A stretch of 64,000 bases of DNA. Origin: Bradyrhizobium sp. ISRA430 (GTDB taxonomy: Bacteria > Pseudomonadota > Alphaproteobacteria > Rhizobiales > Xanthobacteraceae). The DNA lies in the NCBI RefSeq assembly GCF_029909975.1, contig NZ_CP094516.1, forward strand, positions 992,001 to 1,056,000, given 5' to 3'. How positions within the stretch are numbered: position 1 is the first letter of the stretch; the number at the start of each line of letters is the position of its first letter. The position numbers and the translations under genes are program-made. Shown here one piece after another: positions 1 to 64,000 of this stretch. The notes under the pieces are model-generated. The model had not been told where the DNA came from. It worked only from the letters and a program-made list of their open reading frames with translations, and ran no database searches.

Positions 1-1
1 C

Positions 2-658
2 GAGCTCGCCCGCGCCAATGGTCTCGAGCCGTCCGCCAAGCTCAAGCTCGGCACCAAGCTGACCGTACCCGGTGCCAAGACCGCCGCGGTCGCCGTGCCG
101 GTCGCTCCGGCGCCGGCTCTGGTTGCGCCGACACCCGTTGCCCAGCCCGCCGCGGTCGCGCCCGCCACCAAGGTCGCCGCCGCAACACCAGTTCAGAGTG
201 CTCGCCTGGCCCAGGCCACGGCGAACATCGAGGAGAAGCCCGCCGAGGCACCGAAGGCCGCGGACGCCACCGGCGCGCTGCCGACCTTCCGCTGGCCGGT
301 GCGTGGCAAGGTGATCACGACCTACGGCGCCAAGACCAATGGCAAGTCGAATGACGGTATCAACCTTGCAGTGCCCGAAGGCACGCCGGTCAAGGCGGCG
401 GAAGACGGCGTCGTTGCCTACTCCGGCAACGAGCTGAAGGGCTATGGCAATCTGGTCCTGGTGCGGCACTCCAACGGCTACGTCACCGCCTATGCCCATG
501 CGAGTGAACTGCTGGTGAAGCGCGGCGATACCATCAAGCGCGGCCAGGTCATTGCCAAGTCGGGTCAATCCGGGGAAGTGGCGTCGCCCCAGCTCCACTT
601 CGAGATCCGCAAGGGATCAAGCCCGGTTGACCCGCTTCAATTCCTGAACGGGGCGTGA
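2..658 (+). CDS. LysM/M23 (LytM) domain protein, NlpD-like, 5' end outside window
   Basis: Partial gene; 218 residues are visible. The first about 25 residues (ending KLKLGTKLTVPG) look like the end of a LysM peptidoglycan-binding repeat. An Ala/Pro/Val-rich linker follows, then an M23/LytM beta domain (about the last 130 residues, with GTPVKAAEDGVV and QLHFEIRKG). In active M23 peptidases the first metal ligands lie in an H-x-x-x-D motif; here the position reads SNDGIN, so both the His and the Asp are replaced. The later YAHAS and LHFE histidines remain. This pattern matches NlpD/EnvC-type degenerate LytM proteins, which activate amidases at the septum instead of cutting peptidoglycan. The amidase-activator role is inference. 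An interspersed repeat follows the stop codon. Confidence 0.85.
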   Translation, partial: ELARANGLEPSAKLKLGTKLTVPGAKTAAVAVPVAPAPALVAPTPVAQPAAVAPATKVAAATPVQSARLAQATANIEEKPAEAPKAADATGALPTFRWPVRGKVITTYGAKTNGKSNDGINLAVPEGTPVKAAEDGVVAYSGNELKGYGNLVLVRHSNGYVTAYAHASELLVKRGDTIKRGQVIAKSGQSGEVASPQLHFEIRKGSSPVDPLQFLNGA

Positions 659-856
659 GGCCTGAACTCGTCGTAGGGCAGGCTATCACCACACAGAGAC
701 TGTCATCGCCCGCCTTGTGCGCAATTGCGCACTGGAGCGGGCGATCCAGTATTCCAGAGACAGTGACGCGATCCGGAGAAGCCGCAGCGTACTGGATTCC
801 CCGCTTTCGCGGGGAATGACGGTGGTGCTTGGGGCGGCAGCCCCGGGGCCTACTGC
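659..856. repeat. Interspersed palindromic repeat between convergent genes
   Basis: The gap between the M23 gene and the DUF815 gene holds two nested inverted segments: CATCGCCCGCC facing GGCGGGCGAT-like sequence around 707-750, and a hairpin CCCCGC-TTTC-GCGGGG at about 798-815 inside a segment reading CTGGATTCCCCGC...GGGAATGACGG. The CTGGATT...AATGACGG layout recurs in variant form at 23.7 and 63.5 kb. No coding potential was seen. Confidence 0.6.
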
Positions 857-1828
857 CTACTTCACCGTCAGCTTCACACCCAGCCGTCCCGCCAGCTCCT
901 GCACGAACTGCCAGGCGACGCGGCCCGAGCGCGAGCCGCGCGTCGTCGACCATTCCAGCGCTTCGCGCTCCAGCGCCTCGTCGTCGATCTTGATGCCGAA
1001 ATGGCTGCAATAGCCGCGCACCATCGCGAGGTATTCGTCCTGGCTGCAACGGTGGAAACCGAGCCAGAGGCCGAAGCGGTCCGACAGCGAGACCTTCTCC
1101 TCGACCGCTTCGCCGGGATTGATTGCGGTCGAGCGCTCGTTCTCGATCATCTCGCGCGCCAGCAGATGGCGGCGGTTTGAGGTGGCGTAGAGAATGACGT
1201 TGTCTGGCCGGCCCTCGATGCCGCCTTCGAGCACGGCCTTGAGCGACTTGTACGAGGCGTCGTTCCCGTCGAAGGAGAGGTCGTCGCAGAACACGATGAA
1301 GCGGAAGGAGGAGGCCCGAAGCTGCTCCATCAGCGAGGGCAGGCTCTCGATGTCCTCGCGATGGATCTCGATCAGCTTCAACCTGTCAGCGGCGGCGCGG
1401 TCGGCATTGATGCTGGCGTGAGCGGCCTTCACCAGTGACGACTTGCCCATGCCGCGCGCGCCCCAGAGCAGCGCATTGTTGGCGGGCAGGCCGTCTGCGA
1501 AGCGCTCGGTGTTCTCCATGAGGATGTCGCGCATGCGGTCGACGCCCTTCAGCAGGAAGAGCTCGACACGGCTGACCCGCGGTACCGCCGAGAGGCGGCC
1601 GTCCGGGTGCCAGACGAAGGCATCGGCGCGGTCGAACGATTCGGCCACCGCGGCGGGGCTCGCCTGGGCGGAAAGGTGCGCCGCGATGGTCTCCAGCGCG
1701 CGGACGATGCGCTCCTGGGAGAGGTCGACGGGGGCTGCTGTGGGGCGTTTTGCCGCGACGCGGGCGGGCTTTCCGGCAGGGGTCTTGAGGCCTTTGCCGG
1801 CCGGGCTTTTACTTGGTTTTCTGGGCAT
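857..1828 (-). CDS. DUF815 family AAA ATPase
   Basis: 323-residue P-loop ATPase of the DUF815 family. Walker A is GARGMGKSSL and Walker B is FIVFCDDLSF; a VERSTAINPGE-like segment follows (ENERSTAINPGEAVEEKVSLSDRFGL), which is typical of the family. The N-terminal about 45 residues are Lys/Pro/Ala-rich and probably disordered. The start was set at MPRKPSK (1826-1828), because the longer frame upstream has no Shine-Dalgarno and runs into the yajC promoter region. The gene is divergent from yajC. Cellular role is unknown; the family is annotated only as a predicted ATPase. Confidence 0.88.
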   Translation of the reverse strand: MPRKPSKSPAGKGLKTPAGKPARVAAKRPTAAPVDLSQERIVRALETIAAHLSAQASPAAVAESFDRADAFVWHPDGRLSAVPRVSRVELFLLKGVDRMRDILMENTERFADGLPANNALLWGARGMGKSSLVKAAHASINADRAAADRLKLIEIHREDIESLPSLMEQLRASSFRFIVFCDDLSFDGNDASYKSLKAVLEGGIEGRPDNVILYATSNRRHLLAREMIENERSTAINPGEAVEEKVSLSDRFGLWLGFHRCSQDEYLAMVRGYCSHFGIKIDDEALEREALEWSTTRGSRSGRVAWQFVQELAGRLGVKLTVK

Positions 1829-2008
1829 GTCCGAAGTTCCTGAGAACGCAGCCTTATCGGGCCTCAAGGCCCGCCGCAAGGTGGCCAAATCGACGGTCTG
1901 GCAGCGTTGCAATTGGGGCGCTGGCCGCTATAGTCCGCGCGAATTTGACCGAGCCGGTCGCCCAACGGGCCTGACCGGCTTTCCCCCGTTCTCACGAGGA
2001 CCGTCCGT

Positions 2009-2365
2009 ATGTTCATTACCCCTGCGTATGCCCAGGCTGCGGGCGCTGGCGACACCAACAGCATGTTGATGTCGCTGCTGCCGTTCGCCCTGATCTTCGT
2101 GATCATGTACTTCCTGATTCTGCGGCCGCAGCAGAAGAAGGTGCGCGACCATGCCGACCTCGTGAAGAACATCCGCCGCGGCGACACCGTGGTGACCTCG
2201 GGCGGCCTCGTCGGCAAGGTCACCAAGGTCGTCGACGACGACCAGATCGAGTTCGAAATTTCCGACGGCGTGCGCGTGCGGCAGATGCGCCAGATGATCT
2301 CCGGCGTGCGCGCCAAGGGCGAGCCGGCCAAGGAAAGCGCCAAGGACGACACCTCGGCGAGCTGA
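2009..2365 (+). CDS. yajC: Sec translocase accessory subunit YajC
   Basis: 118-residue protein with one N-terminal transmembrane helix (about residues 24-40, SLLPFALIFVIMYFLIL) followed by RPQQKK and a short cytoplasmic domain containing GDTVVTSGGLVGKV, the hallmark of YajC. It forms the first gene of yajC-secD-secF; secD begins 47 nt downstream. YajC associates with SecDF in the inner membrane next to SecYEG. Confidence 0.96.
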   Translation: MFITPAYAQAAGAGDTNSMLMSLLPFALIFVIMYFLILRPQQKKVRDHADLVKNIRRGDTVVTSGGLVGKVTKVVDDDQIEFEISDGVRVRQMRQMISGVRAKGEPAKESAKDDTSAS

Positions 2366-2412
2366 GCGCTCGCGCGAGCCTCGAGAATCTCCTGATCTGA
2401 CAGGTCCAGTCG

Positions 2413-4011
2413 ATGTTGTATTTCACGCGGTGGAGGGCGCTGGGGATTATCCTGACAGCGCTGATCGTGTGCCTCTGCGCGGTCCCGAACTTCTTCCCCG
2501 AGGCGCAGGTCAAGACCTGGCCCGCCTGGGCGCAGCGCCGGCTCGTGCTGGGCCTCGACCTGCAGGGCGGTTCCTATCTGCTGCTCGAGGTCGATTCCAA
2601 CTACGTGAAGAAAGAGAAGCTCGACCAGGTCCGCGACGATGTCCGCCGCGCCCTGCGCGAGGCCAAGATCGGTTACACCGGCCTCGTGACCCGCGGCGAC
2701 GCGGTCGAGGTCCGCGTCAAGGACACCGACCTGCAGCCCGCGCTCGCCAAGCTGCGTGACCTCGCGCAGCCGATCGGCGGCCTTTTAGGCTCGGGTTCGC
2801 AACGTGACCTGGAGGTCACCGATGCCGGCGGCGGCCTGATTCGGTTGGCGCTGTCGCAGCCCGCGATGGTCGAGCGCATGCGCCGCACGATCGAGCAGTC
2901 GATCCAGATCGTCGAGCGCCGCGTCAACGAGCTCGGCACCGTCGAGCCGGTGATCCAGCGCCAGGGCAATGACCGCATCCTGGTGCAGGTGCCGGGGCTT
3001 CAGGATCCGACGCATCTGAAGGAGCTGCTCGGCAAGACCGCGAAGATGGAATTCCGGATGGTCGATACTTCGATATCGCCGGACCAGGCGCAGCAGGGCA
3101 GGCTGCCGCCGGAATCCGAGCTCCTGATGAGCACGAGCTCGCCGAAGGTGCCTTACGTCGTCAAGAAGCAGGTGCTGGTCTCGGGCGGTGAGCTCACCGA
3201 TGCGCAGCCCGGTTTCGACCAGCGCACCAACGAGCCGATCGTCAGCTTCCGCTTCAATTCGGTCGGCGCCCGCAAGTTCGCGCAGGCCACGACCGAAAAT
3301 GTCGGGCTGCCGTTTGCAATCGTGCTCGACAATGAGGTGATCTCGGCGCCGGTGATCCGCGAGCCGATCACCGGCGGGCAGGGGCAGATCTCCGGCAATT
3401 TCACCGTCCAGTCCGCCAACGACCTCGCCGTGCTGTTGCGCGCCGGCGCACTGCCGGCGCCGCTCACGGTTGTCGAGGAGCGCACGGTGGGTCCCGGCCT
3501 CGGCCAGGACTCTATCGAGAAGGGCGAGCTTGCCGCCTATGTCGGCTCGATCATGGTCATCGTGTTCATGCTGTTGACCTACCGGCTGTTCGGCCTGTTC
3601 GCCAACATTGCGGTGGCGATCAACGTCGCCATGATCTTCGGGCTGTTGTCGCTGCTCAACGCCACGCTGACGCTGCCCGGCATCGCCGGCATCGTGCTCA
3701 CCGTCGGCATCGCGGTCGACTCCAACGTGCTGATCTACGAGCGCATCCGCGAGGAGCTCCGCGGTGGCCGCAACGCCATCTCGGCGATCGACGCCGGCTT
3801 CAAGCGGGCGCTGGCGACCATCCTCGATTCCAACATCACGACCTTCATTGCCGCCGCTGTGCTGTTCTACATCGGCACCGGTCCGGTGCGCGGCTTCGCC
3901 GTGACGCTTGGCATCGGCATCATCACCACGGTGTTCACCGCCTTCACGCTGACCCGGCTGATCGTGGCCGGGTGGGTGCGGTGGAAGCGGCCGCAGAGCG
4001 TGCCGATCTAG
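2413..4011 (+). CDS. secD: Protein translocase subunit SecD
   Basis: 532 residues, six predicted membrane helices: one near the N terminus (residues 7-24) and five in the C-terminal third. The large periplasmic P1 domain lies between them. Diagnostic segments are GLDLQGGSYLLLEVD after the first helix and the conserved TVGIAVDSNVLIYERIREE in the membrane domain, whose acidic/Arg residues belong to the proton path of SecDF. SecD and SecF use the proton gradient to pull translocating proteins to the periplasmic side. secF follows after 11 nt, consistent with one transcript. Confidence 0.97.
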   Translation: MLYFTRWRALGIILTALIVCLCAVPNFFPEAQVKTWPAWAQRRLVLGLDLQGGSYLLLEVDSNYVKKEKLDQVRDDVRRALREAKIGYTGLVTRGDAVEVRVKDTDLQPALAKLRDLAQPIGGLLGSGSQRDLEVTDAGGGLIRLALSQPAMVERMRRTIEQSIQIVERRVNELGTVEPVIQRQGNDRILVQVPGLQDPTHLKELLGKTAKMEFRMVDTSISPDQAQQGRLPPESELLMSTSSPKVPYVVKKQVLVSGGELTDAQPGFDQRTNEPIVSFRFNSVGARKFAQATTENVGLPFAIVLDNEVISAPVIREPITGGQGQISGNFTVQSANDLAVLLRAGALPAPLTVVEERTVGPGLGQDSIEKGELAAYVGSIMVIVFMLLTYRLFGLFANIAVAINVAMIFGLLSLLNATLTLPGIAGIVLTVGIAVDSNVLIYERIREELRGGRNAISAIDAGFKRALATILDSNITTFIAAAVLFYIGTGPVRGFAVTLGIGIITTVFTAFTLTRLIVAGWVRWKRPQSVPI

Positions 4012-4022
4012 GAGCTAAGACC

Positions 4023-5042
4023 GTGACCCACTACGTTCTCATCGGGCTTGGCGTCCTGATTGCCATTCTCACCGTCGTTGCCGCGCTCGGCGTGCTGCCG
4101 TCGCTGCGCATCGTCCCGGACGACACGCATTTCGACTTCACGCGCTTCCGCCGCATCAGCTTCCCGATCTCGGCGGCGCTGTCGATCGTCGCGATCACGC
4201 TGTTCTTCACCCATGGCCTGAATTTCGGCATCGACTTCCGTGGCGGCACGCTGCTCGAGGTGCAGGCCAAGTCCGGCACCGCCGACATCGCTGCGATGCG
4301 CACCACGCTCGATGCCTTGCGTCTCGGCGAAGTCCAGTTGCAGCAGTTCGGCGGCCCCGAGAACGTCCTGATCCGTGTCGCGGAGCAGCCGGGTGGTGAT
4401 GCTGCCCAGCAGGAGGCAGTGCAGAAGGTCCGCGGTGCGCTCGGCGATACCGTCGAATACCGCCGCGTCGAGGTGGTGGGACCGCGCGTGTCCGGCGAGC
4501 TGCTGGCCTTCGGCATGCTCGGCCTGATGCTCGCGATCGTCGCGATCCTGATCTATCTCTGGTTCCGCTTCGAATGGCAGTTCGCGTTAGGGGCCATGAT
4601 CGCCAACGTGCACGACATCGTGCTGACGATCGGCTTCATGTCGATCAGCCAGGTCGATTTCGACCTGACCAGCATCGCGGCGCTTCTGACCATTCTGGGC
4701 TATTCGCTGAACGATACAGTGGTCATCTATGACCGTATCCGTGAAATGCTGCGGCGCTATAAGAAGATGCCGATGCCGCAGCTTCTCAACGAGTCCATCA
4801 ACTCGACGCTGTCGCGCTCGATCATCACCCATGTCACGGTGACGCTCGCGCTGCTCGCGCTGCTCCTGTTCGGCGGCCATGCCATCCACAGCTTCACCGC
4901 GGTGATGATGTTCGGCGTGGTGCTGGTCGGCACCTACACCTCGATCTTCATCGCGGCGCCGATCCTGATCTATCTCGGCGTGGGCACGCATCGTGAAGAC
5001 ACCGCGGATACGGCTGCGCCGGCAAAGAAAAATCGGCCATGA
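4023..5042 (+). CDS. secF: Protein translocase subunit SecF
   Basis: 339 residues with six predicted helices and the SecF signature FGIDFRGGTLLEVQ, plus SLNDTVVIYDRIRE in the membrane domain. A GTG start at 4023 was chosen because AGGAGCTAAGACC places a Shine-Dalgarno just upstream (4011-4016). A longer in-frame ATG at 3972 lies inside secD and would add 17 non-conserved residues. The C terminus is hydrophilic (Lys/Ala/Asp-rich). Partner of SecD in the same operon. Confidence 0.96.
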   Translation: MTHYVLIGLGVLIAILTVVAALGVLPSLRIVPDDTHFDFTRFRRISFPISAALSIVAITLFFTHGLNFGIDFRGGTLLEVQAKSGTADIAAMRTTLDALRLGEVQLQQFGGPENVLIRVAEQPGGDAAQQEAVQKVRGALGDTVEYRRVEVVGPRVSGELLAFGMLGLMLAIVAILIYLWFRFEWQFALGAMIANVHDIVLTIGFMSISQVDFDLTSIAALLTILGYSLNDTVVIYDRIREMLRRYKKMPMPQLLNESINSTLSRSIITHVTVTLALLALLLFGGHAIHSFTAVMMFGVVLVGTYTSIFIAAPILIYLGVGTHREDTADTAAPAKKNRP

Positions 5043-5102
5043 TCCGAACCGCGTGCCCTCGCACGAGTTTGCGAGGGCAGTAGGCCAATTCGGACGAAGC
5101 GC

Positions 5103-5486
5103 ATGACCGGCGATCCCAACGCTCCGCATTTCCCGCGCTCGGCGCCGATCGAAGCCTATGGCAAGGGCGGCTTCGCTTTTGCCGGGATGTCGCATCGAGG
5201 CTCGCTGCTCTGCCTGCCTGACGCGATCTGGGCCTGGGACGTGACCGATCCCGCGAAGATCGACCGTTATTCGCTGGATCGGGTGTTCGCGGCCGCCAAC
5301 AGCATCGACACATTGCTGATCGGAACCGGAACCGGCCTCTGGCTGCCGCCGCCGGAGCTGCGCCAGGCGCTGAAGGCGGTGAGGGTGGTGCTGGATACGA
5401 TGCAGACCGGGCCCGCGGTACGCACCTACAACATCATGATCGGCGAACGGCGGCGTGTCGCGGCCGCCTTGATCGCCGTGCCATGA
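5103..5486 (+). CDS. Mth938-like domain protein (NDUFAF3-related)
   Basis: 127-residue single-domain Mth938-like/DUF498 protein. Recognisable elements are PIEAYGKGGFAFAGMSHRGSL near the N terminus and DTLLIGTGTGLWLPPPELRQAL in the middle, ending in a Rossmann-like alpha/beta fold. Human NDUFAF3, a mitochondrial complex I assembly factor, belongs to the same family. The gene sits 60 nt after secF and its stop overlaps the next start by 4 nt (ATGA), so the two downstream products are probably translationally coupled. A role in complex I assembly or membrane insertion in this bacterium is inference from the family and neighbours. Confidence 0.85.
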   Translation: MTGDPNAPHFPRSAPIEAYGKGGFAFAGMSHRGSLLCLPDAIWAWDVTDPAKIDRYSLDRVFAAANSIDTLLIGTGTGLWLPPPELRQALKAVRVVLDTMQTGPAVRTYNIMIGERRRVAAALIAVP

Positions 5487-6346
5487 GCAGCACTGCGCCT
5501 TCTGCCGATGCCGTCGCCTTCTGCGCCGATCTCGTGCGCAGCCACGACTTCCCGCGTTATGTCGCAACCCTGTTCGTGCCCGCCGCCGAGCGCCGCGCGC
5601 TGCTCGCGCTCTACGCCTTCAATGTCGAGATCGTCCGCGTACGCGACCAGGTGAGCCAGCCCTTGCCCGGCGAAATCCGCCTGCAATGGTGGACCGACAT
5701 GCTGGCGGGCCATGCGCATGGCAGCGCCGAGGGCAACCCGGTGGCCGCCGAGCTCCTGCGCGCGATCCGCGAATTCGATCTGCCGGTTGAACCGTTGTCG
5801 CTGCTCGTCGACGAGCACCAGTTCGATCTCTACAACGATCCGATGCCGACCATGTCGGCCCTGGAAGGCTATCTGGATGCGACCTCTTCGGCGCTGCTCG
5901 CGCTGGCAGCCCGGATCGTGGCGCCGCCATGGGCGGCGATGGAGCACCTTGCACGCCATGCCGGGCTCGCCCAGGGCATGGTGCAGGTCGTCGCCAACCT
6001 GCCGCGCGATGCCGCGCGCCGGCAATTGTTCCTGCCGCAGCAGATTCTCGAGAGCCATGGCTGCCGCATGGAGGACGTGTTCGCCGGCCAGCAGACGCCC
6101 GCTCTGCGCGCCGTTCTCGATCAGCTCTTCAATGAAGCGCGGCAGCACCTCGCAACGGCCGCTTCGCTGCTGGCTGAGGTGCCGGCATCGGCACGATCAG
6201 CATTTTTGCCCCTGAGCCAGGCGCGCGCCGACCTGAGGCGGCTGTCGCGGGCGGATCGCAATCCGTTCACGCCGGCCCCGCCGTCGAGACTGCGCACGCT
6301 ATGGACGCTGTGGCGGGCCTCGCGGTCGCGTGAATTTACCAAATAG
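5483..6346 (+). CDS. Squalene/phytoene synthase-like protein, NDUFAF6 type
   Basis: 287 residues with the all-helical squalene/phytoene synthase fold. The catalytic aspartate motif DDxxD is absent: the first motif reads NVEIVRVRDQVSQP and the second DLYNDPMPTMSALEGYLDAT. That replacement pattern, together with RLQWWTD and RRQLFLPQQIL, resembles human NDUFAF6 (C8orf38), a non-catalytic complex I assembly factor, more than isoprenoid synthases. The start overlaps the preceding Mth938-like gene by 4 nt. A squalene or hopanoid role is unlikely without the metal-binding aspartates, though automatic pipelines would label it phytoene synthase. Confidence 0.85.
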   Translation: MSSTAPSADAVAFCADLVRSHDFPRYVATLFVPAAERRALLALYAFNVEIVRVRDQVSQPLPGEIRLQWWTDMLAGHAHGSAEGNPVAAELLRAIREFDLPVEPLSLLVDEHQFDLYNDPMPTMSALEGYLDATSSALLALAARIVAPPWAAMEHLARHAGLAQGMVQVVANLPRDAARRQLFLPQQILESHGCRMEDVFAGQQTPALRAVLDQLFNEARQHLATAASLLAEVPASARSAFLPLSQARADLRRLSRADRNPFTPAPPSRLRTLWTLWRASRSREFTK

Positions 6347-6391
6347 CGGCCCGCATATCGCCTGGACCGGCCAAATGCTCTATGCTGTCCT

Positions 6392-7654
6392 ATGGCTGAG
6401 TTGTCCCAAACCGCATCTTCGACGACGGTTGACCCGGTCGATCTGACCGGCCTTCCGGTTGCGCCGGCTGATATCCGTGCCGCGGCCGACATCGTTCGGG
6501 GTGCCGTCGTCGAAACGCCCTGCAACTACAGCCGGACGCTAAGCAGCATCTGCGGCTGCGACATCTGGCTTAAATTCGAGAACCTCCAGTTCACCTCCTC
6601 GTTCAAGGAGCGCGGTGCTCTCAACCGGCTCACGGCCTTGATGCCGGAGGAACGCACGCGGGGCGTGATCGCCATGTCGGCGGGAAACCACGCGCAAGGT
6701 GTCGCCTATCACGCCAAGCGGCTCGGCATTCCCGCCACCATCGTGATGCCGGTCGGCACGCCGATGGTGAAGGTCGAGAACACCAGGCACCACGGCGCCG
6801 AGGTGATCGTCACCGGTGCGACGCTGGAGGAGGCCGCTGCGTTTGCACGAAGCCATGGCGAGGCCCGCGGCATGATCTTCGTCCACCCCTATGACGATCC
6901 GCTCGTCATCGCGGGGCAGGGCACGGTCGGGCTGGAAATGCTTCAGGCGGTGCCGGAGCTGGATACGCTGGTCGTCCCGATCGGCGGCGGCGGACTGATC
7001 AGCGGCATCGCCATTGCCGCGAAGTCGCTGAAGCCTTCATTGCGGATATTGGGTGTCGAGGCCTGGCTCTATCCCTCGATGTACAACGCGATTCACGACG
7101 GCAACCTGCCCGCGCGCGGCGACACGCTGGCCGAAGGCATTGCGGTGAAATCGCCCGGCAAGATCACCATGGAGATCGTCCGCCGTCTCGTCGACGACAT
7201 CGCGCTCGTGAATGAAGCCGAGCTCGAGCGCGCGGTCGCGAGCCTGATCTCGATCGAGAAGACGGTGGTTGAGGGCGCCGGTGCCGCCGGCCTTGCCGCG
7301 ATCATGTCCGATCCGTCCCGCTTTGCCGGCCAGAAGGTTGGCCTGGTCCTCAGCGGCGGCAATATCGACACGCGGCTGATCGCCTCCGTCCTGACTCGCG
7401 AGCTCGCGCGCGAGGGACGGCTGACCCAACTGTCGCTCGATATCCCCGACCGGCCGGGCCAGCTCGCTGCGGTAGCTGCGCTGCTCGCCGAGGCCGGAGC
7501 CAACATCATCGAGGTCTCGCACCAGCGGACGTTCTCTGACCTTCCGGCCAAGGCGACGCTGCTGCAACTGGTCATCGAGACGCGCGACAGCGCGCATCTC
7601 GACGAAGTCATGGCCAGACTCAGCGCGTCCGGCCTGAGCGCGCGCTGCACCTGA
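6392..7654 (+). CDS. Threonine ammonia-lyase (PLP-dependent, with ACT domain)
   Basis: 420-residue fold-type II PLP enzyme. The PLP lysine is K72 in SSFKERGA, the phosphate-binding glycine loop is PIGGGGLISG near residue 195, and VLSGGNID lies near residue 325. The last about 75 residues (LSLDIPDRPGQLAAVAALL) form one ACT-like domain, typical of the shorter TdcB/IlvA class. The enzyme deaminates threonine to 2-oxobutanoate, the first step toward isoleucine. It is a single gene with a 45-nt upstream gap. Allosteric control by isoleucine is expected from the ACT domain but not shown by sequence. Confidence 0.92.
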   Translation: MAELSQTASSTTVDPVDLTGLPVAPADIRAAADIVRGAVVETPCNYSRTLSSICGCDIWLKFENLQFTSSFKERGALNRLTALMPEERTRGVIAMSAGNHAQGVAYHAKRLGIPATIVMPVGTPMVKVENTRHHGAEVIVTGATLEEAAAFARSHGEARGMIFVHPYDDPLVIAGQGTVGLEMLQAVPELDTLVVPIGGGGLISGIAIAAKSLKPSLRILGVEAWLYPSMYNAIHDGNLPARGDTLAEGIAVKSPGKITMEIVRRLVDDIALVNEAELERAVASLISIEKTVVEGAGAAGLAAIMSDPSRFAGQKVGLVLSGGNIDTRLIASVLTRELAREGRLTQLSLDIPDRPGQLAAVAALLAEAGANIIEVSHQRTFSDLPAKATLLQLVIETRDSAHLDEVMARLSASGLSARCT

Positions 7655-7887
7655 GCGGCGTGCGACTATTCGAATGAAGCGCATTCGTCGTATCTTGCGT
7701 CCACATTCCAATTTCGACCGTGGCAGCGGGACGCTTTGAGAGATTTTGCCGGCTCCGAACGCGATATTTGAACACGCGCCACTGCGGCAAGTTGGCCACC
7801 CATGGTGACAGCCAGGCGAACAAGATTCTAAGCTGACGCGCGCTTGGGGAATGGGCACGCTTTGAGTTGGAACTGAAAGGACTCGCG

Positions 7888-8361
7888 ATGGCGAAGAACA
7901 CGATTTGCCTCTGGTATGACAAGGACGCCGAAGCTGCTGCCCGCTTCTATGCCGAGACGTTTCCCGACAGCGCAGTGCACGCTGTCCACCGCGCTCCCAG
8001 CGACTATCCGTCCGGCAACGCAGGCGATGTGCTGACGGTCGAGTTCACTGTTGCCGGCGTCGCCTGTCTCGGCCTCAACGGCGGTCCCGTGTTCAAGCAC
8101 AACGAGGCCTTCTCGTTCCAGATCGCCACCGACGATCAGGACGAGACAGACCGCTACTGGAACGCCATCGTCGGCAATGGCGGGCAGGAAAGCGCTTGCG
8201 GCTGGTGCAAGGACAAATGGGGCGTTTCCTGGCAGATCACGCCGCGCGTGCTCACCAAGGCGTTGGCGGCCGGCGGTGCCGAAGCAAAGCGCGCATTCGA
8301 AGCGATGATGGGCATGACGAAGATCGATGTCGCCGCAATCAAGGCGGCGCGCCGCGGTTGA
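7888..8361 (+). CDS. VOC family protein (PhnB / 3-demethylubiquinone-like)
   Basis: 157-residue single-copy vicinal oxygen chelate protein of the PhnB-like type: TICLWYDKDAEAAARFYAETFPDS at the start, a VEFTVAGVACLGLNGGP strand, and CGWCKDKWGVSWQITP near the end. The start at 7888 follows a GAAAGG ribosome site 8 nt upstream (7875-7880); the earlier ATG at 7867 lies before that site. The substrate is unknown and such proteins act as dimers. The gene stands alone in a 230-nt intergenic region with no other visible element. Confidence 0.87.
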   Translation: MAKNTICLWYDKDAEAAARFYAETFPDSAVHAVHRAPSDYPSGNAGDVLTVEFTVAGVACLGLNGGPVFKHNEAFSFQIATDDQDETDRYWNAIVGNGGQESACGWCKDKWGVSWQITPRVLTKALAAGGAEAKRAFEAMMGMTKIDVAAIKAARRG

Positions 8362-8417
8362 CGTCGCCGGCACTTTGTCCGCCGCGTTGATCGAGACGGT
8401 GCGCTAACGATGCCGTC

Positions 8418-9974
8418 TTACCACCAACCCCGCTGCATCGGCTGCATCGGTTGATAATACTGGCCGCCGCGGCGACGCGGATAACCGGTGCCTGGTTGCT
8501 GGTCATAACTGCGCTGCTGGAAGAAGAAACCGAAGCCGTCGTCGTCGCCCCAGCCGCCGTCGCGGCTCGCAATCATATCTGTCGTCGGCTTGCGCGTGAT
8601 GAAGCCGCCCTGGGGCTGGTTGCTCAGCACCGCGACGAACTCGGTGCGATAGTTGGTCTCTTTGCTCAGCGGCTCGTCCGAGATGATAATCGACGATCGC
8701 GGCACGGCCGTCGGCGCGATGCGATCGAGCACGTCCTGCGGAATGGTGATGCGGTCGAGCGCGTCCTTGGCGTTGTCGCCGTCGTCGATCGTGACCACAC
8801 TCCAGCGCAGGCCGGTATCGTTCTTCGCCATCGCGGTGAACACATGCGTGCCGATCGGCTGATCGGAGTTGCGGATCGTGACCGGAACCTCGATGCTCGT
8901 ATCGAACACCTCGCCGCCGCCGTCCGGCGCCGGCTTGTGCGTGTTGCGCCGCACGTAAAGCCTTTGCGTCGACCGGCTGATGTACACAGAGACCGGCTCG
9001 AGCGCGAGCTTCGCCTCGGTCGCCGCCTTGACGGCGTCGGCCTTTTTGGTTGCAGCCGCCTTGGCGGCATCTTTTGCCGCCGCAGCGGCGTCGCGCTTCG
9101 GCTGCGCATCGGTCTTGGCGGAGTCGAGCTGCGTCGCCGCATCCGCGGCCTTGGTGGCGGCCTTCTGCTTCTGCTCCTCGGCCCGAGCCTTGGCCTGATC
9201 CGTCTTTGCGGTCGCGAGTGCCTTGTCGGCATAGGCGAGTTCGGCGTCGGCCCGAGCCTTGAGCTGTTCCAGCTTGCGCAACGTCGTCGGGAGCGATGCG
9301 GCTTCGCGTGCCGCCGCCGCGGCGGCGCTCTTCGTTTCGTCGGCTGCCCTGGTGGCTTCCTCGGCTTCGCGGGAGAGTGTATCGGCACGCGCCGGGGCTG
9401 CCGCAATGGCCTGCTTGTTCGGCACGAACAGCGCCGGGTGGGAGAAATCGACCGGGGCCGCGTCGTTCGGCGAGATGATCACCCGCATCCCGATCTGCGT
9501 CTTTTCGAACAGATTCTCCGCAAAGCCGTAGGGCATGCGTACGCAGCCGTGCGAGGCCGCATAGCCGGGCAGGGGGCCGCCATGCAGTGCGATGCCGTTC
9601 CAGGTGATGCGCTGCATGTTCGGCATCCAGGCATCGTCATACATGGTCGAGTGGTGGTCCTTGTCCTTCTCGATGACGGCGAAGACGCCGGCCGGCGTCT
9701 CGCGTCCGGTCGTGCCAGTCGACACCGGGGCGCGCAGGATCCAGCCGTCGGCGTCGTAGAAGGTGACCTTCTGGCTCTGGATCGACACGATCGCCATGAT
9801 CGGCTCGCCGGCCTCGCGCGGCGCCGTCGCCTCGACGGCGGGGCGCGCCTGCTTGGCCGCGGCGCCTGCGGTCAGTGCCGTCAAAGCGGCCATCGCCGCG
9901 AATGTGACAATGCCGGGGGGGCCTCGACGCCGCATCGCCGTGCTGCATTGCGCCGCCGTCAACCGATCTGCCAT
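8418..9974 (-). CDS. L,D-transpeptidase with coiled-coil insert and degenerate second YkuD-like domain
   Basis: 518 residues. N-terminal hydrophobic segment (residues 21-40, signal peptide), then a YkuD domain (about 59-170) with the active-site block HGGPLPGYAASHGCVRMP; C144 is the predicted nucleophile and H142 precedes it. Residues about 195-315 are Ala/Lys/Glu-rich and predicted to form a long coiled coil. After that comes a second segment resembling the start of another YkuD fold (VSVYISRSTQRLYVRR ... IGTHVFTAM) but without the HxxSHGCxR motif. The C terminus is rich in Gly, Tyr, Gln and Pro. The protein likely forms 3-3 peptidoglycan crosslinks or anchors protein to peptidoglycan; the coiled coil may span the periplasm (inference). 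Confidence 0.88.
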   Translation of the reverse strand: MADRLTAAQCSTAMRRRGPPGIVTFAAMAALTALTAGAAAKQARPAVEATAPREAGEPIMAIVSIQSQKVTFYDADGWILRAPVSTGTTGRETPAGVFAVIEKDKDHHSTMYDDAWMPNMQRITWNGIALHGGPLPGYAASHGCVRMPYGFAENLFEKTQIGMRVIISPNDAAPVDFSHPALFVPNKQAIAAAPARADTLSREAEEATRAADETKSAAAAAAREAASLPTTLRKLEQLKARADAELAYADKALATAKTDQAKARAEEQKQKAATKAADAATQLDSAKTDAQPKRDAAAAAKDAAKAAATKKADAVKAATEAKLALEPVSVYISRSTQRLYVRRNTHKPAPDGGGEVFDTSIEVPVTIRNSDQPIGTHVFTAMAKNDTGLRWSVVTIDDGDNAKDALDRITIPQDVLDRIAPTAVPRSSIIISDEPLSKETNYRTEFVAVLSNQPQGGFITRKPTTDMIASRDGGWGDDDGFGFFFQQRSYDQQPGTGYPRRRGGQYYQPMQPMQRGWW

Positions 9975-10219
9975 GTCATTCCCCGAACTGCCTATCCGCG
10001 CTTGCGTCGATCAAGTGTCAGATTGCGATACTCGGATTAACGAACTACCGCCATGAACGTTGCCAATTCGCTTCGAAGGATATTCCGGTGGCAAATCCCT
10101 CATATATGACCGCCTGCCTTGGAGGAAGGGCGGCTCGCACCTGAAGCTGGCCCGAAGACCGCGGTCGATTTGCCGCAGGTGGTCTTTTCGCTTTGCAGCG
10201 TACGCCGCCGGGCTCGGTT

Positions 10220-10777
10220 TCAAATGCAGAGGCTGAGCAGCTTGATGTGGCAGCCACCGGCTTTGGGCCGGCTTGAGGGCGCGACTTCACGCTTCACAAC
10301 GACAAGCGGTTCTTTGTCCTTCTTGCCTTTGCCCGGCTTCGGCTCGTAATCGCCTGCGATCACCATCGCCCAGTAGGTGCGCTTGCCGCTTGCATTCCTG
10401 GCGCTTGCGATCCCAACGCGGGAGGCGTTGTGCAGCAGCAGGTTCTTGCGGTGCCCTGAGGAGTCGATCCACTGGCCGAGCGTCTTCTCGAAACTGTCAT
10501 AACCATAGGCGATGTTTTCCGCGGCGCGGCCGGCACGCACCGGCGCGACCCGCCTGGTGAACGGGCCGAGGACCTCGTGACTGAGATCGTCCTTCGCCGC
10601 CATCGCGCGCGCCTGTTCCAGCGCAATGCGGTCGAGGGTTGCGTCGCGCACGACGCGGGCCTCGCCATGCTTGAGGCGGTAGCTGGAGATCAGTTCGGCA
10701 GGGGAGTCCGTGGCCATCGCGGGCGCGGCTGCCAGCAGAAGACCGGCGACGATTCCGCCGGCCATGCGACGTGTCAT
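10220..10777 (-). CDS. CAP domain (SCP-like) secreted protein
   Basis: 185 residues from the start MTRRMAGG (10775-10777), which opens directly into a signal peptide ending in AMATDSP. The rest is one CAP/SCP domain: ISSYRLKHGEARVVRDATLDRIALEQARAM, then DLSHEVL, ENIAYGY and HRKNLLLHNASRVGIA, which match the four CAP motifs. The C-terminal about 35 residues are Lys/Pro/Gly-rich. Upstream frames to 10855 lack a ribosome site. Function of bacterial CAP proteins is unclear. The gene lies immediately downstream of, and in the same direction as, the kinase-like gene. Confidence 0.85.
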   Translation of the reverse strand: MTRRMAGGIVAGLLLAAAPAMATDSPAELISSYRLKHGEARVVRDATLDRIALEQARAMAAKDDLSHEVLGPFTRRVAPVRAGRAAENIAYGYDSFEKTLGQWIDSSGHRKNLLLHNASRVGIASARNASGKRTYWAMVIAGDYEPKPGKGKKDKEPLVVVKREVAPSSRPKAGGCHIKLLSLCI

Positions 10778-10867
10778 TGACCCCCAGGTCCTCATTCCCC
10801 ACCAAGCCACCGTGATATCTGCGTCGCTTCTCCATCGGCAATGTGGACGCTTCAAGGCAGGTCCAAG

Positions 10868-11962
10868 CTAGCTCGCCGGCAGGTTCGCCTCGAAATTGAA
10901 GCGGTCACGCAGGTTCTTGCGCTGCTCCAGGATGTCCTTGAGGAAGGCGCGGTCCTGGTCGTTCCTCATCATCGGCTCGATCAGGTCGAGCTGGTTCATG
11001 GCAACTAGCTGCAGGATCTCGGTACGCGGCCTGCCGCTGGTATCGCGCGGCAGGGCATGCACGACCTGGATGTGTTCGGGAGGCTTCGGTCCCCTGGCGG
11101 CCGTGAGCTCGTTGCGGAGCTGACCTTCAAGGGCGGCCTGGTCGGCCTCGACGAAGGCATAGAGCCCGACGCCCGAGCGGCGGTCGGCGAAGGCGACGAT
11201 GGCGGTGTCGCGCACGGCCGGATTTTTGCGGATCAGGGCGGCCAGCACCGGCGCGTCATTGACCAGCCGGCGGCCGCCGCCTTCGCGGTCGGTGAAGTTG
11301 AACAGTCCGCGCGTGATCGCGCGATAGACCTTCTTGCCCGTGGCAAGCCACAGGCTCGCGGCGAACGATTTTTTTGCGAGGATCTTGCGCTCCCGCGGCG
11401 TCAGCGCCTCCGGCACATAGGAGCGCTTGTGCTTGAGGAGATGCCGGAGGTCTTCATAGGCGAGGATGCGATAGAGCCATCCGCGTCCCTCAAAGCAGGC
11501 GGCAAGCTGGAAGTCGGTGACATAGGCGCGCCCATCGCGACCGACCAGCCAGTTCTGCTCCTTGGCGAGATCGTTGTGGCAGATGCCGGCGCGGCGCAAC
11601 CGGCGCAGCGCCGCCTTGGCCGAGCGAAAATAGGCGAGGTCGCCATGCGGTTTGGCCAAATGCAGCGCGGCTCCGTCGACGAAGCCGCGGACCAGCGCGC
11701 GACGTCCGGCCCACAGCAACTCGGGACCGACGTTCAGGCCTTTGGCGAGCGCCAGGGCATGCTTCTCGCGCGCGAATAGGTGGCGCGCCAGTAGGAACGA
11801 CCACCACGGGACTTCGTCGAGCCGGCGCAGGACGGCGTCGACCTCGCCGCTGTCGCTGCGAAAGCGGCCCCGTTCGACTGTCGAGAACACGTCGCGCTTG
11901 AGCAGCACGCCGTCCGTCCAGCGCGCCGAAAGCACCGCGGCGTCTTCCTTGGGGAGGCTCAT
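10868..11962 (-). CDS. Kinase-like protein fused to AMP-ligase C-terminal-like domain
   Basis: 364 residues. The N-terminal two thirds look like an atypical protein/lipopolysaccharide kinase: RGFVDGAALH, then the catalytic loop ICHNDLAKEQN (H129, D131, N137) and metal motif DFQ (D150). No clear glycine-rich loop is visible, but a RLDEVPWWSFLLARHLFAREKHAL segment replaces the N-lobe. Residues about 236-322 resemble the C-terminal subdomain of acyl-CoA synthetases: a NPAVRDTAIVAF opening, KPPEHIQVVHALPRDTSGRPR near the end, with R where the catalytic Lys usually lies. The gene starts 7 nt after trmFO. The substrate is unknown; function is not assigned. Confidence 0.75.
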   Translation of the reverse strand: MSLPKEDAAVLSARWTDGVLLKRDVFSTVERGRFRSDSGEVDAVLRRLDEVPWWSFLLARHLFAREKHALALAKGLNVGPELLWAGRRALVRGFVDGAALHLAKPHGDLAYFRSAKAALRRLRRAGICHNDLAKEQNWLVGRDGRAYVTDFQLAACFEGRGWLYRILAYEDLRHLLKHKRSYVPEALTPRERKILAKKSFAASLWLATGKKVYRAITRGLFNFTDREGGGRRLVNDAPVLAALIRKNPAVRDTAIVAFADRRSGVGLYAFVEADQAALEGQLRNELTAARGPKPPEHIQVVHALPRDTSGRPRTEILQLVAMNQLDLIEPMMRNDQDRAFLKDILEQRKNLRDRFNFEANLPAS

Positions 11963-11969
11963 CGAAAGC

Positions 11970-13397
11970 TCACGCCGCTGTGGCAATGTGCAGGTGATCG
12001 GCGATCCAGCGATCGAGATCGGCAAGCGCCCGCGCACTCAACGCTTGCTTCTTGGCCACCGTTTTCTCGTTGCCGCGCAGGCGTGTGCCGTCGGCCTTCT
12101 TCGTCGGTGCGCTTGCAAGCGGCGGGAACAGGCCGAAATTGATGTTCATCGGCTGGAACGATCGCGTGCCCGCTTCGATGGTCTCGATATGGCCGCCGGT
12201 GATGTGGCCGAGCAGCGATCCCAGCGCCGTCGTGGCTGGCGGGCTCGTAAGCCGCTCGCCGCGCGCGTCCGCTGCCGCATGGAGGCCCGCGATCAGGCCG
12301 ACGCTGGCGGATTCCACATAGCCCTCGCAGCCAGTCATCTGGCCGGCAAAGCGCAGTCGTGGCTGTGCGCGCAGGCGCAATTGGCCGTCGAGCAGTTTGG
12401 GTGAATTGAGGAAAGTGTTGCGATGCAGGCCGCCGAGACGGGCGAACTCGGCCTTCTCGAGACCCGGAATCGCGCGGAAGATGCGCTGCTGCTCGCCGTA
12501 CTTCAACTTCGTCTGGAAGCCGACGATATTGTAGAGCGTGCCGAGCTTGTTATCCTGGCGGAGTTGCACGATCGCGTAGGGCTTTGTGGTGGGATCGTGC
12601 GGATTGGTCAGCCCGACCGGCTTCATCGGCCCGTGGCGCAAGGTTTCGGGCCCGCGCTCCGCCATGACCTCGATCGGCAGGCAGCCGTCGAAATAGGGCG
12701 TGTTGGTCTCCCACTCCTTGAACTCGGTCTTCTCGCCCGCCAGCAGCGCGGCGACGAAGCCGTCATACTGCTCCTTGGTCATCGGGCAGTTGATGTAGTC
12801 GGCGCCGTTGCCGCCCGGACCGACCTTGTCATAGCGCGACTGGAACCAGGCCACCGACATGTCGATGGAGTCGCGATGCACGATCGGCGCGATCGCGTCG
12901 AAGAAGGCGAGCGCGTTCTCGTCGGTCAGTCCGCGGATCGCGTCGGCCAGCGGTGCGGAGGTGAGGGGGCCAGTCGCAACGATCACGTTGTCCCATTCGG
13001 CCGGCGGGAGGCCGGCGACTTCGTCGCGAGCAATCTCGATCAGGGGATGGTCGTTGAGCGCCTTGGTGACCGCGGCGGAAAAGCCATCGCGATCGACCGC
13101 CAGCGCGCCGCCAGCGGGCACCTGGTTGGCATCGGCGGCGCGCATGATCAGCGAGCCGAGGCGGCGCATCTCCGCGTGGAGCAGGCCCACGGCGTTGTTG
13201 GCGGCATCGTCGGAGCGGAACGAGTTCGAACAGACGAGCTCGGCAAGCCCGTCGGTGCGGTGAGCCTCGGTCATGCGGGTCGGCCGCATCTCGTGCAGCA
13301 CCACCGGGATGCCTGATTTAGCCACCTGCCAGGCGGCCTCCGAGCCGGCTAGCCCGGCGCCGATCACATGCACAGTGTTGGATTGGGGTCCTGTCAT
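11970..13397 (-). CDS. trmFO: Methylenetetrahydrofolate-tRNA-(uracil-5-)-methyltransferase TrmFO
   Basis: 475 residues beginning with an FAD-binding Rossmann motif [15 protein letters not shown]. Further TrmFO signatures are [35 protein letters not shown] and [17 protein letters not shown]. The enzyme makes 5-methyluridine at position 54 of tRNAs using methylenetetrahydrofolate and FADH2. The start MTGPQSN (13395-13397) was chosen because the motif VIGAGLAG normally lies within the first 15 residues; an ATG 84 nt further up is possible but unlikely. The kinase-fusion gene follows after 7 nt on the same strand, so they probably share a transcript. Confidence 0.95.
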
Positions 13398-13525
13398 GGC
13401 CGGGACAGGTAGCGCTTTTTGGCGGCCGTTGGAATCGCAGAGATCGAGTTTTCTGCCTTCCAGATGCGACAACGCCCGCACGAGGCGGGCGCTATCGGGT
13501 TCGTCCGGTAAGGGCTGAAACGGTA

Positions 13526-13678
13526 TCAGCCCTGATACTGACCGGCGGCAACGCGCGGGATGTCCGAGCGATCGAGGCCGATGTCGGCCAGTTCGCGATC
13601 GCTGAGCTGGGACAGCTCGGCAACATTGCGCTGATAGTCCCGGAAAGCCTGGATCATGCGGATGAGCGAGAGCAGCAT
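13526..13678 (-). CDS. DUF1127 small protein
   Basis: 50-residue protein starting [12 protein letters not shown] with the DUF1127 core: [26 protein letters not shown]. The ribosome site is CAGGAGACTACA directly upstream of the ATG (13676-13678). DUF1127 proteins in rhizobia are abundant small Arg-rich proteins linked to RNA turnover and to phosphate or carbon metabolism in published work on Agrobacterium; the role here is unknown. It is transcribed away from the 0.7 kb AT-richer intergenic region. Confidence 0.9.
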
Positions 13679-14376
13679 TGTAGTCTCCTGTAGTTCGATT
13701 CAGCCCTTGACCTGAGCGTCATCGTTGAAATGAATATAGATGGGTGTGTTGCAGTGCGGAAGTTCCGATGTTGCGATGCAGCTAAGCAAATAGCGCATAG
13801 CGCGGGTAAGGAACGATTAACCTCTCGGCAGTCCCGCCCAAGAGATGGTCGAGATCGTCGATAGTCGGCGATAAACTTCCGTGAAATCACGGGTTTATTG
13901 CCACTCTTGACGGTTCCCGATGGGCGCGAAATATGTCGCACATCGACCGTTCGCAAGACGTCGGGTAGCTTCTAGACCCAAGTGATATATGCGCAAATCG
14001 CATGTGGAGCGGCCATATTAAAATGAATATTTATTCATTATTTAGGCCAACGTGTCCTTGGGCATCTCCCTTGAGTCTTCGAAATCCGGAATGTTCCCGG
14101 GGGGCAGAATGACTTTTGAAGAGCCGTCGTTGGGTTGGTTCGTGCAGTTCGCGCGCATCGTTGCCGCGCTGCACACACGCCGAGCGTGTGAGACTTGATT
14201 ACGAAGTTGTAATGAAAATCGGAAATTTCGCATGCGGCCCTGCGCGGCGCGCAACATCACGCAATTCTCGCGGGGAATTTATTGCGGCAAGTTGCCGCAT
14301 CCGAGGAAAGTCACGTCGCAGATTCCGGCAATGCCGCCGGCTCTGTGTTCAAGAATAAGAGAAGGAAAGTAACATC
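13679..14376. other. Intergenic region, 0.7 kb, AT-richer, with a palindrome
   Basis: The stretch between the DUF1127 gene and the small secreted protein is the most AT-rich part of its neighbourhood. It holds an inverted repeat AATGAATA-TT-TATTCATT at 14022-14039. A 29-codon frame at 14110-14199 (MTFEEPSLGW start) follows a GGGGGG stretch, but I cannot support it as a gene. Promoters for both flanking genes must lie here; no clear -35/-10 pair stands out. Confidence 0.5.
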
Positions 14377-14640
14377 ATGACGAAGTTACTCGGGGTTATT
14401 GCAATTGCTGCCGTTGCCTTGGCCGTCGCGCCGGCTCAAGCCGCCAAACATGCGGCTGGTGGGTGCAGCTCGGCCAATCTGGAGCACACGGAGACCGCGA
14501 TCGAGAACATGCCGGATGGCGACAGCAAGACGGTCGCACAGAAGGAGATCGCGGCAGCTCAGGACTCACTGCTCAACGGCAAAATGGGTGTATGCGGCGC
14601 ACACCTGAACAAGGCGATGCGCGCCTCCATGGGTAAGTAA
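14377..14640 (+). CDS. Small secreted protein with two cysteines, unknown function
   Basis: 87 residues. Residues 1-22 form a signal peptide (TKLLGVIAIAAVALAVAPAQA, cleavage after AQA). The mature part is short and helical, with one Cys near each end (GGCSS and GVCGA), which could form a disulfide. The ribosome site AGAAGGAAAG precedes the ATG by 9 nt. A strong terminator follows at 14651-14687. The protein is of a type commonly seen as a conserved hypothetical in Bradyrhizobium; I do not recognise a function. Confidence 0.8.
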   Translation: MTKLLGVIAIAAVALAVAPAQAAKHAAGGCSSANLEHTETAIENMPDGDSKTVAQKEIAAAQDSLLNGKMGVCGAHLNKAMRASMGK

Positions 14641-14650
14641 ACGCTCAAAG

Positions 14651-14687
14651 AGGGCCGGTCGCGGCGCGATCGGCCCTAGGCTTTTGT
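14651..14687 (+). terminator. Intrinsic terminator after the small secreted protein gene
   Basis: Inverted repeat AGGGCCGGTCGCG facing CGCGATCGGCCCT (one G-T wobble), followed by AGGCTTTTG. It lies between convergent genes, 10 nt after the plus-strand stop codon. Confidence 0.75.
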
Positions 14688-14699
14688 TCAGGACCTGTC

Positions 14700-15524
14700 C
14701 TAAGGAGCGCGCGCGAGCTGGGTCGCGAAATAGGCGACCGTCTTGGCGTAGACCTCGCTCTTGTTCCACTGCTGTAGCACCGCGAAATTCGGGCTGCCCG
14801 GCTGCCAATCCTTGCCGCGCTGCCAGCCATAGCCGGCCAGATAATTCGCGGTGGAGGCGAGCACGTCGGGCGCGTTGTGCAGCAGGTCGCGCTTGCCGTT
14901 GCCGTCGAAGTCGACGGCGTACTTTATCCAGGATGACGGCATGAACTGGGTCTGGCCGATCTCGCCGGCCCAGGCACCGCGCATTTCAGCCGGTGCCAGA
15001 TCGCCGCGTTGGACGATGCGCAGCGCATCCATCAGCTCGCCGCGAAACTGCTCGGCGCGCCGGCAGTCATAGGCCAGCGTCGCGAGCGAGCGGATCGTCG
15101 GAAACTTGCCGATGTTGACGCCGAAATCGGTCTCGAGCCCCCAGATCGCGACCAGCACCTCGCCCTGCACACCGTACGCCTGCTCGATGCGGGAGAGCAC
15201 CGAGCCATATTGCTTCATCATGTTGGAGCCGCGCTGCAGGCGCGGCGGCACCATGCGGCCGGAAAATTCTTCAAAGCTCTGGCTGAAGACTTTTTGCGAG
15301 CGGTCGCGATTGAGCACGGTCTGATCGAGGGTCACGCCGGCAAGCCCCGCGGTGATCGCCTGCTGCGAGATGCCCTTGGCGGCGGCGTCGGTTTTGAAGT
15401 CGGCAAGCCAGGCATCGAAGTTGCCCGAGCCGCAGGCGACTGCGGCGAGCGTGGGCTCGGCAGACAGGATGGACGCGGTGAGGGTGAAGGCGGCGAGGGC
15501 GAGACGAGAAATCGTCGGGGTCAT
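14700..15524 (-). CDS. Lytic murein transglycosylase, MltB family
   Basis: 274 residues, start at 15522-15524 (MTPTISRLALAAF), leading into a signal peptide that ends near SAEPTLA. It then shows the MltB/SLT-2 fold: FDAWLADFKTDAAAKGISQQAI, the catalytic glutamate in WGLETDFG, and GQTQFMPSSWIKYAVDFDGNGKRD. Such enzymes cleave peptidoglycan between MurNAc and GlcNAc with 1,6-anhydro product formation. The typical C-terminal peptidoglycan-binding domain of longer paralogues is missing, so this is the short single-domain form. No lipobox is visible. Confidence 0.92.
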   Translation of the reverse strand: MTPTISRLALAAFTLTASILSAEPTLAAVACGSGNFDAWLADFKTDAAAKGISQQAITAGLAGVTLDQTVLNRDRSQKVFSQSFEEFSGRMVPPRLQRGSNMMKQYGSVLSRIEQAYGVQGEVLVAIWGLETDFGVNIGKFPTIRSLATLAYDCRRAEQFRGELMDALRIVQRGDLAPAEMRGAWAGEIGQTQFMPSSWIKYAVDFDGNGKRDLLHNAPDVLASTANYLAGYGWQRGKDWQPGSPNFAVLQQWNKSEVYAKTVAYFATQLARAP

Positions 15525-15611
15525 TCGAATGAATTCATTCCGTGAAGTGGCATGACCGGCGGCGACAATCTCGGGAGTAACCGCGGCCAAAGCAAGGCGT
15601 TTGAAGACACT

Positions 15612-15642
15612 CCGATCCTGCCCACGACGCGGGCAGGATCGG
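15612..15642 (-). terminator. Hairpin downstream of the DUF2189 gene
   Basis: Perfect 12-bp inverted repeat CCGATCCTGCCC / GGGCAGGATCGG with a 7-nt loop, 17 nt after the minus-strand stop of the DUF2189 gene. There is no T-run, so termination would be by structure or Rho. Confidence 0.5.
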
Positions 15643-15658
15643 CTGTTGCCGCATGTTA

Positions 15659-16567
15659 CTAGGCGTTCGTGTCATTCCGCCAGGGGAAGAGGTTGGCGGG
15701 GAAATCGGCCGCCGGCTTGCGCGGACGATGCGGCGGAGGCGGCACCGGACGGGCACCGGGTTCGGAGACGATTGCCTTGCGGTAGAGGTGCCAGGTGGCG
15801 TGGCCGAGCAGGGGGATGACTACGGCCAGGCCAAGGAAAGCGGGGATCGTTCCGAGCGCCAGCAGCACTGCCACGATCAGGCCCCAGGCCGCCATCGGCA
15901 CCGGGTTCTTCGCCACGACGCGAAGCGAGGTCACCACCGCCTCCAGCGCGCCGGCATGGCGGTCGAGCATCAGTGGAAACGACACGACGCTGACGCAAAG
16001 CGTACCCAGCGCGAACACGAAGCCGACGCCGCAGCCGACCACGATCAGCCACCAGCCTTGTTGCGTCGTCAGCACGCGCCTTGCGAAATCCGAGATTCCG
16101 GTCACGCCTTCATAGCCGAAGGCTGCAACGTAGATCGCCTGCGCCGTCGCGACCCAGGTCACGAACAGCGCGAGCAACAGCGTGCCGAGGCCGAGCATCG
16201 CGCCGAATGAAGGCGAGCGCAGCACCTCCATGGCATCCCAGGCGCTGGCTTCCTCACCGCGTTCGCGCCGGCTGCTGAGCTCATAGAGTCCGAGGGCGGC
16301 GAACGGGCCGATCAGGGCAAAGCCCGCGGCCAGTGGAAACAGCAGCGGCAGCACCGAATAGCCCATCACCACGCGAGCGAGCACGAGGCCCAGCACCGGA
16401 TAGATCACGCAGAGGATGATGGCGTGGCTCGGAACCGCCTTGAAATCTTCCCAACCGCGCTTGAGCGCGTCGTGCAGGTCGGACAGTCGGATGGTTCGGA
16501 TCACAGGTCCAGCCGCATCCGCGGTCTGGGCCATCGTGGGGACATTGCCCTGGTAGAACGTGGCCAT
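15659..16567 (-). CDS. DUF2189 family integral membrane protein
   Basis: 302 residues with about six hydrophobic helices after a cytoplasmic start. The family signature is IRTIRLSDLHDALKRGWEDFKAVPSHAI followed by the helices IILCVIYPVLGLVLARVV and so on. The ribosome site AAGGGAG lies 9 nt before the ATG at 16565-16567. The C-terminal 35 residues are Pro/Arg-rich. DUF2189 membrane proteins have no established function; some pipelines name them 'cytochrome c oxidase subunit I-like', which I see no evidence for here. Confidence 0.85.
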   Translation of the reverse strand: MATFYQGNVPTMAQTADAAGPVIRTIRLSDLHDALKRGWEDFKAVPSHAIILCVIYPVLGLVLARVVMGYSVLPLLFPLAAGFALIGPFAALGLYELSSRRERGEEASAWDAMEVLRSPSFGAMLGLGTLLLALFVTWVATAQAIYVAAFGYEGVTGISDFARRVLTTQQGWWLIVVGCGVGFVFALGTLCVSVVSFPLMLDRHAGALEAVVTSLRVVAKNPVPMAAWGLIVAVLLALGTIPAFLGLAVVIPLLGHATWHLYRKAIVSEPGARPVPPPPHRPRKPAADFPANLFPWRNDTNA

Positions 16568-16897
16568 GGTCGCTAACTCCCTTGCCCTGCGGCCGAACCC
16601 CCGGCGCCGGCAAACGGCGCAAGCGGCCGCTCATCTCTGACTTTCGCGATCCCGACCAGACGCGAGATCCAGATGGCATCGCGAGCTGAACGTCAACCGT
16701 ACCCCCAATTCCGAGTCCTGTCCCGCACGCATGGGTGAGATTCGATGCCGCAGTGCAACCTCGAACGTGTCATTCGGTCGTCATTTCGCCGCAGATAAGC
16801 TGATGCTGGTTGCAGCTTCGCTGAACTCGGCGGGCGCAACGCAGAAACTTCGGCTATAAGTGAAGGCCTTCCAACGGATCCTATTCGGGGAGCAGAC
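16568..16897. other. Intergenic region between divergent DUF2189 and DUF3597 genes
   Basis: 330 nt without a supportable gene. It must hold promoters in both directions. The DUF3597 ribosome site GGGGAGCAGAC lies at its right end. I see no repeat, operator or RNA structure of note. Confidence 0.5.
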
Positions 16898-17284
16898 ATG
16901 AGCATTTTCGGGAAAATCATGAGCGCGATCTTCGGCAGCGAGCCGGCCGCTGCCGCGCCCCCTGCGGGCAGTGCGCCCGCCGGCTCCGCGCCGTCGTCTG
17001 CGCCTGCTGCTGCGCCCATGGCAACCGTGGACGTCGCCGCGATCGTCGACAAGGCCGCCGCCGCCCACAAGGGCGAGAAGCTGGAATGGCGCACCTCGAT
17101 CGTCGACCTCATGAAGGCGCTCGACATCGATTCCAGCCTTGCCGCCCGCAAGGACCTCGCCAAGGAGCTCGGCTACACCGGCGACATGAACGACTCGGCC
17201 AGCATGAATGTCTGGCTGCACAAGCAAGTCATGTCCAAGCTCGCCGCCAATGGCGGCAAGCTGCCGCCCGAGATCAAGCACTGA
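16898..17284 (+). CDS. DUF3597 family protein
   Basis: 128 residues: an N-terminal segment MSIFGKIMSAIFG, a 30-residue Ala/Pro/Ser linker, and a C-terminal helical domain (VDVAAIVDKAAAAHKGEKLEWRTSIVDLMKALDIDSSL ... RKDLAKELGY) that is typical of DUF3597. An NMR structure exists for one family member, without known function. The gene ends in a strong terminator at 17305-17332. It is a single-gene unit. Confidence 0.9.
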   Translation: MSIFGKIMSAIFGSEPAAAAPPAGSAPAGSAPSSAPAAAPMATVDVAAIVDKAAAAHKGEKLEWRTSIVDLMKALDIDSSLAARKDLAKELGYTGDMNDSASMNVWLHKQVMSKLAANGGKLPPEIKH

Positions 17285-17304
17285 TCGGCATCACCGTCGC
17301 ACCA

Positions 17305-17332
17305 GGGGCCCGCGAGATCGCGGGCCCCTTTT
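17305..17332 (+). terminator. Intrinsic terminator after the DUF3597 gene
   Basis: Perfect 10-bp stem GGGGCCCGCG / CGCGGGCCCC with a 4-nt AGAT loop, directly followed by TTTT. Confidence 0.88.
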
Positions 17333-17336
17333 GCTT

Positions 17337-17612
17337 TCAGGCGACGAGATCGGCATCCTCCGGATGCCTGTCGAGATAGTCGACGACGAAACCGCAGCCG
17401 GCAATCACCTTCTTGCCGTCGTGGCGGATCAATTCCAGCGCGCCCTTGATCAGCTCGGAAGCGATGCCGCGGCCGCGCAGCGCGCGCGGCGTCTCGGTGT
17501 GGGTGATGATCACGGCCGACGGCGTCAACCGATAATTGGCGAAGGCGACCTCGCTGCCGACGTCGAGTTCGAAGCGGCTCTTGTCCTTGTTGTCGCGTAC
17601 CGATGCCGCCAT
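17337..17612 (-). CDS. Small GNAT-fold N-acetyltransferase (YjdJ/NATD1-like), copy 1
   Basis: 91 residues covering a minimal GNAT fold. The acetyl-CoA loop is LRGRGIASELIKGAL, followed by KVIAGCGFVVDYLDRHPEDADLV, which is typical of the NATD1/YjdJ group. These short proteins lack the first GNAT strands. The substrate is unknown. A paralogue with the same length and layout lies at 19299-19574; both end in the D-R/K-HP-x-x-ADLV motif. Confidence 0.88.
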   Translation of the reverse strand: MAASVRDNKDKSRFELDVGSEVAFANYRLTPSAVIITHTETPRALRGRGIASELIKGALELIRHDGKKVIAGCGFVVDYLDRHPEDADLVA

Positions 17613-17717
17613 GCGTGACCCTTCCGAAGCGAGGCTTGTTTCCCCGATCTAGGCGCCTGAACCGGCTCTTGCCAAGGCGCGACCAAGGAAGGTTGCCGCA
17701 GGGGAGATATCCGAAAA

Positions 17718-18653
17718 ATGCGTGTCCCGATCAGCCTCATGGCCGTACTTGCCGCGCTCGCCGCGATGTCGCCGGTGCCGGCCTCGGCGGAAGGCGGCCC
17801 GGCCTGGGAGGCGTGCGTTGGACTGACAGGCACGCCGGACGAGCGGGTCAAGGCCTGCTCGATCGTGATCGACACCAAGAGCGAGAGCGGCCGCAGGCTC
17901 GCCGGTGCCTATTGCAACCGCGGCCATGGCCTGACCGAGAAGAGCGAACTCGATGCCGCGCTGTCCGACCTCGACGAGGCGGTCAGGCTCGCTCCGGATT
18001 ATGCCTGCGCCTTCAACAATCGCGGCCGCGTCTTTTCCTTCAAGCACGACTACGATCGCGCCATAGCCGACTACGACCAGGCCATCAAGCTCGATCCGTC
18101 GCTGGCGCTCGCCTATAGCAACCGCGGCGAGTCCCGCTATAACAAGGGCGACCTCGACGGCGCCTTGGCTGACTTCAGCACCGCGATCAAGCTCGACTCG
18201 AACTATGCCACGGCCTATGCCAATCGCGGCTACGCCTACTATCGCAAGCACGACATGCCGCATGCGCTCGCCGACTTCACCATGCGGATCAAGCTGGCGC
18301 CCGGTCTGCTCGCCTATATCGATCGCGGCAACGTCTATCGCGACAGCGAGCAGCTCGACCGCGCCGCCGCCGATTACGGCGAGGCGATCCGGGTAGCGCC
18401 GACGGATGCGCGCGGCTGGCGCAATCGCGGTATGATCCGGCTCTACCAGGGCGACAACAAGGGCGGGCTCGCCGACTACGACAAGGCGCTGCAATACGAT
18501 CCGTCCGACGTGTTCTCCTGGAACAATCGCGGCCAGGCCAGGCTTCGGCTTGGTGACAGGCAAGGTGCCATCGCCGACTTCAGGAAGGCGCTGGAGCTGC
18601 GGCCCGGGTTGCCGGCCGCGCGCGAGGCGCTCCAGAAGCTCGGTGCCCTGTAG
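17718..18653 (+). CDS. Secreted TPR-repeat protein
   Basis: 311 residues. A signal peptide (residues 1-24, ending PVPASAEG) precedes about seven tetratricopeptide repeats, visible as repeating units of the form A-x-x-D-Y-(D/N)-x-A-I-x-L-D/A-P. Four cysteines lie in the first 70 residues, two of them at VGLTG-flanking positions, which suggests disulfides in the periplasm. TPR arrays bind protein partners; the partner is unknown. Many rhizobial genomes carry families of such secreted TPR proteins. Confidence 0.87.
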   Translation: MRVPISLMAVLAALAAMSPVPASAEGGPAWEACVGLTGTPDERVKACSIVIDTKSESGRRLAGAYCNRGHGLTEKSELDAALSDLDEAVRLAPDYACAFNNRGRVFSFKHDYDRAIADYDQAIKLDPSLALAYSNRGESRYNKGDLDGALADFSTAIKLDSNYATAYANRGYAYYRKHDMPHALADFTMRIKLAPGLLAYIDRGNVYRDSEQLDRAAADYGEAIRVAPTDARGWRNRGMIRLYQGDNKGGLADYDKALQYDPSDVFSWNNRGQARLRLGDRQGAIADFRKALELRPGLPAAREALQKLGAL

Positions 18654-18852
18654 TTGCAGTGCAGTACGAGTGCCTGACGAGGGAGCACCGCACGCGACCC
18701 CAAATAATCCGCGCCATCGCTCTTGCAAGTTCCACGGCGGTTGCGACATTCTTGACAGGACATACGCCCGAATGCGGCCGGCAGGGTCGTTAGACATTCG
18801 GAGTGTCATGATCGCCAGCCGCCGACGTATGCCTCTGTTGTAGGAGGGTACG

Positions 18853-19251
18853 ATGTCGGACTTTGGTTTCTTGAATACTCATCGAACATGGGAAGACTGG
18901 TGCGGGATGCTGCTCGGCGCGCTGATCGTCGCGTCGCCATGGTTTCCCATCCAGGATCAGGCCGCGATTGTCGGACAGCAGATGGCGATCCTGAACGCGG
19001 TCGCAGTCGGCCTTGCCGTGTTTGGCATCAGCCAGCTCGAATACGTCTCGCTGCAGCGCTGGCAAGAGGTGACGACGATTCTGATCGGACTGTGGCTCAT
19101 CGCCTCGCCCTATGTCCTCGGCTATTCCGGTGAGGGTTTTCTCCGCATCTACCACACGAGCCTCGGCGCGGTGGTGGTGCTCCTCGGCGTGCTCCAGCTT
19201 TGGCAGGACTGGGACCTGAATGACCAGGAGATGCTCAAGCATGGGCAGTAG
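18853..19251 (+). CDS. SPW repeat membrane protein
   Basis: 132 residues with four predicted transmembrane helices in two related halves; each half carries the SPW-type motif after a helix (LIVASPWFPIQ and LIASPYVLGYS). The AGGAGGG ribosome site lies at 18842-18848. A W-E-D/Q-x-W/V-C sequence precedes each half, consistent with an internal duplication. The function of SPW proteins is not known; they are often found near stress genes. It is a stand-alone gene. Confidence 0.88.
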   Translation: MSDFGFLNTHRTWEDWCGMLLGALIVASPWFPIQDQAAIVGQQMAILNAVAVGLAVFGISQLEYVSLQRWQEVTTILIGLWLIASPYVLGYSGEGFLRIYHTSLGAVVVLLGVLQLWQDWDLNDQEMLKHGQ

Positions 19252-19298
19252 GCCGTAGATGTCGGCAGATCCGCCTGGCTATGGGCGGGCCTGTACTC

Positions 19299-19574
19299 TC
19301 ATCTCTTCACAAGATCCGCATAGTCCGGGTGCTTGTCGATCCACGCCTTCACGAACGGGCACTGCGCGACGACCTTCAGGCCTGCGGTGCGGACCTGATC
19401 GAGCGCGCCCTTAACCAGCTTCGAGCCGATGCCCTTGCCGCCGAGCTCCGATGGCACCTCGGTATGGACGAAGGTGATGACGTCGCCATCGAGCTTATAG
19501 TAGGTCGCGGCGAGGTGGCCCTCGACGGCGAGCTCGTAGCGGCTGTGGGTTTTGTTGTTGATGACGTCGCTCAT
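19299..19574 (-). CDS. Small GNAT-fold N-acetyltransferase (YjdJ/NATD1-like), copy 2
   Basis: 91 residues, same architecture as the gene at 17337-17612: HTEVPSELGGKGIGSKLVKGAL is the acetyl-CoA binding part, and CPFVKAWIDKHPDYADLV closes the protein. About half of the positions match the other copy by eye. The two genes are both on the minus strand, 1.7 kb apart, separated by TPR and SPW genes on the plus strand. Substrate unknown. Confidence 0.88.
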   Translation of the reverse strand: MSDVINNKTHSRYELAVEGHLAATYYKLDGDVITFVHTEVPSELGGKGIGSKLVKGALDQVRTAGLKVVAQCPFVKAWIDKHPDYADLVKR

Positions 19575-19585
19575 GTCGTCTCCGG

Positions 19586-19729
19586 TCAGCTCTTCAGCGA
19601 TTCCGTCAGCATCTTGCGGATCGACCAGGCCTCGCCGTCGGAGGCGCCCCTGATGTCGTCGATCTTCCAGCTATCGGCCTCGCCCGCGAAATCATAATGC
19701 ACGATCTGGTCGGCGGGTTTGCGATCGGT
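19586..19729 (-). pseudogene. DUF3828-like C-terminal remnant
   Basis: Between the GNAT gene and the lipoprotein gene the minus strand encodes 47 codons ending TESLKS-stop (19586-19588). The segment QIVHYDFAGEADSWKIDDI followed by GASDGEAWSIRKML resembles the last beta strand and helix of DUF3828 domains (IVYDF...W.IDDI). It has no start codon or ribosome site. It directly follows the TGA of the lipoprotein (19730-19732) in the same reading frame. It is either a decayed gene tail or the natural C terminus of the lipoprotein lost through a nonsense mutation. Confidence 0.6.
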
Positions 19730-20092
19730 TCAATCGGCCGCCGTGGCCAGCCGCGCGTCTTCGGGCTGTTGTTGCCGCGGGCGCAGGCACCCCTGGCAGA
19801 TGACGAGCGAACGGTTGACCCTGGCGTCCTGCTCGGCCTCGATGCCGTCCTGGGCCTGCCACCATTCTTTCGAATAGGGCTGAAATCCCGCCTCCGCGTT
19901 GTTGCGGTCGGCTCGTGCAACGGTGCGCGATGGGCCAGAGACGGAACGCGGCTGATTGGGATCCTCGCCGGCGCCATCCCAGGCATAACGCGCGGGTGTG
20001 AACGCGGGATCCGAGGCGAGGTGCGCTTGCGGCGCCACAGCGCATCCGGCAAGCGCCAGCGACAACAGGAGGACGGCGGGCGCTTTGACCAT
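19730..20092 (-). CDS. Putative lipoprotein, unknown function
   Basis: 120 residues. The start MVKAPAV at 20090-20092 leads into a lipoprotein signal with lipobox LALAGC. The mature part carries ARYAWDGAGEDPNQPR and FQPYSKEWWQAQDGIEAEQDAR, then a CQGC pair near the C terminus; it is Gln/Asp/Arg-rich. I recognise it as a conserved-hypothetical type of rhizobial lipoprotein but know no function. The frame continues past its TGA into 47 codons that resemble a DUF3828 end, so this gene may be a truncated version of a longer protein. Confidence 0.7.
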   Translation of the reverse strand: MVKAPAVLLLSLALAGCAVAPQAHLASDPAFTPARYAWDGAGEDPNQPRSVSGPSRTVARADRNNAEAGFQPYSKEWWQAQDGIEAEQDARVNRSLVICQGCLRPRQQQPEDARLATAAD

Positions 20093-20375
20093 GATGCGGC
20101 ACTCTGTACGCGAGAACTGCGCGAGGTTGCGCCGATCATGTTTAAGATTCCCTGAACGGTCGCGGTCGCGGCGGCGACCAACGCGAATGAGATATTTGCT
20201 CCTCATCTTCACTCTGCTGTTTCAAGGAGAAGGCCATCTCGGCGATGTCGTTTGAGTTCGGGAAGCCGTAAGGCGAGGTGCGGCCGGCGGCCTTGCTACG
20301 TTGCGGGCGATGGCGATAAATGGGATGCAAAGGGCGGGGCACAAGCACGCGATCCGCCATCGAAGAGGAAACCCC

Positions 20376-21983
20376 ATGCAGCCCCTGCGCATGTCCCGCC
20401 GCGTCATGAATCTCGCTCACATGCTGACCCAGAATGCGCGGCGGCATGGTTCGCGCCCCGGATTCGTGTGGGGCGACAGATCCTGGACCTGGCGCGAAAT
20501 CGATGCGCAGGTCTCGGCACTGGCGGCGGCGCTCGCAGCGCGCGGCATCAAGAAGGGCGACCGCATCCTCGTCCACTCCAAGAATGGCGACGAGATGTTC
20601 GTCTCGATGTTCGCGGCGTTCCGGCTTGGTGCGGTCTGGGTTCCCACCAATTTCCGCCTGATGCCGGACGAGGTCGCCTATCTTGCCCAGGCCTCCGGTG
20701 CGAAGGCGTTTTTGTGTCACGTCGATTTTCCCGAGCACGCTGCGGCCGTGAGCGGCGGCGCGCTGGACTTCATCTGGAGCATCGACGGCAAGGCCTCGTT
20801 CGGCGAGCGAAGCGTGGCGGAGGCCATCGCCTCGCAGGCCGGCGCTGATGTCGCGAATGTGGATGTCGAGTACGACGATCCCTGCTGGTTCTTCTTCACC
20901 TCCGGCACCACCGGCCGCTCCAAGGCCGCCGTGCTCACCCACGGCCAGATGGGGTTCGTGGTGACCAATCATCTCGCCGATCTGACGCCCGGCACGACGG
21001 AGCAGGACGCATCGCTTGTGGTGGCGCCGCTGTCTCATGGCGCCGGCGTGCATCAATTGATGCAGACCGCGCGCGGCGCGCGTACCGTGCTGCTGCCGAC
21101 GGAAAAATTCGATATCAACGAGGCGTTCCGCCTGATCGAAGCGCATCGCGTCAGCAATCTGTTCACGGTGCCGACGATTTTGAAGATGATGATCGAGCAT
21201 CCCGCCGCCGACAAATACGATCATTCCTCGCTGCGCCAGGTGATCTATGCCGGCGCGCCGATGTATCGCGAGGACCAGAAGGCCGCGCTGAAGAAGCTCG
21301 GCAAGGTCATTGTGCAGTATTTCGGCCTCGGCGAGGTCACCGGCAACATTACCGTGCTGCCGGCGGCGCTGCATGATCCCGAGGACGGTCCGCACGCGAA
21401 GATCGGCACCTGCGGCTTCGAGCGCACCGGGATGCAGGTCTCGATCCAGGACGATGAGGGCCGCGAGCTGAAGCCGAACCAGAGCGGCGAGATCTGCGTG
21501 ATTGGTCCGGCGGTGTTTGCCGGCTACTACGACAATCCCGAGGCCAATGCCAAGGCGTTCCGCAACGGCTGGTTCCGCACCGGCGATCTTGGCCACATGG
21601 ACGAGGAGGGATTTGTCTATATCACCGGCCGCGCCTCCGACATGTACATCTCCGGCGGCTCCAACATCTATCCGCGCGAGATCGAAGAGAAGATCTTGAC
21701 ACACCCGGCGATCGGCGAGGTCGCCGTCCTCGGCGTGCCCGATCCGACCTGGGGCGAGGTCGGCGTTGCCGTCTGCGTCGCGCGGGAAGGCGAGAAACCG
21801 GTGAGCGAAGCGGAGATGGCGGCGTTCCTTGGTCCCAAGGTGCCGCGCTACAAGATGCCGAAGCGCTTCTTCTTCTGGGAGGCCTTGCCGAAGTCCGGTT
21901 ACGGCAAGATCCCGAAGCGCATGGTGCGCGACGAGCTCGAGGCCCGCGGGCTGCTCGATCTCGACAAGAAGCAGGCGGGCTGA
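20376..21983 (+). CDS. Acyl-CoA synthetase (AMP-dependent ligase)
   Basis: 535 residues of the ANL superfamily. The P-loop-like motif is FFTSGTTGRSKAAV, then YFGLGEVTGN, the GDLGHMDEEGF hinge region with YITGRASDMYISGG, and the C-terminal catalytic lysine region KSGYGKIPK. The start MQPLRMSRR follows an AGAGGAA ribosome site (20364-20370). It ligates a carboxylic acid to CoA through an acyl-adenylate; the family includes fatty and aromatic acids, and the substrate is not predictable here. The DUF296 gene begins 9 nt downstream, so they form an operon. Confidence 0.92.
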   Translation: MQPLRMSRRVMNLAHMLTQNARRHGSRPGFVWGDRSWTWREIDAQVSALAAALAARGIKKGDRILVHSKNGDEMFVSMFAAFRLGAVWVPTNFRLMPDEVAYLAQASGAKAFLCHVDFPEHAAAVSGGALDFIWSIDGKASFGERSVAEAIASQAGADVANVDVEYDDPCWFFFTSGTTGRSKAAVLTHGQMGFVVTNHLADLTPGTTEQDASLVVAPLSHGAGVHQLMQTARGARTVLLPTEKFDINEAFRLIEAHRVSNLFTVPTILKMMIEHPAADKYDHSSLRQVIYAGAPMYREDQKAALKKLGKVIVQYFGLGEVTGNITVLPAALHDPEDGPHAKIGTCGFERTGMQVSIQDDEGRELKPNQSGEICVIGPAVFAGYYDNPEANAKAFRNGWFRTGDLGHMDEEGFVYITGRASDMYISGGSNIYPREIEEKILTHPAIGEVAVLGVPDPTWGEVGVAVCVAREGEKPVSEAEMAAFLGPKVPRYKMPKRFFFWEALPKSGYGKIPKRMVRDELEARGLLDLDKKQAG

Positions 21984-21992
21984 GCGAGCGTC

Positions 21993-22853
21993 ATGCGCAG
22001 CATCAAGCAGCCGGGCGCACCGGTCGCCGAGCGCATCCAATGGGCGGAGGCGAGGGGGCGCGCTTTCTCGTTCAGGCTTCAGGCAGGTTTGCCGCTGCTG
22101 GAAGCCGCGCGGCGTGGCTTTGCGGCAGAAGGCTTCGCCGGCGGCGTGCTGAACTTCCGGCGCGGTGCGCTCGGCCCGTTCGCCTATGTCATGCCGGCGC
22201 TGTCCAAGACGGGCGAGAATGCCGCGTTCTATAGCGAGACGTTCCGCCCCAACGGTGTAACGCATACGAAGCTCGGCAGCATGACGCTCGGCATGCGCGA
22301 CGGTGCACCATTCTTTCATTGCCACGGACTCTGGAACGAGGCCGATGGCCGCGCCAGCGGCGGCCACATGCTGCCCGAGGAGACGATAGTTGCCGAGCCG
22401 TTCGAGGTCGAAGCCTTCGGTCTCGATGGTGCGATGTTCAAGGCGCAGTCCGATCCCGAGACCAACTTCAAGCTGTTCGGACCGGTGGCCGCCGCGAGCA
22501 GCGGTGCGCGCACGACCAGCCGCGCCTTCGCGCTGCGGGTGCGACCGAACCAGGATTTTGCGGGCTGCCTCGAAGGCTTCTGCCGTGAGCGCGACATCGC
22601 GCGGGCGAAGATCCATGGCGGCGTCGGCTCGACCATCGGCGCGCGCTTCACCCATGGCGGCGTGACCGAGCCGTTCGCCACCGAGCTGGCGGTGACGGCC
22701 GGGACGATCGCACCGGGCCAGTCCGGCGCGCTCGAAGCCGTGCTCGACGTCGCCTTGGTCGACTACACCGGCGGTCTCGCCGAAGGCCGCCTGGTCCGGG
22801 GCGACAATCCCGTGCTGATGACCATGGAGCTGGTGCTGGAGGCGCTAGCGTAG
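21993..22853 (+). CDS. Tandem DUF296 (PPC domain) protein
   Basis: 286 residues that appear to contain two PPC/DUF296 domains. The first, about residues 75-160, has GVTHTKLGSMTLGMRDGAPFFHCHG and GGHMLPEETIVAEPFEV, matching the HxHx..GGHL signature with its histidines. The second (about 175-285) keeps the fold pattern AKIHGGVGSTIGARF and VDYTGGLAEGRLVRGDNPVLMTMEL but lacks the His cluster. PPC domains form trimers and are found in DNA-binding and metal-dependent proteins. Coupling with the acyl-CoA synthetase suggests a metabolic role, which is inference. Confidence 0.8.
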   Translation: MRSIKQPGAPVAERIQWAEARGRAFSFRLQAGLPLLEAARRGFAAEGFAGGVLNFRRGALGPFAYVMPALSKTGENAAFYSETFRPNGVTHTKLGSMTLGMRDGAPFFHCHGLWNEADGRASGGHMLPEETIVAEPFEVEAFGLDGAMFKAQSDPETNFKLFGPVAAASSGARTTSRAFALRVRPNQDFAGCLEGFCRERDIARAKIHGGVGSTIGARFTHGGVTEPFATELAVTAGTIAPGQSGALEAVLDVALVDYTGGLAEGRLVRGDNPVLMTMELVLEALA

Positions 22854-22962
22854 GGCCACGACCGGGGCTTGTGGCCGGGTCACGATGCCACTTCCCAAGC
22901 GGAATTGTTCCTGTTATGTTCCGGTCGGGCGTGCGGTATGGCACGTGTAGGGAGGAGCGGAG

Positions 22963-23715
22963 ATGCGAGGCCGAAATCGCGACATCAGGTTGCCCGCGCC
23001 CTATCTCCGGCGCGTCTGGCTCGACCGCGCTCTGGTGCCGGACTGGGAGGCCTATCCGTACTGTCTTCCCCTCTTCAGCGAAGAATTCGACCTGAACTTC
23101 GACACCGCGATCACGATCATCGTTGGGGAGAACGGCACCGGCAAATCGACGATTCTGGAGGGTATCGCCGCGCTCGCGGGCTATGACGACGCCGGCGGGG
23201 GCAAGGGGTATAGACCGGTCGATCATTCCAATGCGCGCGAGATCATGGGTGGAGAGCTGTCCGTCGCGCTGCGTGCCGGCTGGGTACCGAAGATCACCAA
23301 CGGCTGGTTCTTTCGCGCCGAGACGTTCTTTTCCGTCGCCAGATATCTCGATGAAGTCTCGGACATGCCGCCCGATTTCCTGTCCTATTCCCACGGCGAA
23401 GGTTTTTTGCGGTTCTTCGAGGAGCACTGTCAGCGGCAAGGCATCTTCATCTTCGACGAGCCGGAGTCGGCCCTGTCGCCAGCGCGGCAGATGGAATTTT
23501 TGAAGCTGCTGCACCGCATGGATTCCTCCCGCAATTGCCAGGTGATCATGGCCACTCATTCGCCGATGCTGATGGCCTATCCCAACGCGAAGCTGTTGCG
23601 GCTCAGCAAATACGGCCTTGAGCCGGTGACGGTGGAAGAGACTGATCATTACCGGGTGATGCGGGAGTTTTGCGCGGACCCGCGCGGGTTCGTCGAGGCG
23701 ACGCTGGCGGAGTGA
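22963..23715 (+). CDS. AAA/ABC-type ATPase, single-protein
   Basis: 250 residues. Walker A is GENGTGKSTILEGIAAL, the signature region is SYSHGEGFLRFF, Walker B is GIFIFDEPESALSP and the H-loop is IMATHSPML. This is the compact ATPase type found as COG3910-like predicted ATPases, not a transporter subunit since no permease is nearby. It has a strong ribosome site GGGAGG-AGCGG at 22949-22955. Its substrate or partner is unknown. A long repeat island follows. Confidence 0.87.
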   Translation: MRGRNRDIRLPAPYLRRVWLDRALVPDWEAYPYCLPLFSEEFDLNFDTAITIIVGENGTGKSTILEGIAALAGYDDAGGGKGYRPVDHSNAREIMGGELSVALRAGWVPKITNGWFFRAETFFSVARYLDEVSDMPPDFLSYSHGEGFLRFFEEHCQRQGIFIFDEPESALSPARQMEFLKLLHRMDSSRNCQVIMATHSPMLMAYPNAKLLRLSKYGLEPVTVEETDHYRVMREFCADPRGFVEATLAE

Positions 23716-24632
23716 ACCTCGTTCTCTCCGTCGTCATTGCGAGGAGCTCTTGCGACGAAGCAATCCAGACTCTGTCCGAGGGAGCACTCTGGATTGCTTC
23801 GCTTCCAGCTTCGCTCTGCGAGCTTCGGCGGACCAGTCGCCCGCAATGACGGAGTGTGCGTAGAGTGCTTGCCTTCAATTCCCATTTCTGTCCCGGTCTG
23901 TGAACACAACTTCCCGTTCTCGCGGCATGACCTGCCCGAGCTTTGCGGCAGTTGCCGCCCTCAAAAGTGCCGAGGGCGCAGGGAAGGCCGGGTGCCGGCT
24001 GGCACCCGCGGTCCGCTGTGCGCAAATGCGCTGGAAACAGATGCACAGCGGCATACAGGGCAGCCAGGACATCCCGGCCTTCCCTGCGCAGTGGCTTTAC
24101 GGCTTATGTCGCGCTCTCCCCAGGGAGCGATGCACTATTGCCCCCGTCGCCTTGCGGATGACTGATGTTGCGGACCCGGTCGGGGCCGCAGCATCACCGC
24201 AAGATTTGGCGCACAGACTCCGGGCGCCAGGACCACACGATTTTGCCGTACGCGAGCTGCACCGGTCGTGTGCGCGCGGTAGTCGCTCACGGAGTGACCC
24301 GCCCTGCAACTCCCTTCGCGCCGATGCCGCCGCGTCCACCGCATCCCAACCCGCGTGTCGTGACGATCGCGATACGCCCCTCGGACCGGGTCGAGACCGG
24401 CCGAGATATGCGATAATTCCGAATTCGTGTAAAGCGAATTATTTTGGGCGCGGAGTGCCGCGGAGGATTGACCACGCTCTGGGGTGTTTTGCCCGTCGGG
24501 CAACCCAAGGGATGGTGGCCCACAGTGGTCCCGCCACGGCCGCGCCACGAACTTGTCTACCCATGGTCCAAATATGCGTTACGATGTTCCCAGCGCGCGT
24601 CAGTCGCGCAAGGTCAAACGTGAGGACACGAC
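23716..24632. repeat. Coding-free island built of interspersed repeats
   Basis: 917 nt with no credible gene. The left part (about 23736-23860) is a palindromic element: GTCATTGCGAGGAGCTCTTG ... GAAGCAATCCAG, spacer, CTGGATTGCTTCG ... CGCAATGACGGAG. The same ends occur at 63521-63598. The right part, from about 23890 to 24600, is a mosaic with internal inverted segments (GCCGGGTGCCGGCTGGCACCC, and GGGTGTTTTGCCCGTCGGGCAACCC). Both halves have the look of multi-copy Bradyrhizobium repeats, from which spurious short ORFs are often annotated. The copy number in the genome is not visible from this window. Confidence 0.7.
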
Positions 24633-25199
24633 ATGAGGGTGACGATCGGAAAGGCGATCGCCGGGGTGGCGGCGCTGGCGGTGGCGGGGATGGCATTGAC
24701 GGCGGCTTTTGAGCCGGTTTGGGCCCACGGCCCGACCCGGCAGAAGGTCCGGGAATCGATCGAGATCAACGCGCCGCCGGCCAAGGTGTGGGCGGTGATC
24801 GGCAATTTTCAGGACATGAGCTGGCTCGCGCCGGTCACCAAGACCGAGGGCGAGAAGGGCAATGAGATCGGCGCGACGCGGCGGCTGACGCTGACCGGCG
24901 GCGCCACCGTCGACGAGGAGCTCTACAAATTCGACGCCGGCGCGATGACCTATTCCTACCGGATCACCACCGTCGACGTGAAGGTGCTGCCGGTCACCAA
25001 CTATTCCTCGACGCTGACGGTATCGCCGAGCGCCGACGGCAAGGGCTCGACCCTGGAATGGGCCGGCGCGTTCTACCGCGGCTTTCCCAACAACGATCCG
25101 CCGCCGGAGCTGAATGACGAGAACTCGGTAAAGGCGGTGAGGGCGCTCTATCAAACCGGCCTCGCGGCGCTCAAGAAGAAGATCGAGAGCGGAAGCTGA
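24633..25199 (+). CDS. Secreted SRPBCC (polyketide cyclase-like) protein
   Basis: 188 residues. A signal peptide (residues 1-31, ending PVWAHG) precedes one START-like SRPBCC domain: ESIEINAPPAKVWAVIGNFQDMSWLAP, then EIGATRRLTLTGGATVDEEL and SYRITTVDVKVLPVTNYSSTL. These domains have a deep hydrophobic pocket. The gene is followed 2 nt later by a secreted beta-propeller gene, so both products are exported and likely co-produced. In methylotrophs comparable pairs occur next to PQQ dehydrogenase genes; no such gene is in this window. Confidence 0.87.
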   Translation: MRVTIGKAIAGVAALAVAGMALTAAFEPVWAHGPTRQKVRESIEINAPPAKVWAVIGNFQDMSWLAPVTKTEGEKGNEIGATRRLTLTGGATVDEELYKFDAGAMTYSYRITTVDVKVLPVTNYSSTLTVSPSADGKGSTLEWAGAFYRGFPNNDPPPELNDENSVKAVRALYQTGLAALKKKIESGS

Positions 25200-25201
25200 C
25201 C

Positions 25202-26155
25202 GTGCGCGTCCTGGTTCTGGCGGCGCTCGCCGCCAGCATCGGCCTGGTCTCGGCCGAGAAAGCCTCGGCCGAGGAGGCGTTCGTCACCAATCAGCTCAGC
25301 GAAAATCTAACGGTCGTGGACCTCGCAACCGCGCGGCCTGTCGCGACCATCGCGATTGGCGGCAAGCCCGCGGGTGTCGCCGTGACCTCGGACGGACGCT
25401 TCGCCTATGTGACGAGCCCCGAAGCCAAGGCGCTTACGGTGGTCGATGCCGCCGCCCGGCGGATCATCGGCAAGATCAATGTCGGCGGCGGTCCGCTCGG
25501 TGTCGCGGTGGCGCCGGATGGTGCTGCAGTCTATGTTGCCGACTGGTACGCCGCGGCGGTGCGGGTGGTCGATCCGAAAGAGCAGCGCCTGGTCGCTGAA
25601 ATCGCGGTCGGCGCCTCGCCGTCGGGCCTCGCGGTGACATCAGACGGGCGGCTCCTGCTCTCGGCAGATCGCGATGCCGACAGCGTGTCCATTGTCGATA
25701 CCGCAACGCGGCAGCGCAAGGCGATCGTCAAGGTCGGCACACATCCGTTCGGCGTCACGATCGACGCGGACAGCAAGCGCGCCTATACCGCCAACGTCGA
25801 ATCGAACGACGTGTCGGTGATCGATATCGCCGGGGCGCGCGAGGTCGGCCGGATCGCCGTGGGCATGCGCCCCTATGCCGTGGCGCTGGCACAAGGCCGC
25901 GGCTTCGTCACCGACCAATATGGCGGCACCGTCAGCGTGTTCGATCTTGCGACACTGAAGCCGGTCACGCGCATCACGGTCGGCGATTATCCGGAAGGGA
26001 TCGCGGCGACCGCGGACGGCAAGCGGATCATCGTGGCCAACTGGGAGAGCAACTCACTCAGCATCATCGACGCGGTCGAGCTGAAGGTGATTGGCGAGGT
26101 CAAGGTCGGCGACGGCCCGCGCGCGTTCGGGGCGTTTCTCAGGCGGACGCAGTAG
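25202..26155 (+). CDS. Secreted YncE/YVTN-type beta-propeller protein
   Basis: 317 residues, GTG start at 25202, signal peptide ending EKASAEEAF. The remainder is built of about seven blades with the repeated pattern V-x-V-D-x-A/T-x-R...V-(A/G)-x-I-x-V-G-x-x-P-x-G-V-A-V/I-T/A-x-D-G, typical of the YVTN repeat. The closing blade is SLSIIDAVELKVIGEVKVGDGPRAFG. Such propellers bind proteins or small ligands in the periplasm. It follows the SRPBCC gene with a 2-nt gap. Confidence 0.92.
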   Translation: MRVLVLAALAASIGLVSAEKASAEEAFVTNQLSENLTVVDLATARPVATIAIGGKPAGVAVTSDGRFAYVTSPEAKALTVVDAAARRIIGKINVGGGPLGVAVAPDGAAVYVADWYAAAVRVVDPKEQRLVAEIAVGASPSGLAVTSDGRLLLSADRDADSVSIVDTATRQRKAIVKVGTHPFGVTIDADSKRAYTANVESNDVSVIDIAGAREVGRIAVGMRPYAVALAQGRGFVTDQYGGTVSVFDLATLKPVTRITVGDYPEGIAATADGKRIIVANWESNSLSIIDAVELKVIGEVKVGDGPRAFGAFLRRTQ

Positions 26156-26159
26156 GAGG

Positions 26160-26268
26160 CGGATGTCCCGTAGCCCGCATGAGCGAAGCGACATGCGGGG
26201 GCCGCTTTCATCCATGGACGGCCCCGGATATCGCTACGCTCATCCGGGCTACGGCACCGGACCCAACG
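26160..26268. repeat. Short interspersed repeat (CGTAGCCCG...CGGGCTACGG type)
   Basis: Inverted repeat with outer ends CGTAGCCCGCATGAGCGAAG and CGCTACGCTCATCCGGGCTACGG, with CATGCGGG/CCGGATAT inner parts. It lies between convergent YncE-like and HAD genes. It may act as a transcription barrier. Confidence 0.6.
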
Positions 26269-26908
26269 CGCGCGCAATCTCATCCATCCGCTCGAACGTG
26301 TGGTCCGGTTTCTGCGCCCGCAACGCCGCCGGCGCCGCGTAGCCCCAGCACACGGCGCCGCAGGCAATGCCGACAGCCCGCGCCGCTTCGATGTCGCGGA
26401 CCTCGTCTCCGATGGAGATCACACGGCTTCGCTCCGCGCCGGCGCGGCGGATGACACGGCGGAATTTCGCGGGCTTGCCGAACAGCGATGCGGCGCAGTC
26501 GAAATGCGAGAACAGGGCCGCGGCATCGCCGAGCTTTTCGCGCGCATTGGCTTCGCTGTCAGAGGTCACCAGCGCGAGCTGCACGCCGCTCTGCGACAGC
26601 GCCTCCAGCATCGCCTCGACGCCCGCAAACAGCGAAATCTCCGCCGCCGCCTCCGCCTTCAACCGCCGCGCATGCCGCGCGATCGCCGGCAGCTTCCACA
26701 GCGGCACCTCGAGGCGCGTGAGGATCTCGCGCGTCGACGCATGCCGTAGCCCCTCGACCTCCTCATCTGCGACGCGCCGAAAGCCGAAGCGATCGGCAAC
26801 ATCGTTGACTCTGAGGTGACCATAGCCCTCGATTGCGGTGCGCAGGAACCACGGAAAGCTGTCGGCCAGCGTGCCGTCGAGATCGAAGATGGCGAGGGAG
26901 TAGGGCAT
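26249..26908 (-). CDS. HAD-superfamily phosphatase (Gph-like)
   Basis: 219 residues starting at MPYSLAIFDLDGTLADSFPW, which places the HAD nucleophile motif DLDGTLADS at the N terminus. Motif II is VQLALVTSDSE, motif III is FGKPAKFRRV and motif IV is ISIGDEVRDIEAARAVG. The cap is the helical C1 type, as in phosphoglycolate phosphatase. The substrate is not defined. The longer frame up to 27025 overlaps the toxin-antitoxin promoter and lacks a ribosome site. Confidence 0.88.
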   Translation of the reverse strand: MPYSLAIFDLDGTLADSFPWFLRTAIEGYGHLRVNDVADRFGFRRVADEEVEGLRHASTREILTRLEVPLWKLPAIARHARRLKAEAAAEISLFAGVEAMLEALSQSGVQLALVTSDSEANAREKLGDAAALFSHFDCAASLFGKPAKFRRVIRRAGAERSRVISIGDEVRDIEAARAVGIACGAVCWGYAAPAALRAQKPDHTFERMDEIARALGPVP

Positions 26909-26957
26909 TGCGGGAGAGGTGCCGGGCGGATCGAGCAACATGCTCGCTGGCGACGCA

Positions 26958-26986
26958 CTGACAGATGCTATCTGAGATGCTATATT
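26958..26986 (+). promoter_or_regulatory. Promoter with direct-repeat operator for the DUF433/DUF5615 pair
   Basis: A -35-like CTGACA (26958-26963), a 17-nt spacer and a -10 TATATT (26981-26986) lie 20 nt before the antitoxin ATG. The spacer is filled by a direct repeat AGATGCTAT at 26963-26971 and 26975-26983 (12-bp period). Autorepression by the antitoxin or the complex is inference from the position. Confidence 0.6.
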
Positions 26987-27006
26987 GACCTCCACAGAGG
27001 TGACAG

Positions 27007-27234
27007 ATGTCGGAGCTACTGGCAAGGATTACGGTCGACCCGGAACGCATGCATGGACGCCCCTGTATTCGCGATCTGCGCATCACAGTTGCCGACGTTC
27101 TGGGATTGCTGTCCGCCGGGCAGTCGCGCGAGAGCATTCTCGAGGATTATCCGTATCTGGAGGAGGCCGACATTGACGCGGTGCTCGCCTATGCTGCCCG
27201 TCAAGTCGATCACCCGATCATAGCGGCCAAATAG
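27007..27234 (+). CDS. DUF433 antitoxin
   Basis: 75 residues of the DUF433 family: ELLARITVDPERMHGRPCIRDLRITVADVLGLLSAGQSRESILEDYPYLEEADI has the complete family core with G-x-P-x-I-R and the helix-turn-helix. DUF433 proteins are usual antitoxins for PIN-like DUF5615 toxins. Ribosome site AGAGG at 26996-27000. The toxin gene starts one base after its stop. Confidence 0.93.
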   Translation: MSELLARITVDPERMHGRPCIRDLRITVADVLGLLSAGQSRESILEDYPYLEEADIDAVLAYAARQVDHPIIAAK

Positions 27235-27235
27235 C

Positions 27236-27571
27236 TTGCTTTACCTGATCGACGCTCAGCTTCCACCCGCACTCGCGGATGCCATGCGTCGAGCAGGATT
27301 CGAGGCGGCTCATGTCGTCGAGTTCGGGATGGCAACCGCGACCGACGGAGCGATTTGGAACGAAGCCATTTCTCGATCAGCCATTCTCGTGACCAAGGAT
27401 CGCGATTTCTCGCTGCTTCGCGCTGCAAAGAGGCAGGGGCCGATCGTGCTGTGGGTCCGCGTCGGCAATATCGACAATCGCGCGCTAGTTCGTCAGTTTC
27501 TGAGTGCCATGCCGCAAATTGTCGAAGCCGTTGCGCGGGGCGAGGCAGTCATTGAATTCGTTGGCAGCTAG
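27236..27571 (+). CDS. DUF5615 PIN-like toxin
   Basis: 111 residues, TTG start. The fold is PIN-like with the conserved D-AQLPPALA at the start (YLIDAQLPP), SRSAILVTKDRDF in the middle (acidic metal ligands) and VGNIDNRALVRQF near the end. It belongs to the group annotated as putative nuclease VapC-like (Mut7-C related) partners of DUF433. The 1-nt gap from the antitoxin and the TTG start suggest translational coupling. Target RNA is unknown. Confidence 0.9.
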   Translation: MLYLIDAQLPPALADAMRRAGFEAAHVVEFGMATATDGAIWNEAISRSAILVTKDRDFSLLRAAKRQGPIVLWVRVGNIDNRALVRQFLSAMPQIVEAVARGEAVIEFVGS

Positions 27572-27810
27572 CGGCGGCCGTTACGAGCGTGGGCGTCGCT
27601 GACATTCGCCAGCTTTAAGCACCGCCATTGCGGCAATGGGCTGCTGCTCTCGCCGAACTGCCAGGCCAGCACCGCTTCCGCGCCGCGTTTCCTGGTGCCT
27701 GTGATATACGCGCAGCGATAGCGGCCCTCGTAGACGCAAAGCACCTGCTGCTCGAGAATGGCGTCACAAAGGAGCAGGTAGTTTGCGCAGAGCATCGCCG
27801 GCACCCCCAC
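27568..27810 (-). CDS. Small conserved hypothetical protein (YxxLCDxILExxVL type)
   Basis: 80 residues from the first start, or 75 from MLCANYLLL. The layout, YLLLCDAILEQQVLCVYEGRYRCAYI ... GAEAVLAWQFGESSSPLPQWRCLKLANV, resembles a family of 70-80 residue proteins common in Bradyrhizobium with a small beta-barrel look, possibly WYL/SH3-like. No function is known. Its end overlaps the toxin stop codon by 4 nt in convergent orientation. No clear ribosome site is seen, so confidence is moderate. Confidence 0.6.
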   Translation of the reverse strand: MGVPAMLCANYLLLCDAILEQQVLCVYEGRYRCAYITGTRKRGAEAVLAWQFGESSSPLPQWRCLKLANVSDAHARNGRR

Positions 27811-27847
27811 CAGAGGTGCGATCCCCCAATACCATCAGAGCCGGGAA

Positions 27848-30823
<2,976 letters not shown>

Positions 30824-31125
30824 CCTGGTGGTCCCCAAGAACCGAAAACAAGAACCCAAACCCAACGGGAAAATCCCAAAGGCGCGCGGCCGCGCCAGCG
30901 TTCAGGCGCGCGCGTTGCCGGGAACCGGGATCGGCGCCGATGGGTATGTCAGCGAACGTAGGAAGAACGAGGGCGGATTTCCAGTGCGAGTTGCGAATCG
31001 TCAACGGATTGTTGGTGCGCTGGCGGCACGTGGCAGTAGCAACGCTCGGTAGCGGCTGTCGGCGCTTCGTTCGCAGTCGAATACGGATCGTGTGATCGGC
31101 GCCTGAGCAGGATGCGCGCGAAAAC
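30824..31125. other. uvrA upstream region
   Basis: This stretch carries the SOS box (30954-30968) and must contain the uvrA promoter on the minus strand. Apart from that box and the terminator of the outer-membrane gene at its right edge, I see no coding or repeated sequence. Confidence 0.6.
30954..30968 (-). promoter_or_regulatory. SOS (LexA) box upstream of uvrA
   Basis: On the minus strand it reads GTTC-TTCCTAC-GTTC, which fits exactly the alphaproteobacterial LexA direct repeat GTTC-N7-GTTC. It lies 131 nt upstream of the uvrA start codon. A matching box precedes ssb at 33151-33165. Confidence 0.8.
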
Positions 31126-31126
31126 A

Positions 31127-31152
31127 AAAAGGCCGGCGCAAGGCCGGCCTCT
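31127..31152 (-). terminator. Intrinsic terminator of the first outer-membrane barrel gene
   Basis: Minus strand: GGCCGGC-CTTGC-GCCGGCC followed by TTTTTG. The same hairpin sequence with one base change ends the second barrel gene at about 32058-32082. Confidence 0.88.
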
Positions 31153-31179
31153 CATAGCGCGATGGCGCTGGGGCGAAGC

Positions 31180-31881
31180 TTAGTACTTCGCGACCACCGG
31201 GGCGCCGAAGTGATAGTTCACGCCGACCTGCACGGTGTGGAAGTTGAGCGTGCCCGAGGGCAGGGCGCCGGAGAAATAGGTCTCGCCGGCGAGGCTGCGA
31301 TAGAGATACTCGCCCTTGACCGACCACTGCGGCGCGAAGAACGCTTCGACGCCGGCGCCGACGGTCCAGCCGGAGTGCCACTTGCTGTCCGACGCGGTGA
31401 TGCCGAGTGCGGAGAGGCTGATCTTGTTGTCGATCCAGGCATAGCCGCCGGTGCCGTAGAACAGGACCTGGTTGACCGCCCAGCCGATGCGGCCGCGCAC
31501 GGTGCCCATCGCATCGGTCTTCGAGCTCGCCGTTGCGGTCGCAACACCGAAGCCGGGGACGACGGTGGCGCCGGTCACCGAAGCGCTGACGTCAGCCCAG
31601 GCGCCGTCGGCTTCGAGGCCGAACACGACGTTGCCGGCCTGCCAGTTGTAGCCGGCCGTGCCGCCGACAAAGCCGCCCTTCATCTTCGGGTCGGTCGAGG
31701 AATTTTCCCACGCGCCGCCACCGACGATACCGAGGTAGAAGCCGGTCCAGTTGTAGACCGCGGCCGGAGCGATCGGAGCCTTGGTGTAGTGGCGGGCTGC
31801 GAGATCGGCAGCCGTGGCGGGAGCAAATGCGCTCAGTGCGAACAAACAGGCCGAAGCCAACAAAACCTTCTTCATCTTCAA
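31180..31881 (-). CDS. Outer-membrane beta-barrel protein (Omp25/RopB-like), copy 1
   Basis: 233 residues. The signal peptide ends FAPATAADLAAR, followed by the typical rhizobial start AARHYTKAP and YNWTGFYLGIVGGG. Alternating strands then lead to a C-terminal barrel strand GVNYHFGAPVVAKY that ends in an aromatic residue-rich segment. Such eight-stranded barrels are abundant surface proteins in rhizobia. It is the paralogue of the next gene (same start, same end motif and same terminator). No operon partner. Confidence 0.92.
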   Translation of the reverse strand: MKMKKVLLASACLFALSAFAPATAADLAARHYTKAPIAPAAVYNWTGFYLGIVGGGAWENSSTDPKMKGGFVGGTAGYNWQAGNVVFGLEADGAWADVSASVTGATVVPGFGVATATASSKTDAMGTVRGRIGWAVNQVLFYGTGGYAWIDNKISLSALGITASDSKWHSGWTVGAGVEAFFAPQWSVKGEYLYRSLAGETYFSGALPSGTLNFHTVQVGVNYHFGAPVVAKY

Positions 31882-32057
31882 TTCAGTCCCAGTCCCGGTT
31901 TCTGTTTTTGCCTTCCGTGCGAAAGGAAGGACATCGGACGCTCTCGTCCAACTGCGGCCGGCTTACACCAGCGAAGCTGGAAGTTGTGTACCCCAAAAGT
32001 CACAACAGGTCAGAAAACGGGCTGCATTGCTGACCTATTGTTCAGCAGCGCGCAGCA

Positions 32058-32084
32058 AAAAGGCCGGCGCGAGGCCGGCCTTGA
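32058..32084 (-). terminator. Intrinsic terminator of the second outer-membrane barrel gene
   Basis: Minus strand: GGCCGGC-CTCGC-GCCGGCC followed by TTTTTG, 26 nt after the stop codon. It nearly duplicates the hairpin of copy 1. Confidence 0.85.
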
Positions 32085-32109
32085 AGCACCGATCGATATC
32101 CGGGTGATA

Positions 32110-32871
32110 TCAGTACTTTGCGATCACCGGGCCACCCCAGCGATAGTTCACGCGGACGAGCCCCATATCGACATCCTGGCTGATGCGCTCGGTTTGCACG
32201 AAGACGCCACCGAGGGAGAAGTCGTTGTTGCGGTGTCCCAGGAAGATATGATCGTACTCGACGCCGACCGACCAGTTGGGCGCGAAGCCGAACTCCAGGC
32301 CAGCGCCGACGGTGCCGCCCCAGCGGGTCTCGCGAGCCGAGCCGAAGACGGTGCCTGCGCCTACAAAGCCTGGCGCTGTGATCAGGTCGTACCTGTCTCC
32401 GACCACCGCACCGCCGCCCTTCACGTAGAAGAGGACGTTGTTCCAAGCGTAACCAACCTGTCCCGTGATCAGGCCGAAAGCGTCGATCCGGGTGCGGTTC
32501 TGCTGGAAAGGCGCGCTGGGGCTGATGTTGTCGCCCTTGAAGTCAGCCCAGTTGCCCTGACCCTCGACACCGAACACCCAGTTGGCCGACTGCCAGCGAT
32601 AGCCGATCTGGCCACCGACAGTGCCCCCGGTCGCGTCGTGGCAACCGTCGCCCACCAGCGTGCCGGTTACCGGTGTCACAAAGTCCCAGCACTTGTGGCT
32701 GGTGCCGCCACCGCCGTTGATGCCGATGTAGAAGCCGCTCCAGTCGTAGACCGCGGCCACCGCAGGCGGCGGAGCCTTGGTGTACGGACGCGCGGCGAGG
32801 TCCGCAGCGCTCGCGGGAGCTGACAGGCTCAGTGCCACAGCTCCGATTGCACCCACCCAAATCTTATTCAT
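32110..32871 (-). CDS. Outer-membrane beta-barrel protein (Omp25/RopB-like), copy 2
   Basis: 253 residues with signal peptide ending SAPASAADLAAR and start AARPYTKAPPP, YDWSGFYIGINGGGG and a C-terminal strand LVRVNYRWGGPVIAKY. It contains two Cys (KCWDF, GDGCHD) that could form a loop disulfide, absent in copy 1. Both genes lie between uvrA and ssb, which are commonly close neighbours in this group; the pair was probably inserted there. The function is surface exposure or envelope stability, by family. Confidence 0.92.
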   Translation of the reverse strand: MNKIWVGAIGAVALSLSAPASAADLAARPYTKAPPPAVAAVYDWSGFYIGINGGGGTSHKCWDFVTPVTGTLVGDGCHDATGGTVGGQIGYRWQSANWVFGVEGQGNWADFKGDNISPSAPFQQNRTRIDAFGLITGQVGYAWNNVLFYVKGGGAVVGDRYDLITAPGFVGAGTVFGSARETRWGGTVGAGLEFGFAPNWSVGVEYDHIFLGHRNNDFSLGGVFVQTERISQDVDMGLVRVNYRWGGPVIAKY

Positions 32872-33327
32872 TGCAGTCTCCCCAGTTTCGCCCGCTTCTC
32901 GAAATCCCCGAAGCGGTCAATTAGGCGCGACGCCCATATGAACTAATTCCGAGGCAACCCTAGCTTAATGTCGCACCTGAGTCCGTCTCCGAAATGCAAC
33001 AGACGCAGACGAACGACAGAGCCGGTAAGTTAATGAATGTTAAGTGGTTTCAACCGTTCGCGGGAACCCAAAAAAGTTCCATCTCGGTTTGCCACTTTCT
33101 CGACGCATCCGCGTCATTCAGCCGTCACAGCCTTCCGTTGGTTTCGCCAAGAACAAATCTGGAACAAGGCGACCGCCGATGCTATATGTGGGGATAAGTT
33201 GAGGGGTGGCGGGCTGATCGGCGGCTGCAAGCGCCTTGCGAGCGTATAGGGTCCTCCCAACGGGCGAATGGCGCGGCAACGCGCGGCCTTTTTCGAAATT
33301 CAGTGACGTTTGGAGTGGAGAGCGGCG
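32872..33327. other. Intergenic region between barrel gene and ssb
   Basis: 456 nt without a gene. It carries the minus-strand promoter of the barrel gene and the ssb promoter, with an SOS box at 33151-33165. A short imperfect palindrome GTTCGCGGGAAC lies at about 33056-33067. Nothing else stands out. Confidence 0.6.
33151..33165 (+). promoter_or_regulatory. SOS (LexA) box upstream of ssb
   Basis: Sequence GAAC-AAATCTG-GAAC, the complement of GTTC-N7-GTTC, 163 nt before the ssb start codon. A TATATG that could act as -10 lies at 33183-33188, downstream of the box. Confidence 0.78.
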
Positions 33328-33819
33328 ATGGCGGGAAGCATCAACAAGGTCATTCTGGTCGGAAATCTCGGCAAGGATCCGGAAATCCGCCGCACCCAGG
33401 ACGGGCGACCGATCGCAAATCTGTCGATCGCGACCTCGGAAACCTGGCGGGACAAGGCGACCGGCGAGCGCAAGGAAAAGACCGAGTGGCACCGCGTGGT
33501 GATCTTCAACGAGGGGCTCGCCAAGGTCGCCGAACAGTACCTGAAGAAGGGCTCGAAGGTTTACGTCGAGGGCGCGCTCCAGACCCGCAAATGGACCGAT
33601 CAGAGCGGGGTGGAGAAATACTCCACCGAAGTCGTGCTCCAGGGCTTCAACTCGAACCTCACCATGCTCGACGGCCGTGGCGGCGGAGGAGGCGGCAACT
33701 TCGGCGAGGAGCCGGGCGGCGACTTCGGCTCCAGCGGTCCGGTCAGCAGCGCTCCGCGCCGTCCTGTGGCCGCTGGCGGCGGTCGCAACAGCGACATGGA
33801 TGACGACATCCCGTTCTGA
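33328..33819 (+). CDS. ssb: Single-stranded DNA-binding protein
   Basis: 163 residues: OB fold (residues 1-110, [38 protein letters not shown]), a Gly/Ser/Pro-rich flexible linker, and the acidic C-terminal tip MDDDIPF that recruits repair and replication partners. The start at 33328 is preceded by GGAGAGCGGCG; an ATG 18 nt upstream in frame is not conserved. It binds single-stranded DNA as a tetramer. SOS control is expected from the upstream box. Confidence 0.96.
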
Positions 33820-34030
33820 GGCCGCGAGGGCGCAGGGTACCTCGCATCTTGGATCCCGCTAACTCGCGTAAAGCGGCAAAATTCCTTACCAATCGTCGGA
33901 TAGGGCTTGGCATTTCCGGCCTTGCTTCAGATTGCGCCTGAGCTTTTGACGGGGCGCGATGTGAATGGTATTAACTTGATGTTAATTCTATTCACATTGC
34001 CGTTTCCGCCGCTCTGGAGGTCGCCCGCCC

Positions 34031-34429
34031 ATGAGCCTCGCGCCACTGCTTGAGGCCGCGCCGGCCATTCCGCTGCATGCCTTCGCGGCCATGGCCGCGT
34101 TCGGGCTTGGCCTCGTTCAGTTCGCGGCGCCCAAGGGCACGCTGCCGCATCGGACGATCGGCTGGATCTGGGTCGTCCTGATGGTCGTCGTGGCCGCGTC
34201 GTCATTCTGGATCCACCAGATCCGGCTGGTTGGCCCGTTCAGCCCGATCCATCTCCTGTCGATCTTCACGCTGGTGGTGCTGCCACTGGCGGTGTGGCGC
34301 GCCCATACTCATCGCGTCGCCGATCATCGCCGGATGATGATCTTCATCTTTACCGGCGCGCTGGTGGTGGCGGGCCTGTTCACGCTGGTGCCCGGACGCA
34401 TCATGCACCGTGTGATTTTCGGCGCTTGA
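34031..34429 (+). CDS. DUF2306 family membrane protein
   Basis: 132 residues with four predicted transmembrane helices: HAFAAMAAFGLGLVQF, IWVVLMVVVAASSFWI, HLLSIFTLVVLPLAV and MIFIFTGALVVAGLF. The motif GTLPHRTIGWIWV between helices 1 and 2 and HRRMMIFIFTGAL are typical of the DUF2306/YozB-like families, which resemble heme-binding membrane proteins. Function is not known. Ribosome site TCTGGAGG at 34012-34019. Confidence 0.85.
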   Translation: MSLAPLLEAAPAIPLHAFAAMAAFGLGLVQFAAPKGTLPHRTIGWIWVVLMVVVAASSFWIHQIRLVGPFSPIHLLSIFTLVVLPLAVWRAHTHRVADHRRMMIFIFTGALVVAGLFTLVPGRIMHRVIFGA

Positions 34430-34598
34430 GGAGTGGTTTCCGGCGGCACGTTCCGGCGGTTCCGGCGGCAGTGCTATAGAGCGCGTAAGTCGTTGGAAAA
34501 ATAAGCGGAAAAAGCGCTTCCTGGGGGCCTTGCGAGGGTGGTTATCACGCGCTCGATGCGCTATATGATTCCCAGACAAAACCTCACCGGATTTCCCC

Positions 34599-37340
34599 TT
34601 GGCTGACGACGACAACAAGCCCGGCGACCAGCCGGCGCAACCCTCGGACATTCGCCCCGTTTCCATCTACGAGGAGATGAAGAAGTCCTATCTCGATTAC
34701 GCGATGAGCGTGATCGTGGCGCGTGCGCTGCCCGATGCGCGCGACGGGTTGAAGCCGGTGCATCGCCGCATCCTGTTCGCGATGAACAATCGCGGCGATA
34801 CTCCGGACAAGAAGCATAAGAAGTCCGCCGGTGCCGTCGGCGAGGTCATGGGTAAATACCACCCGCATGGCGACCAGGCGATCTACGACGCGCTGGTACG
34901 CATGGCGCAGGACTTCTCGATGCGCGCGCCGCTGATCGACGGGCAGGGCAATTTCGGCTCCGTCGACGGCGATCCGCCGGCGGCCATGCGTTACACCGAG
35001 TCCCGCCTGACCAAGATCGCGCTGAAGCTGCTCGAGGACATCGACGACGATACCGTCGATTTCCAGGACAACTATGACGGTTCCGAGAAAGAGCCGGTGG
35101 TGCTGCCGGCCAGGTTCCCGAACCTGCTGGTCAACGGTGCCGGCGGCATCGCGGTCGGCATGGCCACCAACATCCCACCGCACAATCTGGGCGAGGTGAT
35201 CGACGCTTGCGTGGCGCTGATCGACAATCCGTCGCTTACCATCGACGAGCTCAACAACATCATCCCGGGTCCGGATTTCCCGACCGGCGGCATCATTCTC
35301 GGACGCCAGGGCATCCGCAGCGCATATCATCTTGGCCGCGGCTCCATCGTGATGCGCGGCAAGGTCGAGTTCGAGACGATCCGCAAGGAGCGCGAGGCGA
35401 TCGTCATCACCGAGATTCCGTATCAGGTGAACAAGGCGACAATGGTGGAGCGCATCGCCGAGCTCTACAAGGAAAAGAAGATCGAGGGCATTTCCGACCT
35501 GCGCGACGAGTCCGACCGCGACGGCTACCGCGTCGTCGTCGAGCTCAAGCGCGATGCCATGCCCGACGTGGTGCTGAACCAGCTCTATAAGTTCACGCCG
35601 CTGCAGACCTCTTTCGGCGTCAACGCCGTCGCGCTCGACTCCGGCCGTCCGCAGACGATGAACCTGAAGGACATGCTGACGATCTTCGTCGGCTTCCGCG
35701 AGCAGGTCGTGACGCGCCGGACCAAATACAAGCTGCGCAAGGCGCGCGAAAGGGCGCACGAGCAGGTCGGCCTTGCGATTGCGGTCGCCAATATCGACGA
35801 GATCATCCGTGTGATCCGGACCTCGCCCACGCCGGCTGCCGCGCGCGAGACGCTGATGACGCGCGACTGGCCCGCGCGGGACGTCGAGGACATCATCACG
35901 CTGATCGACGATCCCCGTCACCGCATCAACGCGGACGGTACGATCCGCTTGTCGATGGAGCAGGCCAGGGCGATTCTGGAACTGCGCCTCGCGCGCCTCA
36001 CCGCACTTGGCCGCGACGAGATCGGCGACGAGCTGTCCAAGCTCGCCGGTGAGATCGGCGACTACCTCGACATCCTGCGCTCGCGCGCCCGCATCCTCGA
36101 CATCATCAAGGCTGAGCTTGCCGAGGTGAAGGCGGAGTTCGCCACGCCGCGCCGCACCGTGATCATGGAGCAGGAAGGCGAGGTCGAGGACGAGGACCTG
36201 ATCCAGCGCGAGGACATGGTCGTCACGGTCTCACACGCCGGCTACGTCAAGCGCGTGCCGCTGTCGGCCTATCGGGCGCAGCGCCGCGGCGGCAAGGGCC
36301 GCGCCGGCATGCAGACCCGCGACGAGGATTTCGTCAGCCGCCTGTTCGTGGCCTCCACGCATACGCCCGTGCTGTTCTTCTCCTCGCGCGGCCAGGTCTA
36401 CAAGGAGAAGGTCTGGCGCCTGCCGATGGCGGCTCCGAATGCGCGCGGCAAGGCGCTGATCAACATCCTGCCGCTGGAGCAGGGCGAGCGCATCACCACC
36501 ATCATGCCGCTGCCGGAGGATGAATCCACCTGGGGGCAGCTCGACGTGATGTTCGCCACCACCGGCGGCAACGTCCGGCGCAACAAGCTGTCCGACTTCG
36601 TCGACGTGCGCCGCTCCGGCATCATCGCCATGAAGCTGGAGGAGGGCGAAGCGATCGTCGACGTGCAGATCTGCACCGAGCGCGACGACGTGCTGCTCAC
36701 CGCCGCCGGCGGCCAGTGCATCCGTTTCCCCGTCACCGACGTGCGCGTGTTCACCGGGCGCACCTCGATGGGCGTGCGCGGCATTGCGCTCGCCGGCGGC
36801 GACAAGGTCATCTCGCTGGCGATCCTGCGCCATGTCGAGACCACCTCGGACGAGCGCTCGGCTTACCTGAAGATGCGCCGCGCGGTGGCCGGTGAAAGCG
36901 CCGCCGAGGAGACGGCGGATGCCGAGGCCGAGGAGACGTCCGGCAGCTTCCAGCTTCCGCAGGAACGCTATGTCGAGATGTCGGCGCAGGAGCAGGTCGT
37001 GCTCACAGTGTCCGTCAACGGCTATGGCAAGCGGACCTCGTCCTACGAGTACCGCACCACGGGCCGCGGCGGCAAAGGCATCGTCGCGATGAGCGTCAAT
37101 AACCGCAACGGCAATCTGGTGGCGTCCTTCCCGGTGGAAGAGGCCGACCAGATCATGCTGGTCACCGACAAGGGCCAGCTCATCCGCTGCCCGGTCGAGG
37201 GCATTCGCATCGCCGGGCGCTCGACGCAGGGCGTGATCGTGTTCGACACCGCCGAGGACGAGCACGTGGTCTCGGTCGAGCACATCACGGAAGAGACCGA
37301 GAACGGCAACGGCGAGAACGGGAACGGCAGCGCGGCCTAG
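34599..37340 (+). CDS. gyrA: DNA gyrase subunit A
   Basis: 913 residues, TTG start at 34599. The active-site tyrosine is Y132 in AMRYTESRL. The GyrA box QRRGGKG is at residues 561-567 and the six-bladed C-terminal wrapping domain follows. In the quinolone region [20 protein letters not shown], the position of E. coli Ser83 is Gln (Q93), while Asp87 is kept (D97). A Glu/Ala-rich loop sits between blades around residue 765, and the tail is Asn/Gly-rich. It introduces negative supercoils together with GyrB, which is not in this window. The stop overlaps the convergent hydrolase gene by 4 nt. Confidence 0.97.
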
Positions 37341-38266
37341 GCCGGCCGCGAAGCCGGCAAAGTTACCTCGCATCGCAGGTCGGAGATGAATTCTCCGATC
37401 TGCGCGATGGCAGCATGGGCTTCCGGCAGCACGGGGACGAAGAGCTGGAAGACGTGCGGCATGCGCGGCCAGACCTCCAGCCGGCTCCGCGGATTACACT
37501 GTTTCAGCTTGTCGGCCATGCGGACCGCATCATCCCGCAATATCTCGTCGCTGCCGACGTGAATCAGCACCGGCGGAAGCCCGGATGCGTCGCCATAGAG
37601 CGGCGATGCATAGGGGCTACACGCGTAGGCGCCTGCGAGATAGCAGCGCACGAATTCCGGAATATCATGCACATTCAACATCGGATCTGACGCGGCATTC
37701 TCGGTCAACGAGGGCGCGGTGAGCGCAAGATCAGTCCAGGGCGACATGGCAACCGCTGCCGCTGGAAGCGGCTTACGTTCGTCACGCAACCTCATGAGAA
37801 GGCACAGCGCCAATCCTCCACCGGCTGAATCACCCATTACGAACAGTTCGCCGGGGGCGCTCGTTTCGCTGGCGAGCCAGAGAAAGCCCGCCACGGCATC
37901 GTCCAGGGCGGCGGGAAACGGATGTTCGGGTGCAAGGCGATATTCAAGCGCCCAGACCGTCGACCGGGTCGCATTGGCAATGCGCCAGGTGAAGTGGCGA
38001 TAGTAGATCGGTGCGCCCGAGATGTAGGCCCCTCCATGGAGATAGAGCAGGTTGCGCCGCGGTCGCGACGCCGGCGTGGCGATCCGGTGTAGTGTGAGGC
38101 GGCCGGCCCGCACGACGCTCGTCTCGGTGCTGGCTGGCGGATGTGGCACCCATCGCTCCATGCGATGCATTTTCGCCCGCCACGTCCCGACATCGAAAGG
38201 CTGATGGTGGCGTTTCAGGAACATGCGGATGCCGAGGCGCAGCATTTCGGCGCGAAGGGTCATCAT
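37337..38266 (-). CDS. Alpha/beta hydrolase (HSL-family esterase)
   Basis: 309 residues. HSL-type signature: oxyanion motif [11 protein letters not shown], nucleophile [10 protein letters not shown], acid [12 protein letters not shown] and catalytic histidine in [10 protein letters not shown]. It is the last gene of a four-gene minus-strand operon after an acyltransferase and an ABC pair, 27 nt from the ATPase gene. The first two codons are both ATG; the ribosome site AGAGGAGA suits the second (38263). It may deacylate the compound that the operon handles, which is inference from context only. Confidence 0.87.
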
Positions 38267-38293
38267 TCTCCTCTTGCTTCATCCGCACGGACC

Positions 38294-39028
38294 TTACGAC
38301 CTGAATGCGGCCGCCTTCGGCAAATGCAGCCGCCCGGGTCCGCCGGATTCGGTGTCGACCAGGAGGCCGTCCTCGATCTCGACGATGCGATCCGCAAAGG
38401 GAATGACCCGGGGATCATGGGTGACGACGAGCACGGCGCGCTCGCGCTGATGTGCGGTGTCAGCCAGAATCCGCATGATGCTTCGCCCGTTATTGCCGTC
38501 GAGCGCAGCGGTTGGCTCGTCGGCGAGAATGACCGAGGGATTGGCGACAAAGGCTCGCGCTATCGCGACCCTCTGCTGCTCGCCGCCGCTGAGTTCGCCC
38601 GGCAACGTATCGGCCTTCTGCTCCAGACCAACCATGCTGAGAGCTTCCAAGGCTCGTTCGCTGGCTTTGCGCCCACGCTCGCGACGGATGTCGAGGGCGA
38701 GTTGCACGTTCTGCGCGGCGGTCAGCGTCGGAAACAGATGATAGGACTGGAACACAAAGCCGATATGGTCGCGCCTCATTTTGGCCAGTCCCTCCTTGTC
38801 GACACCGGACGTGGGCATGCCGCAGACGGTGAGCGTGCCCGAACTTGGTGCCAGCATGCATCCGAGAATGAGAAGCAGCGTCGTCTTGCCGCTGCCGGAC
38901 GGCCCCATCAGCAGTGTGAACTCGCCGCGCCGCAGCGTCATGTCGATACCGCGCAGCGCCTTCACCTCACTGGCGCCACGGCCAAGCGTTTTCTTGATTT
39001 CGGCAGCCTCAATGATGGTTTCGTTCAT
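38294..39028 (-). CDS. ABC transporter ATP-binding protein (DevA/LolD-like)
   Basis: 244 residues, start MNETIIEAAEIKK (39026-39028). Walker A GPSGSGKTTLL, Q-loop FVFQSYHLFP, signature LSGGEQQRVAIARAF, Walker B VILADEPTAALD and H-loop VVTHDPR make it a MacB/DevA/LolD-type ATPase. Its start overlaps the end of the permease gene by 4 nt, so the two subunits are translationally coupled. No HlyD-like adaptor gene (DevB) is present beside it. Confidence 0.93.
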   Translation of the reverse strand: MNETIIEAAEIKKTLGRGASEVKALRGIDMTLRRGEFTLLMGPSGSGKTTLLLILGCMLAPSSGTLTVCGMPTSGVDKEGLAKMRRDHIGFVFQSYHLFPTLTAAQNVQLALDIRRERGRKASERALEALSMVGLEQKADTLPGELSGGEQQRVAIARAFVANPSVILADEPTAALDGNNGRSIMRILADTAHQRERAVLVVTHDPRVIPFADRIVEIEDGLLVDTESGGPGRLHLPKAAAFRS

Positions 39029-40158
39029 CGCATGAATACCGTTGCTGGATCGATGCGCACCACACGCACGATTGCGCCGATCGCCGATGCCACGCACATG
39101 ACGACCGTCAGCACAAACAGAGCTGCAATCAGCCAGGGCGTGATGACGATCGGCAACGCGCTCTTGGCAGTCATCTCAACAACGACGGCGCCAATCGCAG
39201 TCGCAAGGACGAAGCCGATGACCGCATTGAGGAGCGCCTGATAGATGATGACCCCGTAGATATATCCATTCGACGAACCCATTGCGCGCAGGGTGGCGAA
39301 TTCGCTGAGGTGATCCTTGGTGCTCGAATAGAGGGTTTGCGCGACGATGACGGTGCCGACGATCACTCCGAGCAATGCGCCGGCAAACAGCGCAGCGCCC
39401 GCGCCCGTCCCGAACAGCCAGAACGAGCGGCTACGGCTGCGGAATTCATCTGTCGTAAGCACCTCATGCTCACCAACCCGAGCCCGGACGGCCTTAAGGA
39501 CTGTGTCGCGATTGGCGTCGGGCTTGAGGCGAACGACGAGATTGCTGGCGCGGTCAGGAAAGGTTCCAGTGTAGGTGCGGGCGTTTTTCAGGTCCACGAA
39601 GATATAGGGTGTCGTGGTGAAGGAGCGGATGCCGTCGGTCAAGGCCACGATCTTCACGCGGCGGCCGCGGATCTCGGCCGTCGATCCGACTTCGGAGACG
39701 CCGAGGCGATCGTGGTAGGAGCGGTCGACGACCACGGCTCCATTTTGCGACAGCGCGCGGACGTCGCCCTCGACTACGTTCCATGGCCCCAGGATTCCAT
39801 CACGCAGATCGGCGCCGACAACAAAGATGGGTGTTATCTCGCCGCTCTCGAGGCGCCAGTCCGAGAAGCCGATGACTAGCGGGACCACAGAGGCGACGCC
39901 ATCGACGGACGCGACCTTGTCGCGTAGCTTCGCATCCAGCAGCGAGGGGTCCTCAAAGCATTTCGCTCCCTTCGGTAACACCCAGAGATCGGCTGACGCA
40001 TGGTCGATCATCGTCGTCACCATGCGACCGAATCCCAGGAACAGGCCCATCTGGATCATCACCAGCACGACCGAAAAGACGATTCCAACGAGCGTCGCGA
40101 GAAAACGCAGGCGATCGTGGAACAGATTGCGGGACGCGAGTGTCGGGACCAGTGACAT
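39025..40158 (-). CDS. ABC transporter permease, DevC/FtsX type
   Basis: 377 residues, four predicted helices. The first (residues 17-37) is followed by a large extracytoplasmic domain with DHASADLWVLPKGAKCFEDPSLLD, which is typical of DevC permeases. The other three helices lie in the last 130 residues, with the FtsX-like motif EFATLRAMGSSNGYIYGVI. MacB-type pumps move substrates from the periplasm rather than the cytoplasm. The gene begins 10 nt after the acyltransferase gene. Confidence 0.9.
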   Translation of the reverse strand: MSLVPTLASRNLFHDRLRFLATLVGIVFSVVLVMIQMGLFLGFGRMVTTMIDHASADLWVLPKGAKCFEDPSLLDAKLRDKVASVDGVASVVPLVIGFSDWRLESGEITPIFVVGADLRDGILGPWNVVEGDVRALSQNGAVVVDRSYHDRLGVSEVGSTAEIRGRRVKIVALTDGIRSFTTTPYIFVDLKNARTYTGTFPDRASNLVVRLKPDANRDTVLKAVRARVGEHEVLTTDEFRSRSRSFWLFGTGAGAALFAGALLGVIVGTVIVAQTLYSSTKDHLSEFATLRAMGSSNGYIYGVIIYQALLNAVIGFVLATAIGAVVVEMTAKSALPIVITPWLIAALFVLTVVMCVASAIGAIVRVVRIDPATVFMR

Positions 40159-40168
40159 GGACGTTCCG

Positions 40169-41392
40169 TCATCGAGGTTGATCTGAGATTGCGCTCTTGC
40201 TCGGGAGTCCGGAATGCCGGTGGACCAGCAGTCTCACGCTCGCGGTCAGGAATCCGCTTGCGGCCCAGCTTAGGGCCAGCGCCGCGACGAGGACGAACGT
40301 GGCCTTGGCGACGGCATTCAGGCTCGTGTCGAGCAGGGCATATTGCAGCCACAACACAAACGGGTAATGCGTGAGGTAGATGCCGTAGGCATTGACCGAA
40401 AGGCTGTCGACGAGCGCCGAACGGCGACGCAACAATGCCAGCGAACTCGCCACGAAAGCGATAACTCCTGTTGCGCACGCAACGGGAAAGGCGAAAGCCG
40501 CGGCGAGGCGATCTGCCGGCGGGCTGGCATTCCAGTCCGGCATCGTCAGCGAGGTCAACACGCCCCATACCGCAAAGCAGGCGAATGCTGCTGCCACCCA
40601 GGCTGGCCAGCGGCGCGCGAGCGGGCCATCGGTGCGGAAGACACTGCGATCACAGCCGTAGCCGCCGATGGCAAATCCTGCGGAAAAATAGAGAAGATAG
40701 TGCAGCGGGCGGCTTAGCTGGAAAGACAATGGGCCGAAAAAGGTCCATTCCCAGGGCGTAAAGATCATGGCCAGCGGGACATAGGCCAGCGCCGACAGAC
40801 TTGTCAGGCCTGCAAAAAAGAGCAGCGGACGATCGTCGCACCTGGCGACGATTAGGCTCGCGGCCCGTGGCCATGATGGCGCGAATTCATGCAGTGCAGC
40901 AGCTAGCGCGCTGAGCAGCAGAAGCTGCCACAAGAACCATTGCGGGCCCGAGGGCCACATCGGCAAAGCGCGCCAGTGCTGCCAAAACGCCGCAGGCGAT
41001 GGATCGGTCGCGGTCGTCAGATACGACGCGTAGTACGCCACCGGACTGAGAAAAGCGACCGCGAGGACGAAGGGCAATCCAATTCGCCACCACCGCGACG
41101 CGAGATAGGCGGCGGCGCCCTTGCGGATGAGGCCTCGCGGGGCGAACAGGCCCGCCAAAAGGAACATCAGCGACATCAAGCTGACGTCTTGCCATGCGCA
41201 GAACAGGTCGAGCCCGAACCAGCGCTCGCGGTCGATGATCGGAAACGCGATCCACCGATAGGGCGGTGAGTCGAAAGCAAACGGATGCAGCGGTTGCGAG
41301 GCGAGGTAGGGAAGGGCCGAATGGAAGGCGACCACGATCAGGATGACGACGGCGCGCAAGTTGCTGAGTGTGGCGTTGGCGCCAGAGTTCAT
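40169..41392 (-). CDS. Acyltransferase 3 family membrane protein (OafA-like)
   Basis: 407 residues, start MNSGANATLSNLRAV (41390-41392). About ten transmembrane helices; the conserved His sits in VVAFHSALP of the first helix, and there is an R-N-Y like start LSNLRAVVIL. The C-terminal motif LVDSLSVNAYGIYLTHYPFVLW is diagnostic of this superfamily (acyl transfer to sugars or lipids). A long upstream frame to 41770 contains no conserved sequence and was rejected. First gene of the operon acyltransferase-permease-ATPase-hydrolase. Confidence 0.88.
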   Translation of the reverse strand: MNSGANATLSNLRAVVILIVVAFHSALPYLASQPLHPFAFDSPPYRWIAFPIIDRERWFGLDLFCAWQDVSLMSLMFLLAGLFAPRGLIRKGAAAYLASRWWRIGLPFVLAVAFLSPVAYYASYLTTATDPSPAAFWQHWRALPMWPSGPQWFLWQLLLLSALAAALHEFAPSWPRAASLIVARCDDRPLLFFAGLTSLSALAYVPLAMIFTPWEWTFFGPLSFQLSRPLHYLLYFSAGFAIGGYGCDRSVFRTDGPLARRWPAWVAAAFACFAVWGVLTSLTMPDWNASPPADRLAAAFAFPVACATGVIAFVASSLALLRRRSALVDSLSVNAYGIYLTHYPFVLWLQYALLDTSLNAVAKATFVLVAALALSWAASGFLTASVRLLVHRHSGLPSKSAISDQPR

Positions 41393-41633
41393 GGTGGAGC
41401 ACCAGCCGAGGATTTGGTCTCGCCAGAACCAACCGAAACGCAGCTCACCTTGTTCCAAATTCGGCGTGGAGCTTTTTTCACCAACCGATCCGCGGCTGGA
41501 CGCTGTTTTGCTGAATCCCACGCCTCCAGCGCTCGGGCGCCCGCGTGCTCGTTGGCCTGGGATCTTGTCGCAACCGGTGTCGGCGTAGCGACGCTGCGCG
41601 CATTGTTGTTGCCGCGTGCGAGCAACGCGTCGG

Positions 41634-43544
41634 CTAGATCTCGATCTCCGTTCCGAACTCCACCACCTGTCCCGTAGGCACGCCGAAGAATGCCGCCGAG
41701 CGTTCGGCATTGCGCTGGAGGAAGGAGAACAGGCCCTCGCGCCACACCCACATGCCCGGAACGTCTTCACGCGGGATGATTGTCTCGCGGCCGACGTAAT
41801 AGGTGATGTCGGAGAGGTCGACGCCGGGCAGCTTGCCCTGGCGGCAGGCGAGCTTCAGGCCCTCGTAGATTGTGGGGTTCTGCATGAAGCCGTAATGCAG
41901 GACCACGCGGGTGATGCCGGGAATGATCTCGTTCACCTCGGCACGCTCCTCGTCGGCGATGTGCGGGGATTCCTCGATCAGCACGGTGACGAGCAGTACG
42001 CGTTCGTGCAGGACGCGGTTGTGCTTGACGAACTGCGTCAGCGCCAGCGGCACGCCTTTCGCCGCGGACGCCAGAAATACGGCGGTGCCGGGCAACCTCG
42101 CGCGGCACTTGTTGACCGCCGTCTCGATCAGGTCCTCTTCCGGCTGGCGCAGCTTGCCGCGTGCGGCCTCGACCAGCTTCACGCCGCCGCGCCAGGTCAG
42201 CATCAGGAAGGCGACGAGTCCGGCGAGCAGCAGCGGAAACCAGCCGCCCTCGAACAGCTTGATCGAATTGGCCGAGAAGAAGACCACGTCGATCGCGAAG
42301 AAGAAGCCGTTGACCGCGACCACGAGCCAGGGCGAATAGCCCCATTGGATCGCCACGAGCGCTGCGAGCAGCGTCGTGATCGCCATCAGGAGCGAGACCG
42401 CGATGCCATAGGCGCCGGCGAGCGCATCCGATGTGCCGAAGCTCAGGACGGCGCCCAGCGTTGCGGCGGCGAGCAGCCAATTCACCAGCGGCACGTAGAT
42501 CTGACCCATCGCGTGGCTCGTGGTGTGTCGGATCTGCATGCGCGGCAAGAAGCCGAGCTGGATCGACTGCTGGGTCAGCGAGAACACGCCTGAGATGATC
42601 GCCTGCGAGGCGATCACGGTCGCGACCGCCGAGAACGCAACCAGTGGATAATGCAGTGCGTCGGGGCAGAGCTGGAAGAATGGATTCTCGAGCATGCCCG
42701 GATCCGTGATCAACAGCGCGGCCTGGCCGAAATAGTTCAGCACCAGCGCGGGCAGGCAGACGGCGAACCAGGCGAGCCGGATCGGAAAGCGGCCGAAATG
42801 CCCCATGTCGGCATACATGGCCTCACCGCCGGTCACGGCCAGGAAGGCCGAGCCGAGAATCGCAAAGGAGACGTGGAAATCCTGATGGATCAGGAATTCG
42901 AAGGCATAGAGCGGGCTGAGCGCAGCGAGCACCGCCGGCGCCTTGACGATGCCATGGATGCCGAGCGCTGCCAGCACCACGAACCAGGCGAGCATCACCG
43001 GACCGAAGATGCGGCCGATGAAGCCGGCGCCCTGCTTCTGCATCATGAACAGCCCAACCAGGATGGCGATGGTCACGGGCACCACGACCGGCGCCAACGA
43101 GGGCGCATCGACCTTGAGGCCTTCGATGGCACTCAGCACGGAGATCGCCGGTGTGATCGCGCCATCGCCGTAGAGCAGCGCCGCGCCAACGAGGCCGACC
43201 ACTAGAAGCTGCGCGCGCCAGGTGCCGGGCTGGGCATGACGGGCATGCAGCAGCGCCAAGAGCGCGACGATGCCGCCTTCGCCGCGGTTGTCCGCGCGCA
43301 GGATCAGCAGCGCATATTTCAGCGAGATGATCAGCAGCAGCGCCCAGAGGATGAGAGACGCAACCCCCAGCACTGCGTCGTGAGTCACGGTGCCGCCATG
43401 GGCGGCCGCCTTGGCGGCTTCCTTCAGGGCGTAGAGGGGGCTGGTGCCGATATCGCCATAGACCACCCCGAGGGCGCCCAGGGTCATTGCAAGGGGCAGC
43501 GGATCAGGATGATGGCCGGAAGCGACTGCTGGCGTACTGGACAA
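41634..43544 (-). CDS. kup: Potassium uptake protein Kup
   Basis: 636 residues with twelve predicted membrane helices and the family signature LGALGVVYGDIGTSPLYAL at the start. The C-terminal cytoplasmic about 170 residues contain VLLVTVLIEESPHIADEERAEV and end in the GVPTGQVVEFGTEIEI motif of Kup. Start is TTG (43542-43544); GGGGGTCGCCG precedes it. It imports K+ with protons. Bradyrhizobium species often have several kup copies. Confidence 0.94.
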   Translation of the reverse strand: MSSTPAVASGHHPDPLPLAMTLGALGVVYGDIGTSPLYALKEAAKAAAHGGTVTHDAVLGVASLILWALLLIISLKYALLILRADNRGEGGIVALLALLHARHAQPGTWRAQLLVVGLVGAALLYGDGAITPAISVLSAIEGLKVDAPSLAPVVVPVTIAILVGLFMMQKQGAGFIGRIFGPVMLAWFVVLAALGIHGIVKAPAVLAALSPLYAFEFLIHQDFHVSFAILGSAFLAVTGGEAMYADMGHFGRFPIRLAWFAVCLPALVLNYFGQAALLITDPGMLENPFFQLCPDALHYPLVAFSAVATVIASQAIISGVFSLTQQSIQLGFLPRMQIRHTTSHAMGQIYVPLVNWLLAAATLGAVLSFGTSDALAGAYGIAVSLLMAITTLLAALVAIQWGYSPWLVVAVNGFFFAIDVVFFSANSIKLFEGGWFPLLLAGLVAFLMLTWRGGVKLVEAARGKLRQPEEDLIETAVNKCRARLPGTAVFLASAAKGVPLALTQFVKHNRVLHERVLLVTVLIEESPHIADEERAEVNEIIPGITRVVLHYGFMQNPTIYEGLKLACRQGKLPGVDLSDITYYVGRETIIPREDVPGMWVWREGLFSFLQRNAERSAAFFGVPTGQVVEFGTEIEI

Positions 43545-43678
43545 CGGCGACCCCCGGATGGGATCGCGCCCGACGGGCCATTCCGAGGGGCGCGAGTATC
43601 ACGCAGTCTGCGACGAGACGTCGCAAATTTCCACGAGATTATATTGGGGGTTATATGACGCGAAGCTGACAGACCGCC

Positions 43679-43936
43679 TTACGGGGTGCGGTCGGCCGTC
43701 ACCAGCCGGGCCTCGCGGACAGTGGCCTTGGTGCCGGCGCGGTGCAGGCAGGACGCCTCGAAATTCGGCCAGGCTTGCTGCGAGCAGTCTTTGCCGGTCG
43801 TGCGGATGTCGAGCCGGTCGGCCTTGGCAAGCGGCTGCGGCACGCTGGCCTCGACCCTCGGTGCGAAGCCGGGCAGGACGGTGAGTGCTGCGGCAACACA
43901 CGCGGCAATAGCGATCGCTGAAAGAGCCTTGATCAT
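43679..43936 (-). CDS. Small secreted protein, unknown function
   Basis: 85 residues. The first about 28 are a signal peptide (IKALSAIAIAACVAAALTVLPGFAPRVEA). The mature part LDIRTTGKDCSQQAWPNFEASCLHR resembles a known rhizobial small-protein type with two cysteines in C-S-x-x-x-W-P-x-F-E-x-S-C-L arrangement, which likely form a disulfide. No function is known. It is transcribed toward kup and stands alone. Confidence 0.8.
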   Translation of the reverse strand: MIKALSAIAIAACVAAALTVLPGFAPRVEASVPQPLAKADRLDIRTTGKDCSQQAWPNFEASCLHRAGTKATVREARLVTADRTP

Positions 43937-44059
43937 CGACGGTCCCCTGTGATGCGGCCGCTGCGCCTTGTTTGCGGCCCGTCATTCGTTGGGCGGATCA
44001 GTAACCATGGCCAGTTTCGGGACGTCTTCGCGGATGCGCAAAATGGTTTCGTTCGCGGT

Positions 44060-44099
44060 CCGTTTTGTTTCGTGGTCGGCCTCAGGACGAAACAAACGG
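44060..44099. repeat. Imperfect inverted repeat upstream of coaD
   Basis: CCGTTTTGTTTCGT (44060-44073) faces ACGAAACAAACGG (44087-44099), a 13-bp match with one bulged base and a 13-nt loop. It lies 95 nt before coaD and 124 nt upstream of the minus-strand small secreted protein. It may be an operator or a hairpin in a 5' UTR; no T-run follows in either direction. Confidence 0.5.
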
Positions 44100-44193
44100 G
44101 CCGGCGCCGACATGGCGGGTGGATATTTTGCGGGAAACGGCCGGGGAACCTGTCCGGCTTGCCGGGCAGGGCCGGGCGCGGTAGGACGGTGCC

Positions 44194-44691
44194 ATGTCGC
44201 GCATCGCCTTCTACCCAGGTTCCTTCGACCCGATCACCAATGGCCATCTGGACGTGGTCCGGCACGCCGTTCCGCTGTGCGACCGGCTGGTTGTCGCCAT
44301 TGGCGTGCACCCCGGCAAGAAGCCGCTGTTCTCGACCGAGGAGCGTCTGAAGATGCTTCACGATGTCTGCGATCCCGTGGCGGCGAAGGCCGGCTGCATT
44401 CTCGAAGCGACGACGTTCGACGATCTTTCGGTGACCGCTGCGCGCAAACATGGCGCGACGATCATGATCCGGGGCCTGCGTGACGGCACCGACCTCGACT
44501 ACGAGATGCAGCTCGCCGGCATGAATGAGGCGATGGCGCCCGAGGTGCACACGGTCTTCCTGCCGGCCTCACCCGTGGTCCGCCCGATCACCGCCACACT
44601 GGTGCGCCAGATCGCCGGCATGGGCGGGGACGTTTCGGCCTTCGTACCGCCGCTGGTTGCGGCATTGCTCAAGGCAAAGTTCGCCGGCTGA
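44194..44691 (+). CDS. coaD: Phosphopantetheine adenylyltransferase
   Basis: 165 residues with the nucleotidyltransferase start [21 protein letters not shown] (T/HxGH motif), [25 protein letters not shown] and [20 protein letters not shown]. It makes dephospho-CoA from 4'-phosphopantetheine and ATP, in the CoA pathway. First of a run coaD, peptidyl-prolyl isomerase, small protein, second isomerase, queA. Confidence 0.96.
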
Positions 44692-44726
44692 CGGCACGCG
44701 TTCATCTCATCTGATCCGGAGTTTTC

Positions 44727-45290
44727 ATGATCCGTATTCTCGCAGTTCTTGCCGCGCTCGTGTTCGCGGTCCCGGCACTCGCGCAATCGCTGCCGGCAGG
44801 CCTCGACAAGGCCAATGCGATCGTCATCGACACCACCAAGGGCCGCATCGTCATCAAGCTGCGGACTGATCTTGCGCCCCAGCACGCCGAGCGCCTCAAG
44901 CAGCTCGCGCGCGAAGGCTATTACAACAACGTGCCGTTCCACCGCGTGATGGACGGCTTCATGGCGCAGACCGGCGACGGCCAGAACTTCAACGGCACCG
45001 GCGGCTCGAAATACCCGAACCTCAAGCAGGAATTCTCCAAGGTGCACTTTGCCCGCGGCATCGTCGGCATGGCGCGGCGCGGCGACAGCGTCGACAGCGC
45101 CAACTCGCAGTTCTTCATCATGTTCGCGGACGGCGGCAGCCTCGACGGCCAGTACACCGTGGTCGGCGAGGTCGTGCAGGGCATGGACGTCGTCGACAAG
45201 CTGAAGAAAGCCCCGCCCGGATCCGCGAGCGGCACCGTCACCGATCCCGACAAGATGGTGAAGGTGCAGGTCGCCTCCGACATCAAGTAG
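44727..45290 (+). CDS. Peptidyl-prolyl cis-trans isomerase, periplasmic cyclophilin type
   Basis: 187 residues with a signal peptide ending PALAQS, so it is exported. The cyclophilin domain shows FHRVMDGFMAQTGDG, FARGIVGMARRGDSVDSANSQFFI and DGQYTVVGEVVQGMDVV, which contain the active-site Arg, Phe and Gln residues. It accelerates prolyl isomerisation. The second copy without a signal peptide follows at 45709. Comparable cyclophilin pairs next to queA occur in related genomes. Confidence 0.93.
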   Translation: MIRILAVLAALVFAVPALAQSLPAGLDKANAIVIDTTKGRIVIKLRTDLAPQHAERLKQLAREGYYNNVPFHRVMDGFMAQTGDGQNFNGTGGSKYPNLKQEFSKVHFARGIVGMARRGDSVDSANSQFFIMFADGGSLDGQYTVVGEVVQGMDVVDKLKKAPPGSASGTVTDPDKMVKVQVASDIK

Positions 45291-45298
45291 CAAGCGCA

Positions 45299-45712
45299 AT
45301 GGCGCGCCGCGGCGAAAAGCTCCTGGTAGCTGTCGCGGCGCTCCTGCTTGGCACCTCCGGCGCGAGCACTCAGACGCCCGACCGGGTCAACACCCTCCAC
45401 GACCTCTTCGCACGGCTGGGCAGTTGCTGGAGACCGCCGCCACCCTCCCGGGCCCGCGCACTCGACATCACGGTCGTCGTGAGCTTTAACCGGACCGGAG
45501 ACATCCTGGGCCATCCGAAGATTACCTACGAATCCGCGGAGGCCTCCGACAATGACCGGCTCCAGTACCGGATTGCGGTGATGGAGGCATTGCAACGCTG
45601 CACGCCAATGCCATTTACCGATGCGATGGGCGGCGCCGCTGCGGGGCGTCCATTCGCGGTCCAGTTCCACGGCCGGAAGGCTTCACCCCCAACCCAAGAG
45701 AAACGAGCATGA
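45299..45712 (+). CDS. Secreted protein with TonB C-terminal-like domain, unknown function
   Basis: 137 residues; a signal peptide (residues 1-26, ending SGASTQT). The central segment LDITVVVSFNRTGDILGHPKITYES followed by ALQRCTPMPFTD resembles the TonB/TolA C-terminal fold, in which W/F-N-x-x-G-x-I-x-x-P and R-C-x-P-x-P are typical. The two cysteines (GSCWRP, QRCTP) may bond. Its stop overlaps the next start by 4 nt. A function is not known. Confidence 0.78.
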   Translation: MARRGEKLLVAVAALLLGTSGASTQTPDRVNTLHDLFARLGSCWRPPPPSRARALDITVVVSFNRTGDILGHPKITYESAEASDNDRLQYRIAVMEALQRCTPMPFTDAMGGAAAGRPFAVQFHGRKASPPTQEKRA

Positions 45713-46173
45713 GCGCCACCGAAAACACCCTGATCCTCGAAACCACGCAGGGCCCCGTTACCATCGAGATGCGGCCCGATCTCGCGCCGAACCATGTCGC
45801 GCGCATCAAGGAGCTGGTGCGCGAAGGCTTCTACGACGGCATCGTGTTCCATCGCGTCATCGACGGCTTCATGGCGCAGACCGGCTGCCCGCACGGCACC
45901 GGCACCGGCGGTTCGGGTCAGAAGCTGAAGGCGGAGTTCAACAAGGAGCCGCATGTGCGCGGCACCGCCTCGATGGCCCGCGCCGCCAATCCCGATTCCG
46001 CCGACAGCCAGTTCTTCATCTGCTTCGACGACGCCCGCTTCCTCGACAACCAGTACACGGTGTGGGGCAAGGTCACCGCAGGCATGGAGAACGTCGACAA
46101 GATCAAGCGCGGCGAGCCCGTGCAGAACCCCGACAAGATCGTCAAGGCGCGGATGGCGGCGGACGGGGAGTAA
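45709..46173 (+). CDS. Peptidyl-prolyl cis-trans isomerase, cytoplasmic cyclophilin type
   Basis: 154 residues without signal peptide. Cyclophilin core: TIEMRPDLAPNHVARIKELVREGFYDG, FHRVIDGFMAQTGCPHGTGTGGSG, MARAANPDSADSQFFICFDD and QYTVWGKVTAGM. It follows the TonB-C-like gene with an ATGA overlap, so translation is coupled. A repeat element and queA follow. Confidence 0.95.
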   Translation: MSATENTLILETTQGPVTIEMRPDLAPNHVARIKELVREGFYDGIVFHRVIDGFMAQTGCPHGTGTGGSGQKLKAEFNKEPHVRGTASMARAANPDSADSQFFICFDDARFLDNQYTVWGKVTAGMENVDKIKRGEPVQNPDKIVKARMAADGE

Positions 46174-46179
46174 CAACCA

Positions 46180-46310
46180 CCGCTCCTCATGGTGAGGAGG
46201 CGCGAAGCGCCGTCTACGGACGATGCTATCGCCGAGCGAACCATGAGGCCACAGACCGGGCCTTCATCCTTCGAGACGCGCGTTCCGCGCTCCTCAGGAC
46301 GAGGGTCTGA
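46180..46310. repeat. Interspersed repeat (CTCATGGTGAGGAG ... ATCCTTCGAGACGC family)
   Basis: The element lies between ppi and queA and is built of CTCCTCATGGTGAGGAGGCG, CGCCGTCTACGG..., GAACCATGAGGCC, GGGCCTTCATCCTTCGAGACGCG and CGCTCCTCAGGACGAGG. A second copy in the opposite orientation occurs at about 54760-54876. Its left end may form a hairpin. Confidence 0.65.
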
Positions 46311-46332
46311 CTGTGTCGCGTCAGGCCCGACT

Positions 46333-47406
46333 ATGCGCACCGATCTCTTCGACTTCGACCTGCCGCCCGAGCGCATCGCACTGCGCCCGGCGCAGCCGCG
46401 CGACTCCGCGAAGATGCTGGTCGTGGAGAACGGTGTGCTGCGCGACCAGACGGTCTCCGACTTGCCGCAGTGGCTGAAGCCCGGCGACCAGCTCGTCGTC
46501 AACGACACTAAGGTGATCGCCGCCCAGCTCAAGGGCCGCCGCATCGGACGCGAGACTGAGCCAAGGATCGAAGCGACGCTGATCAAGCGCCTAGATGGTT
46601 CGCGCTGGCTGGCGCTGGTGAAGCCGGCCAAGAAGCTCGTCGCTGGCGACCGCATCCGCTTCGGCAATGAGGGCAAGGTCTGCCTGCTCGGCCATCTCGA
46701 TGCCGAGGTCGAGGCCAAGGGCGCAGAGGGCGAGGTGACGCTATCGTTCTCGTTCCACGGGCCGACGCTCGACCAGGCGATATCGGATCTCGGCAGCCCG
46801 CCGCTGCCGCCCTACATCGCCTCGAAGCGCACGCCTGACGATCAGGATTTTGCCGATTACCAGACGATGTTCGCGGCCAATGAAGGCGCCGTCGCCGCGC
46901 CGACCGCAGGGCTGCATTTCACGCCCAGGCTGGAGCAGGCGCTGCGAGATCGCGGCGTCGGAATCAACCGCGTCACGCTGCATGTGGGGGCGGGGACGTT
47001 CCTGCCGGTCAAGGTGGAAGACACCGAAGGCCACAGGATGCATGCCGAGTGGGGGACCATCTCGGCGGAGACGGCGGAGAAGCTGAACACCGCGCGGAAG
47101 AGCGGCGGCCGCATCGTCGCGGTCGGCACGACGTCATTGCGACTGCTCGAAAGCGCCGCCGACGAGGACGGCACGATCCAGCCGTTCGCGGCCGACACGT
47201 CGATCTTCATCATCCCCGGCTATCGCTTCCGTGCCGTCGATATTTTGCTGACCAATTTCCACCTGCCCCGCTCGACGCTGTTCATGCTGGTGTCGGCCTT
47301 CGCGGGCCTCGACACTATGAAGCAGGCATATGCGCACGCGATCGCGGAGAGTTACCGGTTCTATTCGTACGGGGATGCGTGTTTGCTGTTTCGGGCGAAG
47401 GGCTAG
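46333..47406 (+). CDS. queA: S-adenosylmethionine:tRNA ribosyltransferase-isomerase
   Basis: 357 residues, start [24 protein letters not shown] (46333). QueA signatures: [43 protein letters not shown] and [12 protein letters not shown]. It converts preQ1 in tRNA to epoxyqueuosine with SAM as ribosyl donor, the step after Tgt. An earlier ATG at 46189 lies inside the repeat and was rejected. tgt lies 4.5 kb downstream, split from queA by asd and three other genes. Confidence 0.96.
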
Positions 47407-47419
47407 CGTCGGCGCACTT

Positions 47420-47510
47420 ACAGGGTGGGTTAGCCGGAGGCGTAACCCACCACCTTTGTCGCCGCACGAGAAGAGGTGGGTTACGCTGCGCTAACCCACC
47501 CTACGGATCT
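47420..47510. repeat. Inverted interspersed repeat (GTGGGTTAGCC...GGCTAACCCACC type)
   Basis: GGTGGGTTAGCCGGAGGCGT-AACCCACC is followed by GGTGGGTTACGCTGCGCTAA-CCCACC, giving nested inversions of TGGGTTA. It separates the convergent queA and asd genes and may terminate both. Confidence 0.7.
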
Positions 47511-47516
47511 TCCTCG

Positions 47517-48542
47517 TTACGCCATCACGCGCTGCGGCAGCAGCTCTGCGATCTGCACCGCATTCAGCGCCGCGCCCTTGAGGAGCTGATCCGCCGCCAC
47601 GAACATCGAGATCGAATGCCCTGAGGGATCGCTGAGGTCCTTGCGGATGCGGCCGACCAGGACGTCATCCTGGCCCGAGGCGTCGACCGGCATCGGGAAG
47701 TAGTTCTTGGCGCGGTCGTCGACGATCTTCACGCCAGGGGCCTGCGCCATGATCGCGCGGACCTGATCCTCAGTGATCGGCTTCTCGCATTCGAAGGTGA
47801 TGGCCTCACAATGGGCGCGCAGCACCGGCACGCGCACGCAGGTCACGCCGACCGCGATCTTCTCGTCCTCGAAGATCTTGCGGGTCTCCTTGATGACCTT
47901 GGTCTCTTCGTCGTTGTAGCCGGTCTCGGGATCAACGGCCGTGTTGTGGTTGAAGAGATTGAAGGCGTAGGGGTGCGGCATCACCTTGGGCGTATAGACC
48001 TGCCCGTTGAGATTGGCGCGGGTGGACTCAACAAGCTCGTCCATCGCCGCCGCGCCGGCGCCGCTGGCGGCCTGATAGGTCGAGATGATCACGCGCTTGA
48101 TGCGGTTCCTCTGGTGGATCGGCCAGAGCGGCACCAGCGCGGTGATGGCGGCGCAGTTCGGGTTGGCAATGATGCCCTTGTGGTCGCGGATGCGGTTCGC
48201 GTTGATCTCGGGGATCACCAGCGGCACGTTCGGGTCCATACGGAACGCCGAGGAGTTGTCGACCACGACCGCGCCGGACTTGACTGCGATCGGCGCGTAC
48301 TTCCTGGAAATGCCGCCGCCGGCGGAGAATAGGGCGATGTCGACGCCGTCGAAGGACCGCTCAGTGAGCTCCTCGATGATGACATCCTTGCCGCGGAACG
48401 ACACCGTCTTGCCGGCCGAGCGGGCGCTCGCCAGCGCCTTCAGCTTGCCGACGCGAAAGCCGCGCTTGTCCATGGTGGCGATGAATTCGGCGCCCACCGC
48501 ACCGGTGACGCCGACAATCGCGACGACGGGATCGTTACTCAC
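47517..48542 (-). CDS. asd: Aspartate-semialdehyde dehydrogenase
   Basis: 341 residues from a GTG at 48540-48542. That start is preceded by GGAGGAGAAA, a strong Shine-Dalgarno; the ATG 12 nt further up overlaps the site itself and is unlikely. Rossmann motif VAIVGVTGAVGAEF, active-site Cys in NPNCAAIT, substrate Arg/His region CVRVPVLRAHCEAITFECE. The enzyme reduces aspartyl phosphate, the branch point to lysine, methionine, threonine and isoleucine. A threonine-rich leader peptide and terminator lie directly upstream, indicating attenuation. The PepSY gene lies farther upstream on the same strand. Confidence 0.95.
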   Translation of the reverse strand: MSNDPVVAIVGVTGAVGAEFIATMDKRGFRVGKLKALASARSAGKTVSFRGKDVIIEELTERSFDGVDIALFSAGGGISRKYAPIAVKSGAVVVDNSSAFRMDPNVPLVIPEINANRIRDHKGIIANPNCAAITALVPLWPIHQRNRIKRVIISTYQAASGAGAAAMDELVESTRANLNGQVYTPKVMPHPYAFNLFNHNTAVDPETGYNDEETKVIKETRKIFEDEKIAVGVTCVRVPVLRAHCEAITFECEKPITEDQVRAIMAQAPGVKIVDDRAKNYFPMPVDASGQDDVLVGRIRKDLSDPSGHSISMFVAADQLLKGAALNAVQIAELLPQRVMA

Positions 48543-48569
48543 TTTCTCCTCCATTGAGCTGCAGACAAC

Positions 48570-48601
48570 AAAAAAGCCCCGGACCATCGAGGGCGGGGCT
48601 T
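48570..48601 (-). terminator. Attenuator terminator in the asd leader
   Basis: Minus strand: AAGCCCCG (arm), 12-nt loop, CGGGGCTT (arm), continuing into TTTTTTG. The stem ends 28 nt before the asd start codon and begins 28 nt after the leader peptide stop. A C-G-G-G-G-C stretch in leader codons 15-17 is complementary to the GCCCCG in its first arm and could form an antiterminator. Confidence 0.85.
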
Positions 48602-48629
48602 CGGTAGAGCTGATGCGTTCAGTCGACGA

Positions 48630-48701
48630 CTACGCGCGCACGCCTCCCCGGGCCCCGAAGGCCGTGGTGGTTTTGGTCGTGCGTTTCGTGATCGTGAACA
48701 T
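48630..48701 (-). CDS. Threonine-rich leader peptide of asd
   Basis: A 23-codon frame that starts MFTITKRTTKTTT and ends at TAG (48630-48632). It has seven Thr codons (ACG or ACC) and one Ile within the first 13 positions. A promoter ends only 8 nt before its ATG, so the message would be leaderless. The intrinsic terminator and asd follow. The arrangement matches amino-acid leader peptides such as thrL: stalling at Thr codons under threonyl-tRNA shortage should favour an antiterminator. Lys codons at 6 and 10 may add sensitivity to lysine. Function is inference from architecture; no homologue search was made. Confidence 0.82.
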   Translation of the reverse strand: MFTITKRTTKTTTAFGARGGVRA

Positions 48702-48709
48702 GGCGGCGA

Positions 48710-48738
48710 CTTATGCGGGAGAGTTTTGCGCGCGTCAA
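48710..48738 (-). promoter_or_regulatory. Promoter of the asd leader transcript
   Basis: Minus strand TTGACG (48738 to 48733), 17-nt spacer, CATAAG (48715 to 48710). The predicted start falls at or near the A of the leader ATG at 48701. The -35 box lies about 40 nt after the PepSY stop codon. Confidence 0.7.
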
Positions 48739-48779
48739 TGGCCTTTCGGGGGGATTGTGGCCGCGGGCGGGACCTGCCG

Positions 48780-49385
48780 CTATTTGGTCCGGGCACCCGG
48801 AGGCTCGAGGATGACCTCCTTGAGATCGTCGCCGCTGATGACGACGATCGCGAAATTCAGCCGGCCGCGCTCACGCACGAGCCCGCCGCTGATCGCCTTG
48901 CCGGACGCCGCGCGCTCGGCGACGCGCACGGCATCCGCGAGGCGGTGCCGGATCGCGCCAAGCGCTGCGAGGTTGTTGCGATCCTCCGCGTCGAGTTGGG
49001 TCAGGGGCAGGGCGGCTTCGCCGCCGATGACTTCGCCGGTCGCGGCATTGATGGTGTGCCGCCAGATGCGGTCGTTGTGCAGGGTCTTCACCCGGTAGAC
49101 CGGCACGCCCGAGGCGCCGTCGAAGCTCACATCGGCCGTGGTCGCGCCGGCATGCCGTGCTTCGGCGATCGTCATGGCCTGACTCAGCGAGATCGTGGAG
49201 CTACGGAAGCGCTCGATCTCGCGGCTGACCTCTTGACGGTCGGCCTCGGCGTCACCGTCCGTTTCGTTGTGAAGGGCGGCGGGCGTGCCGCTGGTCGTGA
49301 CGATCGCGCGCGCCGGCGCCGCAACGAGCAGCGCCGCCAGAGCGATCGCAAACAATTGCCACGAAGTTCGTCTGGCTGTCGTCAT
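48780..49385 (-). CDS. Secreted PepSY-domain protein
   Basis: 201 residues. Signal peptide 1-27 (ending APARAIV). The rest holds two PepSY-like units: ISLSQAMTIAEARHAGATTADVSFDGASGVPVYRVKTL with the NAATGEVIGGE closure, and LAALGAIRHRLADAVRVAERAASGKAISGGLVRERGRLNFAIVVI. PepSY domains are thought to inhibit or chaperone secreted proteins. The upstream region carries an operator-like palindrome within a good promoter (49564-49594), so a TetR-type regulator may control it. asd lies downstream. Confidence 0.85.
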   Translation of the reverse strand: MTTARRTSWQLFAIALAALLVAAPARAIVTTSGTPAALHNETDGDAEADRQEVSREIERFRSSTISLSQAMTIAEARHAGATTADVSFDGASGVPVYRVKTLHNDRIWRHTINAATGEVIGGEAALPLTQLDAEDRNNLAALGAIRHRLADAVRVAERAASGKAISGGLVRERGRLNFAIVVISGDDLKEVILEPPGARTK

Positions 49386-49433
49386 CCTCGAATCCTCGCC
49401 GCCGGGCGGGCCGCATCATACACCAAACAAGAC

Positions 49434-49462
49434 GCGGCCGACCTTGGGCATCGGTCGGCCGC
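49434..49462 (-). terminator. Stem-loop in the 5' region of the PepSY gene
   Basis: Perfect 10-bp stem GCGGCCGACC / GGTCGGCCGC with a 9-nt loop. On the minus strand it is followed by GTCTTGTTTGG. It lies between the operator promoter and the PepSY start, so it may end the TetR transcript or attenuate the PepSY message. Confidence 0.6.
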
Positions 49463-49563
49463 GGAGCGTCGCAACGGGCCGGAGCTCGTCGCGGCGATCG
49501 AAGTCTGAAAGGCGGTGCGGACCCTTTGGGGCTGGTGAAACGGGTCCGTACCTGCTTATAATG

Positions 49564-49594
49564 AAACCATACCGTATCGTTTTATTTTAGTCAA
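49564..49594 (-). promoter_or_regulatory. TetR-type operator 1 overlapping a promoter
   Basis: Palindrome AAACCATACCGTATCGTTT at 49564-49582 (8 of 9 pairs symmetric). On the minus strand the promoter TTGACT-N17-TATGGT (49594 to 49566) overlaps it completely, directing transcription to the PepSY gene. A near-identical copy lies at 51786-51804. Confidence 0.75.
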
Positions 49595-49643
49595 CGACCG
49601 GAGCGTCGTGCCGTGTGGATAGATCGCGGAGCTCACGCAATTG

Positions 49644-50396
49644 TCAGCGGGACGGGCGCCGTCGTGCGTTGGCCTTGCCCGCGCCTTGAATGCGGTCCGC
49701 GGGCCCCAGCGCGCCGGTCAGGAACAGCCTGATCGCCGCCCGCATGCGCTTTTCGGCCGACTTGATCTCGAGCGGCATGCCAAATGTCGCCATGCGATGG
49801 GTGTGACCGACGACGACATCGAGAAACACCTCAGCCGCGATGGTGGTGTCCTCGACGTCGAGAGCGCCCTGCGTCACGAGGTGATCGAAGAAGCGCGCCG
49901 TCGTGGCGACGGCTTTCAGCCAGCCTTCCTCCTTGCCGAGCTTGGCAATGTCGGGGAAGTTGATGGCCTGTGACGTCATCATGCGGCTGAAGGCCATGGC
50001 GTCGGGGCCGCAGGTGAACGTCAGCATCTCCCGCCCGACCTCGACCAGCCGCTGCTCGACCGAGATGTCCGAGGAGCTGCCGAACTGGGTTTCGGCTGCC
50101 GCGGACAGCGGGGCAAGCCAGCGGTCGATTTCGCGCCTTAGCACGGCCGTGAACAGCCCGCGCTTGTCGCCGTAACGGGAATAGACGGTGGGCTTGCTGA
50201 CGCGGGCCGCTTCCGCGACCGCATCGAGCGAGGTTGCGTCAAAGCCGCGGTCCAGGAACAGGCGGGTGGCGACCTCGATCAGGCGCTGATCGCGCTCGAG
50301 CGCGGCGCTCTTCGTCGGCCGGCCGCCGCGCGATTTCGGCACCTCGCGTCTTACGGAGCGCGTTGGCGTTCTTGTCTTGGTCGCAGTCAATCCCAT
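49644..50396 (-). CDS. TetR/AcrR-family transcriptional regulator
   Basis: 250 residues (252 if a TTG two codons earlier is used). After a basic tail (RTPTRSVRREVPKSRGGRPTKS) the TetR helix-turn-helix is RLIEVATRLFLDRGFDATSLDAVAEAARVSKPTVYSRYGDKRGLFTAV. The C-terminal ligand domain is poorly conserved, as usual, and includes LTFCGGPDAMAF-like sequence (LTFTCGPDAMAF). The gene follows the patatin gene by 124 nt on the same strand. Two palindromes of the right size for a TetR dimer lie near by (49564 and 51786), which suggests autoregulation and control of the neighbours. Confidence 0.92.
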   Translation of the reverse strand: MGLTATKTRTPTRSVRREVPKSRGGRPTKSAALERDQRLIEVATRLFLDRGFDATSLDAVAEAARVSKPTVYSRYGDKRGLFTAVLRREIDRWLAPLSAAAETQFGSSSDISVEQRLVEVGREMLTFTCGPDAMAFSRMMTSQAINFPDIAKLGKEEGWLKAVATTARFFDHLVTQGALDVEDTTIAAEVFLDVVVGHTHRMATFGMPLEIKSAEKRMRAAIRLFLTGALGPADRIQGAGKANARRRPSR

Positions 50397-50526
50397 GCCC
50401 AATGATTCCTGCGCGTTCCCAATGTCGTCATTCGCTCTATATCGCGCAGGGACGGGGGCGTCATCGCGAATCTGGCCGAATTGGCCGTATCGTCAACGGT
50501 TTCGAAAGGGCGCCGTTCCCCGGTGG

Positions 50527-51729
50527 TCACGGCAGCGTCGAGGTCCAGGCCTGACCGCTTGCTGCCTTCTCATATCCATACTGATACAGCGCGCGCATGT
50601 AGGCGGTATCGAACCCTTCCGAGGGCGGCGCTGGATAGTCGCGCTCGATATAGGACAGATGGAAGCCCAGCCGGTTGCGTTTGGCGAAGTCGTAGGTCGA
50701 GAAGATGATCGAACGGGTCTGCGACTGGGTGATCGACGACAGGCTGCGCGAGGCGACATCGATGGTGCTGTTCGACACGAGCTCGAAGTTTCGTTCGATC
50801 TTCTTGTTGACGAGGATGTAGATGTCCATCCTCGCGTTGCCGGGCAGGCGTCCCTGGAAGAGCAGGGCTTCCGGCAGCGTCAGCACCGGCGCTGTCACGC
50901 CGCCGTCGACATGCATCTCCTGAAACCGCCGGCCCCGGCCCTCGGCTTCGATCAGGATGGGCGGAAACACCAGGGGAATGCTGGCGGAGGCCGCCATCAC
51001 GTCGCGAAACAGGTGCAGCGCTTCGGGCGTGCCGACCGCGGCGATCTTGCCCATGTCCCAGATGGCAGTCCGCTGGGTATCGAGATCGGTCGTCACGACC
51101 AGCAGTTTCCGGCCCTTGGCATTTTCGTGTGCGACCTGCATGAGGATCTCCGGCCCGACATAGCGGGCCACCAACTCGCGCAGCCGCTTATTGCCGAACA
51201 GGCCGGATCCGAACAGCACCCGGATGATGCTGGGATCATTCAAAAGGCTCTCCGCGATGCCGCTGGTGTAGACCTCCCGCAGCGTGTCGTCGTACTGGGG
51301 CCCGAGGAATGCAAACGGCGCGATCAGGCCGCCGGTGCTGACGCCGGAGACGACCGAGAAGGTGGGACGGGTGCCGGCCCTGCTCCAACCGTTCAGCACG
51401 CCAACGCCATAAGCGCCGTCGGCGCCGCCGCCGGAGAGCGCCAGATAGGTTCGGCTCGCGGCGTTATACTCTTTTTCGAAGCTGAATTTCGTGATGGGCT
51501 CGTCGGCGTAGCGCCGCAAGCCGTCGATGTCGAGGACGCGTGAGGTGCTGGCCTCGGCCGCGGTGTAGGGCGTCCGCGGCAGGGAGGTGCAGGCGGTCAG
51601 CGCGACGCTGCACGCCACCGCTGCCGACGCGAACAAGCGAGAGGCAGTCAGTTTGATCCAGTCACCGGAGGCGATGGGCACATCAGTCGAGTGTGAAGAG
51701 GAATGCATGGGTTGGCGGCGGGAGATCAC
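50527..51729 (-). CDS. Patatin-like phospholipase lipoprotein
   Basis: 400 residues. Signal peptide with a lipobox-like VALTAC at residues 42-47 (C47 lipidated). Patatin motifs: oxyanion LSGGGADGAYGVG, nucleophile GVSTGG (S131), and catalytic D-G in MHVDGGVTAPVL. The C-terminal 130 residues contain RSLSSITQSQTRSIIFSTYDFAKRNR. Start at GTG 51729 or ATG 51708; neither has a clear ribosome site. An operator-promoter lies 57-85 nt upstream and the TetR gene follows, so they form a regulated operon. It likely hydrolyses lipid esters in the envelope. Confidence 0.9.
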   Translation of the reverse strand: MISRRQPMHSSSHSTDVPIASGDWIKLTASRLFASAAVACSVALTACTSLPRTPYTAAEASTSRVLDIDGLRRYADEPITKFSFEKEYNAASRTYLALSGGGADGAYGVGVLNGWSRAGTRPTFSVVSGVSTGGLIAPFAFLGPQYDDTLREVYTSGIAESLLNDPSIIRVLFGSGLFGNKRLRELVARYVGPEILMQVAHENAKGRKLLVVTTDLDTQRTAIWDMGKIAAVGTPEALHLFRDVMAASASIPLVFPPILIEAEGRGRRFQEMHVDGGVTAPVLTLPEALLFQGRLPGNARMDIYILVNKKIERNFELVSNSTIDVASRSLSSITQSQTRSIIFSTYDFAKRNRLGFHLSYIERDYPAPPSEGFDTAYMRALYQYGYEKAASGQAWTSTLP

Positions 51730-51785
51730 GCAAATGCTGCCGCGGTCAGCGTCGCCGCGGTGTCTCGTCCAGCCCCCTTTTGATA

Positions 51786-51814
51786 AAACTATACTGTATC
51801 GTTTTATTTAACAA
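51786..51814 (-). promoter_or_regulatory. TetR-type operator 2 overlapping a promoter
   Basis: Palindrome AAACTATACTGTATCGTTT at 51786-51804, differing from operator 1 only at its spacer positions 5 and 10. The following bases TATTT are shared too. On the minus strand, TTGTTA (51814 to 51809) and TAGTTT (51791 to 51786) with a 17-nt gap form a promoter toward the patatin gene. Confidence 0.75.
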
Positions 51815-51942
51815 GCCGCCGTGTTCCCCAAGTCTGCGATAACAAGTCTGCGATAAATTGTGTCCCAGCTTGGGGCAGAGGCCGCTCCAACGGCGTCTCG
51901 GGCGGGTTGATTGGCTTCTCTCGACACGCAATAAGCACCGCC

Positions 51943-53076
51943 ATGAGTCTCCCCAATCATTTCGAGTTGCTCGCCACCGATGGCGCCGCGCGTACCGGCC
52001 GCCTGACCACGCCGCACGGCGTGGTGCGGACGCCCACCTTCATGCCGGTCGGCACCGCCGGCGCGATGAAGGGCATGCACTGGCGCGAGGTGCGCGATGC
52101 CGGCGCCGACATCGTGCTCGGCAACACCTACCACCTGATGCTGCGTCCTGGCGCCGAGCGCATTGCGGCGCTCGGAGGCTTGCAGAGGTTTACCGGCTGG
52201 AACGGGCCGATGCTCACGGATTCCGGCGGCTTCCAGGTGATGTCGCTGTCCGACCTGCGCAGGGTCAGCGAGAAGGCCGTGACGTTCCGCTCGCATATCG
52301 ACGGCGCCAAGGTGGAGCTGTCACCTGAACGCTCGATCGAGGTGCAGCGCTTCCTCGGCTCCGACATCGCCATGCAGATGGACGAATGCGTGCGGCTGCC
52401 GGCCGAGCGCGACGACATCGATCGCGCGATGCGATTGTCGCTGCGCTGGGCCGAACGCTCCAAGCGTGCCTTCGAGAGCGCACCCGACGGTTACATGCTG
52501 TTCGGCATCGTACAGGGCGGCGACATACCGCAACTCCGTCACGCCAGCACGCAGGGCCTCGTCGAAATCGGATTTCACGGCTATGCGATCGGCGGCCTTG
52601 CCGTCGGCGAACCGCAACAGGTGATGCTGGCGATGATCGATGAGACGGCACCGGCGCTGCCATCCGACCGGCCGCGCTACCTCATGGGCGTCGGCACGCC
52701 GGACGACATTCTCGAAGCGGTGAAGCGCGGCGTCGACATGTTCGATTGCGTGATGCCGACGCGCAATGGCCGGCATGGCGTCGCCTTCACGCGCTTCGGC
52801 CAGGTCAACCTGCGCAATGCGCGCCACGCCGACGATTCCCGTCCTCTGGATGAAGAGAGCTCATGGCCGGCGACGCGCAACTATGCGCGCGCCTATCTCC
52901 ACCATCTCGTCAAGGCGGGCGAGACGCTGGGAGCGATGCTGCTGTCCGAGATCAATGTCGCTTACTACCAGTTCCTGATGCAGGGCATCAGGGACGCGAT
53001 CTCACACGGAAAGTTCGAAGAATTCTATCAGCGTACGCGCGAGGACTGGGCGAGGGGCGACATCGCCCCGCGCTAG
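51943..53076 (+). CDS. tgt: Queuine tRNA-ribosyltransferase (tRNA-guanine transglycosylase), zinc site lost
   Basis: 377 residues, start [10 protein letters not shown] (51943). The catalytic Asp lies in [12 protein letters not shown], the second in [15 protein letters not shown], and [12 protein letters not shown] is present. It exchanges guanine for preQ1 at position 34 of tRNAs. The structural zinc site of Tgt is C-x-C-x-x-C plus His; here residues 306-311 read SSWPAT before [11 protein letters not shown], so all three Cys are replaced while the His is kept. The gene belongs to the queuosine pathway with queA at 46.3 kb. The zinc-ribbon gene on the opposite strand overlaps its end by 4 nt. 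Confidence 0.94.
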
Positions 53077-53291
53077 TTGCACGTAAACCGCGATTTGACG
53101 GCGTGCTTGGTCACGAAGCCATAGCCGCAGGTGTCGCAAGTCCAGAGATAGCTGATCACGTGGTCCGAGACATAGGCAGAAGCTTCGGCGGCGACCATCG
53201 AGTCGGCGCAGACGGGACAGGTGGGCAACTCGCTGCAACGCGGATAGCGGTTCAGCGCGACGGTCGACAACACTTCAGCAACTGCTGACAT
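53073..53291 (-). CDS. Small zinc-ribbon-like protein
   Basis: 72 residues. It has two C-x-x-C pairs, CPVCADSM and [13 protein letters not shown], typical of zinc ribbons, plus two single cysteines. The N-terminal helix is [18 protein letters not shown]. Function is unknown; similar small proteins are frequent in Bradyrhizobium. It is convergent with tgt with a 4-nt overlap. Confidence 0.75.
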
Positions 53292-53514
53292 CGTGGTGAC
53301 CTCCCTGCTTTAAGGCCTAAGTCTAACATAAGCAGAATCAGTTGACGAGGTCGCAACACAAATACGTTGGTTTTCTAATATCTGCAGCTCACGCGATTTT
53401 GCGATGCAGCGTATTTAACATGTGCCGCATTGCCGCTTGCGTGTCGCCATAAGCTGTCTGTAACTGCGCGAAAGCTGCGATCAGAGCGCGAATTGTTGTC
53501 ACAGGGAGTTCATC

Positions 53515-54492
53515 ATGGACGCACCGTCCACCACGGGTGCAGCGCACCAACCCGGCCGCGGCCGGGTCTACGATTCGATCGTCGAGGCCTTTGGCGATAC
53601 GCCGATCGTGCGACTGCGCCGCCTGCCGGGCATGCACGGCGTGAACGCGACCATTTTGGCAAAACTTGAATATTTTAATCCGGCTGCGAGCGTGAAGGAT
53701 CGCATCGGCGCGGCGATGATCATCGCGATGGAGAAGGCCGGTATCATCAAGCCGGACACCGTGCTGATCGAACCGACCTCGGGCAACACCGGCATCGCGC
53801 TCGCTTTCGTCGCCGCCTCGCGCGGCTATCGCCTCAAGCTGGTGATGCCGGAATCCATGTCGATCGAGCGACGCAAGATGCTGGCGTTCCTCGGTGCGGA
53901 GCTGGTGCTGACGCCGGCCGCTCAGGGCATGAACGGCGCGATCGCCGCCGCGGAAGAACTGCTTAAGACAACGCCGAACTCGGTGATGCCGCAGCAGTTC
54001 AAGAACCTCGCCAATCCCGAAGTGCACCGCCGCACCACCGCGGAGGAAATCTGGAACGACACCGGCGGCAACATCGATATTTTCGTCGCCGGTGTCGGCA
54101 CCGGCGGCACCATCACCGGCGTCGGCCAGGTGCTCAAGCCGCGCAAGCCCTCGTTGCGGGTGGTCGCCGTCGAGCCTGAGGAAAGTCCCGTGCTGTCGGG
54201 CGGTCAGCACAGCCCGCACAAGATCCAGGGTATCGGCGCCGGCTTCGTTCCCGAGATTCTCGACCGCTCCGTGATCGACGAGATCGTGAAGATCAACTCC
54301 ACGACAGCCATCGATGCCTCGCGGGCGCTGGCGCGGCACGAAGGCATCCCGGGCGGCATCTCCTCGGGCGCTGCAATTGCCGCCGCGCTCCAGATCGGCA
54401 AGCGACCGGAAGCTGCGGGAAAAACTATCCTGGCGGTGGTACCGTCCTTCTCCGAGCGCTATCTTTCGACGGCGCTGTTTGAGGGGATCTAG
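53515..54492 (+). CDS. cysK: Cysteine synthase A
   Basis: 325 residues with the PLP lysine K61 in [12 protein letters not shown], the TSGNTG substrate loop, and the phosphate loop [16 protein letters not shown]. The C-terminal motif [13 protein letters not shown] is typical. It makes cysteine from O-acetylserine and sulfide. The ribosome site CACAGGGAGTTCATC precedes the ATG. The small BrnA-like gene follows after 2 nt. Confidence 0.95.
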
Positions 54493-54494
54493 AC

Positions 54495-54734
54495 ATGGCG
54501 GATCAACCGAGGCGGCCGCGGACACTGGCCGATGCCAGGACTGAGGCTGAGGCTGCGTTCAAGAAGGTGACCGCCAAGGTCGCCGAGGCGCCGCCGAAGA
54601 AGAACGTAGCACCCGGCGTCAGGGAGCAGGTCACGCTGCGCATCGACCAGGACGTGCTCGAGTTCTTCCAGGCGGCCGGTCCCGGCTGGCAGGACCGGAT
54701 CAACGAGGCGCTGCGCAAGGCGGCGGGGAAGTAG
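54495..54734 (+). CDS. BrnA-like (DUF4415) antitoxin-type protein, no toxin partner seen
   Basis: 79 residues. The C-terminal part VTLRIDQDVLEFFQAAGPGWQDRINEALRKA is the ribbon-helix-helix of BrnA antitoxins. The N-terminal half is Ala/Lys/Arg-rich. BrnA proteins usually pair with BrnT just upstream; here cysK lies 2 nt upstream and no BrnT is seen within several kb. A regulatory role outside toxin-antitoxin action is possible. Confidence 0.85.
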   Translation: MADQPRRPRTLADARTEAEAAFKKVTAKVAEAPPKKNVAPGVREQVTLRIDQDVLEFFQAAGPGWQDRINEALRKAAGK

Positions 54735-54759
54735 CATTCGGCCGTGCTCAGTGTTTGAC

Positions 54760-54876
54760 CCTCCTCCTGAGGAGCGCGCCTTTTGCGCGCGTCTCGAAGG
54801 ATGAAGGCCAACGCCGCGAGAGCTGGGCCTTCATGGTTCGAAACGGCGCTTGCGCGCCTCCTCACCATGAGGGACG
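54760..54876. repeat. Interspersed repeat, second copy in opposite orientation
   Basis: CTCCTCCTGAGGAGCGCG, GCGTCTCGAAGGATGAAGGCC, GGGCCTTCATGGTTCGAAACG and CGCCTCCTCACCATGAGGGACG share blocks with the element at 46180-46310, in reverse order and orientation. Confidence 0.65.
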
Positions 54877-54879
54877 AAA

Positions 54880-54909
54880 GAAAAAAGCCCGGCGTGAGCC
54901 GGGCTTTTT
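54880..54909. terminator. Bidirectional intrinsic terminator
   Basis: AAAAAAGCCCGGC-GTGA-GCCGGGCTTTTTC: an 8-bp GC stem flanked by A-run and T-run, between the plus-strand BrnA-like gene and the minus-strand caspase-like gene. Confidence 0.9.
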
Positions 54910-54931
54910 CATTTTGAAACTGGCTCGTGCC

Positions 54932-56368
54932 TCAGCGGCGGAACATGCCGCCCATCATGCCGCCGACGACGCCGCCCACGAATGCCGCGCCGGCATCGCT
55001 GGGGCCGCTGCTGCGCTGGGGCGCAGGCGCGCTGCTGGGCGCGGGGGCGCTGCTGGCGCGTCGGGCCGGCTTGGCGCTGTCAGCGCTCGCGGTCGGCGGG
55101 GCAGCCACGATCTCGGCGAGCAGGGCCTTGTGCTGCAGCTTGTTGAGATAGCCGGACGACGGATAACCGCGCGCGGCCTGCCAGCGCTTGATCACCGAAC
55201 GAGTCTCCTCGCTGAATGCACCGGTGACTTTGGTATCGAAGCCGAGACCGGTCAGGCGACGCTGCACATCGCGGCGCTGCCCCTTGTCGAGCCCGATCTG
55301 GTCCTCGGTGAGCTGGGTGGCTTCATCAGTGAAGGTCGCCGGATCGACACCCGCGTTGAGGTTGCGGGTCGTGGTCGACGGTCCGCTCTTGATCGCCGCC
55401 AGTCGCGCCAGCGCCAGCGCCTTGAACTGGCCGTTCGGATAGGCGGAGAGATAGGCGTTGAGCTCTTCCGGCTTGTTGCTCTCCTTGACCGAGCGCCAGT
55501 ACTCGAGCTCGAGATTGGCCGCATCGGCGTTGGGGCCGCTCACGGCTGCCGGCACGCTGCCAGCCGCAGTCGGCGCCGCGTTGGCAACCTGGGCCGTCGG
55601 GGCCTGATTGAGGTAGACCGCGCCGATCAGGTTGGTGTGGCCCCATGGAAGCTGGCCCTTGTGGGTCTCTTCGTTGACCTGGGCGCGCACCGAAGTCATC
55701 GCCTGCTGGATCTCGACGCCGGGCTTGGTGATGTTGTCGATCAGCGCCCGGGTGAACGGGCTGTTGTTACCCTCCTGGCCGTCGAGCGCGGTCTGGCCCG
55801 GGCCGGTGGCGAATGCGATCAGCGTGCCTTCACCCGACTTCATCTCGGCGAGGCCGCTCTGCACGTTGACGCTGCGGGTCGCCGAGTTCGACTTGATCTT
55901 GGCGGCAAAGGGATTGTCACGGCAGGCGTCGAGGAAGACCAGCTTGACCTTGGCATCACCCATGGTCTGGTCGAGCGTCAGGTCGATGTTGATGGCTGCG
56001 CCGAGCTTGACGTCCATTTCCGATTTGATGTCGGCGTCGACGGGCAGAAGGTAGTTGGTGCCGCCGACGGCGATGCCGTGACCGGCGTAGTAGAACACGG
56101 CGATGTCGGAGCCCTGCGCCTTGCGGCCGAAGTCCAGGAGCTTTTCCGTCATCTGGTCGCGGCTGAGATTGGCCCCTTCGATCACGTCGAAGCCGACATT
56201 GCGCAGCGTGGCCGCCATCGCCTTGGCGTCGATCGGCGGATTCGGCAATTGCGCAACGTTCTTGTAGGCGCCGTTGCCCACGACGAAAGCGACACGGCGG
56301 TCGGCCTTCGCGGCGCTGACCGACAACGCCATGCACATCAGCGAGACGAGGAGGGTGAGAAAGCGCAT
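54932..56368 (-). CDS. Caspase-like (peptidase C14) secreted protein with peptidoglycan-binding-like domain
   Basis: 478 residues, start MRFLTLLVSL (56366-56368), signal peptide ending VSAAKADRR. The caspase p20-like domain spans about residues 24-265, with the catalytic His in AVFYYAGHGI (H97) and Cys in VFLDACRDNPF (C149), and SGLAEMKSGEGTLIAFATGPGQTALDG in the substrate region. A Pro/Ala linker follows, then a Peptidoglycan_binding_1-like helical domain (GQRRDVQRRLTGLGFDTKVTGAFSEETRSVIKRW). The C terminus is Gly/Met-rich (GGMMGGMFRR). Such fusions are found in several Bradyrhizobium genomes. The substrate is unknown. Confidence 0.9.
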   Translation of the reverse strand: MRFLTLLVSLMCMALSVSAAKADRRVAFVVGNGAYKNVAQLPNPPIDAKAMAATLRNVGFDVIEGANLSRDQMTEKLLDFGRKAQGSDIAVFYYAGHGIAVGGTNYLLPVDADIKSEMDVKLGAAINIDLTLDQTMGDAKVKLVFLDACRDNPFAAKIKSNSATRSVNVQSGLAEMKSGEGTLIAFATGPGQTALDGQEGNNSPFTRALIDNITKPGVEIQQAMTSVRAQVNEETHKGQLPWGHTNLIGAVYLNQAPTAQVANAAPTAAGSVPAAVSGPNADAANLELEYWRSVKESNKPEELNAYLSAYPNGQFKALALARLAAIKSGPSTTTRNLNAGVDPATFTDEATQLTEDQIGLDKGQRRDVQRRLTGLGFDTKVTGAFSEETRSVIKRWQAARGYPSSGYLNKLQHKALLAEIVAAPPTASADSAKPARRASSAPAPSSAPAPQRSSGPSDAGAAFVGGVVGGMMGGMFRR

Positions 56369-56573
56369 CTGAAATCCCCAACAGAATCGAATTGCAGGCA
56401 GCAACAAATCGGCAGCGAAACTACACGAAGTGCCGGACTTCGTGCCACCAAAACGGCGGTTCGCCTGGTCCAAACCCGTTACTGTGTGGCCGAATGTGCA
56501 CGATGGAATGCCCTTGAGCGTGATCCAAATCACGCTCGACCACTTTGTTTGGTCGTCCGAGCGGGCTTGTGGT

Positions 56574-57449
56574 TCATTGCGCGCGGGCGGGAACGGGCAC
56601 AGTCGGCTTCAAATTCAGGAGGTTACCAAACAGGATCAGCGCAGCGCCAAGCACCGTCCAGGCGTCGAGCCGCTCAGAATATAGGAGCCAGCCGGCGGTC
56701 GCGGTCAGCGGCACGCGCAGGAAGTCCATCGGCACGACGATGGTCGCGTCCGTATATCGCATCGCGCTGGCGAGGCAGTAATGCGAAAACGTGCCGCAGA
56801 TGGCGATGACGATCATCCAGGCCCAGGCATAGGGTGTCGGCCAGGTCCAGACGAACAGGGTCGGAACGAAGCCTGCGACAGATTGTACCACCAGCATCCA
56901 GAACAGGATCGACAGGGCGGTTTCCGTGCGGGTCAGCGATTTGACCAGCGCCATCGATATCCCGAAACCCATGGCGGCGCCGAGTGCAATGAGCTGGCCC
57001 GGATTGATCTCGCCGGTTGCGGGCCGGACGATGACGACGACGCCGACAAGGCCGAGCACGATCGCGGCGGTCTTCCAGGGTGTGATGCGCTCCGACAAGA
57101 AGCTCGCCGCGAGGATCGCGGTCCAGATCGGCATGGTGAATTCGATCGCCACGACCTGACCGATCGGTATCAGCGTCAGCGCGAAGAACCAGCCGAGTTG
57201 GGCGACGTAGTGCACCAGATTGCGCCCGATGTGCTGCGGCAGTCGCGTTGTCCGCAGCACCTTGAAGCCGCCGGCGCGGTAAATGATCGGGGAGAGCAGC
57301 ACGAAGCCGAGCAGCGAGCGCACCTCCATGATCTGGAAGACGTTCAGCTCGCGCGTCGTCTCGCGCCCGGCAACCGCCATGATCAGCATCAGGGACAGCC
57401 AACCGGCCATCCACAGCGCAGCCATCATTTTGGACGGTGTCGTGCTCAT
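56574..57449 (-). CDS. EamA/DMT family transporter
   Basis: 291 residues with ten predicted helices arranged as two EamA halves. Recognisable are MEVRSLLGFVLLSPIIY, TIGQVVAIEFTMPIWTAILAASFLSERITPWKTAAI at the end of the first half, and YTDATIVVPMDFLRVPLTATAGWLLYSERLDAWTVLGAALILFGNLLNL in the second. Such carriers export metabolites or act on nucleotide sugars. It sits between the caspase-like gene and RidA gene, divergent from the latter. Confidence 0.9.
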   Translation of the reverse strand: MSTTPSKMMAALWMAGWLSLMLIMAVAGRETTRELNVFQIMEVRSLLGFVLLSPIIYRAGGFKVLRTTRLPQHIGRNLVHYVAQLGWFFALTLIPIGQVVAIEFTMPIWTAILAASFLSERITPWKTAAIVLGLVGVVVIVRPATGEINPGQLIALGAAMGFGISMALVKSLTRTETALSILFWMLVVQSVAGFVPTLFVWTWPTPYAWAWMIVIAICGTFSHYCLASAMRYTDATIVVPMDFLRVPLTATAGWLLYSERLDAWTVLGAALILFGNLLNLKPTVPVPARAQ

Positions 57450-57602
57450 CGGCGCAAGGTGTAGGAGGAGAGAATCCGAGGGAGATCTCCGGTATCGGTG
57501 ACATCAACGCAGTTTGCAACGGCCAAATCTGCGGATGCAGCGATGCATGGCGGCGTGCTAAGGCTGTACCGAACAACAAGAAAAATCGGGAGGTCTTCGC
57601 TC

Positions 57603-58001
57603 ATGCGTATCTTGCAGCCGGCCGGATGGTCGAAACCGCGCGGCTTTTCCCACGGCGTGGTGGTGGAAGGACCGGGCCGATGGGTGGTGCTGGCCGGGCA
57701 GACCGGCGGCGATGAGACCGGGAATTACGCGCCGGACCTTGCGGCCCAGGTCGCGACCGCACTCAAGCGGATCGTCAAGCTTCTGGCGGAAGCCGGCGCC
57801 GGCCCAGAGCACATCGTCCGCCTGACCTGGTATCTGACCAGCCGCAGCGACTATGAGGCCGCCGGCCCTGGTATCGGCGCGGCCTGGAAGGAGACGCTCG
57901 GGCGCAATTTCCCGCCTTCGACCCTGCTTTACATCGGAGGGCTGGTGGATGAGCGGGCCAAGGTCGAAATCGAGGTAACGGCGTTCATTCCGACCGCCTG
58001 A
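57603..58001 (+). CDS. RidA/YjgF-like protein
   Basis: 132 residues, start MRILQPAGWSKP (57603) with GGGAGG at 57588-57593. RidA fold: YSGQTGG-like VVLAGQTGGDETG, QVATALKRIVKLLAEAGAGPEHIVRLTWYLTS and a C-terminal VDERAKVEIEVTAFIP. The catalytic Arg of RidA deaminases (R-A-A-...V-x-V) is not preserved as R-x-A in the usual place, so it may be of a YoaB/YjgH subgroup. It ends in a perfect terminator (58006-58035). Confidence 0.85.
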   Translation: MRILQPAGWSKPRGFSHGVVVEGPGRWVVLAGQTGGDETGNYAPDLAAQVATALKRIVKLLAEAGAGPEHIVRLTWYLTSRSDYEAAGPGIGAAWKETLGRNFPPSTLLYIGGLVDERAKVEIEVTAFIPTA

Positions 58002-58005
58002 ACGC

Positions 58006-58035
58006 AAACGATCCGGCGCGGCCGCCGGATCGTTT
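58006..58035. terminator. Bidirectional intrinsic terminator between RidA and a minus-strand gene
   Basis: Perfect 12-bp stem AAACGATCCGGC / GCCGGATCGTTT, 6-nt loop. The A-run and T-run at its ends suit both directions. Confidence 0.85.
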
Positions 58036-58054
58036 GTCGCGTCGTGATAGCGGC

Positions 58055-58606
58055 TTAGCGCGACATCGTGATGTTGGCGCCGCGGAACTGGCTGTCCGCG
58101 CGCATCGTGACGATCTGCTTGTTGCCGCTGGTTCTCAGCGCGATGTTGGCGTTGAAGCCGGCGCCGGCGGTCGAGGCAACCACCTCGAAGTTGCCGCCGC
58201 CGCCGCGGCCCTGCAGGGAGCCGCTGATATTGCGGCTGGCCTCGCTCCAAGCGCCTGTGATGGCGCTGCCTTCGGCACGCACACTGGCGGCGAGGTTGAA
58301 CTTGTAGGCATCGCTGGCGCAGGTCAGCGACATCTCCATGGTCGGGCCGACGGGCGCATATTTGGCCCGGCAGCGGATGCGCTCGGTAGATCCGTCATCG
58401 AGGATGACGGTGCCGGTGCCGCTCCACGTGCCCGCCATCGGCGCGAACGGACCGGCTTGGGCGTGGCTCTCGGAATTGGCGATTGATCCCACAAACAAAA
58501 CGGCGGCCGCCATCAGCAGCCGCCGGTATCGGGCACGAGCCTCAGTTGGTTTATTGGCGCGATGCTTCCCAGCGCCCGCTGCACGGTATGCCTGCTGATG
58601 CTCCAT
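58055..58606 (-). CDS. Secreted protein, conserved hypothetical
   Basis: 183 residues from MEHQQAYRAA, but the exact start is uncertain; MAAAVLFVGS at 58513 is an alternative that keeps only the hydrophobic core of the signal peptide. The peptide ends ESHAQAGPF. The mature part AGTWSGTGTVILDDGSTERIRCRAKYAPVG ... MSLTCASDAYKFNL reads like a small beta-sandwich with two Cys. The GGRGGGGNF stretch is unusual. It lies directly after (overlaps) the small secreted gene 58551-58901 and they are probably co-transcribed. Function is unknown. Confidence 0.7.
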   Translation of the reverse strand: MEHQQAYRAAGAGKHRANKPTEARARYRRLLMAAAVLFVGSIANSESHAQAGPFAPMAGTWSGTGTVILDDGSTERIRCRAKYAPVGPTMEMSLTCASDAYKFNLAASVRAEGSAITGAWSEASRNISGSLQGRGGGGNFEVVASTAGAGFNANIALRTSGNKQIVTMRADSQFRGANITMSR

Positions 58607-58901
58607 TCCACTTCCCCGATCCGGCGTTGCCGTTGAGTTGACCGTTGGCATATGCACCATTGATCGAAACCCGCACAAGACCCTCACGGCCGATGGTGCC
58701 GGAAACGTTAGCGCCGGGCGCGGTGATCCTGCCATCGGCAACGGTCAGCATGGAGCTCGCGGTGGGCTCGCAGGAGCCGGTCTTCGTCACAATCGTGACC
58801 TGCCAGTTGCCGTCATAGGGGTTCTGGGCGAAGGCGGGAGCGGTGAGGGTACCGGTGAAAACTGAAGCGGCACAGATCACCGCAATGCGAGCAAAACGCA
58901 T
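58551..58901 (-). CDS. Small secreted protein, conserved hypothetical
   Basis: 116 residues. Signal peptide 1-25 (ending APAFAQN). The body NPYDGNWQVTIVTKTGSCEPTASSMLTVADGRI followed by AGSGKWNGASAGIPCSGRWEASRQ resembles the next gene's GTWSGTG...-type beta sandwich and carries two Cys. Comparable short proteins are common in Bradyrhizobium. No function is assigned. The two secreted genes may be related by duplication. Confidence 0.75.
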   Translation of the reverse strand: MRFARIAVICAASVFTGTLTAPAFAQNPYDGNWQVTIVTKTGSCEPTASSMLTVADGRITAPGANVSGTIGREGLVRVSINGAYANGQLNGNAGSGKWNGASAGIPCSGRWEASRQ

Positions 58902-59074
58902 GAATTCCGTCCTTGAATATGTCTAAGATGTTGACGCTTTATTCGGGCGAAATGTGACAGAAGTTTGTTGCAATGCCAAAGTGAAAATTGTTCCTGTGGA
59001 AACAATAGTTTATTTGCAATTCCGGCTTCGATTTTTGAAGTGGAATCAACGCGGCTGGCCGTTAAGGGTAAACG

Positions 59075-59662
59075 TCAGGCGAGACTCGGCGCCGAGGTCG
59101 CGAACTGCTCGTCCTGAGGCTTGGCCGGCAGCGCCTTGTGCACCGTGGCGTAGTCGATCACGTCGGCCAGCAGCTTGAGGCCGAGGGGGGCCAGCGCGCG
59201 CTCCCACAACTCGCGCGCGGTCTCGCCCTTCTTGACGAAGCACCAGTCCTGGGCGGCGATCGCGCCGGCATCCATGCGCTCGGCGAGGTGGTAGATGGTG
59301 CCGCCGGCGATCGGGTCGCCTTCCTTGATGGTCCATTCGACCGCGGCCTTGCCGCGATGGCGGGGCAGCAGCGACGGGTGGTAGCCGATCCCGCCGAGCT
59401 TGGCCGCAGCGAGCGCGTCCCGGCCGACCCGGGCGTGGCTGTGCGCCGTGATGATCAGGTCGGTGTCGGGCGCAATCTCGGAGGCCACCACCAGCTTTGG
59501 ATTGGCCTGAACCACCACATCGATGCCGGCGGCTTTGGCCGCCGCGGCCAGGCGATCCTCGCCGTCGGCCACCACGACCCGCACCACAGGCACGCCGTGC
59601 TCCCGGAGCATGTTCAGGGTGGTCACGCCGAAATGGCGGGAGCCGACGAGGGTAATGCGCAT
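59075..59662 (-). CDS. Formyltransferase-family protein related to the hydrolase domain of 10-formyl-THF dehydrogenase
   Basis: 195 residues, one formyltransferase domain. The start is MRITLVGSRHFGVTTLNMLREHG; the core motif GGIGYHPSLLPRHRG carries H95 and the second catalytic residue is D131 in MDAGAI, 36 residues later. The usual Asn of methionyl-tRNA formyltransferase is replaced by Gly at position 93. HPSLLPRHRG is the exact form found in FDH (ALDH1L1) hydrolase domains. Length is far below Fmt (about 310) because the C-terminal OB domain is missing. The ligand is likely a folate; the true reaction is unknown. Confidence 0.82.
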   Translation of the reverse strand: MRITLVGSRHFGVTTLNMLREHGVPVVRVVVADGEDRLAAAAKAAGIDVVVQANPKLVVASEIAPDTDLIITAHSHARVGRDALAAAKLGGIGYHPSLLPRHRGKAAVEWTIKEGDPIAGGTIYHLAERMDAGAIAAQDWCFVKKGETARELWERALAPLGLKLLADVIDYATVHKALPAKPQDEQFATSAPSLA

Positions 59663-59824
59663 GGGCTTCTGTTCCGTCTCGCAACTGCGTCATCCCCCGA
59701 TAACACGTTGGGACACCACCCGCGGGGCATTTGCGCCGGTTATCAACAATGCGCACAAATAGGGTCGTATCGAACCGGCGGCCGCCTCATTGCGTCCAAC
59801 ACCCGTCCAAGTTGGGGGAATGCC

Positions 59825-60004
59825 GTGTCGAGATGGCCGAAACTGATGCTGATGAGCGGGATCACATCGGCGCTGCTGATCTATGAGATCACGAGCGCGA
59901 CGGAGGCGCCGAGCCAGGCGCTCGCCATCCTGCAATACGCGCTGCTGGCATGTGGGCTGATCGGGCTGCTCGGCTCGATCGTGATGTATGTGCAGGAGCG
60001 ATGA
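59825..60004 (+). CDS. Small two-helix membrane protein
   Basis: 59 residues from a GTG at 59825. It starts VSRWPKLMLMSGITSALLIYE; the first hydrophobic stretch is residues 7-20 and the second is 34-55 (LAILQYALLACGLIGLLGSIVMY). The repeated L/I/A pattern and the basic end VQER suit two membrane helices. A Thr/Ala/Glu-rich loop joins them. The upstream sequence GTTGGGGGAATGCC serves as ribosome site. Function unknown. Confidence 0.65.
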   Translation: MSRWPKLMLMSGITSALLIYEITSATEAPSQALAILQYALLACGLIGLLGSIVMYVQER

Positions 60005-60349
60005 ACGTCACATTGCGCCTTGCGCGATCGTTGCCGCGTCGCCGGCAGACTACGGAAGGCCCGTTCCTGTGTTCGATTCCGGACAGAACGAGCCGCCGCC
60101 TGCCGCTACACTCGGCGGACCGGGGCTGGCGACATTTCATCCCGCATCCATTTTCGAACCCGGTAAAGCCGCTGGCATGATCGCCAGCGGCTTTTTCATG
60201 CCGCGCGGTGAAATCATCGAACGGTAACACGATCTCAACCAGCTTCGCGTATCGACGAATCTGTCGCGGATTTGTATTGCGTACCGCGACACTGAAAATG
60301 TCCCGCCGGCGCCAATGCCGTGCGGGATTTTCTGCCGGGACCGATTTGG
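60005..60349. other. Intergenic region with terminator
   Basis: 345 nt. It contains an intrinsic terminator (60165-60196). A 59-codon plus-strand frame at 60001-60180 has no family features and is not called. The end of the region holds the promoter of the 71-residue gene. I see no repeat family. Confidence 0.5.
60165..60196 (+). terminator. Intrinsic terminator downstream of the small membrane protein
   Basis: Perfect 12-bp stem AAAGCCGCTGGC / GCCAGCGGCTTT with a 6-nt loop and TTC, 160 nt after the small membrane gene. Confidence 0.85.
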
Positions 60350-60565
60350 ATGCCGAGCGCGATTGAGCAGATCGTCGACACCTATGTCCGCCTGAAGAAC
60401 CGCCGCGGCCTGGATGAGCTGATGATGCACAGGCAACGGCTCGCGGTCGATCTCAAGAGCAGGTCCGGCTACGATTTCAGCCTGCCGATCGGCCAGATCG
60501 ATGCGGAGATCGCAATCATCGAGGCCGGCATCGGGCGGCTGAAGGCGGCTAGCGCCGCAGCCTGA
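60350..60565 (+). CDS. Small helical protein, conserved hypothetical
   Basis: 71 residues from MPSAIEQIVDTYVRL at 60350. It is all-helical (VDTYVRLKNRRGLDELMMHRQRLAVDL, then QIDAEIAIIEAGIGRLKAA). The start was chosen because an upstream frame (to 60320) lacks a ribosome site. It is convergent with the 100-residue protein encoded on the other strand at 60572, with a 6-nt gap. Function unknown. Confidence 0.7.
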   Translation: MPSAIEQIVDTYVRLKNRRGLDELMMHRQRLAVDLKSRSGYDFSLPIGQIDAEIAIIEAGIGRLKAASAAA

Positions 60566-60571
60566 GACGCA

Positions 60572-60874
60572 TCAGTCCCGCTTGCCGCCGTCGATGACGG
60601 TGAACAGCGGCCGCGCCGGCGTCGGCTCGACCAGCAATTCCTCCACCAGCGCCGTAGCCGCATCGACATATTTGCGCGTCGGCCGGTCAAGCGGGCGCGT
60701 GGCCTCGTCGTTGAGCGCGACCTTGGCGGCCTCGACGAGCTTGCGCATCCGGATCGCATGGTCGTCGCCGGCTGTCAGCGTCGCGCGCGCCAGCGAGCGC
60801 AGCACGAACAGCTCGCCTTCGAGGCGGAGCAGGCGATCGTTCAGTTTGGTCAGGACGGCGTTGAGGTCCGGCAT
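60572..60874 (-). CDS. Helical protein, conserved hypothetical
   Basis: 100 residues from MPDLNAVLTKLN (60872-60874; a GTG just before is possible). The first 50 residues are a coiled-coil-like LNDRLLRLEGELFVLRSLARATL, the second part holds KYVDAATALVEELLVEPTPARP and the tail VIDGGKRD. The gene is convergent with its neighbour. Function unknown. Confidence 0.7.
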   Translation of the reverse strand: MPDLNAVLTKLNDRLLRLEGELFVLRSLARATLTAGDDHAIRMRKLVEAAKVALNDEATRPLDRPTRKYVDAATALVEELLVEPTPARPLFTVIDGGKRD

Positions 60875-61083
60875 CACAGAGCATTGGGGTCGCGGAGGAT
60901 CCGTCCTGATCTAGCGGCGATGGGTGAACGGACTCCAAATGCCATCAGCGCAATTCGGCAGATCTTCGTGAAGCGGTGGCATCTGCGATGCCGCCGATGT
61001 GACCGGTCGTGACCTCGCGGCGCGTGGGCGGAGCAGGGTTCCCGCACCACATCACGGACGGGTGGATTTCTGGAGCACATTCA

Positions 61084-61308
61084 ATGCGGTCCGTCCTGGC
61101 CTTGGCTCTCTTGATCTCGGCATGCAGCGCGGCCGCTGCAGCGCCGGCGCATCGCGCCCACCCGCGGCCACATGCCGTGCCACATGAGGTGGTTCGGCCC
61201 GCCGAGAATTCAGCCGTTCCGCCCGGCTGGTACAAGTTTCCCGGCTATCCGCCGATCCCGCCGTCGGAGAACAGGAATCTCGATCCCTCCAACTACGGCG
61301 GCGGCTGA
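61084..61308 (+). CDS. Small secreted proline/histidine-rich protein
   Basis: 74 residues. Signal peptide MRSVLALALLISACSAAAAAPA; the region is also close to a lipobox (LISAC, a less typical form). The mature part has several His-Pro and Pro-Pro pairs (HRAHPRPHAVPHEV, PPGWYKFPGYPPIPPSE). Its end is 8 nt from the acetoacetyl-CoA synthetase stop (convergent). Function unknown. Confidence 0.7.
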   Translation: MRSVLALALLISACSAAAAAPAHRAHPRPHAVPHEVVRPAENSAVPPGWYKFPGYPPIPPSENRNLDPSNYGGG

Positions 61309-61316
61309 TTGCCGCT

Positions 61317-63359
61317 TCAAGCTGCGGTTCGAGCGAGGTAATCGCGCGCGAACGCGAGGTACCAGTCGAGGCAGGCGGGATTGGCCATCGCCTCCTTGTT
61401 GATGACCTTCTCGACGGGATGGCCGAGCAGCAGCTTCTTGATCGGCAGCTCCTGCTTCTTGCCCGAGAGGGTGCGCGGAATCTCGGCGACCGCGAAGATC
61501 TCGTTCGGCAAGAATCTGCGCGACAGGCCGGCCTCGATCGCCTTGTTGATCTTCGCCTGGATCGCGCCGTCGAGCGCGATGCCCTCGCGCAGCACCACGA
61601 ACAGCGGCATGTAGCTGTCGCGGCCGAGATATTCGAGGTCAACCACGAGGGAATCGAGCACCTCCGGCAGCGCCTCGATTGCGGAATAGAGTTCGCTCGT
61701 GCCCATGCGCAGGCCGTGGCGGTTGATGGTCGCATCGCTGCGGCCGTAGATCACGCAGGAGCCGTCGGGATTGATCTTGAGCCAGTCGCCGTGCCGCCAC
61801 ACCGGTCCCCGGCCACTACCGTCGAAATTGTCCGGATAGGTCTCGAAATAGCTCGAGCGGTAGCGCACGTCGCCCTTGTCGTTCCAGAAATAGAGCGGCA
61901 TCGACGGCATCGGCTCGGTACAGACGAGCTCGCCGACCTCGTCGACCACGGCGCGGCCCTGTTCGCTGAAAGCTTCCACGGCGGCGCCGAGCAGGCGGCA
62001 CTGCATCGCGCCCGGCGTCTGCGGCAGCTCGCGGTTGCCGCCGATGAAGGCGCCGGCGAAATCGGTGCCGCCGGAGATGTTCGCCCACCAGATGTCGGCT
62101 TGCGCCTTGCTGCCGTTGCGCTTCGACAGCGCCGCGAAGCGCGCGTTGAACCAGGCTTGCGTGTCGGCGCTGAGCGGCGAGCCGGTCGAGCCGAGGCAGC
62201 GCAGATGTGAGAGGTCGCCCGCAGCGGCGAGGTCGATCTCGGCCTTGGCGCAGCTTGCGAAGAATGCCGCGCCCGCGCCGAAGAAGGTCGACTTCGAGTC
62301 GGCGACGAAGCGCCACAACGTGGTCCAGTCCGGCTTGTCTTTGGGGCCGGCGGGACTGCCGTCGAAGATGCAGCAGGTGGTGCCGCTGAGCAGCCCGCCG
62401 ACCTGACTGTTCCACATGATCCAGCCGGTCGAGCTGTACCAGTGATAGCGCTCGCCGAACGAGTTCTCGTGGTAGGAGCAGCCGATGTCGTTGTGCAGGC
62501 CGAGCAGCGCCAGCACCACGATGACGATGCCGCCATGGCCGTGCACGATCGGCTTTGGTAGGCCGGTGGTGCCACTGGAGTAGACGATCCAGAGCGGATG
62601 GTCGAACGGCAGCCAGACCGGTTCGAACGCGTCGATCGCCGCACCGGTCCTGGCGAGAATGGCCGAGAGGGGAGCGTCGGGGGCCGCTGCTTCCGCGCCG
62701 TGCAGGATGACATGTTCGACCGTCGGCAGCGATCGGCGGAGCTCGCCAATGACATCGCTACGGTCGTGCCGCCGGCCTGCATAGGTGACGGCGTCGCAGG
62801 CGATCAGCACCTTCGGCTCGATCTGCTTGAAGCGGTCGATGACGACAGGGGCGGCCATGTCGGGCGCGCAGACGCTCCAGACCGCGCCGATGCTGGCGGT
62901 GGCCAAAAACGCGATGATGGTCTCGGGGATGTTGGGCAGATAGGCCGCGACGCGGTCGCCAGGCTTGACGCCCATGTCGCGCAGATGCAGCGCGAGCGCG
63001 GCGGCCTTGCGCCTCAGCTCCGGCCAGCTCGTCTCGGTGAGGCGTCCGTCCTCGCCGCTGCTGACGATCGCGGGTAAGCCGGCGGCGTCCGCCGCCACGA
63101 CGTGCCGGAACACCTGGCGCGCGTAGTTGACCTGCGCGCCGGGAAACCAGACCGCGCCGGGCATCTTGCGCTCGGTGATCACGGCCGAAAACGGAGTCGG
63201 CGACTGCAGATCGTAATAGTCCCAGATGCTGCGCCAGAAGCCTTCGAGATCGCGCACGGACCATTGCCGCATCTCCTCATAGCCGGCGAAGGAGAGGCCG
63301 CGCTGTTCAGTGAGCCAGCGGCGGTAGAGGGCGATCTGGGGGACGAAAGCTGCGGTCAT
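61317..63359 (-). CDS. Acetoacetate-CoA ligase (acetoacetyl-CoA synthetase)
   Basis: 680 residues, start MTAAFVPQIALYRRW (63357-63359). ANL superfamily with IVYSSGTTGLPKPIVH, YHWYSSTGWIMWNS, RSSYFETYPDNFDGSG and the catalytic lysine region RTLSGKKQELPIKKLL. The N-terminal cap with SFAGYEEMRQWSVRDLEGFWRSIWDYYDL is specific to acetoacetyl-CoA synthetases. It activates acetoacetate to acetoacetyl-CoA, linked in rhizobia to polyhydroxybutyrate turnover. It is a single gene with its promoter region replaced or invaded by a repeat at 63.5 kb. Confidence 0.94.
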   Translation of the reverse strand: MTAAFVPQIALYRRWLTEQRGLSFAGYEEMRQWSVRDLEGFWRSIWDYYDLQSPTPFSAVITERKMPGAVWFPGAQVNYARQVFRHVVAADAAGLPAIVSSGEDGRLTETSWPELRRKAAALALHLRDMGVKPGDRVAAYLPNIPETIIAFLATASIGAVWSVCAPDMAAPVVIDRFKQIEPKVLIACDAVTYAGRRHDRSDVIGELRRSLPTVEHVILHGAEAAAPDAPLSAILARTGAAIDAFEPVWLPFDHPLWIVYSSGTTGLPKPIVHGHGGIVIVVLALLGLHNDIGCSYHENSFGERYHWYSSTGWIMWNSQVGGLLSGTTCCIFDGSPAGPKDKPDWTTLWRFVADSKSTFFGAGAAFFASCAKAEIDLAAAGDLSHLRCLGSTGSPLSADTQAWFNARFAALSKRNGSKAQADIWWANISGGTDFAGAFIGGNRELPQTPGAMQCRLLGAAVEAFSEQGRAVVDEVGELVCTEPMPSMPLYFWNDKGDVRYRSSYFETYPDNFDGSGRGPVWRHGDWLKINPDGSCVIYGRSDATINRHGLRMGTSELYSAIEALPEVLDSLVVDLEYLGRDSYMPLFVVLREGIALDGAIQAKINKAIEAGLSRRFLPNEIFAVAEIPRTLSGKKQELPIKKLLLGHPVEKVINKEAMANPACLDWYLAFARDYLARTAA

Positions 63360-63514
63360 TGTGTCCAAAACTCGATTGCGGGCAGGGGAGTGTAACTGGT
63401 GTCGCAGCGTTGCAGAAGCCGCAGTTCTCACAGACGACGCTGACCGGCGGCATGGGTCCCTGGCGTTCCGCCAGGACGACGTTGGGGAGGGTCGTACAGC
63501 ACTGCGTCAACAGA

Positions 63515-63605
63515 TGCGTCATTGCGAGCGCAGTGAAGCAATCCAGGAACCTTTCCGCGGAGACAGCCTGGATTGCTTCGCTGCGCTCGCAATGACGGAG
63601 TGTGG
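63515..63605. repeat. Interspersed palindromic repeat (TCATTGCGAGCG...CGCTCGCAATGACGG)
   Basis: TCATTGCGAGCGCAGTGAAG-CAATCCAGG faces CCTGGATTGCTTCG-CTGCGCTCGCAATGACGG. It is the same family as 23736-23860. Directly to its right lies the first recognisable sequence of a truncated metallophosphoesterase. Confidence 0.8.
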
Positions 63606-63616
63606 GCCGGTGGTGT

Positions 63617-64000
63617 TACTCTTTCAACTCGCATCTCGAACGCCAGGCACGAGGCTTTCCGTCGGTGCGCGGCGATCAGGATCGAATTCTCGTTGAACTT
63701 TGGCAGGCGGGCAGCTCGACCCGAAGCGATTTCCGACAGCTTGAGCGCAAGCACTTCGAGTGGATGGCCAGCATGCCACCTACGCTCATGTATAGAGAGC
63801 AGGTGTTCCTATGCCATGCATCACCACGGGACGATGCTGAATTTTGGCTCGACTACATAACCAGTGATGGCGGCGTGCGCGCGAGTCCGATCGAGACTAT
63901 CGAGTCTGCGGCCGAGGGAATAGACGCGCAAGTCATCTTGTGCGGGCACACACACATTCCGCGAGTCGTTCGTCTGAGGAATGGGCGAATGGTGGTAAAT
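63617..64000 (+). pseudogene. Metallophosphoesterase, N-terminally truncated (and cut by the window end)
   Basis: An open frame without start codon encodes GFPSVRGDQDR (in place of the canonical VRGNHDR), a hydrophobic-core helix, QVFLCHASPRDDAEFWLDYI, and DAQVILCGHTHIPRVVRL followed by NGRMVVN at the window edge. These are the second half of a calcineurin-like phosphoesterase (H-x-x-P, GHTH motifs). The D-x-H metal motif and GD motif normally found in the first 60 residues are absent; the homology begins about 50 nt right of the interspersed repeat. The gene is therefore decayed, probably disrupted at the repeat. The part after position 64000 is not visible. Confidence 0.7.

Follow-up and report, generated by a model that had tools for sequence, protein, structure and literature searches.

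Aspartate-semialdehyde dehydrogenase (Asd) makes the branch-point intermediate for lysine, diaminopimelate (for the cell wall), threonine, methionine and isoleucine. In the enterobacterial thr operon, the thrL attenuator is composed of a Thr-rich leader peptide, with Thr and Ile control codons, and a terminator/antiterminator, placed before thrA-type genes. Meanwhile, the lysine riboswitch controls lysine-pathway genes by binding lysine directly, having no leader peptide. The classic comparative survey is that of Vitreschak (2004), which may mention asd. To our knowledge, apart from a suggestion made for the SEP5 frame of Sinorhizobium, no ribosome-stalling attenuator with lysine control codons has been described.

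Regarding rhizobia, the trpL/rnTrpL system of Sinorhizobium meliloti has a short leaderless uORF followed by a terminator that releases a small RNA, and in the available text of both reports it senses Trp and controls trpE(G) (PMC7298713, PMC10117765). The SEP5 sORF, also from Sinorhizobium, contains 6 Thr and 3 Lys codons, lies in the 5' UTR of a gene named as "aspartate dehydrogenase" and has been suggested as a leader peptide (PMC10117765). In the accessible portion of that report, the codon cluster of SEP5 is near the 3' end of the sORF, its conservation is restricted to Sinorhizobium and no RNA structure is given, all of which differ from the leader presented here.

The locus considered here was found in a 64-kb window (the whole stretch of DNA analysed) of an 8.56-Mb genome, a Bradyrhizobium judging by the named relatives nearest to it, and precedes an asd gene that we name asd2. 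As judged from sequence comparison and folding, it is most probably a ribosome-mediated transcription attenuator that responds when charged Thr-tRNA and Lys-tRNA run short, its target being a second asd gene. Similar to thrL, it has a Thr-rich leader peptide, a terminator/antiterminator and an aspartate-family gene; unlike thrL, the gene is asd and not thrABC, there are invariant Lys codons, Ile is not conserved, the start is of the leaderless type and there is no Rfam match. The control of the pathway is common to the lysine riboswitch, but here there is a leader peptide and, again, no Rfam match. It shares with trpL/rnTrpL the short leaderless uORF, the terminator and the rhizobial host, differing in its Thr/Lys codons and in the gene asd2. 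The initial annotation knew of no threonine attenuator on asd described in rhizobia, which holds only in part: no description of an asd2 transcription attenuator was found in the open-licence literature searched, and a Thr/Lys leader peptide, SEP5, had already been proposed in Sinorhizobium, as far as the available text of that report goes (PMC10117765). If the leader reads Thr as well as Lys, the Asd branch point would come under their joint control at the RNA level.

Layout of the asd2 locus

On the minus strand, the order of the elements is TTGACG, 17 nt, CATAAG, 8 nt, the leader ORF, the terminator and asd. A PepSY-domain gene is located upstream on the same strand, with its end 78 nt before the leader, and queA lies beyond asd on the opposite strand. 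The features, in window coordinates, are the following:

48733..48738, minus strand: -35 element TTGACG, conserved in relatives
48710..48715, minus strand: -10 element CATAAG, 8 nt 5' of the leader ATG
48630..48701, minus strand: leader peptide ORF of 23 codons, MFTITKRTTKTTTAFGARGGVRA followed by a stop, the ORF being present in 107/107 asd2 loci
48684..48686, minus strand: Lys6 codon AAA, proposed control codon, AAA in 89/89 distinct 23-codon leaders
48669..48674, minus strand: Lys10 AAA and Thr11 ACC, proposed control codons, each in 89/89
48634..48683, minus strand: predicted segment 1:2 (pause) pairing, CGCACG of codons 7-8 with CGTGCG of codons 21-22, and an inner GGCC hairpin (folding)
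48594..48656, minus strand: predicted antiterminator, GGGGC/CGG/GGAG/GTGCG of codons 16-22 with CGCAT/CTCT/CCG/GCCCC, before and in the first terminator arm (folding, cross-family swap test)
48570..48602, minus strand: predicted intrinsic terminator GAAGCCCCG...CGGGGCTTTTTT (folding; stem and T-run)
48547..48552, minus strand: Shine-Dalgarno GGAGGA of asd (sequence)
47517..48542, minus strand: asd2, aspartate-semialdehyde dehydrogenase, GTG start at 48542 (TIGR01296 asd_B above cut-off)

The 23-codon minus-strand frame with seven Thr and one Ile codon among its first 13, as initially annotated, is present at 48701-48630; its stop codon at 48632-48630 agrees with that description, and the GC stem with a T-run was found within 48602-48570. 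The asd gene is downstream with a Shine-Dalgarno, as claimed; however, 48542, given as the position of the latter, is the GTG start, and GGAGGA is at 48552-48547. The window leader also carries two Lys AAA codons, which had been given no weight. When ORFs of 10-60 codons in the 64-kb window were read from the first start, only the asd2 leader reached 9 Thr+Lys in 14 residues, one other ORF reached 8, and 10 dinucleotide shuffles of the window gave zero ORFs with at least 8. This second most Thr/Lys-rich short ORF of the window, at 42259 on the plus strand, is MIELAEKKTTSIAKKKPLTATTSQGE.

As seen in 25/25 Bradyrhizobium genomes searched, a close copy of the window asd (83-100%) is accompanied by a second copy about 45% identical, corresponding to the canonical-type asd. 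Outside Bradyrhizobium, a close asd2 copy occurs only in G105 (83%) in the family sample of 149 genomes, and asd2-like genes (57-79% identity) occur in 11/142 genomes of the class sample, besides the window's own. In a tree of 108 Asd proteins, the distant asd2 proteins and those of Bradyrhizobium form one group (support 0.993), from which canonical Asd is separate. A record titled Frankia sp. RB7 (L044) also holds a Bradyrhizobium-type asd2 locus with 94% identity, its label being probably wrong.

The canonical asd of Bradyrhizobium has no Thr/Lys leader in the three genomes examined (L140, L145 and L146), and Bradyrhizobium may retain both asd genes because only asd2 has the switch. Additionally, no convincing Thr/Lys leader was found at six loci checked in the same genome as the window (hom, two aspartokinase and three threonine-synthase-like genes); the aspartokinase locus L284 has only a 53-codon ORF with 6 Thr+Lys, at -392. 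The Thr-Thr-Lys-Thr-Thr codon pattern gave 6 matches in the own genome versus 16 for the backward control, and, among those 6, that of asd2 alone falls in an ORF shorter than 60 codons.

Conservation and codon choice in the genus-type leaders

The comparison comprised 107 asd2 loci, some genomes being present twice and two loci coming from G105, with 99 distinct upstream sequences. All 107 have CATAAG or CATATG with an ATG soon after and a short ORF, followed downstream by GGGGC or GGGC and then a T-run. Both the frame and the terminator are thus kept in 107/107. Regarding the promoter, TTGACG-17-CATAAG is jointly kept in 97/99 distinct sequences; CATAAG is found in 98/99, and the distance to the first ATG is 8 nt in 92/99. 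A sigma-70 scan with the E. coli consensus called no promoter at the locus; conservation did show one. With only 8 nt between the -10 element and the leader ATG, the transcript probably has little or no 5' leader, the start site being predicted from the promoter sequence. Moreover, since the promoter position is kept and no SD-like tetramer occurs between the -10 element and the leader ATG in 99/99 distinct sequences, the leader is probably translated from such a leaderless transcript. Translation from a leaderless transcript is described for trpL of Sinorhizobium meliloti in the available text of two reports (PMC10117765, PMC7298713).

Codon counts were taken over 89 distinct 23-codon leaders; the G105 leader, with 22 codons and a Gln at codon 6, is outside this set. 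Lys6 (AAA), Lys10 (AAA) and Thr11 (ACC) are invariant in 89/89, while Thr at codons 3, 4, 5, 8, 9, 12 and 13 varies. Some leaders have few Thr (3 in L098). Ile is not maintained in the leader: it occupies codon 4 in 3/89, where 65/89 have Thr, and codon 2 in 19/89. Parsimony counts, made on a tree of 72 representatives, gave 3 changes for both Lys codons combined, compared to 89 changes in the eight Thr-type codons (3-5, 8, 9 and 11-13), with a single change in Thr11. The Thr-type changes are distributed as 27, 29 and 33 over codon positions 1, 2 and 3, and this near-even spread indicates, therefore, that single Thr positions are not strongly held. The last Thr/Lys codon is 10-11 codons before the stop in 96/99 distinct genus-type leaders, and the other 3 also have a final Thr codon.

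The AAA codons of the leader are a marked departure, because the asd2 genes write Lys almost always as AAG (AAG 1327 and AAA 18, of 1345 Lys codons in the 72 representative genes). These observations bear on the possibility of a thrL-type attenuator sensing threonine only, in which the lysines are incidental. Thr is indeed the most frequent residue, with 7 in the window leader, but such a reading seems unlikely considering that variation affects most Thr positions but neither Lys6 nor Lys10, and that the leader Lys is written AAA against the AAG of the genes. The asd2 leader probably reads lysine as well as threonine, though AAA could be kept for low structure instead of lysine sensing.

RNA structures and distant asd2 relatives

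Folding of the leader predicts three structures: the terminator, the 1:2 pairing of codons 7-8 with codons 21-22, and a long antiterminator in which codons 16-22 join the sequence extending to the first terminator arm. The initial annotation had proposed two segments as partners of the first terminator arm: CGGGGC of codons 15-17 is predicted to pair there, but GGAG of codons 19-20 is predicted to pair with CTCT just before the arm. As we infer the mechanism, transcription would start at or a few bases before the leader ATG, and, when Thr or Lys is short, the first ribosome would stall within codons 3-11, hiding segment 1. Codons 16-22, left available by the stall, would then pair with the region reaching as far as the first terminator arm, and transcription would continue into asd. 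When both amino acids are plentiful, the ribosome would reach the stop and cover the last codons, the terminator would form and an RNA of about 130 nt would be released.

Stalled-ribosome folds, in which the ribosome was assumed to cover 12 nt beyond the A-site codon, gave the antiterminator in the pre-terminator RNA at the tested A-site codons 3, 5, 8, 9 and 11, whereas it was lost at 12, 13, 23 and 24. Lys10-Thr11 is the last tested position leaving the antiterminator arm free, because the antiterminator is lost at codon 12. The complete RNA favoured the terminator when the A site was at codon 3, 5 or 8, and the antiterminator when it was at codon 9 or 11. As the complete RNA keeps the terminator at the first three of these, the switch would need to be decided during transcription.

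In 72 aligned leaders, the paired cells amount to 99.1% for the terminator, 91.6% for the antiterminator and 91.2% for the 1:2 pairing, with 0, 2 and 4 pairs changed on both sides, respectively. Only the 1:2 pairing exceeds its own shuffles (7/500 for both-side changes), with a version slid by +1 scoring higher on two measures, and the covariation of the antiterminator within the genus was not above shuffles in these leaders. RNAalifold, run on the genus alignment, recovered the terminator together with small GGCC pairings, a single pair having changes on both sides. Within the genus, the predicted structure is conserved but not proven by covariation, and the latter, which the initial annotation had predicted, can hardly show where the pairing arms vary so little. 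An Rfam search of window positions 48300-49000, with E up to 1, gave no match to the leader, the only match being to a microRNA family, outside the leader and far below the cut-off.

Considering the distant relatives, a Thr/Lys leader lies upstream of 7/11 distant asd2 genes outside the order (L254, L255 and L259-L263), six of them reaching the threshold of 7 Thr+Lys applied elsewhere and the seventh, L262, having 6; no leader was found upstream of the other four (L256-L258 and L264). The hairpin is followed by a T-run in L254, L255 and L259 and has no T-run in L260-L263. In the seven leaders, the last Thr/Lys codon is 9-11 codons before the stop. AAA makes up 7/21 of their Lys codons versus 5/71 in their genes, so that AAA is not preferred over AAG there, though above the genes, and the bias carries over only in part; this lack of preference is in favour of threonine as the only signal. 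Behind the leader hairpin of L260, L261 and also L213, a second possible hairpin, GTCTCTC...GAGAGA, was seen by eye, taking in the likely asd Shine-Dalgarno, and transcriptional and translational control may be mixed at these loci.

With an E-value limit of 0.001, a covariance model of the genus leaders matched the window's genome once. Across the family and class samples, 11 matches reached at least 37 bits, all before asd2 as judged from their positions, and the model added two new asd2 leaders, in G442 and G508 (69% identity each). The leaders of L260, L261 and L263 were not among its matches, and full-length matches below 33 bits were mixed.

The predicted antiterminator pairings can be illustrated by GGGGCTGGG with CCCAGCCCC in L255 and GGGCTTCGG with CCGAAGCCC in L254. 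In a swap test over nine loci (the window, L117 and the seven distant asd2), each leader paired with its own downstream sequence summed to -270.2 kcal/mol versus -241.3 (sd 9.1) for permuted partners, with 78/50000 permutations as low. When the shared core GGGGC/GCCCC was masked, 2411/50000 were as low, a weak margin, and in neither its row nor its column does the pairing of the window with itself come first. A match of the antiterminator to its own leader across families is supported by these pairing energies. The initial reading of a threonine-sensing attenuator on asd stands as to the kind of element, given the frame and terminator in 107/107 loci, the promoter in 97/99 and the cross-family antiterminator match; sensing of Thr alone does not agree with the invariant Lys6, Lys10 and Thr11 and with AAA against the AAG of the genes.

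Two other explanations were weighed against these results. In the first, the main product would be a trans-acting small RNA or leader peptide, as with rnTrpL/peTrpL of Sinorhizobium, with the control of asd being secondary. Termination would yield a leaderless RNA of about 130 nt, a layout like that of rnTrpL as far as the available text describes it (PMC7298713). On the other hand, the Thr/Lys content and the pairing are kept across families and the rest of the peptide is not, and the strong RNA-model matches are all before asd2, which makes a trans-acting main product unlikely. In the second, a plain terminator would follow a conserved small protein, with no regulation by ribosome stalling, as could be suggested by the nearly invariant terminator and by the C-terminal codons conserved in the genus. 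The latter conservation is explained by the antiterminator, which those codons form, and neither the matched pairing across families nor the codon bias would be expected, so this explanation is very improbable. An attenuator reading Thr and Lys is then the preferred interpretation of the asd2 leader.

Thr/Lys leaders on other asd genes

The asd2 leader is not the only Thr/Lys leader found before asd genes, but one of a wider range. In the order, 142 distinct regions upstream of other asd genes were compared, most of these genes being canonical and a few second copies; a short ORF with at least 7 Thr+Lys in 14 residues is present in 59/142, versus 0/142 in the reverse complements and a mean of 0.6 in shuffles. 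Those are distributed as 3/36 in the window's own family and 56/106 elsewhere in the order, one of the 56 being a second copy. Outside the order, a Thr/Lys-rich ORF lies upstream of asd in 6/78.

From 58 matches (56 after a length filter), 45 non-redundant canonical-type leaders were obtained. In these, the last Thr/Lys codon is 0-5 codons before the stop; L268, from another deep Asd branch, has the long-type geometry, making the correspondence between geometry and subfamily imperfect. Thr accounts for 32.5% of their residues, again compatible with threonine as the only signal; Lys is also enriched (12.5% vs 5.6%), against that possibility, although these leaders were chosen by their Thr+Lys content. 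Moreover, Lys is AAA in 97/125 codons of the 45 leaders versus 60/458 in asd sequences. The gene downstream of SEP5 is presumably asd, in which case SEP5 would fit this canonical-asd class rather than the class of the window.

A hairpin with a T-run as terminator was also sought in the canonical-type leaders and was set aside, as the automatic finder gave only 3/59 and the 21 inspected show a different layout. Due to this different layout, sequestration of the Shine-Dalgarno was tested instead. Pairing between the sequence that follows the leader stop and the one that precedes the asd start is better than that of permuted partners (25/20000 as good, n=45), with the own partner ranking first in only 2/45 loci. 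In 28/45, at least 3 of 5 Shine-Dalgarno bases fall within the best pairing. These pairings suggest that the canonical class uses a translational platform. Rfam on 15 chosen canonical-type loci gave no leader family, the matches being a tRNA and two below the cut-off, all in L212. The leaders of two second asd copies, in G075 (L141) and G245 (L213), about 46-47% identical to the queries, are Thr/Lys leaders with a GCCCCG hairpin and no T-run, and may be intermediate between the two platforms.

At slightly less than even odds, a Thr+Lys leader is a general asd sensor in alphaproteobacteria, driving two platforms that track two Asd subfamilies. In asd2, control codons ending 9-11 codons before the stop would act on a terminator; in the canonical class, control codons ending 0-5 codons before the stop would allow the stalled ribosome to melt a hairpin sequestering the Shine-Dalgarno. 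Lys would be read through the rare AAA at least in Bradyrhizobium and in the canonical class. Such a system would couple a single codon sensor to two output devices and would exemplify the choice of rare codons for control positions.

Similar elements were noticed before other genes. In L362, L363 and L364, which come from the same family (genera g18 and g37), a GCCCCG-type terminator follows short ORFs such as MIIRIAHLASKYRGRFGAGDARAR, 35-39 nt before a dihydrodipicolinate synthase family gene, assigned by PF00701 in L362 and by eye in L363 and L364. Lying before another gene of the aspartate-pathway type, this element is possibly a further attenuator. In addition, L389 and L390, from two Bradyrhizobium genomes, have an attenuator-like element with the ORFs MIKSSRTFNRNHMTRFGWAVGGVAR and MIKCSRKVNFWNMTRFGWAVEGVVR and a terminator, that of L390 being located 42 nt before a 132-residue DUF1127 protein (PF06568).
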